Origin: Fimbriimonadia bacterium
GTDB taxonomy: Bacteria; Armatimonadota; Fimbriimonadia; Fimbriimonadales; JABRVX01
DNA: 38,805 bases
Reading direction: 5' to 3'
NCBI GenBank assembly: GCA_039961735.1
Contig: JABRVX010000016.1
Span: 1-38,805 of the forward strand
Shown: piece after piece, positions 1 through 38,805 of the stretch
Numbering within the stretch: position 1 is the stretch's first letter
Layout: each line of letters starts with the position of its first letter
Program-made: the position numbers and the translations under genes
The notes under the pieces: model-generated
Databases searched by the model: none
Seen by the model: only the letters and a program-made list of their open reading frames with translations
What the model was told of the DNA's origin: nothing

Positions 1-639
1 GAACCCCGCCGCCCCGATAGCCAACCCCCATCCAGCCATTCCCATGATCGCACGCCAGCCCATCGCCGCGTCCGCTGCTCCCAACGATGCCTTGGTGGTC
101 ATCACTGCCATTCCGATCAACGGGATGAGAACCGGTAGCGACAGCACGGCTACCAGCGACCCCCTGCTGTCCGCTCTCGCCACCAACGCCCCGCTGATTG
201 TCACGCAGATCGCCAGCCCGACACTACCGACTGCGAGCCCCGAGAGCAGTAGCGGCCAGTCCTCCACGTGCATCTGGAGCATCAGCACGCCCAAAGGCAC
301 CAGAACGGCTTCGGTCACGCCCAGCAAGAGGCAGTGAAAGAGCATCTTACCCGCCAGCACAGCCTGAGGCCGCGCAGCAAGGCGCAGCAGGTCCGCTGTT
401 CCCATCTCCTCCTCGACGACGAGGCCCCGTGCGAGGGCGGTGACCGCCGAGAAGATGAGCGCCACCCAGAAGACCCCTGCCTGTCCTTCGGAGCTCAGCC
501 CCGTGTTGGCGATCGCAAGGCCGAGCGTGACCACCGTAAGCACGGCAAACAGCACTGCGGCATACACTCCGTGCCGCGTGCGCCACTCGACGGCGACGTC
601 CTTTCCGGCCACGGCAAGGGCTTCAGCAACCAAGTTCAA
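1..639 (-). CDS. ccmB: CcmB-like heme exporter permease (partial)
   Basis: Reading the minus strand gives an open frame of 213 codons that runs off the left edge. It begins NLVAEALAVAGKDVAVEWRT, which resembles the start of CcmB, the permease of the CcmAB ABC transporter used in cytochrome c maturation at the inner membrane. About six hydrophobic segments follow (for example VYAAVLFAVLTVVTLGLAIA and LVAVLSLPVLIPLIGMAVMT), as expected for CcmB. Known CcmB proteins are about 220 residues, so only the extreme C-terminus is missing. The start is a TTG at 639 with GGGGAG just upstream; the TTG at 633 is an alternative. It overlaps the 3' end of ccmA by 17 nt, which suggests translational coupling. 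A c-type cytochrome that would need this machinery is encoded at 31948-33378. Confidence 0.75.
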   Translation of the reverse strand, partial: MNLVAEALAVAGKDVAVEWRTRHGVYAAVLFAVLTVVTLGLAIANTGLSSEGQAGVFWVALIFSAVTALARGLVVEEEMGTADLLRLAARPQAVLAGKMLFHCLLLGVTEAVLVPLGVLMLQMHVEDWPLLLSGLAVGSVGLAICVTISGALVARADSRGSLVAVLSLPVLIPLIGMAVMTTKASLGAADAAMGWRAIMGMAGWGLAIGAAGF

Positions 640-1225
640 GTCGCCGCTCCCCGTATCGGTATTCCGATCGGTCGTTCGTTGCCACAATCACGATGCCGCG
701 ACTCCGGGCATGCTCGAAGATGCCGTCTACGATAGACCGCCCTTCCTCGTCTAAGCCTGCGCCCGGCTCGTCGAGCAGCAGCACAGGGGGCTCGTGCATA
801 GTTGCGAGTGCCAGACGCAAACGTTGCTTCATCCCCGTGGAGTATGCGGATACCCGTTCATCACCCCGCCCCTGTAAACCGATACGCCGGAGGCACTCAT
901 GCGGGTCGAACGCCTTCAGCCCGCGCAGGCGTGCGAAGAAGCGAAGGTTCTCGGTGCCGGTGAGAGCTTCATAGAGGGACTGCTCGGGCGAACAGAGGCC
1001 GATAAGGTTGCGCTGTTCCCCCTGGCAGCCTTCGACGGCCACTTCACCCTCGGTAGCTGGGATGACTCCGGCGAGGATCTTTAGCAGGGTGCTCTTGCCC
1101 GCGCCATTCCGGCCCGCGACCACCAGGCTGTCGCTTACCTCGAGGTCCAGGTCGAGCGCCCGGAACACCCAGCGACGCTCGAACCGCTTCCCGAGCCCGC
1201 GGACCCGCAGCGCCACCCCGCTCAT
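623..1225 (-). CDS. ccmA: CcmA-like heme exporter ATP-binding protein
   Basis: A 200-residue single-domain ABC ATPase, the usual length of CcmA. Walker A is GRNGAGKST (residues 38-46), the signature is STGMKQR (129-135) and Walker B is VLLLDEP (148-154). The overlapping downstream gene is CcmB-like, so the pair probably forms the CcmAB transporter of cytochrome c maturation. The usual H-loop histidine after Walker B appears to be Asn (VATND, N184), which is odd for an active ABC ATPase. The ATG at 1225 was chosen because the conserved domain starts there and the upstream extension is low-complexity and unconserved. No Shine-Dalgarno is visible. A TACAAT hexamer ends 8 nt before the ATG, so the mRNA may be leaderless. 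Confidence 0.85.
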   Translation of the reverse strand: MSGVALRVRGLGKRFERRWVFRALDLDLEVSDSLVVAGRNGAGKSTLLKILAGVIPATEGEVAVEGCQGEQRNLIGLCSPEQSLYEALTGTENLRFFARLRGLKAFDPHECLRRIGLQGRGDERVSAYSTGMKQRLRLALATMHEPPVLLLDEPGAGLDEEGRSIVDGIFEHARSRGIVIVATNDRSEYRYGERRLELGC

Positions 1226-1233
1226 CGGCGCGG

Positions 1234-1239
1234 ATTGTA
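1234..1239 (-). promoter_or_regulatory. Candidate leaderless -10 element of ccmA
   Basis: On the minus strand, GGGTACAATCC places a TACAAT hexamer 8 nt before the ccmA ATG. There is no Shine-Dalgarno between them and no convincing -35. The same GGTACAnTCC word precedes the DUF58 and M42 genes, which raises confidence that it is a promoter element. Transcription would start at or very near the start codon. Confidence 0.5.
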
Positions 1240-1373
1240 CCCGTTGCCCGGAGCCGCCACAGTCGCCGTGCTTCCATGTTGCTGCAGTCTGAAGACAGTC
1301 GAAGGGCGGTGGGGTGACCCAGCCGCCCGAGATTTGCGAGCAGTACCGGCGCTTGGTGCCCGAAGGTGTCCGG

Positions 1374-2084
1374 TTACTTCCGTCGTCGCGCAGCAAGCAG
1401 ACCGACGAGGCCGATCGCGAGCGCAGCGATGCTACCAGGCTCGGGAACGTTCGCGAAGCCGGGTGTGTCCTGGCCGCCAACCGGATTGAACTGTCCGATC
1501 AGCCAGCCACCAGTTCCGTTCGGATAACGGTACACGTGGCCAGGTGCAAAAGAGCCGTCAGGGCCCACTACGATTGGCGAGTAGTACTTCTCGCTTGTCG
1601 TCCCAGTCGGGTCTATGACAATCGAAACCCAATCGAGGATCGACGTCCACGGCAGGATGTCCAGAGTGCCGTTGTCGTCCAGGTCCAGGTCCTGGTTCAG
1701 CGAGCCGGTGAACCCGGAAACCAACATGTGCGTAACGTTGTCCGTGTTCTCGAAGTTCAGCGGGTTGCTGCCGGGGAGCACGAGGTCGGGCGTTCCCAGA
1801 GTGAACGTCGATTCGGTCACCAGGAAGAAACCGTCTGCCGCGATCGAGTGGCCTGCAAGGTCAACCACGACCTCGATCACGCCGCTGCCGCCGGTGCCGT
1901 CGCCGATCACGAGGTACGTGAGATCGTTCAGCGAGTAGCCGGGTGTGCCGAACAGCTCGAAGTATTCGTCGTTGTCCGTGCCGGGCTGGTCAGTGCGGAT
2001 CTCGTTGATGACGGGAGCCGCAAACGCGGAAGTAAGGAGGCCGAGCCCGAGGGCGCCCGCGCCAATCCTGAAGCCGAAAGCCAT
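1374..2084 (-). CDS. Lamin-tail-like PEP-CTERM secreted protein
   Basis: A 236-residue protein with an N-terminal signal peptide (GAGALGLGLLTSAFA), followed by INEIRTDQPGTDNDEYFELF, which resembles the start of a lamin-tail domain. The C-terminus is VPEPGSIAAL, a hydrophobic helix and ARRRK. This is the classic PEP-CTERM sorting signal, recognised in known systems by an exosortase and linked to export to the cell surface or extracellular matrix. No exosortase gene is in this window. The ATG at 2084 has AAGGAG 9 nt upstream, which fixes the start. Its substrate or partner is unknown. The 148 nt gap to ccmA suggests a separate transcription unit. Confidence 0.85.
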   Translation of the reverse strand: MAFGFRIGAGALGLGLLTSAFAAPVINEIRTDQPGTDNDEYFELFGTPGYSLNDLTYLVIGDGTGGSGVIEVVVDLAGHSIAADGFFLVTESTFTLGTPDLVLPGSNPLNFENTDNVTHMLVSGFTGSLNQDLDLDDNGTLDILPWTSILDWVSIVIDPTGTTSEKYYSPIVVGPDGSFAPGHVYRYPNGTGGWLIGQFNPVGGQDTPGFANVPEPGSIAALAIGLVGLLAARRRK

Positions 2085-2439
2085 TTCGCATCTCCTTTTG
2101 CTATCTAGCGGATCAGCCTCCGGCTGGGTCGAGCCACGAAGCAAAGCAAAGCCGGACAAGCGCTCCGGCCAACAAACAGGAATCCTACCTGCATTGTCTG
2201 CGCATGGGATAGGCCTTTCACCACGGAGCCCCATGTGGACTTGCGACACGGTCCGTCTGTCTCGGCAACGCGATGTCCGACCCCCGCCTCGAGAGCCCGC
2301 CGCTCGCAGCCGAGCGATCTACGCGAGTGCGGGGCCCGGCGGGCTGATAGAGCCCAGATCCGTGCTGCTGCGAGTGCCCCGACGGTTGCATGGAGGAGTT
2401 TAGTACGATACGACGAAAGTAAAGTCCGGAGGTGCGGGC
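2085..2439. other. Divergent intergenic region, no gene seen
   Basis: These 355 nt separate the minus-strand PEP-CTERM gene from the plus-strand molybdoenzyme operon, so they should hold promoters in both directions. The open frames here show no protein-like composition. A weak plus-strand promoter candidate is TTGCAT at 2386-2391 with TACGAC at 2409-2414 (17 nt apart). I recognised no riboswitch or repeat. Confidence 0.5.
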
Positions 2440-3273
2440 ATGCCCGAAATGGCCGAGATCGAAGCAGAGCTTGCGCGTGACTCGACGGTGGAGGACCATG
2501 AGCGACGAGCCATCCTGGGGCTGCTGACCAAGTGGCTGGGCGGAGCGCTTGTCGGCGCGACCCTGATTCGGGGGGCCGACGCACAGCAGACTTCGCAGCC
2601 CACCCCAAAGAAGCGCAGGTATGGCATGGTAATAGACACTCGTAGGTGTGTCGGATGCCGGGCATGCGTGATCGCGTGCAAAGCGGAGAATAAGACTCCT
2701 CCGGGGGTCTACTACGCGGTGGTCGTGGATCAGGTTGTGGGGCCGAGCATCGACGACAAGCCGCTGTTCATGACCAAGCCCTGTTTCCACTGCGAACACC
2801 CGCCTTGTACCGACGTGTGCCCAGTCTCCGCCACATTCAAGCGCGAGCAGGACGGTATCGTCGTGGTGGATTACGATCGCTGCATCGGATGTCGTTACTG
2901 CATGACGGCGTGCCCTTACTCCGCACGCTGGTTCGATTTCGACGAGAACTACCCGGCAGTGGAGCAAGACACTCCGTATCGGAGTGTTCCCTCGCCCGAG
3001 TATCGGCAGTATCGAAAACGACGCCAGGGCCAGTCCCCGGTCGGCAACGTAAGGAAGTGCACGTTCTGCCTGCACCTACAGGACGAGCATGGGAGGTACG
3101 ACAAAGCCTCAGGCCGCTGGCCCGCTTGTGCGAAAACATGTACGGGGCATGCAATCCACTTTGGTGACCTGTCCGACCCTTCAGACGAAGTGTACAGGCT
3201 CCTGCGCGAGAGAACGGCCATCCGCCTCAAGGAGGAGCTCGGTACGGAGCCGAGTGTCTACTACCTTATCTGA
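2440..3273 (+). CDS. 4Fe-4S electron-transfer subunit of Psr/Ttr-type molybdoenzyme
   Basis: A 277-residue ferredoxin-type subunit with four cysteine clusters that would hold four [4Fe-4S] centres. Cluster I is CVGCRACVIAC (from residue 70), then CFHCEHPPCTDVC, then CIGCRYCMTAC, and the fourth is split between CTFC and ACAKTC. This is the layout of PsrB, TtrB and NrfC, which pass electrons between a membrane quinone-reactive subunit and a molybdopterin catalytic subunit. A hydrophobic stretch after ERRAILG (about residues 24-47) looks like a degenerate Tat-type or membrane-anchoring leader, consistent with a periplasm-facing complex. The ATG at 2440 has GGAGGT at 2428-2433. It is first in an operon with NrfD (18 nt gap) and the catalytic subunit. 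Confidence 0.88.
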   Translation: MPEMAEIEAELARDSTVEDHERRAILGLLTKWLGGALVGATLIRGADAQQTSQPTPKKRRYGMVIDTRRCVGCRACVIACKAENKTPPGVYYAVVVDQVVGPSIDDKPLFMTKPCFHCEHPPCTDVCPVSATFKREQDGIVVVDYDRCIGCRYCMTACPYSARWFDFDENYPAVEQDTPYRSVPSPEYRQYRKRRQGQSPVGNVRKCTFCLHLQDEHGRYDKASGRWPACAKTCTGHAIHFGDLSDPSDEVYRLLRERTAIRLKEELGTEPSVYYLI

Positions 3274-3291
3274 TAGCGAGGCTTCGCAAGC

Positions 3292-4566
3292 ATGGTACAA
3301 GCATTAGCAGGATCGTACGACCCGTCCAAGGCGATGAAGCGTCTCTTTTGGGCCGCGGGTATAGTGCTATTCCTGGTGGGCCTGATTGGCTTTTTCGACC
3401 GATTTGTCTACGGACACCTACACGCGCACTATGGCAGTATCGTTACGTGGGGACTGTGGGTGGCGGCGTACATCTACTTCATCGGTCTCTCGGCAGGATC
3501 GTTCCTCATCTCCTCGTTAGTGTATGTTTTCGGAGTCAAGCAGTTCGAGCAGACTGGTCGCCTTGCGCTGTTCACTGCACTGGTCACGCTGGTGTTGGCA
3601 TTGCTCTCCATCGTGTTGGACCTCGGACACATGGGCCGTGCATGGCATGTGATGGCCTACCCCAACTTCAAGTCTCCGATGGCTTGGATGATCTGGCTCT
3701 ACGGGGCGTATATGTTGCTCCTGGCAGCCGAGATATGGTTCGTGGTTCGGCGAGACATGGTGAGACTGTCGGGCGGCAAGGGGCTACGAGCAAAGTTCTA
3801 CCATCTGCTGACGTTCTTTTGCAAGGCAACTACTCCTGAAAGCGAGACCCGCGACCGCCGTGTCGTTCGAGTGTTGGCGACGATCGGCGTGCCTTTGGCA
3901 ATCATGTTCCACGGCGGGGTTGGAGCATTGTTCGGGGTAGTGGCCGCACGTCCACACTGGCACAGTGGTCTCTTTCCCATTCTGTTCGTACTGTCGGCGC
4001 TGGTAAGCGGGGGTGCGCTGCTGACGATGGTGGCAGCGGTGTTCCAGGATGGCTGGCGGCGCAACAGTCAGACCGTGGTTGCGTTGGGACAGCTCGTACT
4101 AGGGCTGTTACTGTTGGACGTGATCTTCCAGGTTTCCGAGTTCCTCGTGGCATTTCGCGGGGGAATACCTGGGCACGTGGCGGGGCTTCAGCTCGTCATC
4201 AGTGGCCCTTACTGGTGGGTGTTCTGGGCTTGGCAGGTAGGAGTCGGCACGCTCGCCCCCATTTTATTGTTGGTGCTACCTACCAAACGCAATCCTGCAT
4301 GGGTATCGCTGGCCGCGCTGCTGATTGCAGCGGGCCTCTTCGGAATGCGCCTGAATATCGTGATCCCGGGCCTCGCAGTCGAAGAGATCAAGGGGCTCTC
4401 GCAAGCGGTCGCCTCACTACGCACGACACCGCACTACTTCCCGAGCCTGCAGGAGTTCCTGGTGACCATCGGCATCGGGGGGCTCGGACTGCTGCTCTTC
4501 GGCCTAGGGGAACTGCTCTTGCCACGCTCGAGTGACGACTTGGAGGGCAAGTATGTACGTCTTTGA
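3292..4566 (+). CDS. NrfD/PsrC-like quinone-interacting membrane subunit
   Basis: A 424-residue polytopic membrane protein with about ten hydrophobic segments, the first near residues 15-35 and the last near 395-415. This is the NrfD/PsrC superfamily, the membrane anchor that exchanges electrons with quinol. Ten helices is more like HybB or ActC than the eight-helix PsrC. It sits between the iron-sulfur and catalytic subunits and overlaps the latter by 14 nt, so the three form one complex. The ATG at 3292 follows GAGG about 10 nt upstream; the ATG at 3334 is a weaker alternative. Whether the complex reduces or oxidises its substrate cannot be told from this subunit. Confidence 0.87.
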   Translation: MVQALAGSYDPSKAMKRLFWAAGIVLFLVGLIGFFDRFVYGHLHAHYGSIVTWGLWVAAYIYFIGLSAGSFLISSLVYVFGVKQFEQTGRLALFTALVTLVLALLSIVLDLGHMGRAWHVMAYPNFKSPMAWMIWLYGAYMLLLAAEIWFVVRRDMVRLSGGKGLRAKFYHLLTFFCKATTPESETRDRRVVRVLATIGVPLAIMFHGGVGALFGVVAARPHWHSGLFPILFVLSALVSGGALLTMVAAVFQDGWRRNSQTVVALGQLVLGLLLLDVIFQVSEFLVAFRGGIPGHVAGLQLVISGPYWWVFWAWQVGVGTLAPILLLVLPTKRNPAWVSLAALLIAAGLFGMRLNIVIPGLAVEEIKGLSQAVASLRTTPHYFPSLQEFLVTIGIGGLGLLLFGLGELLLPRSSDDLEGKYVRL

Positions 4567-7096
4567 TGAGAAGATCGGGAGACGGAGGTTCGTCAAGACG
4601 CTCGTTGCGGGCGCAGCCGCGGGCTCGCTGGCGGGTTGTGCATCGTTCGGATCGCGACCGCGCGACCTCCCTTACGACGAGGAAGGACTTCGGGAGTGGG
4701 GTCGCGAGGCCGGCGAGTGGATTCCGTCTTGCTGCAACATGTGCGGCGGGCAATCCGGCATCCTGTGTCACGTCGTTAACGGCGTGCTAGAGAAGATCGA
4801 ACCGAATCACTGGAACCCGAACAACTACACGAACATCTCTTCGGACTTCTTCGATGGCTACACGGAAGAATTCGGTTGCGCCGAGGGCGGAGCCATTTGT
4901 CCAAAGGGCAACGCCGGCATCATGGCTCTGTACGATCCCGACCGTCTCCGTACTCCACTCAAGCGTACCAATCCAAAGAAGGGACGCGACGAGGACCCTC
5001 GGTGGCAGGAGATAAGTTGGACGCAGGCCGTCCACGAGATCGCGGACAAGTTAGGTGCTCTCCGCGACGCCGGAGAGGCACACAAACTGCTTTGGTGGAG
5101 CGAGGACCACAGCTTCACACACATTCAGGACGATTTCTGCAAACTCTTCGGGTCGCCCAACTACTCGATGCACTCGAACCTATGCGATGTGGCACGGAAG
5201 GCCAGTTTTAAGATGGTCGTCGGGCACGACAGACCACTTGCAGACTTCATCCAATCGAAGTTCATCTTGCTCTTCGGATGGAACCCTACGAGTGCCATCA
5301 AGTGGGTATATCTCCCCAGGATCATCACACGTGCGATCGAGAGAGGTGCGCGGATGGTAGTGGTAGATCCGTACCTCTCCGATACTGCGGCAAAGGCGCA
5401 AGAGTGGGTACCGATTCGCCCTGGTACCGACGGCGCGCTGGCTCTCGCGTTGGGGCACGTAATCGTGCGTGACCACCTGTATGATGAGGGATTCGTCACT
5501 AACTGGACAGTGGGCTTCCCAGAATACCGGGATTTCGTTCGCGACAAGACACCGCAGTGGGCGGAGAAGATCACATCCGTGCCGGCTGCTACGATCGAGC
5601 GCATTGCGCATCAACTGGCCACGATAAAGCCGGCGGTGGTGGATGCATGGAGCGGCCCTGGACATCATTCGAACGGGGTACAGTCGGGCAGGGCAATCGC
5701 CATGCTGGGGGCCCTGATCGGCGGCTACGATCGGCCCGGAACCTTGTTGATCCCGGATAAGCGCGGGGAGAAGCACGTCGAGGTAGAGCCGGACGAGATC
5801 GCGGAACGCTCCCTGGAGCAGCCTCGCTTCGATGGATTGGAAGACTTTCCGTTCGGACACAAATCCGGTGTTTATGGCCGATGTTTCGAACGACTCCTTA
5901 CCGGGCAGGGGCCGTACACGCCGAAGATGGGAATTTGCATATTCCAGAATCTCGTTATGAGCGGCCCTGGCAGTTCGAAGGTCGAGGAGGCGCTCAAGAA
6001 GCTCGAGACACTGGTAGTAGTGGACACCATGATGAGCGAGACCGCTTGGCTCGCAGACTACGCTATTCCCGGTACCGTGTATCTCGAGCGCTACGACCTC
6101 AATTCACACTGGGTGTCATGGCCTGCTCTCGGTCTCAGACAGCCCGTCGTGAAAGCTGCGAAGAGGCTTGCCGAGCCCTATCCCTACCAGGGCGGTATCT
6201 ACGGCCAGATGGCAGAGTACGAGTTCGTGGCTGCCCTAGGGCGCCGGCTAGGTCTGAGAGACCATGGCGGCAAAGAGTTCTTTTTCATCGGACCGCTCCG
6301 AGGCGCACCAATCGAGGACCTGACGGAGTGGTATGAGGACTACCTCAGTAACGAGCTTACACGCGGCGCCCCAGGTATTACCCTAGAGGAGCTGAAACGC
6401 CTACCAGGTGCAGTGTGGGTGGACAGAAGTGGTACGCGATACGAGAAATATGCCGAGGCGCTGTCGCCCGAGGAAGTCCGCAGTGCCGTTTTCGAGGGAG
6501 GTAGACAGAACGATGGAACTGCTATCTTCGACAAGCCCAAGGATCAACACGGGAAGCGCATCGGCACGGTGATCGGTGGGCGGCCCCTCAGAGGATTCGC
6601 CACTCCCAGCGGAAAAGTCGAGTTCGCTAACCCCGCGATGGCCGACCGCAAGGATGCCACAGGCAAGCCCCTGGACCCGCTCCCCGTGTATCTGCCACGC
6701 AACTGGCAGCCGGACTCCGAGTACCCGCTCTACCTTATCAATTGGAAAGAGGCGAGCCATACACACACGCGAACTCAGAACAACGCCTGGTTGCTGGACA
6801 TCAAGCCCAGTAACTCCCTGGTGATTCACCCTGATACGGCGGCGCGACACGGGATTCGGGACGGTGATGAAATTTGGGTGGAGTCGAAGTTCGGCAAAAC
6901 TCGCGCGGTCGCCAAGGTCACGAAGCGGATCCATCCCGAGGTCGTCGGCGCGCAGCACGGCTTCGGACACTGGAGGTCCGGCAGTAGGGCGATGGGCCGT
7001 GGGACTTCGTTCGGAGATCTGAACACGATTGCCTACGACCCCATCAGCGGGCAGGGGTTGCACAAGGAAGTCTGCGTAAAGATCTACCGCATCTGA
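4553..7096 (+). CDS. Molybdopterin oxidoreductase catalytic subunit (Psr/Ttr/Arr-like)
   Basis: An 847-residue Mo/W-bisPGD oxidoreductase of the DMSO reductase superfamily. The N-terminus has a Tat motif RRRFVK (10-15) and a lipobox LAGC (C29), so it may be an exported lipoprotein. The Fe-S motif reads CNMCGGQSGILC (61-72): the expected third cysteine is Ser68. The fourth ligand is probably C116 in ICPKGNAG. The likely Mo ligand is C211 in SNLCDVAR, the pattern of polysulfide, thiosulfate, tetrathionate and arsenate enzymes. The C-terminal dinucleotide-binding part contains QNNAWL and QHGFGHW. The ATG at 4553 has GGAGGG 5 nt upstream. The substrate is not determined; a sulfur or arsenic oxyanion is likeliest by family. 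Confidence 0.87.
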   Translation: MYVFDEKIGRRRFVKTLVAGAAAGSLAGCASFGSRPRDLPYDEEGLREWGREAGEWIPSCCNMCGGQSGILCHVVNGVLEKIEPNHWNPNNYTNISSDFFDGYTEEFGCAEGGAICPKGNAGIMALYDPDRLRTPLKRTNPKKGRDEDPRWQEISWTQAVHEIADKLGALRDAGEAHKLLWWSEDHSFTHIQDDFCKLFGSPNYSMHSNLCDVARKASFKMVVGHDRPLADFIQSKFILLFGWNPTSAIKWVYLPRIITRAIERGARMVVVDPYLSDTAAKAQEWVPIRPGTDGALALALGHVIVRDHLYDEGFVTNWTVGFPEYRDFVRDKTPQWAEKITSVPAATIERIAHQLATIKPAVVDAWSGPGHHSNGVQSGRAIAMLGALIGGYDRPGTLLIPDKRGEKHVEVEPDEIAERSLEQPRFDGLEDFPFGHKSGVYGRCFERLLTGQGPYTPKMGICIFQNLVMSGPGSSKVEEALKKLETLVVVDTMMSETAWLADYAIPGTVYLERYDLNSHWVSWPALGLRQPVVKAAKRLAEPYPYQGGIYGQMAEYEFVAALGRRLGLRDHGGKEFFFIGPLRGAPIEDLTEWYEDYLSNELTRGAPGITLEELKRLPGAVWVDRSGTRYEKYAEALSPEEVRSAVFEGGRQNDGTAIFDKPKDQHGKRIGTVIGGRPLRGFATPSGKVEFANPAMADRKDATGKPLDPLPVYLPRNWQPDSEYPLYLINWKEASHTHTRTQNNAWLLDIKPSNSLVIHPDTAARHGIRDGDEIWVESKFGKTRAVAKVTKRIHPEVVGAQHGFGHWRSGSRAMGRGTSFGDLNTIAYDPISGQGLHKEVCVKIYRI

Positions 7097-7113
7097 TCTC
7101 GTCTAGAGCGTCG

Positions 7114-7932
7114 TCACTCCGCGCCAGGCACTGACCAGAGGTTCGGGCGTTCCTCATAGGCTACGTTCAGGAACATCAGGTCGGGGTCCAGCGCCTCCAC
7201 GTGGCCGTCCACGAAGAGCATAACGATCCCACGGTGCGGGTGGCGAGGATGCGTGTTGCCTGGCGCCCAGGGCTTGCCGGCGTCGGTGCGGCGCACGCCC
7301 AGCCGCGTGATTCGCCTGGTCTCGCCATCGGCTCGCTCGTTCGAGTTGTCGAAGCCGAGAAGAAACCCGTCGTTGCCGCCAGCCATGGGCAGCGGGTCGA
7401 AGCTGCTGGCGCGCCCACCGGCCACCGAGTCGGCGATCAGTGCCGTAGCCGCGGCCCGCTCGATCCGGTTCCGGTCGGCGCCCGCGACCCCCACGAACAT
7501 GCCGTAGGTCAGCAGAATGTCGCCTGCGTCAGCGACGGGCTCGGGGTTGGTCAGTACCGTGTGCTCCTCTGGGCCGGCAGCTGGGCACCGAAACACCTTC
7601 GGGTCTCCCACGCGGCCCACCAGCGATGTCACCCACGTACGCGGTCGTCCCTTGCTGTCCAGGGCGACTTCGCCGTTTTCACCGCGAACGTAAGCGGGAG
7701 GCAGGCGATCGCCCGAATCGAGCATGTAGAGCTGGAGCGCGGTGTAGATTCGGTGCATGTTGCTCTGACAACCGACGTAGCGCGCGTTGTCTCGGAAGTA
7801 AAGGAAGAGCCAGTAGAGCAGGCCGAGAAGGACCAACATGGCAACGAAAGCCACTCGTTTGTCGGTCGGAGTGAGGTGTAGGCCCTTGCTTCGCTCTTCG
7901 CCGGGCTCGGCCGGCATGGTCGCCTGTATCAC
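7114..7932 (-). CDS. Membrane-anchored DUF1559-like (RH...DGHV) protein
   Basis: A 272-residue protein with one N-terminal membrane segment (about residues 27-46), then CQSNMHRIYTALQLYMLDSG and a late RHPHRGIVMLFVDGHV. This resembles the prepilin-like DUF1559 / H-X9-DG proteins that are abundant in Planctomycetes and Armatimonadota, but the spacing in the last motif differs by one residue and no prepilin cleavage motif is present. The function of this family is not established. The ATG at 7932 overlaps the stop of the LCP gene as ATGA, so the two are translationally coupled. It converges on the molybdoenzyme operon with a 17 nt gap. Confidence 0.7.
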   Translation of the reverse strand: MIQATMPAEPGEERSKGLHLTPTDKRVAFVAMLVLLGLLYWLFLYFRDNARYVGCQSNMHRIYTALQLYMLDSGDRLPPAYVRGENGEVALDSKGRPRTWVTSLVGRVGDPKVFRCPAAGPEEHTVLTNPEPVADAGDILLTYGMFVGVAGADRNRIERAAATALIADSVAGGRASSFDPLPMAGGNDGFLLGFDNSNERADGETRRITRLGVRRTDAGKPWAPGNTHPRHPHRGIVMLFVDGHVEALDPDLMFLNVAYEERPNLWSVPGAE

Positions 7933-8882
7933 GAACCTGGCGGCGTGAAGCCGGTCGAAGCGGTCTCGCCCCGCCGCGGCCAGTCCACGGCGTCCAGCAT
8001 TCTAGAGATGGCTTCGTAGTCGGGTGCGAAGTCGTCAGAACTGATGAAGCGCGTCGGCAGGATGACACTCTTCACGTCGGTCGAGGGGTTCAAGCTGCGC
8101 CCCCATAACATCAGCGAGGCGAGCTGGTTCGCGTCTAGTCCGGTGACGCTTCGGCGCACGGTCTCGGCGATGCGCGGAATCGCGACGGGCGGCTGTTCGG
8201 CGATTCGGCGCTGTAGTGCGAGAAGAAAGTTCTGTTGTCGCTTCCCACGCATGAAGTCGCTGTCGGTATGCCGGAAGCGCACGTAGCCCATCGCCTGCTC
8301 GCCGTTCAGCACCTGAGGGCCTTTCTTCAGGTTGATGTACAATCCCCCCGCGCGGTCCGTGTACTTCATGTTCTTCTCGACATCCACCCACACGCCGCCG
8401 ACTTCGTCCACCAGTCGCTTGAAGCCTTGGTAGTTCAGCGTCACCACGTAGTCGATCTCGACCCCCAGCATGTTCTCGACGGTAGCTTTAGCCAACGCGG
8501 GCCCGCCGTAAGCGTTAGCGGCGTTGATCTTGGAGCGGCCCCGTCGCCCAGGGATCTCCACATAGGTGTCCCTCGGGATGGAGATGAGAAAGGCGCGTTT
8601 CTGGCGCAGGTCCAGCCGTGCGACCATCATCGTGTCGCTGCGCGTGTGGTCGAACGTGACGAAGCCTCTCTTGCCATAGTTCGCATCTACACCCAGCGCG
8701 AGGATGGTGATAGTGTCCTTCGCGAACACGCGCTCCGGTGAGGTGCCGCCAGCGAGATTCATTATAGCAGCGGTGAGCAGCGGGCTGCCACCCAGCGTCA
8801 TGCCCGCGCCGAGTGACACTCCGCACAGGAGCGCCCACGAGCACCACTTCAGTAGGACCTTCCAAGTCGGCGAGCTATCCAT
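7929..8882 (-). CDS. LytR-CpsA-Psr (LCP) family protein
   Basis: A 317-residue LCP protein: an N-terminal membrane helix (about residues 12-30), then the LCP domain with LGVDANYG, SDTMMVARLD, SIPRDTYVEIPG, KINAANAYGG and the late YVRFRHTDSDFMRGKRQQ. Known LCP enzymes transfer undecaprenyl-linked glycopolymers to peptidoglycan or other acceptors outside the membrane. The start at ATG 8882 is supported by GGAGGT just upstream and by a good promoter at 8920-8949. The longer frame from TTG 8936 would begin upstream of that -10, so it is rejected. It shares an operon with the anchored DUF1559-like protein (ATGA overlap). Confidence 0.88.
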   Translation of the reverse strand: MDSSPTWKVLLKWCSWALLCGVSLGAGMTLGGSPLLTAAIMNLAGGTSPERVFAKDTITILALGVDANYGKRGFVTFDHTRSDTMMVARLDLRQKRAFLISIPRDTYVEIPGRRGRSKINAANAYGGPALAKATVENMLGVEIDYVVTLNYQGFKRLVDEVGGVWVDVEKNMKYTDRAGGLYINLKKGPQVLNGEQAMGYVRFRHTDSDFMRGKRQQNFLLALQRRIAEQPPVAIPRIAETVRRSVTGLDANQLASLMLWGRSLNPSTDVKSVILPTRFISSDDFAPDYEAISRMLDAVDWPRRGETASTGFTPPGS

Positions 8883-8919
8883 ATACCTCCGGACGAACGG
8901 AACTGGGTTCGGGGGATCG

Positions 8920-8949
8920 AGTCTAGCACTCGGCAAACGACCGAGTCAA
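8920..8949 (-). promoter_or_regulatory. Sigma70-type promoter of the LCP gene
   Basis: On the minus strand, TTGACT (8949-8944) is followed after 18 nt by TAGACT (8925-8920). Transcription would start near 8913, giving a leader of about 30 nt before the ATG at 8882 with its GGAGGT site. This agrees with the shorter gene model. Confidence 0.65.
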
Positions 8950-9022
8950 AACCTTTGGCCATAACGACCATAGCACGGCCCAGCCTTGCTTCGTCGCCAC
9001 ATTCACGAAGCGGCAACCGGTC

Positions 9023-9054
9023 TCCTGGGTTCCCGCCTGCGCGGGAACCCAGGA
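9023..9054. repeat. Perfect 14-bp hairpin, REP-like
   Basis: Arms 9023-9036 (TCCTGGGTTCCCGC) and 9041-9054 are perfect inverted repeats around a CTGC loop. It lies between the tricorn gene (ending at 9120 on minus) and the LCP promoter. On the minus strand no T-run follows, so it is a poor intrinsic terminator for the tricorn gene. On plus, CTTTT follows. The core CCCGCCTGCGCGGG is like short REP-type repeats seen in many genomes. Confidence 0.6.
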
Positions 9055-9119
9055 CTTTTGATTTGCCGCCGGACGTGGCCGTGACCACAGGAGACTGTCC
9101 GTTGCAGGCCGCGGGCCCT

Positions 9120-12100
9120 TTAGGGTTGGATTAGTTTCGGCAGCGCCAGATTCGGGCGCTTGCTGAAGTCCGGCTTGGGCGGCGGCTCCTTCGCCAACAG
9201 CTCCTGCACCATCTCGATGGCCTTCTCCATCTGGGGATCGCGGCCCGCCACGTAGTCTTGCGGCGTGATGTCTATGTCCACGTCCGGGTCGGTGCCGTAG
9301 TTCTCCACACCCCACCCCACGTCGAAGAACCAGAACGAGTATTCCGGCTGCGAGGTGATGGTACCGTCGGCCAGCATGTTGCGAGGCCAGATTCCTATCA
9401 CCCCACCCCACGTGCGTTTGCCGATCAGCGGCCCGAGGCCCATCAACTTCCACGCGTGGCTCACGATGTCACCGTCGGACCCGGCCCACTGATTGGTCAG
9501 CGCCACCATCGGGCCCGCGACCGAGAAGGGCGGATAGGGCTCGGGCTGGCCCCAGCGCGACACGTCGTAGCCGATCCGCTTGCGCGCCAGCTTTTCCAGC
9601 AGCAGGCATGATACGTGCCCGCCTCGGTTGTAGCGCACATCCACGATCATGGCCTCGCGTGCCACCTCGGCTAGGAAGAGGCGGTGGAACTCGGCATAGC
9701 CTTGGGGTCCCATGTCGGGTATGTGTACGTAGCCGACGCGGCCCCCGGTCTTCTCGTGCACGTAGCGCCGGTTGGCTTCCACCCACTCTCGATAACGCAG
9801 TTTGAACTCGCCTTTGAGCGCCTTGACGGTGACATCGCGCCTGGCTCCGTCCGTACCTTCGATTGTCAGAACTACCTCCGACTCTGCTTGGTGGACTAGC
9901 GCTTGGTAGGGCGAGAAGTCTTTGGACAGCGGCCGACCGTTCACAGCTAACAGTGCATCACCGACACTTACGTTCACTCCTGGTGCCAGAAGGGGTGACG
10001 AGCACTGATCCTCTCCCGGCGCGCCGGGCAGGATGGAAGTGAAGCGATAGTGGGTCCCGTCGAAGGCGATGTCCGCACCCAGGAAGCCCTGCGGATAGGT
10101 GGGTTCGGGTCGGTAGTCGCCCCCGAACTCATAGGCATGCGAGGTGCCCAGCTCGCCTTGCATCTCCCACACCAAATCGGAGAACTCTCCACGAGTGCTA
10201 ACACGATCTATGAGCGGTGAGTAACGGTCCCACACCGCGTCCCACTCGATCTGCGACATATCCTCGGTCCAGAAGTGCTCGCGCTGCAGCCGCCACGCCT
10301 CTCGCGCCATCTGCTTCCACTCGACCGGAGGAACCACTGACAACTTGATACGTGTCAGGTTCACCCATCCGGACAGTCGTCCCGGCTCCTCCTTCTCCAT
10401 CCTCTCGTCTGGTTTGGCACCCGCCTTCACGACGCGTAGCCGAGCCCCCGCCTGGTATGCCATCGTCTTCGAGTCGCGAGAGAGGGTGAAACCACTCATG
10501 CCTTGCACCAGGGGCTCCACCTTCTGCGTATCGAAGTCGAACATCTCCAGCGTTGCGCGCGCGGAAGGCTCGGTCTCCGGCCAGGGGATGTCCAGAGCGC
10601 CCATCGGCTGTACGGAGGTGAATAGCACCTTGCCGGGGATGCCGGCGATGCGCTGGTAGATGCCCTCTGCAACCGGGAACGCCAGCACGCGATTGGTGAT
10701 GCCGTCCAGATCGATCTCCACGGGCTTCGGGCCTTCTTCCTTCTTCTCGCCCTCTTCTGCGGGCGACGTCTCCGGCTTGGCCGGCTCGAGCGGGCGCGGT
10801 TCTGGTAAGAACGGCGAGCGGGCATCCGCCTTCAGGGTGATTACATACGGCTTCATCCCTTTGGGGAAGCCGAGATCGAAGTGAAGGTTGTCATAAACCG
10901 GGTTCAGCACTCGCATGCCGAGGAAATAGAGGTACTTGCCCTCCGGATCGAACGCAGGTTCGACGTCGTGCAGCACGGGCTCGGTGGCAAAGTGCGTGTC
11001 GCCCGTCTCGCGGTTCCACAGCTTGATGGCCGTCACGTAGTTATCGAGCGGGAGTCCGTAGGCGGCCCAGCGTCCGTCCGGCGACCAGCAAAACCCCTGG
11101 ATGGGACGTGCCTGGCTGGCGTCCACTCGCGCACACGTGCCAGCTTCCAGATCCACGAACACTAACTCGTTGCGATGATTCGCGAGCAGTGCATGGTCTG
11201 CGGTGGGCGAGATGCGCACTTCCGCTGGCCGTCCGATGTCCAACCCTTCGATCCGTTTGCACTCGCCGTTCTTCGTGTCATGGATATCGAGTGCGTAATC
11301 GCCCCCCTCGTCCGTGACTGTCAGCACGCGCTTACCGTCGTTCAGCCATCTCGTCAGCCGATACCTGGCAGGAGCATCGGGGTGCCCTTGCGACACGACC
11401 GCGCCCTCCCAATTGCCCATCACGAAGCTCTTGCCACGGGCGTTGATGGCTAGTGAGTGCCCTTCGGGATGCAGGTCGTAGGTTTCGAGATACTTGGCGG
11501 CATCCACGAACTTCCGTTGACGTTGCGCACGCGAGCCCGTGTACTCGACGTTCACCTTTTCGTACCTGTCGGACTCGATGTCGTACACATACAGGTCCGC
11601 GCCAGAGTGGTACACGATTCGCTTTCCGTCGCTGTTAGGGAATCGCACGAAGTAGTCGGAGTGGTGGGTGTGCCGCTTCAGGTCCTCGCCTTTCGGCGTG
11701 CAGGAGTATAGGTTCGCGATGCCCTCGTGATCGGAGATGAAGTACACCCGCTCGCCGATCCACATCGGTCTCGCGAGGTTGCCCTTCAGCTGGATCAGAC
11801 GCTCGAACACCCCGTTGCCCTCCCGGTCGATCCACAGATCGCCCGCGGTGCCGCCACGATAGCGCTTCCACCTGGCAGGGTCGTTGTTGTTACGTCCCAG
11901 CACGGTAGCCCTTCCACAGTGCACCCAGATGCTGACGGCGGGTCCGACGGGCCACGGCTCGTGCATACCACCTTCCGGCCGGATCGCGTGCACGTAGCCG
12001 ATGCGGTCCCGTGGTTGTCCGTAGTCGGTGCTGAACAGGATATATGAGCCACACGGCGTCCACCCGAGTACCGTGCTATTGCAGCCGAGGTAGGTGACCC

Positions 12101-12341
12101 GGCGCACGGGCCCGCCCTCGGCTGGCATCACGTACACCTCGGGGTTGCCCTCTTCGCGCCCTGTGAAGGCAATGGTTTTGCCGTCCGGCGAGAAATGCGG
12201 GTTGGCGACGGCACCCAAATTCGCGGTCAAGCGACGCGCGACGCCGCCCGCCGCGGGCACCTCCCACAGATCGTCCTCGGATACGAACACGATACGGTCG
12301 CCGTAAATCGCGGGGAAACGATAGTAACCGGATGCAGACAT
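9120..12341 (-). CDS. Tricorn protease homolog (S41 family)
   Basis: A 1073-residue tricorn-type protease, the full family length. Residues 1 to about 640 form WD/TolB-like propeller repeats (FSPDGKTIAFTGREEGNPEV, WSPDGRWAAYG). A PDZ-like domain follows the catalytic histidine region, then the S41 core. Catalytic residues align with the Thermoplasma enzyme: S734-H735 in GTSHAYE, nucleophile S955 in WAGSDGD and E1013 in VENYG, all shifted by about 10 from the archaeal numbers I recall (745/746, 965, 1023). A charged low-complexity linker (EEGEKKEEGPKP) lies around residue 540. Known tricorn degrades peptides released by the proteasome; no signal peptide is seen here, so it is probably cytoplasmic. 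The ATG at 12341 has GGGAGGG 8 nt upstream. Confidence 0.93.
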   Translation of the reverse strand: MSASGYYRFPAIYGDRIVFVSEDDLWEVPAAGGVARRLTANLGAVANPHFSPDGKTIAFTGREEGNPEVYVMPAEGGPVRRVTYLGCNSTVLGWTPCGSYILFSTDYGQPRDRIGYVHAIRPEGGMHEPWPVGPAVSIWVHCGRATVLGRNNNDPARWKRYRGGTAGDLWIDREGNGVFERLIQLKGNLARPMWIGERVYFISDHEGIANLYSCTPKGEDLKRHTHHSDYFVRFPNSDGKRIVYHSGADLYVYDIESDRYEKVNVEYTGSRAQRQRKFVDAAKYLETYDLHPEGHSLAINARGKSFVMGNWEGAVVSQGHPDAPARYRLTRWLNDGKRVLTVTDEGGDYALDIHDTKNGECKRIEGLDIGRPAEVRISPTADHALLANHRNELVFVDLEAGTCARVDASQARPIQGFCWSPDGRWAAYGLPLDNYVTAIKLWNRETGDTHFATEPVLHDVEPAFDPEGKYLYFLGMRVLNPVYDNLHFDLGFPKGMKPYVITLKADARSPFLPEPRPLEPAKPETSPAEEGEKKEEGPKPVEIDLDGITNRVLAFPVAEGIYQRIAGIPGKVLFTSVQPMGALDIPWPETEPSARATLEMFDFDTQKVEPLVQGMSGFTLSRDSKTMAYQAGARLRVVKAGAKPDERMEKEEPGRLSGWVNLTRIKLSVVPPVEWKQMAREAWRLQREHFWTEDMSQIEWDAVWDRYSPLIDRVSTRGEFSDLVWEMQGELGTSHAYEFGGDYRPEPTYPQGFLGADIAFDGTHYRFTSILPGAPGEDQCSSPLLAPGVNVSVGDALLAVNGRPLSKDFSPYQALVHQAESEVVLTIEGTDGARRDVTVKALKGEFKLRYREWVEANRRYVHEKTGGRVGYVHIPDMGPQGYAEFHRLFLAEVAREAMIVDVRYNRGGHVSCLLLEKLARKRIGYDVSRWGQPEPYPPFSVAGPMVALTNQWAGSDGDIVSHAWKLMGLGPLIGKRTWGGVIGIWPRNMLADGTITSQPEYSFWFFDVGWGVENYGTDPDVDIDITPQDYVAGRDPQMEKAIEMVQELLAKEPPPKPDFSKRPNLALPKLIQP

Positions 12342-12367
12342 TGCGCAGCCCTCCCTCAGTACAGCGG

Positions 12368-12385
12368 CCCGGCCCCGAGGCCGGG
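12368..12385. repeat. GC-rich hairpin in the tricorn/glycosyltransferase divergent region
   Basis: CCCGGCC and GGCCGGG (7 bp) flank a CCGA loop. It would lie in the 5' leader of the tricorn mRNA, or upstream of the glycosyltransferase. Role unknown. Confidence 0.4.
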
Positions 12386-12561
12386 TCGTCCGCGGACAGC
12401 GCTCAGGCGATTGCCCGTTGCGCCACCATCTCTATCGGTTACGGCGACCAAAGAGGGCTCTCCTTCTCAGGGGCCCAGCGGCCGTCCCGGCGCCAGCCAG
12501 GTGCAAAGGAATAGGCCGCTCGCAAGCGAAACCCCCAATCGTGAACCCTTACGAAGTCGGG

Positions 12562-14127
12562 ATGCGACCGAGCACCGGGTGGAGCTGGCTCGTTGCGGCT
12601 CTGCTCGTCGGCGTTCTTCTCGGGTTCACGGCGAGCCGGTTCGGGCTCTTCGACCTGGACGAGGGGTTCTACGCATCGGCTGCGGCGGAGATGGTGCGGA
12701 GCGGCGACTACCTCACGCCGCGGTACGCCCAGAAGCCCTTCTTGGAGAAGCCTCCGCTGCTCTATTGGTGCATGGCTGCATTTCTGCGCATGGGGGTCCC
12801 GGGCGAGTCGGCAGTGCGCTTGCCGTCCGTGCTTGCTGCAACCCTGCTCTTGATCATGGTAGGGTGGGCGGCTGCAAGGAGGGGAGCGGGAGTGCTCGCG
12901 GTCGTGGGGCTCGCCGTCACCCCGATCTTCTTCGGTCTGGGCAGCCTGGCCTACACGGATATGCTATTGACGCTCTTCCTCACCGCGGCGCTCCTGCTTT
13001 TCTGGAGCTCGCTGACCGGTGGTCCGGCGTGGCTACGCGGGCCGATGGCGATCTGCCTCGGACTCGCCACACTCACCAAAGGCCCCGTCGCGCTGGTGCT
13101 GTTTCTGCTGATCGCCGGGATCACCTACTGGAAGATTCCCTCCGTGCGTCATGCATATCGGAAGTGGTGGGTGGAAGCCGCCATCTTGTACGTATTGGTG
13201 GCCGTGCCTTGGTACTACCTCATCTACAAGGTGCACGGGTCGGAGTTCTTCTCCGAGTTCATTCTGCGGCAGAACCTCGGGAGATTCGGCGGCGGAGACA
13301 CCGCGCACGCGGCGCCTATCTACTTTTACTTGCCGGTGCTCCTGGTGGGGATGTTCCCATGGTCGCTCTATCTGCCCTGGTTGGCCGTGCGCTCGCGCGG
13401 CGACGCCTTCCACCGTTACTGCTGGATATGGTTCTGGGTGGTGTTAGTGTTCTTCTCGCTGAGCGGCAGCAAGCTGCCCAGCTACATCCTTCCGGCGTTC
13501 CCTGCCGTCGCGTTGCTGCTACCCATCGTGCCCTTCGAAATAAGGACCAGCGGGTCGCCTTCGCGCGCGTGGGCGACGCCGCTGATCGCCACCGGCGTAG
13601 TAGCGCTTTCCGGCGCCGTCTCACTGATGATGAGCACGTGGAACGTACCGGTGGGAATAGGAGACGCATTGCGGCTGACCGCTCTGATGCTGGCAGTGAT
13701 GCTGATAGTGGCAACGCTACTCACGCGAGTGGTGCGGGTGGAGGTGGCCCACTGCGTAACGCCGGTGGTCATCGGCGTCGGTATCGTACTACCATTGGCT
13801 CTCGTAGGCATACCCGCATACTATGACGAGACTCACCGGGATGTGCACGTGTTAGCACAGAGGGTGAAGCCGCTGGTAGAGGAGGGTGCGACATACGTCC
13901 TCTACCGCGTCCGACCTGGGCATCCCAGCGTAATGTTCTACATGCCCAAGCAGGGTGTCAGCGTCGGCGACGTGCACGCCGCCAAGCCGTATACCGGGCA
14001 CGGCGAGGTGCATATCACCTTGCGCGAGCACGTCGCAGAGCTGCAGCAGCTCGGGCTGACCGAGATTGATGCACAGGGCAAGTATGTTGCGATGCGTTCG
14101 GCGCCAGCCGAAAACGAGGAGCCCTAG
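12562..14127 (+). CDS. ArnT/PMT-like family 39 glycosyltransferase
   Basis: A 521-residue polytopic membrane protein of the GT-C fold. The first loop has LFDLDEGFYASAAAEM (catalytic acidic pair D33/E34) and FLEKPPLLYW, the hallmark of ArnT-like enzymes. These use polyprenyl-phosphate sugars to modify lipid A, proteins or other envelope acceptors on the periplasmic face. About eleven or twelve hydrophobic segments follow. The acceptor and sugar are unknown. The start is uncertain: ATG 12562 keeps the natural N-terminus just before the first membrane helix, while GTG 12541 is also in frame; neither has a clear Shine-Dalgarno. Its TAG stop overlaps the stop of ridA on the other strand. Confidence 0.85.
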   Translation: MRPSTGWSWLVAALLVGVLLGFTASRFGLFDLDEGFYASAAAEMVRSGDYLTPRYAQKPFLEKPPLLYWCMAAFLRMGVPGESAVRLPSVLAATLLLIMVGWAAARRGAGVLAVVGLAVTPIFFGLGSLAYTDMLLTLFLTAALLLFWSSLTGGPAWLRGPMAICLGLATLTKGPVALVLFLLIAGITYWKIPSVRHAYRKWWVEAAILYVLVAVPWYYLIYKVHGSEFFSEFILRQNLGRFGGGDTAHAAPIYFYLPVLLVGMFPWSLYLPWLAVRSRGDAFHRYCWIWFWVVLVFFSLSGSKLPSYILPAFPAVALLLPIVPFEIRTSGSPSRAWATPLIATGVVALSGAVSLMMSTWNVPVGIGDALRLTALMLAVMLIVATLLTRVVRVEVAHCVTPVVIGVGIVLPLALVGIPAYYDETHRDVHVLAQRVKPLVEEGATYVLYRVRPGHPSVMFYMPKQGVSVGDVHAAKPYTGHGEVHITLREHVAELQQLGLTEIDAQGKYVAMRSAPAENEEP

Positions 14128-14507
14128 CGGCCGCAGTAGGCCACGCAGGAGATCTGCACCATGGCCCCGTCTTGCAGCGCCGCCTGCATCACGGACCTCG
14201 CGGGTAGAGGTGCATCGAAAAACTCCTCGAAGGCTCGATCCAGCTCCGGAAGCAGGCTTAGATCGCTCATGCACACGTCCACGGAGACGATGCAGTCCAC
14301 CGATGTCCCAGCGGCCTGGAGCAGCGCGGCGATGTTCAGCAGGGCGCGCTGCGTTTCCGCGTGCACCGTCCCTGCCTCCAGGCGTCCCGTAGTGGGACTA
14401 ATCCCCCGCTGACCGGATACGAACACCCAGTCTCCCACTCGAAGGGCGGGTGAGTACGCTCCGCTGGCGGGCGGAGCGGCCTCGGGGGCGATGGCTTTGG
14501 TGATCAT
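14124..14507 (-). CDS. RidA/YjgF-family protein
   Basis: A 127-residue Rid-family protein. GAYSPA, VSGQ, LLNIAALLQAAG and PARS match the family. The arginine that binds the imine substrate carboxylate in E. coli RidA (R105 in my memory) is R104 here. The residue matching E. coli E120 is Q118 (VQISCVA instead of IEIEAIA), so it may belong to a Rid subgroup without standard 2-aminoacrylate deaminase activity. The ATG at 14507 has GAGGTG 4 nt upstream; the longer frame starting at 14525 is less likely. It converges with the glycosyltransferase, the stops sharing CTAG. The zinc-ribbon gene lies 94 nt upstream on the same strand. Confidence 0.88.
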   Translation of the reverse strand: MITKAIAPEAAPPASGAYSPALRVGDWVFVSGQRGISPTTGRLEAGTVHAETQRALLNIAALLQAAGTSVDCIVSVDVCMSDLSLLPELDRAFEEFFDAPLPARSVMQAALQDGAMVQISCVAYCGR

Positions 14508-14601
14508 GGCGCACCTCGTGAGCAAGCTGTCTCCACACGGATTATCGGCTCACGCGGTGCGCCGGCCGATGGGCCGTCGGAAAGACCGGCCCGCCCAAGC
14601 C

Positions 14602-14832
14602 TCAGTCTTGCGCCCAGGCGGGAAGACCGCGCATGAAGCTCTCCGCGCGTTTCTTCGCCACTTCGGGGCCGATCGGCCCCTGCCACGTGGTGAACCAGTG
14701 CGCGATCCCGTCGCGAACTTCCTCGAACGACTTCAGGTTGCCTTGCTCGTCCGTGCAGTACTTGCAGTAGATGTCGGACGGCCCCTTGAACTCGGGCATG
14801 TGCAGCGAGGCGCTGCAGGCGTGACAGTGCAT
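14602..14832 (-). CDS. Small zinc-ribbon protein
   Basis: A 76-residue protein with CHAC (C3 and C6) and YCKYC, which together can bind one zinc, as in the putative zinc-ribbon family Pfam calls Zn_ribbon_2. A helical tail with many charged residues follows (SFEEVRDGIAHWF). Function unknown. The ATG at 14832 is preceded by GGAAGGTG, and the zinc ligands begin right after it, so the short start is preferred over the longer frame to 14895. It lies 25 nt after the DUF1579 gene on the same strand and is probably cotranscribed with it. Confidence 0.7.
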   Translation of the reverse strand: MHCHACSASLHMPEFKGPSDIYCKYCTDEQGNLKSFEEVRDGIAHWFTTWQGPIGPEVAKKRAESFMRGLPAWAQD

Positions 14833-14857
14833 CGGAGTGCACCTTCCTTCCCAGTAG

Positions 14858-15400
14858 TCAGCTGCCGGGCTTCTTCCGCGTGTACGTGGCTTCAATCACC
14901 GGCGTGTACTCTTTGTCCTTCCTCGAGTCCAGGCGGACGTCAATCTCCGTGGCCGATTTCGGCTTGAACTGCACACGGTACTCGAGCGGCGGAGCGCCGG
15001 ACAGCGCATACGGCTTCGACAGCATGACGAGCGTATCCCCCTCGAAGGCGCCCGTCATCTCCATCGGTTTCGAGGCGCCGTTATCGAACCACCAGGCTCG
15101 GTACTTCTTGATGTCGGCGTCGAAGGTGAGAAGCAACAGCCCGGGCCAGTCTTCTCCCATCAGCTTGGACTTGTGCTCTTGGCGCACGTAACGTCCGCCT
15201 AGGTCCCACACGGACTGGATGTCCGCCGTGAACGGCACCTCCCCGACTTCGGTGAATGCCTTTTCATCGCCCGTGAAGTTGCCCACCAGGAACTCCAGCT
15301 TCTTCAACTCGGCCGACGTCTGATTGGTCATGGTCGCCTCCTGTGCGCCACCGCTTGCCGCCAGTGTGCACACGGCGGCGATGAGAATGTGTCGTGTCAT
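14858..15400 (-). CDS. Secreted DUF1579 family protein
   Basis: A 180-residue protein with a signal peptide (HILIAAVCTLAASGGAQ) followed by a DUF1579 domain: LKKLEFLVGNFTGDE near residue 33, then a run of beta strands such as RYVRQEHKSKLMGEDW, RAWWFDNG and FEGDTLVM. The fold is lipocalin-like in known structures, but no biochemical role is established. The ATG at 15400 begins at the signal peptide. A second ATG inside the leader (MTNQTSAE) would give a cytoplasmic form and is less likely. It heads a probable DUF1579/zinc-ribbon unit. Confidence 0.8.
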   Translation of the reverse strand: MTRHILIAAVCTLAASGGAQEATMTNQTSAELKKLEFLVGNFTGDEKAFTEVGEVPFTADIQSVWDLGGRYVRQEHKSKLMGEDWPGLLLLTFDADIKKYRAWWFDNGASKPMEMTGAFEGDTLVMLSKPYALSGAPPLEYRVQFKPKSATEIDVRLDSRKDKEYTPVIEATYTRKKPGS

Positions 15401-15511
15401 CTCGGACCCCCAGTGCGGCCGTCGGGCGGACGACGTCCCCCGAGCCGCGAATGCCGCCTAGGCTTCGGCAGAGGCATCTTACCAGCTATAGCCCAAGCGT
15501 GAGGACTGGCA

Positions 15512-15535
15512 GCTTCCGCCGCAAGCGGCGGAAGC
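15512..15535 (-). terminator. Hairpin after the argG-argH-M20 unit
   Basis: Arms 15512-15521 (GCTTCCGCCG) and 15526-15535 are perfect 10-bp inverted repeats around a CAAG loop, 21 nt past the M20 stop. It has no U-tract, so it may stabilise the 3' end or aid Rho-dependent termination rather than act as a classic intrinsic terminator. Confidence 0.4.
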
Positions 15536-15556
15536 ACCTAATGGAGTCGGACCCTT

Positions 15557-16669
15557 TTAACCCACGGCAACCAACCCGAGCAGCGCCAGCGTGAGGTCGG
15601 CGGTGGCGTGCAGGTCGGAGATCGAGCAGAACTCCTCGTGCGTGTGGTTCTTCTGCATCCCGGTGCACACCACCACGCTCGGGAGCCCACGGGCATTCAG
15701 CACGTTGGCGTCGCTGCCTCCGCCTGCCTTCCGCAGCGCGCCCGACATGCCGAGCGAGCGAGCCGCGCTCTGCGCCACGTCCACCACGCGCTCGCCTGGA
15801 GTTCGCGCATATCCCTCGAAGGATGCGTGCTCGCAGACGACTGCCGTCGCGCCGCGGCGCTGGGCTGCCGCCTCGAAGCAGGACCTCATGTGCGCGATCT
15901 GCGCGTCCAGCTTCGTCTTGCTTAGGCTTCGTGCCTCCGCGCTGAACTCCACGCGGGGGCACACCACGTTCGTCGCCTGCCCACCCTTCAGCACTCCGAC
16001 GTTCGCCGTAGTTTCTTCGTCCAGCCGTCCGAGCTTCATGCCCGCGATAGCGTCGGCTGCCACTTCGATGGCGCTGATGCCGTCTTCGGGGCGCACTCCC
16101 GCATGCGCCGCCCTGCCGATCACCTCGCCGTGCAATTCGGTGAGCCAGGGAGCCTGAGCGATATAGGTGCCAACGGGGGGACCGGCGTCCAGCACGAAGG
16201 CCATCTCGGCCCCCATGGCTTCGATGTCCAGCGCCTTGGCACCGAGCAGCCCGACCTCCTCGCAAACTGTGAACGCCACCCAGAGCGGGCCGTGGGGCAA
16301 GCCCTCCCGCCTCACCTTCTTCAGCGCGTAGAGAAGAGGCGCGACGCCCGCCTTGTCATCGGCCCCGAGGATGGCCGAGCCGTCCGTGCGCACGATACCG
16401 CCCTCCACTACGATGGGCACGTCGGGGTTCGGCTCCACGGTGTCCACGTGTGCGGTGAGAAGTATGGTGGGGGCGCCCGTGACGGTTGCAGGCACCTCGA
16501 CGATCAGGTTGCCGGCATTGCCGCTGGCCGCGGCAGCCGCGTCGTCCTCTATCGGCTGCAGTCCGAGCGCTCGCAGCTCCTCCGCCAAGAAATCCTGCAC
16601 CGCCCGCTCACTGCGCGAGGGGGAGTTGATGTGGCAGAGCGTAAGGAACAGGTCGAGAAGCTCGTCCAT
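15557..16669 (-). CDS. M20 family metallohydrolase (PepT-like), candidate N-acylcitrulline deacylase
   Basis: A 370-residue M20 zinc hydrolase. Metal and catalytic residues are visible: H74 and D76 in LTAHVDTV, D104 in LGADDKAG, E137/E138 in CEEVG, D161 and a late histidine in KNHTHEEF. The dimerisation lid has GRAAHAGV. The overall sequence is closest to PepT-like tripeptidases. Its ATG lies 3 nt after the argH stop, so it is the third gene of argG-argH-M20. Since the locus uses an N-acylornithine transcarbamylase and lacks argE, a role in removing the acyl group from N-acylcitrulline is attractive. That is inference from context; a peptidase role is equally possible by sequence. Confidence 0.85.
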   Translation of the reverse strand: MDELLDLFLTLCHINSPSRSERAVQDFLAEELRALGLQPIEDDAAAAASGNAGNLIVEVPATVTGAPTILLTAHVDTVEPNPDVPIVVEGGIVRTDGSAILGADDKAGVAPLLYALKKVRREGLPHGPLWVAFTVCEEVGLLGAKALDIEAMGAEMAFVLDAGPPVGTYIAQAPWLTELHGEVIGRAAHAGVRPEDGISAIEVAADAIAGMKLGRLDEETTANVGVLKGGQATNVVCPRVEFSAEARSLSKTKLDAQIAHMRSCFEAAAQRRGATAVVCEHASFEGYARTPGERVVDVAQSAARSLGMSGALRKAGGGSDANVLNARGLPSVVVCTGMQKNHTHEEFCSISDLHATADLTLALLGLVAVG

Positions 16670-16672
16670 CCC

Positions 16673-18025
16673 TTAGACGACACCCATAAGCAGGCGCTCC
16701 GTTTGCCTCAGCCGCTCCACGGTTGCCTCCTTCTTGTCCCTCAGCTCGGCCAGCTCCACGATTGCCTCTCGCGCCTCGCTGTCGGACTGCTCGCGAACGA
16801 TCTCGAAGTCGGTGCGCAGCGCGTCCATATCCATCGCGCCCTCGGCGTAGAGACGGGCCGCCTCACGGTATGCCTCTCGGAAGGGCATACCTTCTCCCAG
16901 CAGGCGGTACGCCTGGTAGGTGACGTATATCTCGTCGGTCATCGCGGCGCGCAGGCGGTCCTCATCGGGCCGAATTCCCTCCACGAGCAGCACCGCGATT
17001 TCCATCATCGCTTCCGTCTCGCGCACTGCACGGAACAGCGGCTCTTTAGTGTATTGCAGGTCGCGGTGGTAGTTGGATGGCAGCTTGGCGGCGACCATCG
17101 CAAGCTCGGAGGCCGCGCCGCGCACGCGCGCGGCGCGGCCTCTTAGCAGCTCCGCCAGATCAGGATTGTGCTTCTGCGGCATGATGGAGGAACCGGTGGT
17201 CAGCTCGACGGGCAGCCGGAAGAAACCGAACTCCCGGGTTAGGAGCAGCGAGAGGTCGCACGCGAACTTCTCCAGTAGCGTGGCAATCTCGCAGGCCCAA
17301 GCAAGGAAACGGCCCTCGTGACGGCCGCGGCTGTTCTGGATGTCCACCACACTGCGCTGCGGGCGCGCAAAGCCGAGCAACCGCGCAGTCATCACTCGGT
17401 CCAGCGTCAGAGGTACGCCAAACCCTGCCGCCGAGCCCAGCGGACACTCGTCCAAAGAATCGAGTAGCCGAAAGCCCTGGCGCACCAGGTCCAAGCAACC
17501 CTCGACGAACGCATGGAGCCATAGCCCGAGCGAGGAGGGCATTGCAGGTTGAAGATGGGTGTAACCCGGCATCGGGATGGTGCCGAGTTCGTCACGGCGA
17601 GACAGAAAAGCGTCCGCCAATGCACACGAGCTGTCAATCCACTTCAGCGCGCGATCCCGCAGATACAGCCGCACGGCCAGCAGCACCTGATCGTTCCTGG
17701 AGCGACCGGTATGGATCTTCTTGCCCGCATCCCCTACCAGCCGCGTCAGCTCTCGCTCAATGGCGGTGTGGCAGTCCTCTTCCTCCGGCGCGATCTCGAA
17801 CTCGCCCTTTCGCCACTGCTCGATGATCGTAGCGAGCGCGTGGACGAGCCTATCCGCCTCGTCCTCGGTCAGCACGCCGATGGATGCCAGCATTCGGGCG
17901 TGTGCAGCGGACCCGAGACAGTCGAACGGCACCAGCTCTAGATCGAGAACGGGGTCGTCACCCACGGTCAGGCGGCGCATCCGCTCGTCCACTTTCTCGC
18001 CCTTGTCCCACAGCGGTTTCGGCAT
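16673..18025 (-). CDS. argH: Argininosuccinate lyase
   Basis: A 450-residue argininosuccinate lyase, which splits argininosuccinate into arginine and fumarate. Family motifs are TGRSRNDQ (106-113), YTHLQPA (with H157) and the signature GSSIMPQKHNP (278-288) with catalytic Ser280. The N-terminus (LWDKGEKVDERMRRLTVGDD) looks like the Bacteroidetes form rather than the usual LWGGRF type. The ATG at 18025 is 8 nt after the argG stop, with GAGGAG overlapping that stop. A perfect 15-bp hairpin lies within the coding sequence at 17109-17142, encoding about residues 295-306. Confidence 0.95.
   Translation of the reverse strand: MPKPLWDKGEKVDERMRRLTVGDDPVLDLELVPFDCLGSAAHARMLASIGVLTEDEADRLVHALATIIEQWRKGEFEIAPEEEDCHTAIERELTRLVGDAGKKIHTGRSRNDQVLLAVRLYLRDRALKWIDSSCALADAFLSRRDELGTIPMPGYTHLQPAMPSSLGLWLHAFVEGCLDLVRQGFRLLDSLDECPLGSAAGFGVPLTLDRVMTARLLGFARPQRSVVDIQNSRGRHEGRFLAWACEIATLLEKFACDLSLLLTREFGFFRLPVELTTGSSIMPQKHNPDLAELLRGRAARVRGAASELAMVAAKLPSNYHRDLQYTKEPLFRAVRETEAMMEIAVLLVEGIRPDEDRLRAAMTDEIYVTYQAYRLLGEGMPFREAYREAARLYAEGAMDMDALRTDFEIVREQSDSEAREAIVELAELRDKKEATVERLRQTERLLMGVV
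17109..17142. repeat. All-GC 15-bp hairpin inside argH
   Basis: Arms 17109-17123 (GAGGCCGCGCCGCGC) and 17128-17142 are perfectly complementary around an ACGC loop. It falls within the conserved ArgH helix encoding RGRAARVRGAAS. It may be a by-product of Arg/Ala/Gly codons or an mRNA structure between argH and its downstream neighbour. Confidence 0.6.
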
Positions 18026-18033
18026 TCGCTCCT

Positions 18034-19257
18034 CTACTTCGCGTGCTCCAGGATCACGTTGTGCGCCTTGAGCCGGATGGCATTGATGCGGATGAACCCC
18101 TGCGCGTCCTTCTGGTCGTATCCGCCTTCGATGTCCATGCTGGAAAGGTCCTTGTCATACAGCGAGCTTTCCGACTCGCGCCCCACGACGGTCACGTTGC
18201 CCTTGTACAGCTCCAGGTACACCGTGCCCGTGATCACCTCCTGGCTCTTGTCGAACGCTTGTCGCAGAAAGTCCATCTCCGGCGAAAACCAGTAGCCGTA
18301 ATAGATCAGCTCGGCAAAGCGCGGCATCAGACTTTCTTTGAGCCTGTGCACTTCGCGGTCCATGGCGATGCCCTCCAGGTCGGCGTGCGCGGTCCACAAG
18401 ATGGTGCCGCCCGGCGTCTCGTACACGCCCCGGCTCTTGATGCCCACGTAGCGGTTCTCCACGATGTCAACACGTCCGATTCCGTTCGCGCCACCGAGCT
18501 CGTTGAGGTAGAGGAACAGCGAAAGCGGGTCGGTCTCCACGCGCCCGTCGTCTCGGTTCTCCACCTTGGTCGGCAGCCCGTCCTTGAAGCTGATGGCGAT
18601 GCGGGTCGTGCGGTCGGGTGCTTCTTGTGGCGAGACGGTCATTCGAAACATATCGGCGGGCGGCGCCGCGGCGGGGTCCTCTAGGATGCCCGCCTCGTAG
18701 CTGACGTGCATCAGGTTGGCATCCATGCTATAGGGCTTTTGGTGGGTGACGGGCACTTCGATGCCGTGCTCCTTGGCGTAGTCGATAAGGTCCGTGCGAC
18801 CCTGAAACTGCGCCAGAAACTCGGGGGTCTTCCAGGGGGCAATCACCTGAATGGTGGGCTCCAGGGCATAGAAGGTGAGTTCGAAGCGCACTTGGTCGTT
18901 GCCTTTGCCGGTGGCCCCGTGCGCGACGTAGCGTGCGCCCTCGCGGCGGGCGATTTCCACATGCCTCTTCGCGATCAGAGGCCGCGCAAGGGCCGTGCCG
19001 AGCAGATATCGGCCTTCGTAGATGGCCGAGCCCTTGAGCGCGGTGAAAATGTAATCGGTCACGAACTCGCGCCGCAAGTCCTCCACGTACACCTTGGAGG
19101 CGCCGACCTTCAGCGCGTTGGCGCGGACCGCCTCGAGGTCTTCCTTCTGCCCCACGTCCGCTACGTAGGCGATCACGTCGAAACCCCGCTCCAAGAGCCA
19201 CTGCAGAATGACCGAGGTGTCCAGACCCCCGCTGTAGGCGAGCACGACCTTTTCCAT
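18034..19257 (-). CDS. argG: Argininosuccinate synthase
   Basis: A 407-residue argininosuccinate synthase, which joins citrulline and aspartate using ATP. The PP-loop ATP site is YSGGLDTS (8-15). Further family motifs include [37 protein letters not shown] and [12 protein letters not shown]. Length is normal for the family. The ATG at 19257 follows GGAGGAGAGG. It is first in the minus-strand argG-argH-M20 unit and divergent from argR; the 116 nt between them hold overlapping promoters and ArgR-like sites. It needs free citrulline, so a deacylase must act upstream of it if the transcarbamylase makes N-acylcitrulline. Confidence 0.96.
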
Positions 19258-19290
19258 CTATCCTCTCCTCCGCCGCGTCAAAGACTTGAT

Positions 19291-19298
19291 TTGCATAA
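19291..19298. promoter_or_regulatory. Distal ArgR half-site candidate (TTGCATAA)
   Basis: TTGCATAA is the exact reverse complement of TTATGCAA at 19361-19368, on the other side of the divergent promoters. The copies start 70 nt apart, compatible with looping by an ArgR hexamer. ArgR sites in other bacteria are AT-rich, with imperfect TGnAT/ATnCA half-sites, so this is a plausible operator, unproven. Confidence 0.4.
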
Positions 19299-19313
19299 AG
19301 TCCCAATTGCGGC

Positions 19314-19343
19314 TTGACTTTTTGGCTGAGATCGCAGTATTAT
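19314..19343 (+). promoter_or_regulatory. argR operon promoter
   Basis: TTGACT at 19314-19319 and TATTAT at 19338-19343 are separated by 18 nt. Transcription would start near 19350, about 24 nt before the argR ATG. The longer argR frame beginning at TTG 19314 would start inside this -35 and is rejected. Confidence 0.7.
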
Positions 19344-19372
19344 GCTCATACTCTAGCCGATTATGCAATAAG
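19338..19372. promoter_or_regulatory. Tandem ArgR operator candidate
   Basis: TTATGC at 19340-19345 recurs at 19361-19366, exactly 21 nt apart, which is the centre-to-centre spacing of paired ARG boxes in known systems. Each lies in a short palindrome: TATGCTCATA (19341-19350) and TTATGCAATAA (19361-19371). Together they cover the argR -10 to start codon and the argG -10 and -35, so ArgR binding here would repress both operons. Confidence 0.5.
19339..19368 (-). promoter_or_regulatory. argG operon promoter candidate, overlapping the argR promoter
   Basis: On the minus strand, TTGCAT (19368-19363) and CATAAT (19344-19339) are separated by 18 nt. The -10 shares bases with the argR -10, so the two polymerases would compete. 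The -35 is weak. Confidence 0.4.
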
Positions 19373-19373
19373 A

Positions 19374-19811
19374 ATGTTCCGAACACGAGACGAAAGAACT
19401 AAGAGGCAGCAGGCCCTTCTGCGCCTTCTGCCTCGCAAAGCCTTCTCGCGGCAGTCGGAGGTCGCCGATGCGATGCGGCGCCTCGGTTTCTCGGTGACCC
19501 AGTCCAGCATTAGCCGCGACCTGCGCGAGTTGGGGGTCGTCAAGGTCGGTGGGCGCTACGTGAGCCTGCATCGTTCGGAGGCTCGTGACCCTTCGCCGCC
19601 CGCCCTGATCCGCTCCGTGGAGCCCGCAGGACCCAACCTGATCGTGGTCAAGACTCCCATCGGCGCGGCGAACATCGTGGGAGTGGACATTGACAACCGC
19701 GGCTTGGATGGGCTCGTCGGCTCGGTGGCGGGCGACGACACGGTGTTTCTCGCCGTGCGAAACAAGAAAGCGCAGGACCGCGTGCTCGGCGAGCTGCGGA
19801 GGCTGATGTAG
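19374..19811 (+). CDS. argR: Arginine repressor
   Basis: A 145-residue ArgR. The N-terminal winged helix-turn-helix has QSEVADAMRRLGFSVTQSS and the recognition segment SSISRDLRELG. The C-terminal hexamerisation and arginine-binding domain has GANIVGVDIDNRGLDGLVGS and AGDDTVFL, whose acidic pair matches the arginine-binding DD of known ArgR. The ATG at 19374 lies about 24 nt after the predicted transcription start. It heads the six-gene plus-strand arginine operon and faces argG, so it is well placed to control both arms and itself. Confidence 0.94.
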   Translation: MFRTRDERTKRQQALLRLLPRKAFSRQSEVADAMRRLGFSVTQSSISRDLRELGVVKVGGRYVSLHRSEARDPSPPALIRSVEPAGPNLIVVKTPIGAANIVGVDIDNRGLDGLVGSVAGDDTVFLAVRNKKAQDRVLGELRRLM

Positions 19812-19812
19812 C

Positions 19813-20868
19813 GTGATCCGCCTTATCGCCGACAAGATCGCCGCTGCCACCAAGAACGTGCCCTTGCGCAACGAGGTGCGGTGTCGCAAAGACATCGTGG
19901 CCACCGAAGGCTATCTCGTCGCCGGACGCATTCATGGCGAGAAGGCCGTGTACAACACGCTCGAGAACACCCAAGGACGCATGGTGCCTCTGCACGACGG
20001 TGACATCGTGGTAGGGGTATTAGGTCACCGCAAGGCCCTGCAGGGATACAGCGGCGAAGTGCCCCAATCCATCCGTGCGGGAGACCAATTGCACGTGCTC
20101 AACCTCGGCGGCGTGATCGGCAAGTGCACCTCGGTCAACCCCGACGTGGGCGAGCCATTCGTCTTCGAGGTGCTCGGCACAGTGTTAGTATTCCCGGAGT
20201 TCGGTAGTCGCACCGGCGTTCCTGCGCACGTAGGGATGAACGCGATACGTGGAAACGGCTCGCTAGGTGACTGCCCGGTGGTATTCGTAGTAGGCACTTC
20301 GATGAACAGCGGCAAGACGCTGGCATCTTGCCATATCATACGCACGCTGGCGACTGCGGGCATTAAGGTGGGGGCGTGCAAGCTGACGGGTGTCTCGCTC
20401 CTGCGTGATACCTTGCACATGAGCGACTACGGGGCTGCCTGGGCGGTCTCGTTCATGGATGCCGGCATCGTAACCACCGACCCCGATACGGCGGTGAGCA
20501 CGGCACGAACCCTCATCTCCCACCTGGCTCACGAGGGCGCAGACGTGATCGTCGCCGAGCTGGGTGATGGACTGTTGGGACAATACGGCGTGAGGGACAT
20601 CCTCGCCGACCCCGAGATCGCGCGAAGATGTAACACTCTGATCCTGTGTGCCAACGATCCGGTGGGAGCGTGGGGTGGTATGCGGCTGTTATGCGATGAA
20701 CTCGGGCTGACACCACATGCCGTCAGCGGTCCTACTACGGACAACGCCGTCGGGACCTCGTATATCGAGCAATCGCTAGGTGTGAGGGCGATCAACGCGC
20801 GGTCGAGCGGACGAGTGCTCGGAGCGCACGTGCTGGAACGTGTGCGAGCGATCGGTGGTAAGTCGTGA
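19813..20868 (+). CDS. P-loop protein of the arginine locus (dethiobiotin-synthetase-like domain), candidate missing N-acyltransferase
   Basis: A 351-residue protein I cannot name. Residues 1 to about 150 form a beta-rich domain I do not recognise (GHRKALQGYSGEVP, LNLGGVIGKCTSVNPDVGEP). Residues about 155-350 form a P-loop domain: Walker A GTSMNSGKT (161-169), KLTGVSLLRD (190-199), VIVAELGDGLLGQYG (245-259) and LILCANDPVGAWGGM (276-290). This resembles dethiobiotin synthetase and, more loosely, DUF1611. It lies 1 nt after argR and overlaps argC by GTGA, so it is tightly coupled to arginine genes. The locus lacks argA and argJ. I infer it may make N-acylglutamate. DgcN, a DUF1611 protein that I recall N-acetylates D-glutamate, is a distant precedent. 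Start is GTG 19813 with GGAGG 10 nt upstream. Confidence 0.8.
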   Translation: MIRLIADKIAAATKNVPLRNEVRCRKDIVATEGYLVAGRIHGEKAVYNTLENTQGRMVPLHDGDIVVGVLGHRKALQGYSGEVPQSIRAGDQLHVLNLGGVIGKCTSVNPDVGEPFVFEVLGTVLVFPEFGSRTGVPAHVGMNAIRGNGSLGDCPVVFVVGTSMNSGKTLASCHIIRTLATAGIKVGACKLTGVSLLRDTLHMSDYGAAWAVSFMDAGIVTTDPDTAVSTARTLISHLAHEGADVIVAELGDGLLGQYGVRDILADPEIARRCNTLILCANDPVGAWGGMRLLCDELGLTPHAVSGPTTDNAVGTSYIEQSLGVRAINARSSGRVLGAHVLERVRAIGGKS

Positions 20869-21911
20869 AGCGAGTGGGAGTGGCGATACTCGGAGGAACG
20901 GGGTACGGGGCGGGCGAGACGTTGCGCCTGCTCACTCATCACCCGGACGCCGAGGTGGTTTGTGTGGTGTCGTCGGGGTCGGCTGGCCGCACGATCTCCG
21001 AGGCTCATCCTCACCTACGAGGTTTCTACGGCGGTGCATTCGCCGAGGCCGTGGATTGGGATGTACTCTGTACCTACTCGCATCGTGTGCTGGTCTCGGC
21101 GCAGCCGAACGGCGTGAGTGGCAAGCAGCTCGCAGAGTTGGCTCCGGTGTGTCGCGACCGAGGTGTTAGGATCATAGATCTCTCCGGCGACCTCCGATTG
21201 GCTGACCCCGGGGCGCATCGGCTTTACTATCCCGAATCTTCCCGGGACGAGACGCTGCGGCAGCAGGTGGTGTATGGGCTTCCCGAGCTGGCCGGGGATG
21301 AGGTGCGTGGTGCCTGGATCATTGCAAACCCCGGGTGTCTGGCTACCGCGTGCATCTTGGCGGCCGCCCCCTTCGTTTCAGATGTAAGCGGCAGGATCGT
21401 GTTCGATGCGAAGACGGGTTCTTCCGGTGCTGGGAGATCCCCTCGGGAGACCACCCATCATCCCGTCAGACACTCGAACTTTTTCGCCTACAAGCCACTC
21501 ACACACCAGCACGAGCCGGAGATCGCACAGACTCTCGGCAAACTCGCAGACTCGGCCCCCGAGTGCGTGTTCGTGCCGCAAAGTATGGCCGTAAGCCGCG
21601 GCATCTACGTGACAGCGCATCTGACCCTACGTGATGCGATGACGTCTGCTTCGACACTGGCACGCGTGAGAGAGTTCTATGCCGACGCGCCGTTCGTCCG
21701 CGTGCTGGATGATCCGCCGGAGCTGCAGAATGTGGTAGGTAGCAACTTCTGCGACATCGGGGTTGCCGCACGCGATCACGACGTGGTGGTGATGGCGGCA
21801 CTGGATAACCTGATCAAGGGTATGTGCGGGACGGCGATCCAGAACCTGAACCTGATGTGCGGACTGCCTGAAACGACGGGCCTGTGGCACCCGGGATGGA
21901 GGCCCGTCTGA
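20865..21911 (+). CDS. argC: N-acyl-gamma-glutamyl-phosphate reductase
   Basis: A 348-residue ArgC. It reduces N-acylglutamyl phosphate to the semialdehyde with NADPH. The dinucleotide site is ILGGTGYGAGE (8-18), the catalytic cysteine is C158 in ANPGC, and KTGSSGAGRSP and HQHEPEI are typical of the family. It cannot tell acetyl from succinyl substrate. Start is GTG 20865, overlapping the stop of the P-loop gene as GTGA; argD begins 1 nt after its stop. Cotranscription and coupled translation with both neighbours are very likely. Confidence 0.95.
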   Translation: MKRVGVAILGGTGYGAGETLRLLTHHPDAEVVCVVSSGSAGRTISEAHPHLRGFYGGAFAEAVDWDVLCTYSHRVLVSAQPNGVSGKQLAELAPVCRDRGVRIIDLSGDLRLADPGAHRLYYPESSRDETLRQQVVYGLPELAGDEVRGAWIIANPGCLATACILAAAPFVSDVSGRIVFDAKTGSSGAGRSPRETTHHPVRHSNFFAYKPLTHQHEPEIAQTLGKLADSAPECVFVPQSMAVSRGIYVTAHLTLRDAMTSASTLARVREFYADAPFVRVLDDPPELQNVVGSNFCDIGVAARDHDVVVMAALDNLIKGMCGTAIQNLNLMCGLPETTGLWHPGWRPV

Positions 21912-21912
21912 C

Positions 21913-23043
21913 ATGAGCGCACTGGTAGACACCTACGAGACGCTACCATTCACCGTGATCCACGGTGACGGGATGTATGTGTACGACACCGACGGCCGGG
22001 AGTATCTGGACCTTTACGGCGGACACGCGGTCGCGCTGCTGGGCCACTCGCCACCCTCGGTCGCACAGGCCATCGCGGAGCAAGCAAAGTCGCTGCTCTT
22101 CTACTCCAACGTCGCTCCGCTGGACGTCCGCGATCGTGCCGCGCGTATGCTCACCGGCTTCGCAGGGGCACCATACGACAAGGTGTTCTTCTGCAACTCC
22201 GGCGCAGAAGCGAACGAGAACGCGCTGCGGCTCGCTGTCGAGAAGCTCGGGCGATCGAAGATTGCAGCCCTGCGAGGTGCATTCCACGGGCGCACGCTAC
22301 TGGCGGCGGCAGCCACCGATCAGGCGAAGCGCGCCGAATCGCTGAACCCTTGGTCTGGCCCTGTGTTACGACTCGTACCCAACTGCACCGAGGAGATCCG
22401 TCAGATCGACACCGACACAGCCGCTGTCATCGTCGAGCCAATCCTCAGCATGGCAGGAGTGATCACCCTCGATCACACCTACCTAGAGGCGTTGGTAGTG
22501 AGGTGCCGAGAGGTGGGCGCATGGCTCATCTTCGACGAAGTTCAGACGGGAATGGGCAGAACCGGCGTGCCATTCGTCGCGGGTTCGCGCGGCGTGTTCC
22601 CGCAGATGGTGACGCTCGCAAAGGGGATCGCAGCAGGCGTGCCGATGGGTGCGCTGCTGATGACGGGCGAAGTGGCTGAGCAGGTGAAGATGGGTGATAT
22701 GGGCTCGACGTTCGGGGGCGGCCCGCTGGCATGTGCAGCGATGTGTGCAACCGTCGAGACGCTGGAGGCCCAGGATCTGGCAACGAACGCCGCAAGGATC
22801 GAGAGCTGGGTGAAGCGGCACTGTCACGTAAAGGGAGTGGAAGCGGTGCTCGGCAGGGGAGCGCTGTTGGGGCTGCGGCTGTCACTACCAGCGAAAGAAG
22901 TACACGATGCGCTGATGGAGCGCGGCATCATCACGGGCAAGAGCCGCGATCCGCACGTGCTGCGTTTACTGCCGCCACTGATCACACGAGAGCAACATGT
23001 TATCGCATTGGCGAAGGCCCTCGGGGAGGTACTACACGCATGA
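21913..23043 (+). CDS. argD: N-acylornithine aminotransferase
   Basis: A 376-residue class III PLP aminotransferase that makes N-acylornithine from the semialdehyde using glutamate. The cofactor-binding region has CNSGAEANENALRLA, FHGRTL, IFDEVQTGMGRTG (207-218) and the PLP lysine K237 in TLAKGIAAG. These are the ArgD/AstC motifs. ATG 21913 is 1 nt past the argC stop, and its stop overlaps the argF' start as ATGA. The same enzyme type often also serves the lysine pathway, but no lysine genes are nearby. Confidence 0.94.
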   Translation: MSALVDTYETLPFTVIHGDGMYVYDTDGREYLDLYGGHAVALLGHSPPSVAQAIAEQAKSLLFYSNVAPLDVRDRAARMLTGFAGAPYDKVFFCNSGAEANENALRLAVEKLGRSKIAALRGAFHGRTLLAAAATDQAKRAESLNPWSGPVLRLVPNCTEEIRQIDTDTAAVIVEPILSMAGVITLDHTYLEALVVRCREVGAWLIFDEVQTGMGRTGVPFVAGSRGVFPQMVTLAKGIAAGVPMGALLMTGEVAEQVKMGDMGSTFGGGPLACAAMCATVETLEAQDLATNAARIESWVKRHCHVKGVEAVLGRGALLGLRLSLPAKEVHDALMERGIITGKSRDPHVLRLLPPLITREQHVIALAKALGEVLHA

Positions 23044-24017
23044 GACACTGGGTGACGATGTTGGATTGGGACGCCGGCGAGCTGAATGCCCTGGTAAGCC
23101 GGGCCGCCGAGCTGAAAGCGGGTGCCACCGCCGACGCGCTGCGCGACCGCATTCTCGGGATGCTGTTCTTCAACCCCTCTCTCCGCACGCGCGTCTCCAT
23201 GGAAGCGGCGATGATGCGCTTCGGAGGCCACGCGGTCACGCTGTCACCCGGAGCGGACTCCTGGCGCATCGAGTATGAGGATGGTGTCCGAATGGATGCC
23301 GATAGGGCCGAACACGTTCGGGAAGCCGCCCCGGTGCTCAGCCGATATTGTGATGTGTTAGGTGTACGCTCCTTTGCAGGCATGAAGGACTATTCCGACG
23401 ACCGACAGGACACGGTGATACGTAGCTTCGCACGATTCGCGACCGTTCCCGTCGTGAATCTGGAGTCTGCCATCGAACACCCGTGCCAAGCTCTCGGCGA
23501 TATGCTCACTATGAGAGAAAGACTGGGGTCCACGGAGGACAGGAGGTTCGTTCTTACCTGGGCGCCCCATGTGAATCCGCTACCACTCGCGGTGCCACAC
23601 TCTGCGGTGCTTGCGGCCTCGTTGGCCGGTATGCATGTCACCGTTGCTCACCCAGAGGGTTATGAGTTGGACGACGAGATCTCGAGCCGCGTAGGACCAG
23701 TGCAGATCACACACGACCAGTCGGAGGCACTCCGTGCGGCCGACATCGTGTACGTCAAGAGTTGGGGTGCGCGGGCGATGTACGGTGACATCGAGCGACA
23801 GCGCGACAGCTTCCAGCGGCATTCGGACTGGATGGTATCCCTACGGAAGCTGCCACCGAAGTCGCACTTGATGCACTGCCTGCCCGTGCGACGCAATCTG
23901 GTGATCGCGGACGACGCCCTGGATAGCGATCGGTCCATCGTAATCGAACAAGCGGAGAACCGCATGTGGGCGCAGGCAGCCATTCTGGAACACCTGCTCC
24001 AGCAGGGGGGAAACTGA
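23040..24017 (+). CDS. argF': N-acylornithine carbamoyltransferase (AOTCase/SOTCase type)
   Basis: A 325-residue transcarbamylase of the N-acetyl/N-succinylornithine branch, not ordinary ornithine transcarbamylase. Carbamoyl phosphate is bound by SLRTR (47-51) and HPCQ (147-150). The C-terminal HCLPVRRN (279-286) and EQAENRMWAQAAIL match the acylornithine enzymes of Xanthomonas and Bacteroides. W75 (DSWRIE) is kept. The residue that sets acetyl (Glu92, Xanthomonas) or succinyl (Pro90, Bacteroides) preference, in my recollection, is Ala90 here (DRAEHVREA). The product should be N-acylcitrulline, which needs a deacylase before ArgG. Its ATG overlaps the argD stop; argB starts 1 nt after its own stop. 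Confidence 0.9.
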   Translation: MRHWVTMLDWDAGELNALVSRAAELKAGATADALRDRILGMLFFNPSLRTRVSMEAAMMRFGGHAVTLSPGADSWRIEYEDGVRMDADRAEHVREAAPVLSRYCDVLGVRSFAGMKDYSDDRQDTVIRSFARFATVPVVNLESAIEHPCQALGDMLTMRERLGSTEDRRFVLTWAPHVNPLPLAVPHSAVLAASLAGMHVTVAHPEGYELDDEISSRVGPVQITHDQSEALRAADIVYVKSWGARAMYGDIERQRDSFQRHSDWMVSLRKLPPKSHLMHCLPVRRNLVIADDALDSDRSIVIEQAENRMWAQAAILEHLLQQGGN

Positions 24018-24018
24018 C

Positions 24019-24933
24019 ATGACGAGCGACATGGCTGCGCTGCGCGCAGCACTTCCCTACATACGCTCCTACAAGGACAAGTGCTTCGTAGTGAAACTCG
24101 CAGGCGAGCTGTGCAAAAGAGGAGCACAGCTCGACCATGTCGCCGAACAGCTAGGTGTGCTGCACCAAGTGGGCATCCGACTTGTAGTAGTCCATGGTGG
24201 CGGCAAGCAGGCGACAGAACTGGCGGATCGGTTGGGTGTGCAGAGCGAGTTCGTAAACGGCCGGCGCATCACATCCGAAGAGATGCTAGAAGTTGCCAAG
24301 ATGGCGTTCGCTGGCACCGTGAACACCGACATCATTGCGACCATGCGCAGGCAGAGTGTTCCGGCCGTGGGCCTCAGCGGGATCGACGCCGGGCTGGTGA
24401 AGGCCAAGCGCCGCCCACCCGTCAAGCTGAAGGATCCCGGCACGGGCGAGATCCGACAGGTTGATTTCGGCTTCGTGGGGGATTTGCAGAGCACTGACTG
24501 CTCCGTGCTACACGACCTCGTCGCTGCCGGCTACGTGCCGGTGGTGTGCTCGCTGGCTGCGGACGACAGCGGTCAGGCGCTCAACGTGAACGCTGACACG
24601 CTCGCCTCTCGGCTCGCGCAGGACCTCGGCGCCACGAAGTACATACTACTCAGCGCCGTGGATGGTGTGATGCATGATCCGAACGACCCCTCGACGCTGA
24701 TCCCCGAGATTGACATCGCGAGGGCGGAGAGCCTGATTGCCACGGGGGTCATTACGGGCGGCATGCTACCCAAAATCACCACGTGCATCGAGGCGCTTCA
24801 CGGCGGCGTACCACGTGTGCACATCGTAAACGGTCTGGCGCGTGAGGCTCTGTTGCGCGAGATCTTCACCAACGAGGGCTCCGGCACACTCATCCTCCCC
24901 GGCACCCCCGCGAAGCAGGAGTCGGAGTCGTAA
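24019..24933 (+). CDS. argB: N-acylglutamate kinase
   Basis: A 304-residue amino-acid kinase that phosphorylates N-acylglutamate. Visible motifs are VVKLAGE (24-30), VVVHGGGKQ, NGRRITSEEM, SLAADDSGQALNVNADTLA and LLSAVDGVM, followed by GGMLPKI. The N-terminus (LPYIRSYKDKCFVVKLAGE) resembles the kinase-like part of NAGS and NAGK proteins, but no GNAT acetyltransferase domain follows, so it cannot supply the first step. It is last in the argR operon. Whether arginine inhibits it cannot be told from sequence alone. Confidence 0.94.
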   Translation: MTSDMAALRAALPYIRSYKDKCFVVKLAGELCKRGAQLDHVAEQLGVLHQVGIRLVVVHGGGKQATELADRLGVQSEFVNGRRITSEEMLEVAKMAFAGTVNTDIIATMRRQSVPAVGLSGIDAGLVKAKRRPPVKLKDPGTGEIRQVDFGFVGDLQSTDCSVLHDLVAAGYVPVVCSLAADDSGQALNVNADTLASRLAQDLGATKYILLSAVDGVMHDPNDPSTLIPEIDIARAESLIATGVITGGMLPKITTCIEALHGGVPRVHIVNGLAREALLREIFTNEGSGTLILPGTPAKQESES

Positions 24934-24976
24934 CCGACCAACAGGGTCCTCTGGCCCAGTGGCTAGCCTGCTACCT

Positions 24977-24994
24977 GTCATCCCGAAGGAGCGG
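24977..24994. repeat. Short interspersed-repeat remnant
   Basis: GTCATCCCGAAGGAGCGG resembles the GTCATCCCGAAGGAGCG family of scattered repeats seen in many bacterial genomes. It is a single copy here, in the 198 nt gap between argB and the 5'-nucleotidase. Confidence 0.3.
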
Positions 24995-25131
24995 TGAGAG
25001 GTGCTGACGTCTGGCATGCCGCCTACCACTACCACAGCGCCGGAGGGATCGCTCTCTGTCTTCCCACCCAACCGGTGGGGCCGAGCGTAACTACCTTCCA
25101 CGAGCAGTGTGGCCTGATGCCCCCGGGGCCG

Positions 25132-26685
25132 TCACCTGCGAACCCTGACTCGCCCCTCTCCACTGCGGGACAGAGGCGAGTGGGATTTGATGTATTCGAC
25201 TAGCGCGTCGATGTCCAGCAACCCCGTGTCGTAGCGGTAGCCGGTCGCAGCCTTCAGCACCTCGTGACCATCACCACCCGCGGCAGTGAAGCTGTTCACA
25301 GTCACTCGATAGGTGGTCCCGCGGTCCAACGGCTTCCCCGCAATCATAACGTCGGATACTCTGCTGCCTTGGGGCTTGCCCTGATCAATGACGTAGGATG
25401 TACCTCGAGAGGGGTGAAGCATCCCACCGCCTCCCGCGCCGTGCTCCAGTGACTTGAGCAGATCTTCGCCCGTCAGGTCCATCACGATGAGGGTGTTGTT
25501 GAAGGGTTGCACCGATATGGCTTGCCCATAGGTGATCGGACCGGGCTCGAGGGCGGCCCGCACTCCGCCCGCGTTCATGAAGGCAGCCACCGATCCCTGC
25601 TTGGCCGTGGCCTCCAGCATCGCATCGGTGATCACGTTCGCCATGGTGTTCTCGCCGGGAAAGCTCGCGACGGGGCCGAGCGGTGTGTCGGTAATCCCGA
25701 TTCTCTCGCTCTGCAGGCTCGCGATGGGTCGCTGGAGCGCGGCGATCAGCGACCTTACCACCGGGTCTTCGGACAGGTCCTCGGTTACGGGAATTGGCTC
25801 GGAACCGCTCCAGCCAGTCACCCGTCCCACCTCGTCGAACTGCACCCGAAGCTTGCCAACTATCTTGCCCCACTCCCATGCCTGAACCACGAGCACGGTC
25901 TGCCCGTCTGCGCCGCGTACCACGGTCGGATAGGCTCCCCGCGACTGGGGCGCGCCCGGAAACTCCATCTTGCCGAGGGGCGTGTGGCTGTGGCCGCCCA
26001 CGATCACGTCCACACCTTTCAGCTTTCCAGCCAAGGCCACGTCCTCCGAGTACCCGATGTGCGAGAGCAGCACGATCTTGTCAATCCCGTCGCCCAGCAA
26101 CTTGTCCACCTCTGCCTGAACGCTGGAGAGGAGGTCGCGCATCTCGATGCTCTCGCCGGGAGAGGAGATGGAGAACAGATCCGGCGTGATTGCGCCCACC
26201 ACGCCGATGCGCTGCCCCCCGATCTCGATGACCGTCGAGGGGTGGACGAGCCCCTTCAGATCGGGGTCGGCGGAGACGTCCAGGTTCGCGGCAAGCAGCG
26301 GAAACTGCACGAGCTTAGCGAAAGTAGCCAAAGGCTGCGGCCCACGGTCGAACTCGTGGTTCCCGACCGCCATCGCCTGGTAGCCGACGAGGTTCATGCA
26401 CGCGGCATCGGCAAGTCCCACGTACACGTTGAAGTACAACGTGCCTTGGAAGCTGTCGCCGGCATTCAGCACCAACGGGTTGGGGTTCTCGGCCTTCAGC
26501 CTGGCGATGAGCGCGGCCTGGCGCGCGTAGCCCCCGATCGGGTTGCCCGCGAGTCGGGCCGGTTCCACTCGCGAGTGGATGTCGTTGCTGTGCAGGATGG
26601 TGAGATCGAAGGGCTGCGCGACGGCTACGGCAATCGTGAGCGCCAGCGCGAGGAGGGTGCTGATCGGTCTTGGCTTTTTCATCAC
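25132..26685 (-). CDS. Secreted 5'-nucleotidase/2',3'-cyclic phosphodiesterase (UshA-like)
   Basis: A 517-residue bifunctional nucleotide hydrolase with a signal peptide (ISTLLALALTIAVAVAQP). The metallophosphatase domain has SNDIHSR, NAGDSFQG, VGNHEFDRG, LLSHIGYSED and GGHSHTPLG, which bind the two metals. The C-terminal nucleotide-recognition domain has NAGGVRAAL, VQPFNNTL and FTAAGGDGHEVL. It probably salvages nucleotides outside the inner membrane. The last ~13 residues (LSRSGEGRVRVRR) are encoded by a repeat-like segment at 25143-25161. Start is GTG 26685 or ATG 26682; a TACATT ends 7 nt before the GTG and no Shine-Dalgarno is visible, so the mRNA may be leaderless. Confidence 0.92.
   Translation of the reverse strand: MMKKPRPISTLLALALTIAVAVAQPFDLTILHSNDIHSRVEPARLAGNPIGGYARQAALIARLKAENPNPLVLNAGDSFQGTLYFNVYVGLADAACMNLVGYQAMAVGNHEFDRGPQPLATFAKLVQFPLLAANLDVSADPDLKGLVHPSTVIEIGGQRIGVVGAITPDLFSISSPGESIEMRDLLSSVQAEVDKLLGDGIDKIVLLSHIGYSEDVALAGKLKGVDVIVGGHSHTPLGKMEFPGAPQSRGAYPTVVRGADGQTVLVVQAWEWGKIVGKLRVQFDEVGRVTGWSGSEPIPVTEDLSEDPVVRSLIAALQRPIASLQSERIGITDTPLGPVASFPGENTMANVITDAMLEATAKQGSVAAFMNAGGVRAALEPGPITYGQAISVQPFNNTLIVMDLTGEDLLKSLEHGAGGGGMLHPSRGTSYVIDQGKPQGSRVSDVMIAGKPLDRGTTYRVTVNSFTAAGGDGHEVLKAATGYRYDTGLLDIDALVEYIKSHSPLSRSGEGRVRVRR
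25143..25161. repeat. Repeat-like segment forming the 3' end of the 5'-nucleotidase gene
   Basis: The segment starting CCCTGACTCG and ending CCTCTCC resembles one at 35772-35791 and the scattered CCCTCACCC...CCTCTCC repeats of many genomes. Here it supplies the last codons of the gene, giving a basic C-terminal tail. Confidence 0.4.
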
Positions 26686-26692
26686 GGCGGTG

Positions 26693-26698
26693 AATGTA
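26693..26698 (-). promoter_or_regulatory. Candidate leaderless -10 element of the 5'-nucleotidase gene
   Basis: On the minus strand, GGGGTACATTCACCGCC leads into GTG 26685. TACATT ends 7 nt before this start codon and no ribosome-binding site is seen. Confidence 0.45.
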
Positions 26699-26893
26699 CC
26701 CCGTTCATCGGCTAGGCCCTATGACGAAAGTACCCAGAAGGGATCCGGCGGCAGGGGTAGAATGCTCCGTCGGGGCGTCGTTCCCACGGTTCCCCGTTCG
26801 CCACTCGATCGGTTCTGCGACTTCGCCCAGCCGGCAGCGCGAGAAGACGGACGGGCACGGATCGGCGGACGGCTCGCTTTCCCTGGAGGTTCA

Positions 26894-27685
26894 ATGGCGA
26901 CTAACGCACCTGCGACCACCGGCGCAACGTGCATCGCCCACCCAGTTCGCCAGGACGCATGGTGGGTTACTCCGCTGCTGACCGTGGTGGTCTTCGTCGG
27001 CTTCATCATATACTCGTCGTGGCGAGCGCTGGAAGGTTTCTACCAGCCCGGAACTACACATTTCATCCAAGAGCCTTACGTCTCTCCCTTGTACGCGTTG
27101 CACTTCGTGAAGAGCGGGTGGGGGTTTCTGGCAAGCACCAACGTCTCGCCGGCGCTGTTCGTGTTACCCATACCGCTTTTCTTCCGGCTGACATGCTACT
27201 ACTTCCGGAAGGCCGGCTACCGTTCGTTTCTTGCCGACCCACGGGCGTGCGCGGTGCCGGAAAGTCGCAAGAAGTATGCAGGAGAGACAGTGATGCCTTG
27301 GGTGTGGGTGAACCTGCATCGCATCACCTTCTTCTTCGCCGCCGCGCTGGTGTTTCTCACCTATAAGGACACGGTCGAGGCGTATATCTTCGATGGACGT
27401 TTCGGCATCGGGGTGGGCAGTCTGCTGTACACACTCGAGGCGGTGATGGTGACCCTCTACACCTTCTCGTGCCACTACTTCCGACATCTGGTGGGGGGCA
27501 AGATTGACTGCTTCGACTGCCCGGGCGGTGCCGTGCGCTACAGCCTGTGGCGATGGGTCACGGCGTGGAACGTGAGCCACATGCAGTGGTTCTGGGCCAG
27601 CCTCGTCTCCATCATGTTGATTGACCTGTACATCCGTCTTCTCGGCGCGGGCGTGATACCACAAGACCCCAGGATCGTGTTCTAG
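26894..27685 (+). CDS. sdhC: Succinate dehydrogenase/fumarate reductase membrane subunit
   Basis: A 263-residue membrane protein with five hydrophobic segments (about 23-43, 85-105, 143-160, 173-195 and 229-250), directly followed by sdhA and sdhB. Histidines H142, H194, H198 and H229 lie in or next to helices 3-5 and are candidate heme ligands. One subunit with five helices fits the diheme type B anchor, which exchanges electrons with quinone. The ATG at 26894 has GGAGGT 3 nt upstream and the upstream in-frame sequence is not protein-like. It begins the sdhCAB-cupin operon. Confidence 0.85.
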   Translation: MATNAPATTGATCIAHPVRQDAWWVTPLLTVVVFVGFIIYSSWRALEGFYQPGTTHFIQEPYVSPLYALHFVKSGWGFLASTNVSPALFVLPIPLFFRLTCYYFRKAGYRSFLADPRACAVPESRKKYAGETVMPWVWVNLHRITFFFAAALVFLTYKDTVEAYIFDGRFGIGVGSLLYTLEAVMVTLYTFSCHYFRHLVGGKIDCFDCPGGAVRYSLWRWVTAWNVSHMQWFWASLVSIMLIDLYIRLLGAGVIPQDPRIVF

Positions 27686-27687
27686 CG

Positions 27688-29481
27688 ATGGAAACCTACG
27701 ACAGCTTCGAGTATGACGTGTTAGTGATCGGAGCCGGCGGTGCAGGGCTGCGCGCCGCCATCGCCTCCATCGAGTCGGGAGCGAGCACGGGCTTGGTGTG
27801 CAAGTCGCTGCTCGGTAAGGCGCACACCGTGATGGCCGAGGGGGGCGCCGCGGCAGCTCTGGGAAACATGAACGAGCCGGACGATTGGCGTGTGCACTTC
27901 GTGGACACGATGAAAGGCGGCAAGTTCATCAACCATCCGCGAACGGTGGAAATCTTCGCCAAGGAAGCACCCGACCGTATCCTGGAGCTCGAGAAGTATG
28001 GCGCGGTGTTCGACCGTACGCCGGACGGCAAGATATCGCAGCGCCCGTTCGGGGGGCACCTGTATCGCCGTCTGAATCACGTCGGCGATCGCACCGGTCT
28101 CGAGCTGATTCGCACGCTGCAGGATAAGGCAGTTAGCCTAGACGTGCACACGCACATGGAGGTGACACTAACACGCCTCCTGCTGGATGACGGTCGCGTG
28201 ATCGGGGCCTTTGGCTATGTGCGAGACACCGGGAAGTTCGTGCTGTTCCGCGCCAAAGCGGTGGTGATAGCTACCGGCGGGTGGGGCAAGATGTTTCGTG
28301 TTACCTCCAACTCTTGGGAAAGCACCGGGGACGGTGCAGCGATGGCCTTCTTCGCAGGCGCGCAACTGAAGGACATGGAAATGGTCCAGTTCCACCCGAC
28401 TGGTATGGTCTGGCCTCCGGGTATGAAAGGCATTCTCGTAACGGAAGCCGTCCGAGGCGAGGGCGGCATCCTGACTAACTCGCTTGGCGAGCGCTTCATG
28501 TTCAAAGACGAGTATATGCCCGAGCAGTATCGGGGGCAGTTCGCCGAGGACGAGGCGGAGGCTCGCAGGTGGCTGGACGACAAGAAGAACAACCGACGTC
28601 CCCCCGAGCTTCTGCCTCGAGACGTGGTAGCACGCTCCATCTACAAGGAGGTGCAAGCGGGACGTGGTAGTCCACACGGCGGTGCCTTCCTGGACATTCG
28701 CCACCGTGGGGCAGCGTATATCAAGGCCAAGCTCCCCAGCATGTACGAGCAGTTCCACCGGCTGGGAGACCTCGACATAACGAAAGAACGGATGGAAGTG
28801 GCTCCCACCATTCACTACACGATGGGTGGTATCGCCGCCGACCCAGAGACGTGTGCTACCACCCTGCCCGGGTTGTACGCGGCTGGCGAGTGCGCCTGTG
28901 GTCTACATGGCGCGAACCGATTGGGGGGCAATTCATTGTCCGATCTCCTGGTCTTCGGGCGACGGGCCGGTCTCGCCGCTGCGGAGTTTGCCAAAGCCAA
29001 CGCACCTGGAAAGTTGGACGAAGAACAGGTGGAGGTGGAAACTCGCTCGCTGCTGGCACCGTTCGAAGGTGGCAACGAGAACCCATTCCACTTGCACTCC
29101 GAAGTCCAGGACATCATGGGTGAACACGCAGGGATTGCCCGGACCACTGCGGGTCTAGAAGAAGGTCTAGCGAAGATGCTCGCCGTGAAGGCGCGCCTAC
29201 CCAACCTGAAGGCGGAAGGCGGGCGAGCGTACAATCCTAGCTGGCACACCTGTCGCGACGTGGTGCACATGGTGGCACTCGGCGAGGCCATTCTACGCAG
29301 TGCCGCCGAGCGCAAGGAGAGTAGGGGGGGTCACTGGTATCTGGACTACCCGAACGAGTCGGACGAGTGGGCGAAGAAGAACGTGACTGCTACGTTCGTG
29401 GACGGAGAGGTTCGAATCGGCTCATCGCCAGTTCCGGAGATGTCTCCAGAGTTGAAGGCACTATTCGAGGGGAAGAAGTAA
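27688..29481 (+). CDS. sdhA: Succinate dehydrogenase/fumarate reductase flavoprotein
   Basis: A 597-residue flavoprotein. VLVIGAGGAGLRAAI binds FAD, and KAHTVMAEGG carries the histidine that links FAD covalently in the family. Substrate-site motifs are NHVGDRTG, MEMVQFHPTG, EAVRGEGG and HGANRLGGNSLSDLLVFGRRA. It interconverts succinate and fumarate in the cytoplasm, with the direction not told by sequence. ATG 27688 is 2 nt past the sdhC stop, and its TAA overlaps the sdhB ATG (TAATG). Confidence 0.95.
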   Translation: METYDSFEYDVLVIGAGGAGLRAAIASIESGASTGLVCKSLLGKAHTVMAEGGAAAALGNMNEPDDWRVHFVDTMKGGKFINHPRTVEIFAKEAPDRILELEKYGAVFDRTPDGKISQRPFGGHLYRRLNHVGDRTGLELIRTLQDKAVSLDVHTHMEVTLTRLLLDDGRVIGAFGYVRDTGKFVLFRAKAVVIATGGWGKMFRVTSNSWESTGDGAAMAFFAGAQLKDMEMVQFHPTGMVWPPGMKGILVTEAVRGEGGILTNSLGERFMFKDEYMPEQYRGQFAEDEAEARRWLDDKKNNRRPPELLPRDVVARSIYKEVQAGRGSPHGGAFLDIRHRGAAYIKAKLPSMYEQFHRLGDLDITKERMEVAPTIHYTMGGIAADPETCATTLPGLYAAGECACGLHGANRLGGNSLSDLLVFGRRAGLAAAEFAKANAPGKLDEEQVEVETRSLLAPFEGGNENPFHLHSEVQDIMGEHAGIARTTAGLEEGLAKMLAVKARLPNLKAEGGRAYNPSWHTCRDVVHMVALGEAILRSAAERKESRGGHWYLDYPNESDEWAKKNVTATFVDGEVRIGSSPVPEMSPELKALFEGKK

Positions 29482-30221
29482 TGGCGGAATACACGCTGAG
29501 AGTGTTTCGAGGGGATGCGAAGGGTGGTGAGGAGCGCGAGTACCGCGTGCAGGCAGCGGAGGGCTGGGTGGTCTTGGATGCTATCCATGCTATCCAGAGG
29601 GAGCAAGATGGCTCGCTTGCCTGCCGCTGGAACTGCAAAGCGGCTAAGTGCGGCTCCTGCAGCGCGGAGATCAACGGTATCCCATCACTCATGTGCAAGA
29701 CGCGTCTCGACGCTCTGCCACCCGGGCCAATACGTGTGTATCCTATCAAGACCTTCCCCCTCATCCGCGACCTCGTGACGGACGTGTCCTGGAACTACGA
29801 GCAGGCCAAGAAAATCCAAGCATTCACCTACGATCCGAAGATCGGAGATCAGCCTTTTCGCATTCGGCAGCGTGACGTCGAGCGCGTGCAGGAGTTCCGT
29901 AAGTGCATCGAGTGCTTCCTGTGTCAGAACGTGTGTCACGTCCTGCGCGAACACCAGCTGAAAGATCACTACTTCGGCCCTCGACAGATGATACGTCTCG
30001 CAGGACTCGAGATGCATCCTATGGACATTGCCGATCGCGCCGAGATGATTTGGCAAGAGGCAGGCGTCGGCTACTGCAACATCACCAAATGCTGCGAGGA
30101 GGTGTGTCCCGAGAGCATTCGTATCACGGACAACGGTATCATCCCCCTGAAAGAGCGAGTGATCGATTCGCGCGGCCTGCTTCGCGTGCTCCGAGGCCTG
30201 GTCCGGAGACGGACGGGATAA
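29481..30221 (+). CDS. sdhB: Succinate dehydrogenase/fumarate reductase iron-sulfur subunit
   Basis: A 246-residue iron-sulfur subunit. The [2Fe-2S] ligands lie in CRWNCKAAKCGSC and the following LMC. The C-terminal ferredoxin part has CIECFLCQNVC and CNITKCCEEVCPE for the [4Fe-4S] and [3Fe-4S] centres. It passes electrons between the flavin of SdhA and the heme/quinone site of SdhC. The ATG overlaps the sdhA stop as TAATG. A cupin gene follows 13 nt downstream. Confidence 0.94.
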   Translation: MAEYTLRVFRGDAKGGEEREYRVQAAEGWVVLDAIHAIQREQDGSLACRWNCKAAKCGSCSAEINGIPSLMCKTRLDALPPGPIRVYPIKTFPLIRDLVTDVSWNYEQAKKIQAFTYDPKIGDQPFRIRQRDVERVQEFRKCIECFLCQNVCHVLREHQLKDHYFGPRQMIRLAGLEMHPMDIADRAEMIWQEAGVGYCNITKCCEEVCPESIRITDNGIIPLKERVIDSRGLLRVLRGLVRRRTG

Positions 30222-30234
30222 GAAGGAGGCAAGG

Positions 30235-30555
30235 ATGGACTATCTTTACCTGCTCGATCCGACCGTCGGTGTCGAGCCACCCGTGGACGGCATTCTGAGC
30301 CGTACCTTGCTGGACGACGAATATGCCAAAGTGTTAGTATTCGGCTTCGGCGCTGGGCAGGAGCTTTCCGAGCATACCGCCTCCATGCCGGCGCTTTTGC
30401 AGTTCCTGAAGGGTGAGGCGGACCTCACACTAGGGAAGGACTCCACTTCGGCGGTCGCAGGCACTTGCGTGTACATGAGGCCGAACCTGCCTCACAGCGT
30501 CCACGCCAAGACACCGGTGGTGATGCTGTTAGTATTGATGAAGCGTCCGACATGA
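30235..30555 (+). CDS. Small cupin-domain protein
   Basis: A 106-residue protein with a single cupin fold: FGFGAGQELSEHTASMPALL and GTCVYMRPNLPHSV match the two cupin motifs, with histidines that could bind a metal. The ATG at 30235 has AAGGAGG 5 nt upstream. It follows sdhB by 13 nt, so it is probably the last gene of the sdh operon. Substrate and role are unknown; a link to respiration is only by position. Confidence 0.82.
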   Translation: MDYLYLLDPTVGVEPPVDGILSRTLLDDEYAKVLVFGFGAGQELSEHTASMPALLQFLKGEADLTLGKDSTSAVAGTCVYMRPNLPHSVHAKTPVVMLLVLMKRPT

Positions 30556-30834
30556 GCTCCCAGCGAGTCGGGCGCCATGTCCGTCCACACATTCGCGGTA
30601 ATGACAGACTGGTCCGGCGGCGACACCGCTGGTGGTCATTCTCGCGTAGGCCGAATCCACTGATCTCGGCGTCTTGGCCCGCACCCGCCGGTGCGCACTC
30701 ACAACGCGCCCGGCGCAGGCCCAATGACCGCGCCGGGGTACGAAGTCGGCAGTCGGTGTGGTTTGGGAGGTAAGACGCGGCCTGGGGCGAAGCCTGCCCT
30801 TAGATGTTAGCGAGTAGACGGAAGGGGACTCCCA
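30556..30834. other. Intergenic region, no gene seen
   Basis: These 279 nt lie between the cupin and the SDR gene. Open frames here have no recognisable domain. I see no strong promoter, terminator or repeat. Confidence 0.5.
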
Positions 30835-31851
30835 ATGAAGGTCCTGGTACTTGGCGGTACGCTCTTCATCGGCCCTCAGGTGGTGCGGCGCCTGGTCCGC
30901 GAGGGGTGCGAGGTGACCGTCTTCCACCGCGGAAAGAGCAACGCAGAGCTGCCCGACACCGTCGAGCATCTGCTAGGCGACCGCAACGAGCTTCGTAGTC
31001 ATGCGGACACCCTCCGAGCAGTGGTGCCCGACGTCGTATTGGACATGCGGCCGCTAGACGATACCGATGCAGAGGCGGTCCTCGACGTCTTCGTAGGATA
31101 TGCACGTCGAGTGGTCGCAATCAGCAGCGTGGACGTGTATCGTGCCTACGGCAAACTCCTCGGCAACGAGAAGGGACCTCCCGACCCGGTTCCCCTCACT
31201 GAGGATTCGCCCCTGCGCGAGCGCCTGTACCCCTATCGGGGGGAGACCCCTCGCGCGGCCGACGATCCCAGGCGAAGGCTGGACGACTACGACAAAATCC
31301 TTGCCGAGAAGGTGTTCCTGTCCGACGATCGCCTCCCGGGCACCGTGCTCCGCCTGCCGATGGTGTACGGGCCCCTCGACTACCAGCACCGGCTTTATCC
31401 TTACCTAAAGCGAATGGACGATGGGCGCCCCGCGATTTTACTGGACGAAGCACAATACCGTTGGCGAGACTCTCACGCGTACGTGGGCAACGTGGGGCAT
31501 GCCATCTCGCTCGCTGTGCTTCGCGACGAGGCTGCCGGGCGGGTGTACAACGTAGCGGAGCCCGAGCCGTACACCGAAGCCGAATGGGTGCGGCGCGTGG
31601 GCCGAGCAGTTGGCTGGAAAGGCGAGGTGGTCGCGGTGCCCGCTGGACGCCTAGGCGAGGAGGGCGACTTCACGCACCATCTGGCGGTGGATTCCGGCCG
31701 CATCCGCACGGAGCTGGCCTACACGGAGGAGGTGCCCGAAGACCGCGCGCTGGCCGAAACCATCGAGTGGGAACGGGCTAACCCCCCAGAACCGCGGCCG
31801 GAGTTCGACTACGCCGAGGAAGACCGCATTCTCACCGAGCTTCGAGGCTGA
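30835..31851 (+). CDS. Atypical NAD-dependent epimerase/dehydratase (SDR)
   Basis: A 338-residue short-chain dehydrogenase/reductase-like protein. The N-terminal nucleotide site is VLGGTLFIG (5-13). Downstream are ISSVDVY, DYDKILAEK, LRLPMVYGP and YNVAEPEPYT, typical of the sugar-nucleotide epimerase group. The usual catalytic YxxxK is not present; the tyrosine in DYDKILAEK has lysines 2 and 7 residues later, as in atypical SDR subgroups. The substrate is unknown. ATG 30835 is used because the Rossmann strand begins there. The next gene starts 96 nt on, with its own promoter. Confidence 0.85.
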   Translation: MKVLVLGGTLFIGPQVVRRLVREGCEVTVFHRGKSNAELPDTVEHLLGDRNELRSHADTLRAVVPDVVLDMRPLDDTDAEAVLDVFVGYARRVVAISSVDVYRAYGKLLGNEKGPPDPVPLTEDSPLRERLYPYRGETPRAADDPRRRLDDYDKILAEKVFLSDDRLPGTVLRLPMVYGPLDYQHRLYPYLKRMDDGRPAILLDEAQYRWRDSHAYVGNVGHAISLAVLRDEAAGRVYNVAEPEPYTEAEWVRRVGRAVGWKGEVVAVPAGRLGEEGDFTHHLAVDSGRIRTELAYTEEVPEDRALAETIEWERANPPEPRPEFDYAEEDRILTELRG

Positions 31852-31854
31852 ATG

Positions 31855-31883
31855 TTGCCAAAGCGCGAGTCCTAGGTTAGAAT
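31855..31883 (+). promoter_or_regulatory. Promoter of the di-heme oxidoreductase gene
   Basis: TTGCCA (31855-31860) and TAGAAT (31878-31883) are 17 nt apart, an excellent sigma70-type pair. The leader would be about 58 nt, with GAGG just before the ATG at 31948. Confidence 0.65.
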
Positions 31884-31947
31884 GAAAGGAGTCGCGGTAT
31901 TTAGCGCCGCGAACCATTGGTCCCTGGGGAAAGCAGGAGTGAGGTAG

Positions 31948-33378
31948 ATGCAGCTTGGAAGCCGCGGCCTCGTAGCCGCCATTGCCACGCTGGGGTTGGC
32001 AGGCCTATTCGTCAGCTCCACCGTTTCACAGGCACCGGGAGATACGCCGGTTCTGCCCGGTCACATTGACCAATCGCAAATCGAGAACAACAGGTACTCG
32101 CTCGCCGATCTGGTGAACTTCGGGCGTTTCCTGTTCACTGCCAAGTTCAACAAGCTGGACGGCTTTGGGCGTCCGGCAGCGACCGGAGACGGCAACCCGA
32201 CGAAGCGAATACCGGACTCTGCGCCTTTCATGATTAGAACCTCGGGTCCGGATGCCGGGTCGTGCGCTAGTTGCCACAACGATCCCGAAGCGGGCGGTTC
32301 GGGAGACTTCGTCGCCAACGTGTTCGTACTTGCTCAGGTTCGCGACCCCGTCGTGGAGTCTATCTCGTCGGAGTTCAGCAACGAGCGGAACACACTCGGC
32401 ATGCACGGCTCGGGTGCCATCGAGATGTTGGCCAGGGAGATGACGGCCGACATGCACGCCATTCGTGCGGACGCCATCGCGGCCGCCAAGAGGACGGGCC
32501 AGCCGGTGACTCGCGAACTCAGAACGAAGGACGTCTACTTCGGCAAGATCACCGCAAAGCCCGACGGCAGCGTGGACACCTCGCAAGTGGAGGGAGTCGA
32601 TCCGGACCTGATTATCAAGCCGTTCCACCAGAAGGGCGTGGTGAACTCCGTTCGCGTGTTCACGGTGAACGCATTCAACCACCACCATGGAATGCAGGCC
32701 GTCGAGCGCTTCGGCATGCAACGGACGGGCGAAGCCGACTTCGACGAGGACGGCGTGACGGACGAGCTCTCGGTCGGTGACATTACGGCGGCGACTATCT
32801 TCCAGGTTGCGCTCGCAATCCCGCAGCAAGTGATGCCGAAGAAGGGAAGCGAGATCGCGTCGGTGGTTCGCGGCCAGAACCTATTCGAACAGATCGGCTG
32901 CGCCGACTGTCACCGCCCCGCACTCATCCTAAACAATCCCGTTTACTCCGAGCCCAACCCCTACAACCCGCCGGGCAACCTTCGCCCGCAGGATGTACGC
33001 AGGTCGTTCCAGCTCGACCTCACCAAGCAAGGATTAGGGAACCGGCTCGAGAGACTTCCGGGCGGCAAAGCCATAGTGCGGGCGTACACCGATCTGAAGC
33101 GACACGTAATCTGTGACGAACAGGATCCGTTCTTCGCGAACGAGCGCCTCGTTCAGGGTGGGGTCCCGTTGGACCAGTTCATCACCCGCAAGCTGTGGGA
33201 CGTGGGCAACTCCGGACCCTGGGGCCACCGGGGGGACTGCATGAGCATCGGCGAGGCCATCGTCCATCATGCCGGCGAGGCGCGACCGTCACGGGAAAAG
33301 TACCTGGCACTGACGGAGCAACAGCGACGGGACATCGTGAACTTCCTGAAGACGTTGCAGGTGGTTCCACCTAGGTAG
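31948..33378 (+). CDS. Secreted di-heme c-type oxidoreductase (DHOR / DUF1111-like)
   Basis: A 476-residue exported protein with a signal peptide (residues 1 to about 29) and two heme-c motifs, CASCH and CADCH. FTVNAFNHHHGMQAVERFG is a hallmark of the DHOR (thiol oxidoreductase-like, DUF1111) family, which is related to diheme peroxidases. The natural substrate is not known for most members. Heme attachment would need a cytochrome c maturation system; the ccmA/ccmB genes at the left end are a candidate. ATG 31948 is preceded by GAGG. It converges on the DUF58 gene with only 3 nt between the two stops. Confidence 0.86.
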   Translation: MQLGSRGLVAAIATLGLAGLFVSSTVSQAPGDTPVLPGHIDQSQIENNRYSLADLVNFGRFLFTAKFNKLDGFGRPAATGDGNPTKRIPDSAPFMIRTSGPDAGSCASCHNDPEAGGSGDFVANVFVLAQVRDPVVESISSEFSNERNTLGMHGSGAIEMLAREMTADMHAIRADAIAAAKRTGQPVTRELRTKDVYFGKITAKPDGSVDTSQVEGVDPDLIIKPFHQKGVVNSVRVFTVNAFNHHHGMQAVERFGMQRTGEADFDEDGVTDELSVGDITAATIFQVALAIPQQVMPKKGSEIASVVRGQNLFEQIGCADCHRPALILNNPVYSEPNPYNPPGNLRPQDVRRSFQLDLTKQGLGNRLERLPGGKAIVRAYTDLKRHVICDEQDPFFANERLVQGGVPLDQFITRKLWDVGNSGPWGHRGDCMSIGEAIVHHAGEARPSREKYLALTEQQRRDIVNFLKTLQVVPPR

Positions 33379-33381
33379 GAC

Positions 33382-34692
33382 CTATAGCAATCCGCGGGCT
33401 TTGATAGAAGTGTACTCGTTGACCAAAGCGGCAGCGAGGCGTTCCGGTTCCGCGTCTACCACCCGAATACCAGCATTCTGCAAGCGAGTTACGGCGGCGC
33501 GGCGATCTTCTGAAATGTGGGTCGCCACCGCCCGCTCGTACAACTCCTTCGGGGTGTTGGGAGAACGGGATGTCAGGCTTTCGATCTTCGGGTCGGAGAC
33601 GGCGACGGCCATGCATAGGTGATGGCTACGTAGTGCGAGCAGGGCGGATAGCGTCCCGGCCGAGCTTTCCGGCTCCACCAGGTCCGTGAACACCACCACC
33701 AGCGACCGCCTTCGCCAGCGCGCTCGTAGGTGGTTGAGGGCACGCTGCAGATCGGACTCGACGGCCTCCGGCTGTATGCCGTGCAACTCCTGCAATATCC
33801 TGCCAATCTGTGCGCGTCCCTTCTGTGGGGCCGCGAACCGCACCACACGATCGTGATAGAGCAACAATCCCACGCGGTCCTGCGCTTCCACAGCGGCATG
33901 TGCCAGCATGAGAGCGGCGTCTATCACATGATCGTACTTGCTGACACCGTCCACTTCCGCCAGCATGAGGCGCCCTAGATCCAGGGCCAGGATCACGGGT
34001 TGACTTCGCTCGGCCTGGTACTGCCGCACGACGGGCTTACCGCGCCGAGCAGTAGCCTTCCAGTCCAACCTGCGGATGTCATCACCTACTTGGTACTCTC
34101 GCAGCGACTCGAACTCCGAGCCCGCACCCTTCAGGGTGGCGCGTCGAATCCCGATCTCCCGTAGGTGGCCCCGCCGCATGAGCAGGTCGTACTTGCGCAG
34201 CGCAAGGATGTTAGGATATACGGCAACCTCGGTGCGCAGCGGCAACCGATACGTTCGCAGCACCAATCCGAGGGGCGCGGGTACACGCAGGAACAGCTCT
34301 CGAAACTCGAACGAGCCCCTATCGGGAGGTGTTACATGATATCGAAGCACGGTATCCTTACCCGGCTCGAGCACGACCTCGCGAGCAGCACGATCCGTAT
34401 CGAACTCCGGAGGCGGCTCGTCGCGGATCGTGGCCTGCAATCGCTCAGTTCCTCGATATCCGACGTTCACTACCACCAGATTCGGCGTGCGAGCGGATAG
34501 CACGGGATCGTGGCTCCTGGCCGCTTGGAACTGATCGGGTTTGGGGGCAAGGCGATAGGTGACAAAGGCAACCACCAGCAGCGCCACGTCCCAGGCTACG
34601 AGGTAGAGCACGAACCCCTCGGACAGCAGAGAGGCCAACCCGAACACGCTCCCGGCAAGCAGCAACAGCCAGAACCGGCGGGTGAACACCAT
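33382..34692 (-). CDS. DUF58 membrane protein
   Basis: A 436-residue DUF58 protein with two N-terminal membrane helices (about 7-25 and 27-45), a beta-rich middle and the DUF58 core GSEFESLREYQVGDDIRRLDWKATARRGKPVVRQY. A vWA-like fold follows with LALDLGR and VVVFTDL. Members often accompany MoxR ATPases; none is in this window. The function is not established. ATG 34692 was preferred because the first helix follows it and TACACT ends 6 nt before it, with no Shine-Dalgarno. It is divergent from the RDD gene. Confidence 0.85.
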   Translation of the reverse strand: MVFTRRFWLLLLAGSVFGLASLLSEGFVLYLVAWDVALLVVAFVTYRLAPKPDQFQAARSHDPVLSARTPNLVVVNVGYRGTERLQATIRDEPPPEFDTDRAAREVVLEPGKDTVLRYHVTPPDRGSFEFRELFLRVPAPLGLVLRTYRLPLRTEVAVYPNILALRKYDLLMRRGHLREIGIRRATLKGAGSEFESLREYQVGDDIRRLDWKATARRGKPVVRQYQAERSQPVILALDLGRLMLAEVDGVSKYDHVIDAALMLAHAAVEAQDRVGLLLYHDRVVRFAAPQKGRAQIGRILQELHGIQPEAVESDLQRALNHLRARWRRRSLVVVFTDLVEPESSAGTLSALLALRSHHLCMAVAVSDPKIESLTSRSPNTPKELYERAVATHISEDRRAAVTRLQNAGIRVVDAEPERLAAALVNEYTSIKARGLL

Positions 34693-34698
34693 GCCCGG

Positions 34699-34704
34699 AG
34701 TGTA
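34699..34704 (-). promoter_or_regulatory. Candidate leaderless -10 element of the DUF58 gene
   Basis: On the minus strand, GGTACACTCCGGGC leads directly into ATG 34692. TACACT ends 6 nt before the start codon. The same word, GGTACAATCCTGGC, precedes the M42 gene. Confidence 0.5.
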
Positions 34705-34727
34705 CCTAGCGCACCCGAGCCGAGCCC

Positions 34728-34757
34728 TTGCCGAGGCTCTATGGTTCGCGGGATAAT
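34728..34757 (+). promoter_or_regulatory. Candidate leaderless promoter of the RDD gene
   Basis: TTGCCG (34728-34733) and GATAAT (34752-34757) are 18 nt apart. The -10 ends 8 nt before ATG 34766, and there is no Shine-Dalgarno, so translation would start at or near the mRNA 5' end. Confidence 0.5.
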
Positions 34758-34765
34758 GCTGGCGA

Positions 34766-35527
34766 ATGCGGCAAGAAGTCACCATCCTCACCCCGGAGAA
34801 GGTGGAACTCAGCTTCCGACTCGCGGGCCTGGCCTCGCGGACCGGAGCAGTGCTACTCGACATCGGTATCTGGCTCATCGCCATCCTGGCGGCGATGTTA
34901 GGGTGGGCCTGGCTATCCTCACGCTTGTCCGTACCAGAGAACCTGGCAGATACCGGGTTCTATATCATCCTCTATTGCTCACTGGTCGGTTTCTTGCTCT
35001 ACTTCGTTCTACTGACATGGCTGAAACGTGGCCAGACGCTGGGCAAGCGGATGGTAGGTCTGAGAGTCATTGGTCAGAACGGAGGAGCGGTGTCTCTGCC
35101 CTCCGCCGTCTTGCGCACCTTGCTGATGGCGGCCGATGCGTTCCCAGTGCTGCTGTTAGTGGATGTGGTACTGCTGTTCCTCTCGGCTCGCTGCCAACGA
35201 TTGGGTGATATGGTCGCTGGCACGTTGGTGGTAATCGCCCGAAACCCACACAAGGTATCCGGCCAGGCGATGCCGCCGCAGGCATGGAATCCCTATCTGG
35301 ATTGCGTGCATTCCGTGTCCCGTCTCGACGAGCAGGACCTGCAAGCCATTCGAACGCTACTGAGTCGGTACCTCGACCTGGATAGCAAGGTTCGCGACCG
35401 CCTGCGCGCAGAAATATGGGAGTCGGTTAGCTCGCGAGCGGAAACGCAGTTCCCACCCGATGCCTCGACGCTACAACGCCTGCAAGCCATCGCCGCCAAA
35501 CTCGAACGCGACCTGGAAAGACGGTAG
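34766..35527 (+). CDS. RDD-family membrane protein
   Basis: A 253-residue protein with an RDD membrane domain. The motif region begins LASRTGAVLLDIGIWLI and continues to RGQTLGKRMVGLRV and CQRLGDMVAGTLVV, with about four membrane helices over residues 20-155. A hydrophilic, alpha-rich C-terminal half (DLQAIRTLLSRYLDLDSKVR) faces the cytoplasm or periplasm. The role is not established; RDD proteins elsewhere include ion transport proteins. It is divergent from DUF58, the two starts 73 nt apart. Confidence 0.88.
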   Translation: MRQEVTILTPEKVELSFRLAGLASRTGAVLLDIGIWLIAILAAMLGWAWLSSRLSVPENLADTGFYIILYCSLVGFLLYFVLLTWLKRGQTLGKRMVGLRVIGQNGGAVSLPSAVLRTLLMAADAFPVLLLVDVVLLFLSARCQRLGDMVAGTLVVIARNPHKVSGQAMPPQAWNPYLDCVHSVSRLDEQDLQAIRTLLSRYLDLDSKVRDRLRAEIWESVSSRAETQFPPDASTLQRLQAIAAKLERDLERR

Positions 35528-35919
35528 GTGGTCATCACGCGATCGGCTGGATGCCGCCGCTTGCGTTGGAGGCTCAGAACATGCAGGGCAGGCTCGTGAG
35601 CGAGGCCTAGAAGTTTCGGCTGCCGACTGTCACCGAGCCCTCGACCTCGGACCACCTTGGCAGCCGAACGTCGAGGCTTGCGCCGCATGGAACTCGGAGG
35701 GATTACACGCATAGGACGCAAAGGATACGCCGAGATCGCAGAGGCGGATTCGACGGTCGTTCGCGAGCAGCCCCTCACCCCGATCCTCTCCTCCAGGCAG
35801 GGTCAGGGAGGGAGCCTCCACGAGGCATCCAGCGAACTCCTAAGCCCTAACGATTCGGTGCCGCCTACTACCAGCCTTACCACCACTCGCCACCCCCAAC
35901 CGATCATGGGGCGGTGAAC
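35528..35919. other. Intergenic region with repeat remnants, no gene seen
   Basis: 392 nt lie between the RDD gene and the cyclophilin gene, both of which end here. Around 35702-35740 are imperfect repeats of about 10 nt (ATTACACGC, ATAGGACGC, AAAGGATACGC). At 35772-35791 is a CCCTCACCC...CCTCTCC segment resembling the one at 25143-25161. Nothing protein-like is seen. Confidence 0.5.
35772..35791. repeat. Scattered CCCTCACCC...CCTCTCC repeat
   Basis: The segment begins CCCTCACCCC and ends CCTCTCC, and 35801-35813 reads GGTCAGGGAGGGA, an imperfect inverted arm. It is similar to a copy at 25143-25161 and to a widespread class of intergenic repeats. Confidence 0.4.
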
Positions 35920-36582
35920 CTACGGCTGGCTGGGCTTCTCGACAACCGGGACGACTCCGCAGTCCGTGATTTGGCTACCCAGCGTCAGCCCCTCCACCAC
36001 GTCCAGGCCCTGAACCACTTTTCCGAACACCGCATACTCCGCATCGAGCTGCGGAATGTCCACCAAGCAGATGTACATCTGTGCGTCGCCGCTGTCGGGG
36101 TCCTGCGACCGCGCCAAGCCCACCGAGCCGCGCAAGTGCTTATTCTTGTTCAGCTCTCGCTTCACCGTCGTGCCCGAGCCCTTTTCGGGTCGCCCCTTCT
36201 GGATGGTGCCGTCCTTCGTGTTCGCGTCGCCGAACTGCACCAACTTGAAGTCCTCGGCCAGCTCGATTCGGTGGACGAGGATCTTCTTGTAGTAGCCCTT
36301 CTTGACGAGGTCCAGGATGTGTGCGGTGGTCTCCGGTGCGTCTTCGGTGAACAGCTTGATGTAAACGTCGCCATTGCCGTACACCTCGTCGCTCGGCGTC
36401 CGGAAGGTGAGTTTGATGACGGTCTCGCCGGGCTTCGGCTGGTATGGCGGAACGGGCGGAGCCTTGGACTCGACGGCCTTCAACTTGCCGTCCTTGCTCA
36501 CGTCGCCCTCCGGCGCGTCCGACTGCTTACAGCCTCCCAGCAGCGCTATCACCAGGATCGGAAGAAACCATAGCCTGCTCAT
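35920..36582 (-). CDS. Lipoprotein cyclophilin-type peptidyl-prolyl isomerase
   Basis: A 220-residue protein with a lipoprotein signal (LPILVIALLGGC) and a cyclophilin domain from about residue 55. It has HRIELAEDFKLVQFGD, where canonical cyclophilins have the catalytic arginine (HRI) and the F/Q pair, then AQMYICL and YAVFGKVVQGLDVVEGLTLG. It would isomerise proline bonds in envelope proteins. The ATG at 36582 has GGAGGG about 9 nt upstream and fits the lipobox, so the longer frame to 36774 is rejected. It is divergent from the M42 gene, the starts 100 nt apart. Confidence 0.9.
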   Translation of the reverse strand: MSRLWFLPILVIALLGGCKQSDAPEGDVSKDGKLKAVESKAPPVPPYQPKPGETVIKLTFRTPSDEVYGNGDVYIKLFTEDAPETTAHILDLVKKGYYKKILVHRIELAEDFKLVQFGDANTKDGTIQKGRPEKGSGTTVKRELNKNKHLRGSVGLARSQDPDSGDAQMYICLVDIPQLDAEYAVFGKVVQGLDVVEGLTLGSQITDCGVVPVVEKPSQP

Positions 36583-36670
36583 CCGCTTACCCTCCACTCC
36601 GTGATCAGTTCGGCATTCTGCCCCGATGCCCCGCGACATGTCAAACCAAGCGCCGCCGCAGCGGGACCGG

Positions 36671-36676
36671 TACAAT
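36671..36676 (+). promoter_or_regulatory. Candidate leaderless -10 element of the M42 gene
   Basis: GGTACAATCCTGGC leads directly to ATG 36683. TACAAT ends 6 nt before the start codon, with no Shine-Dalgarno and no clear -35. It matches the word before the DUF58 and ccmA starts. Confidence 0.5.
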
Positions 36677-36682
36677 CCTGGC

Positions 36683-37630
36683 ATGCTCGATCCCGACTTC
36701 CTAAAGACCCTCACCGAGGCGCCCGGCGTAGGTACGGCCTGCGGCCCGATTGTCAATCTCCTCCGCTCGCACATGAGCGGCTACCGGTGCACGCTCGTGC
36801 CCGATGGCTTCGCCCTGTTCCAGCGCGAAGGGGCAGTACCATCCGACATCCGCGCGGTGCTCATAGCGCACATGGACGAGATCGGTGGCGTGGCGTACGG
36901 ACCCGCTGAAGATGGCTGGCACCACACCCGATTCTGGGGCAATACGCTTAGCGTGTTCATACATACGCCCCTCCAGGGCATGGACTACCTGGCAGAGAGC
37001 TCCGCCGAGGCATTTCCGGTCGACGTGCGCCCCGCCGAGGAGGACCGCCTGTGGGTCCGGGGCGAGGGAGTACGTCCCTATCGCACCGTCTGGACCTTCC
37101 GAGAGGATACGCGGTTCGAGGGTGACCGGATCGAAGGCAAAGCTTTGGACCCGCGCGTGACACTGTACGCCGTGGTCGAGTCGGTGCGGCGTATGAACCG
37201 ACCCGACGTTGCGGCGCTGTGCGTGATGGCAGAGGAGTGCGCGATGGACGTCGCGCGAAAGGCGGTCACCTACCTCGAGCGAAACTGCCCCGCCCTGTCC
37301 CTCGTGGTGAATGCCGACGTGCCGTGGATCGAGAACCTCGGCGAGGGCAGGCTGGACCTGCCGGCTGTACGCATCTTCGAAGGACGCAACTTCATAGACC
37401 CTTGGTTCGGTATCGCGCTGGCCGAGCGTTTGGAGCGGAAGGGTGTGGAATTTCACCTCACGTCGGCTCGGTCCGGCAGTCAGACACTGTTGTTCACGCC
37501 GCTCGCTTCCACGGTGTCGGTGGCTCTGCCCTCGGACGGTGTGCACGAGCCGAGAGTGCGGATGAGCCTGCAGGGCCTCCGCAGGTGCATCGCGCTGCTG
37601 GAAGCCATTGTCGCGGACTGCTGTTCTTAG
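36683..37630 (+). CDS. M42-like metallopeptidase
   Basis: A 315-residue protein resembling M42 glutamyl aminopeptidases (PepA/FrvX type). Likely metal and catalytic residues are H and D in LIAHMDEIGG, D in GKALDPR (usually GKALDDR), the acidic pair in CVMAEECAM, D in VNADVPW and H in SDGVHEPR. It is shorter than the usual ~350 residues, and some linkers look reduced, so activity is uncertain. It is probably cytoplasmic with no signal peptide. The ATG at 36683 is favoured over 36626 because a TACAAT lies 6 nt before it. Confidence 0.8.
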   Translation: MLDPDFLKTLTEAPGVGTACGPIVNLLRSHMSGYRCTLVPDGFALFQREGAVPSDIRAVLIAHMDEIGGVAYGPAEDGWHHTRFWGNTLSVFIHTPLQGMDYLAESSAEAFPVDVRPAEEDRLWVRGEGVRPYRTVWTFREDTRFEGDRIEGKALDPRVTLYAVVESVRRMNRPDVAALCVMAEECAMDVARKAVTYLERNCPALSLVVNADVPWIENLGEGRLDLPAVRIFEGRNFIDPWFGIALAERLERKGVEFHLTSARSGSQTLLFTPLASTVSVALPSDGVHEPRVRMSLQGLRRCIALLEAIVADCCS

Positions 37631-37711
37631 CTTCGGGTAGGGACCTGCCGCAACGGGAGAGAAGTTCCACCGGTAAAGTCTACGACAGAACGAAGTTGGA
37701 GGTCGGAGAAG

Positions 37712-38146
37712 ATGCAGCCGACGACAATGGATCGAGTGGTGGGTGTGATCCTCACCCTTTGGGGGCTTTGCAGCGGCGCAGGCTCGGCGCTCGGTCGGGC
37801 GGTACTCGAGATGAGTAAGAACAGCCCGAACCTGACCGAAGAGCAGATTGCCGAGGTCGAGCGCCAGATGGAATTGATGACACCGGCCATGATGGCAATC
37901 GGGGTGGTACTCGCCATCGCCATGCTCGTGGGCGGCATCGGGACCTTCCTGGGCGCGCGATGGGGGTTCCTCCTCGCGGCGATCGGAACTGGACTGAGCG
38001 TCCTTACGGGTGCGTGGAGCATGGTGCAACAGGCGCAGGGAACCACGCCGGCGAGTCTGCTGTGGGGCGGCGTGTTCCTAGTGATCTACCTCGCGATCTG
38101 CTGCTATTGCCTTTCCAGACTCGTGACCAAACCGTCACGAGCTTAG
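37712..38146 (+). CDS. Small membrane protein, unknown
   Basis: A 144-residue protein with about four hydrophobic segments: near residues 8-28, 58-80, 82-100 and 114-134. Between the first two is a charged stretch (LTEEQIAEVERQMELM). I recognise no family. ATG 37712 follows GGAG by 4 nt. Its TAG (38144-38146) overlaps the TAA of the DUF2292 gene on the other strand. No function can be proposed. Confidence 0.75.
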   Translation: MQPTTMDRVVGVILTLWGLCSGAGSALGRAVLEMSKNSPNLTEEQIAEVERQMELMTPAMMAIGVVLAIAMLVGGIGTFLGARWGFLLAAIGTGLSVLTGAWSMVQQAQGTTPASLLWGGVFLVIYLAICCYCLSRLVTKPSRA

Positions 38147-38340
38147 GGGTCTAGCGACGGCTCCTCGCCCTTGCTCAGGTCCACGAGCTGCTCCACGCGG
38201 AACTTCAGCGGCACGCCGTCCGCCACGGTGATCTCGGTGATGCGGCCGAAACGAATGCGACGCATCGCCTGGAGGAGCCTCCACGTGTTCGGGTGGAGTG
38301 TCACCGCGTCGCCCTTGTCCCGATGTGCTTCGTTCTCCAT
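38143..38340 (-). CDS. DUF2292-like small protein
   Basis: A 65-residue protein with LLQAMRRIRFGRITEITVADGVPLK, resembling the short DUF2292 (YezD-like) family. No function is known for it. ATG 38340 has GGAG 6 nt upstream and begins just before the conserved part; the longer frame to 38391 looks non-coding. The stop overlaps that of the convergent membrane protein. Confidence 0.7.
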   Translation of the reverse strand: MENEAHRDKGDAVTLHPNTWRLLQAMRRIRFGRITEITVADGVPLKFRVEQLVDLSKGEEPSLDP

Positions 38341-38805
38341 CCTGTCTCCAGCCTCTGTGTGTCGGCCCGACGTGCCGACGGTCTGCTCCACGCGTCGTAC
38401 AGGGCTCGACCACCGATACCGTCATGCCGAGCCCGTCGAAGCAAACGTCATGCTGAGCCCGTCGAAGCAAGACACCGCAACGACACCCGCACCTCTAACC
38501 GTCATGCTGAGCCCGTCGAAGCATGCAACCGCACGCCGCGCGGTGGTATTTTCAGGTGTTAGCATGGCAATAGACGGTCTCATTCTTCGACAGGCTCAGC
38601 ATGACGGCACAAGGCTTACCACACACGGTGGTCGCCTGTCCCTGACCTCTTGCAGTAGCAACGATGGTCTCGGATCTTCGCGCCACCACCGCCCGTGGTC
38701 CCTCCTCCTGACAGTTCGGCAACGACTGTCGCCAACCTGACACCGAGCAGAGAGTCCAACCTGCCATTGGGCCTGCCACCGGTCGCCCCATCCCCCCACT
38801 CACCC
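38341..38805. other. Right-end intergenic region, no gene seen
   Basis: 465 nt to the window edge. Apart from the repeat cluster at 38421-38605, no coding frame looks real. A gene may begin past the edge. Confidence 0.45.
38421..38605. repeat. Cluster of GTCATGCTGAGCCCGTCGAA repeats
   Basis: Direct copies at 38421-38443 (one mismatch), 38447-38469 and 38501-38523 share the core GTCATGCTGAGCCCGTCGAA followed by GCA. An inverted copy lies at 38586-38605. The first two copies are 26 nt apart and the second and third 54 nt. The core is a known type of widely scattered intergenic bacterial repeat, often found as inverted pairs. No transposase is nearby. Confidence 0.85.

Follow-up and report, generated by a model that had tools for sequence, protein, structure and literature searches.

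Serine or threonine at the third FS0 ligand position marks a rare, multi-phylum clade of molybdoenzymes

In molybdoenzymes the proximal iron-sulfur cluster FS0 has the Mo site on one side and the electron chain on the other; its canonical [4Fe-4S] motif is C-x2-C-x3-C-xn-C. Sites with three cysteines and one other residue have nevertheless been described in nature: the available text of the respective papers gives His at motif position 1 in NAR and EbDH (PMC8387239, PMC8840923), Asp71 at position 2 in anammox NXR (PMC8387239) and Ser at position 4 in AioA, which holds a [3Fe-4S] cluster at +270 mV (PMC3758308), with HxxxCxxxC as the type II motif. The authors of the NXR paper hold, in the portion of the text available, that non-Cys ligands tune the FS0 potential in NXR and NAR (PMC8387239). 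FS0 assembly also gates insertion of the Mo cofactor in NarG, according to the accessible part of another paper, and likewise in DmsA, judging from the title of a reference there (PMC5123574). For motif position 3, a limited search of the open-licence PMC literature yielded no natural FS0 variant that we recognised in the text available. Cys-to-Ser work on DmsA reportedly exists.

The window analysed here, a stretch of 38,805 nucleotides from a Fimbriimonadia bacterium, carries an operon in the order Fe-S subunit, NrfD, MopB (Table 1). In the 847-aa protein the Molybdopterin, Molydop_binding and Molybdop_Fe4S4 domains exceed their Pfam cut-offs, the molybdopterin and dinucleotide-binding domains placing it in the DMSO reductase (MopB) superfamily; MopB, the four-cluster Fe-S subunit and the membrane anchor, all in one operon, make up a complex iron-sulfur molybdoenzyme (CISM) with an NrfD anchor. 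A paralogue in the same genome, 68% identical to the window MopB (L002:1459-4011 / L129, contig C36:35573-38080), has an Fe-S gene nearby; no NrfD gene was found close by. Elsewhere in the window lie a neighbouring gene whose product has a C-terminal PEP-CTERM motif (1374-2249, minus strand) and a gene for a 1073-aa, Tricorn-protease-like protein (9120-12341, minus strand).

Table 1. Operon genes and FS0-related residues, in window coordinates
Feature	Position	Strand	Observation
Fe-S subunit, four-cluster, 16 Cys, DsrO/TtrB/QrcC-like	2440..3273	+	upstream of NrfD gene
NrfD/PsrC-type membrane subunit	3292..4566	+	14-base overlap with MopB gene start
MopB / DMSO reductase family catalytic subunit, 847 aa	4553..7096	+	Pfam domains; RRxF (Tat-type) N-terminus
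FS0 loop C60 C61 N M C64 G G Q S68	4730..4756	+	conserved across the clade
Cys60 (TGC), extra Cys directly before the first ligand	4730..4732	+	35/36 readable clade rows, 0/47 outside rows
Ser68 (TCC), third-ligand position	4754..4756	+	Ser 27 / Thr 9 in 36 readable clade rows
Cys72 (TGT), variable, non-ligand	4766..4768	+	C 17, V 16, A 3 of 36 readable rows
Cys109	4877..4879	+	19/36 clade rows; within a clade-specific insertion of ~20 residues
Cys116 of CPKG, fourth ligand position	4898..4900	+	36/36 clade rows
Cys211, presumed Mo ligand	5183..5185	+	aligns with ArrA active-site Cys; 36/36 clade rows

Read from the ATG at 4553, residues 61-72 of the MopB protein are CNMCGGQSGILC (4733-4768), and with the preceding residue the motif becomes C60-C61-N-M-C64-G-G-Q-S68-G-I-L-C72. 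The original prediction had seen in Ser68, whose TCC codon is one base away from TGC, a replacement of the third cysteine, and the assignment is upheld, because an ungapped alignment to Thermus PsrA pairs S68 with the RCG cysteine of CEGCFWRCG (a short stretch that scores only 3 bits) and Cys occupies that column in 45 of the 47 homologues outside the clade defined below. Cys60 adjoining Cys61, as well as the further cysteines at 109 and 116, had been overlooked. Neither known motif fits: the third position of the canonical one is Ser or Thr in every readable clade row, and the AioA-type [3Fe-4S] motif, C-x2-C-x3-C-x70-S, would have Ser fourth, where the window protein has Ser third and Cys fourth.

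Homologues came from an initial contig scan, which returned 21 loci in named records from many phyla, one of them a strain record of Stygiobacter electus, and from profile searches of 291 genomes of the window's phylum, of 14 genomes behind loci, and of five sets of genomes (285, 95, 46, 294 and 387) drawn around five of these 14. Members of the clade are rare: scores of 1,200 bits or more were reached in 5/291 genomes of the window's phylum, query genome included, with a further, divergent member at 987 bits, and in 9/285, 2/95, 1/46, 4/294 and 1/387 genomes of the surrounding draws, the query genome being included each time. No relatives were found in viral contigs. With the clade defined as sequences scoring >900 bits against the clade profile, and duplicate loci omitted, the alignment holds 37 rows from the clade and 47 from outside it, among the latter L083, which duplicates a gene in L010; an outside fragment without the motif region (L079) was left out of the counts. 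In one row of the clade, L018, a frameshift falls at the motif, which reads CCNMCGGQSG in the other frame, and 36 readable clade rows remain; the frameshift lies near position 8231 of that locus, immediately after the FS0 motif. A further copy, L110 (G994:C9:233080-233895), appears decayed, with seven internal stops.

The homologue alignment that the original prediction proposed shows a conserved hydroxyl residue: Cys, Ala and Gly are found at position 68 in none of the readable clade rows, and the codons are TCN (26) and AGC (1) for Ser and ACN (9) for Thr. C61, C64, C116 and C211 are present in 36/36 rows, as are G65, G66, G69 and G119, and we take the Cys211 column to be the Mo-ligand position of the window protein, in the role of the ArrA active-site Cys. 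Restriction to Ser and Thr is moderately unusual, since it is shared by 3/17 of the variable Ser-majority columns in the clade, including the neighbouring residue 59; such variation is by itself modest evidence. Cys60 is missing from a single readable member, L088:1375-3945, which has Thr60 and carries Cys114 beside the fourth ligand C116. Among outside rows, position 68 departs from Cys only in two, both with Asp and neither with C60: L091:1486-3981, from an Omnitrophota-centred draw, and L111:5848-8484, on plasmid pAZKH of Azoarcus sp. KH32C, of which ten further readable relatives all have Cys. Cys109 and Cys114 were considered as compensating ligands and rejected, the former because it occurs in little more than half of the readable rows, the latter, as a general solution, because only 6/36 have it.

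A tree of 82 rows (omitting L018, L079 and L083), built by a quick method with SH-aLRT support only, unites the 36 Ser/Thr rows in one group that has support 100 and a stem length of 0.75 changes per site. Because all these rows form a single group, the third cysteine was, on this tree, lost once in the clade ancestor and never regained, and the gain of Cys60 falls on the same stem branch. The four residue labels at position 68 need 5 changes in total versus a shuffled mean of 32.4; two further changes are required by the Asp68 rows, which lie in a neighbouring subtree, one of the two having a Cys row (L033) as its sister. On alignment and tree, Asp68 replaced this ligand separately, without the extra Cys60. 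By their record titles, mostly those of metagenome bins, the clade members belong to many different phyla, which suggests horizontal transfer. Ser68 is a fixed signature of a rare, multi-phylum enzyme clade and not a one-off mutation or, as had been supposed, a peculiarity of one protein: the same-genome paralogue and all readable clade homologues have Ser or Thr.

Of two predicted structures, the first AF2 model has pLDDT <50 over most of residues 51-130 and is uninformative for the loop. The second and better model (mean pLDDT 81.6, pTM 0.84), which is cofactor-free, runs from strand 55-58 through the cluster loop into strands 70-75 and 78-84; the 10-residue blocks covering the loop average pLDDT 59 and 75, and residues 89-113 are at pLDDT <50.

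What we infer about the cluster (its presence, nuclearity, ligands, potential and electron path) can be put as follows. A periplasm-facing CISM of Fe-S subunit, NrfD and MopB would carry, as its proximal cluster, an FS0 whose non-canonical ligand set was fixed once in the clade ancestor. The third Cys would have given way to a hydroxyl residue, Ser and in part Thr, with C61, C64 and C116 retained; the fourth iron would either be ligated by the Ser/Thr68 oxygen or be absent, giving a [3Fe-4S] cluster; and FS0 would still relay electrons between Mo and the 16-Cys subunit, at an altered potential.

That a cluster is kept at all is very probable: neither the three ligand cysteines nor the glycines around them vary, and the complex has an intact electron-transfer subunit. 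The absence of one canonical ligand might instead point to loss of FS0, as in TorA/DorA-type enzymes, with the remaining cysteines as relics or structural residues, but this is improbable given C61, C64 and C116 in every readable row at the divergence of the clade, a Molybdop_Fe4S4 domain still above its cut-off and a full electron-transfer subunit in the complex. Of the outcomes first envisaged for the cluster, Ser ligation or another alteration is plausible, and a lost cluster is disfavoured. Non-Cys tuning of FS0, proposed for NXR and NAR in the available text (PMC8387239), agrees with the original idea that the changed site may tune the redox potential. The assembly behind the window has 77 contigs, but an error in sequencing or assembly, like a lone mutant, has a negligible claim and is refuted by the homologues: the Ser recurs in the paralogue and, with varied codons, in independent assemblies. 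Scarcely more can be said for a shifted register with Cys72 as the third ligand, the role implied for it at the outset; the window protein and 17 of the readable clade rows have this Cys, but the other 19, the paralogue included, have Val or Ala, Val72 homologues keep the rest of the motif, no homologue shows such a register, and the better model predicts residue 72 within strand 70-75. We reject Cys72 as a ligand on its variability and the predicted beta-strand; if a ligand has shifted, Cys60 is the better candidate.

For the fourth site three readings are left: the Ser/Thr oxygen, an empty site and Cys60. FS0 kept as a three-Cys cluster, either a [4Fe-4S] cluster with the Ser/Thr68 oxygen on its fourth iron or a [3Fe-4S] cluster without that iron, is the most likely reading, and we hold it just probable. 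Oxygen ligation is favoured by the strict Ser/Thr conservation and by Asp elsewhere at the same site, again an oxygen donor, and an empty fourth site by AioA, in which three Cys and a Ser go with a [3Fe-4S] cluster; three-Cys-plus-one precedents (Asp, His, Ser) are at hand in nature. Against this reading, Thr is a rare Fe ligand, whatever Ser and Thr may indicate goes back to one ancestral change, and Cys60, whose gain maps to the same stem branch and whose conservation almost equals that of the hydroxyl, may itself be the fourth ligand. Cys60 would then have replaced the third Cys in an all-Cys [4Fe-4S] cluster held by the C60-C61 pair, C64 and C116, Ser/Thr68 only forming a hydrogen bond. 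We regard such a swap as possible though doubtful. It accords with the restriction of C60 to the clade, with the coincidence of its gain and the third-Cys loss, and with the extra Cys114 in the lone row without it; moreover, the spacing C60-x3-C64-x3-S68 is that of the type II HxxxCxxxC, so that residue 60 stands at a ligand position described in the available literature. Adjacent cysteines serve as ligands in proteins such as HdrB and O2-tolerant hydrogenases, but two neighbouring Cys on one cubane are rare. Under a swap, position 68 would also be free to drift, yet it is Ser or Thr throughout; L088 does without C60, and Cys114 occurs as well in five rows that retain it.

Around the clade enzymes, an Fe-S gene lies near MopB at 34/37 loci, the 3 misses being at contig ends with 40-1,296 bases of upstream sequence, and an NrfD gene at 27/37; porin genes lie near many loci. 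A TorD-like chaperone gene follows MopB at 7/37 loci (L020, L021, L114, L115, L116, L118, L119), a count for which MopB was not placed in L006 and L007 and another MopB gene was taken in L010. A Tat-plus-lipobox pattern occurs in 13/36 clade rows only, and we do not claim conserved lipoprotein status. In 4/31 clade genomes, versus 0.14 expected for a gene chosen post hoc, the enzyme has an Acr3 arsenite efflux gene no more than 10 kb away (L018:4555-5685, L021:15940-17070, L022:3566-4757 and G967:C1:314280-315269, one of the four being broken); in the window genome, Acr3 is on a different contig (C20). This linkage is no more than suggestive of an arsenic role.

We lean towards the view that a natural lineage rewired FS0 at its third ligand, loss of Cys to Ser/Thr being paired with gain of an adjacent Cys-Cys, and that Asp68 arose separately elsewhere. 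If so, Cys, Ser, Thr and Asp at position 68 would form a natural series for testing FS0 ligation against electron flow, and a clade that keeps the enzyme with a replaced cluster ligand would test how much of the canonical motif is required, and also whether cluster potential is matched to a possibly metalloid substrate.

Among known systems, unplaced PsrA/PhsA/SrrA-like MopB lineages reported in 2023 (PMC10100899) apparently share the Cys Mo ligand, and the available part of that text makes no mention of an S/T68 motif. By fold, the solved structures nearest to the predicted model are PsrA/PhsA (PDB 2vpw; Z 35.0, rmsd 2.9, 684 aligned) and, in a tie, ArrA (PDB 6cz7; Z 34.9, rmsd 3.2, 714 aligned). 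PsrA/PhsA likewise has Fe-S and NrfD partners and a Cys in the Mo-ligand column; however, it has the third FS0 Cys and lacks both C60 and the insertion before the fourth Cys, and the window protein scores 357.6 bits against the curated cut-off of 694 for PhsA thiosulfate reductase (NF012032), outside that family. ArrA shares the RTNPKKGRD stretch and the HSxxC active-site stretch but retains the canonical third Cys (CTSWC); its Arg-Tyr stretch (RYSHIN in the alignment) has no match in the window protein, which at 247.6 bits lies far below the curated cut-off of 1600 for ArrA arsenate reductase (NF041714). AioA offers the same count of three Cys and one Ser with, in the text available, a [3Fe-4S] cluster (PMC3758308), although its Ser is at the fourth position and not the third, its partner is a Rieske protein and its Mo has no protein ligand. 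Anammox NXR-A and the type II enzymes NarG/EbdA also bear natural non-Cys FS0 ligands, thought in the accessible portions of these papers to tune the potential (PMC8387239, PMC8840923), but their substitutions are at position 2 (Asp) or position 1 (His), whereas the clade described here has its replacement at position 3.
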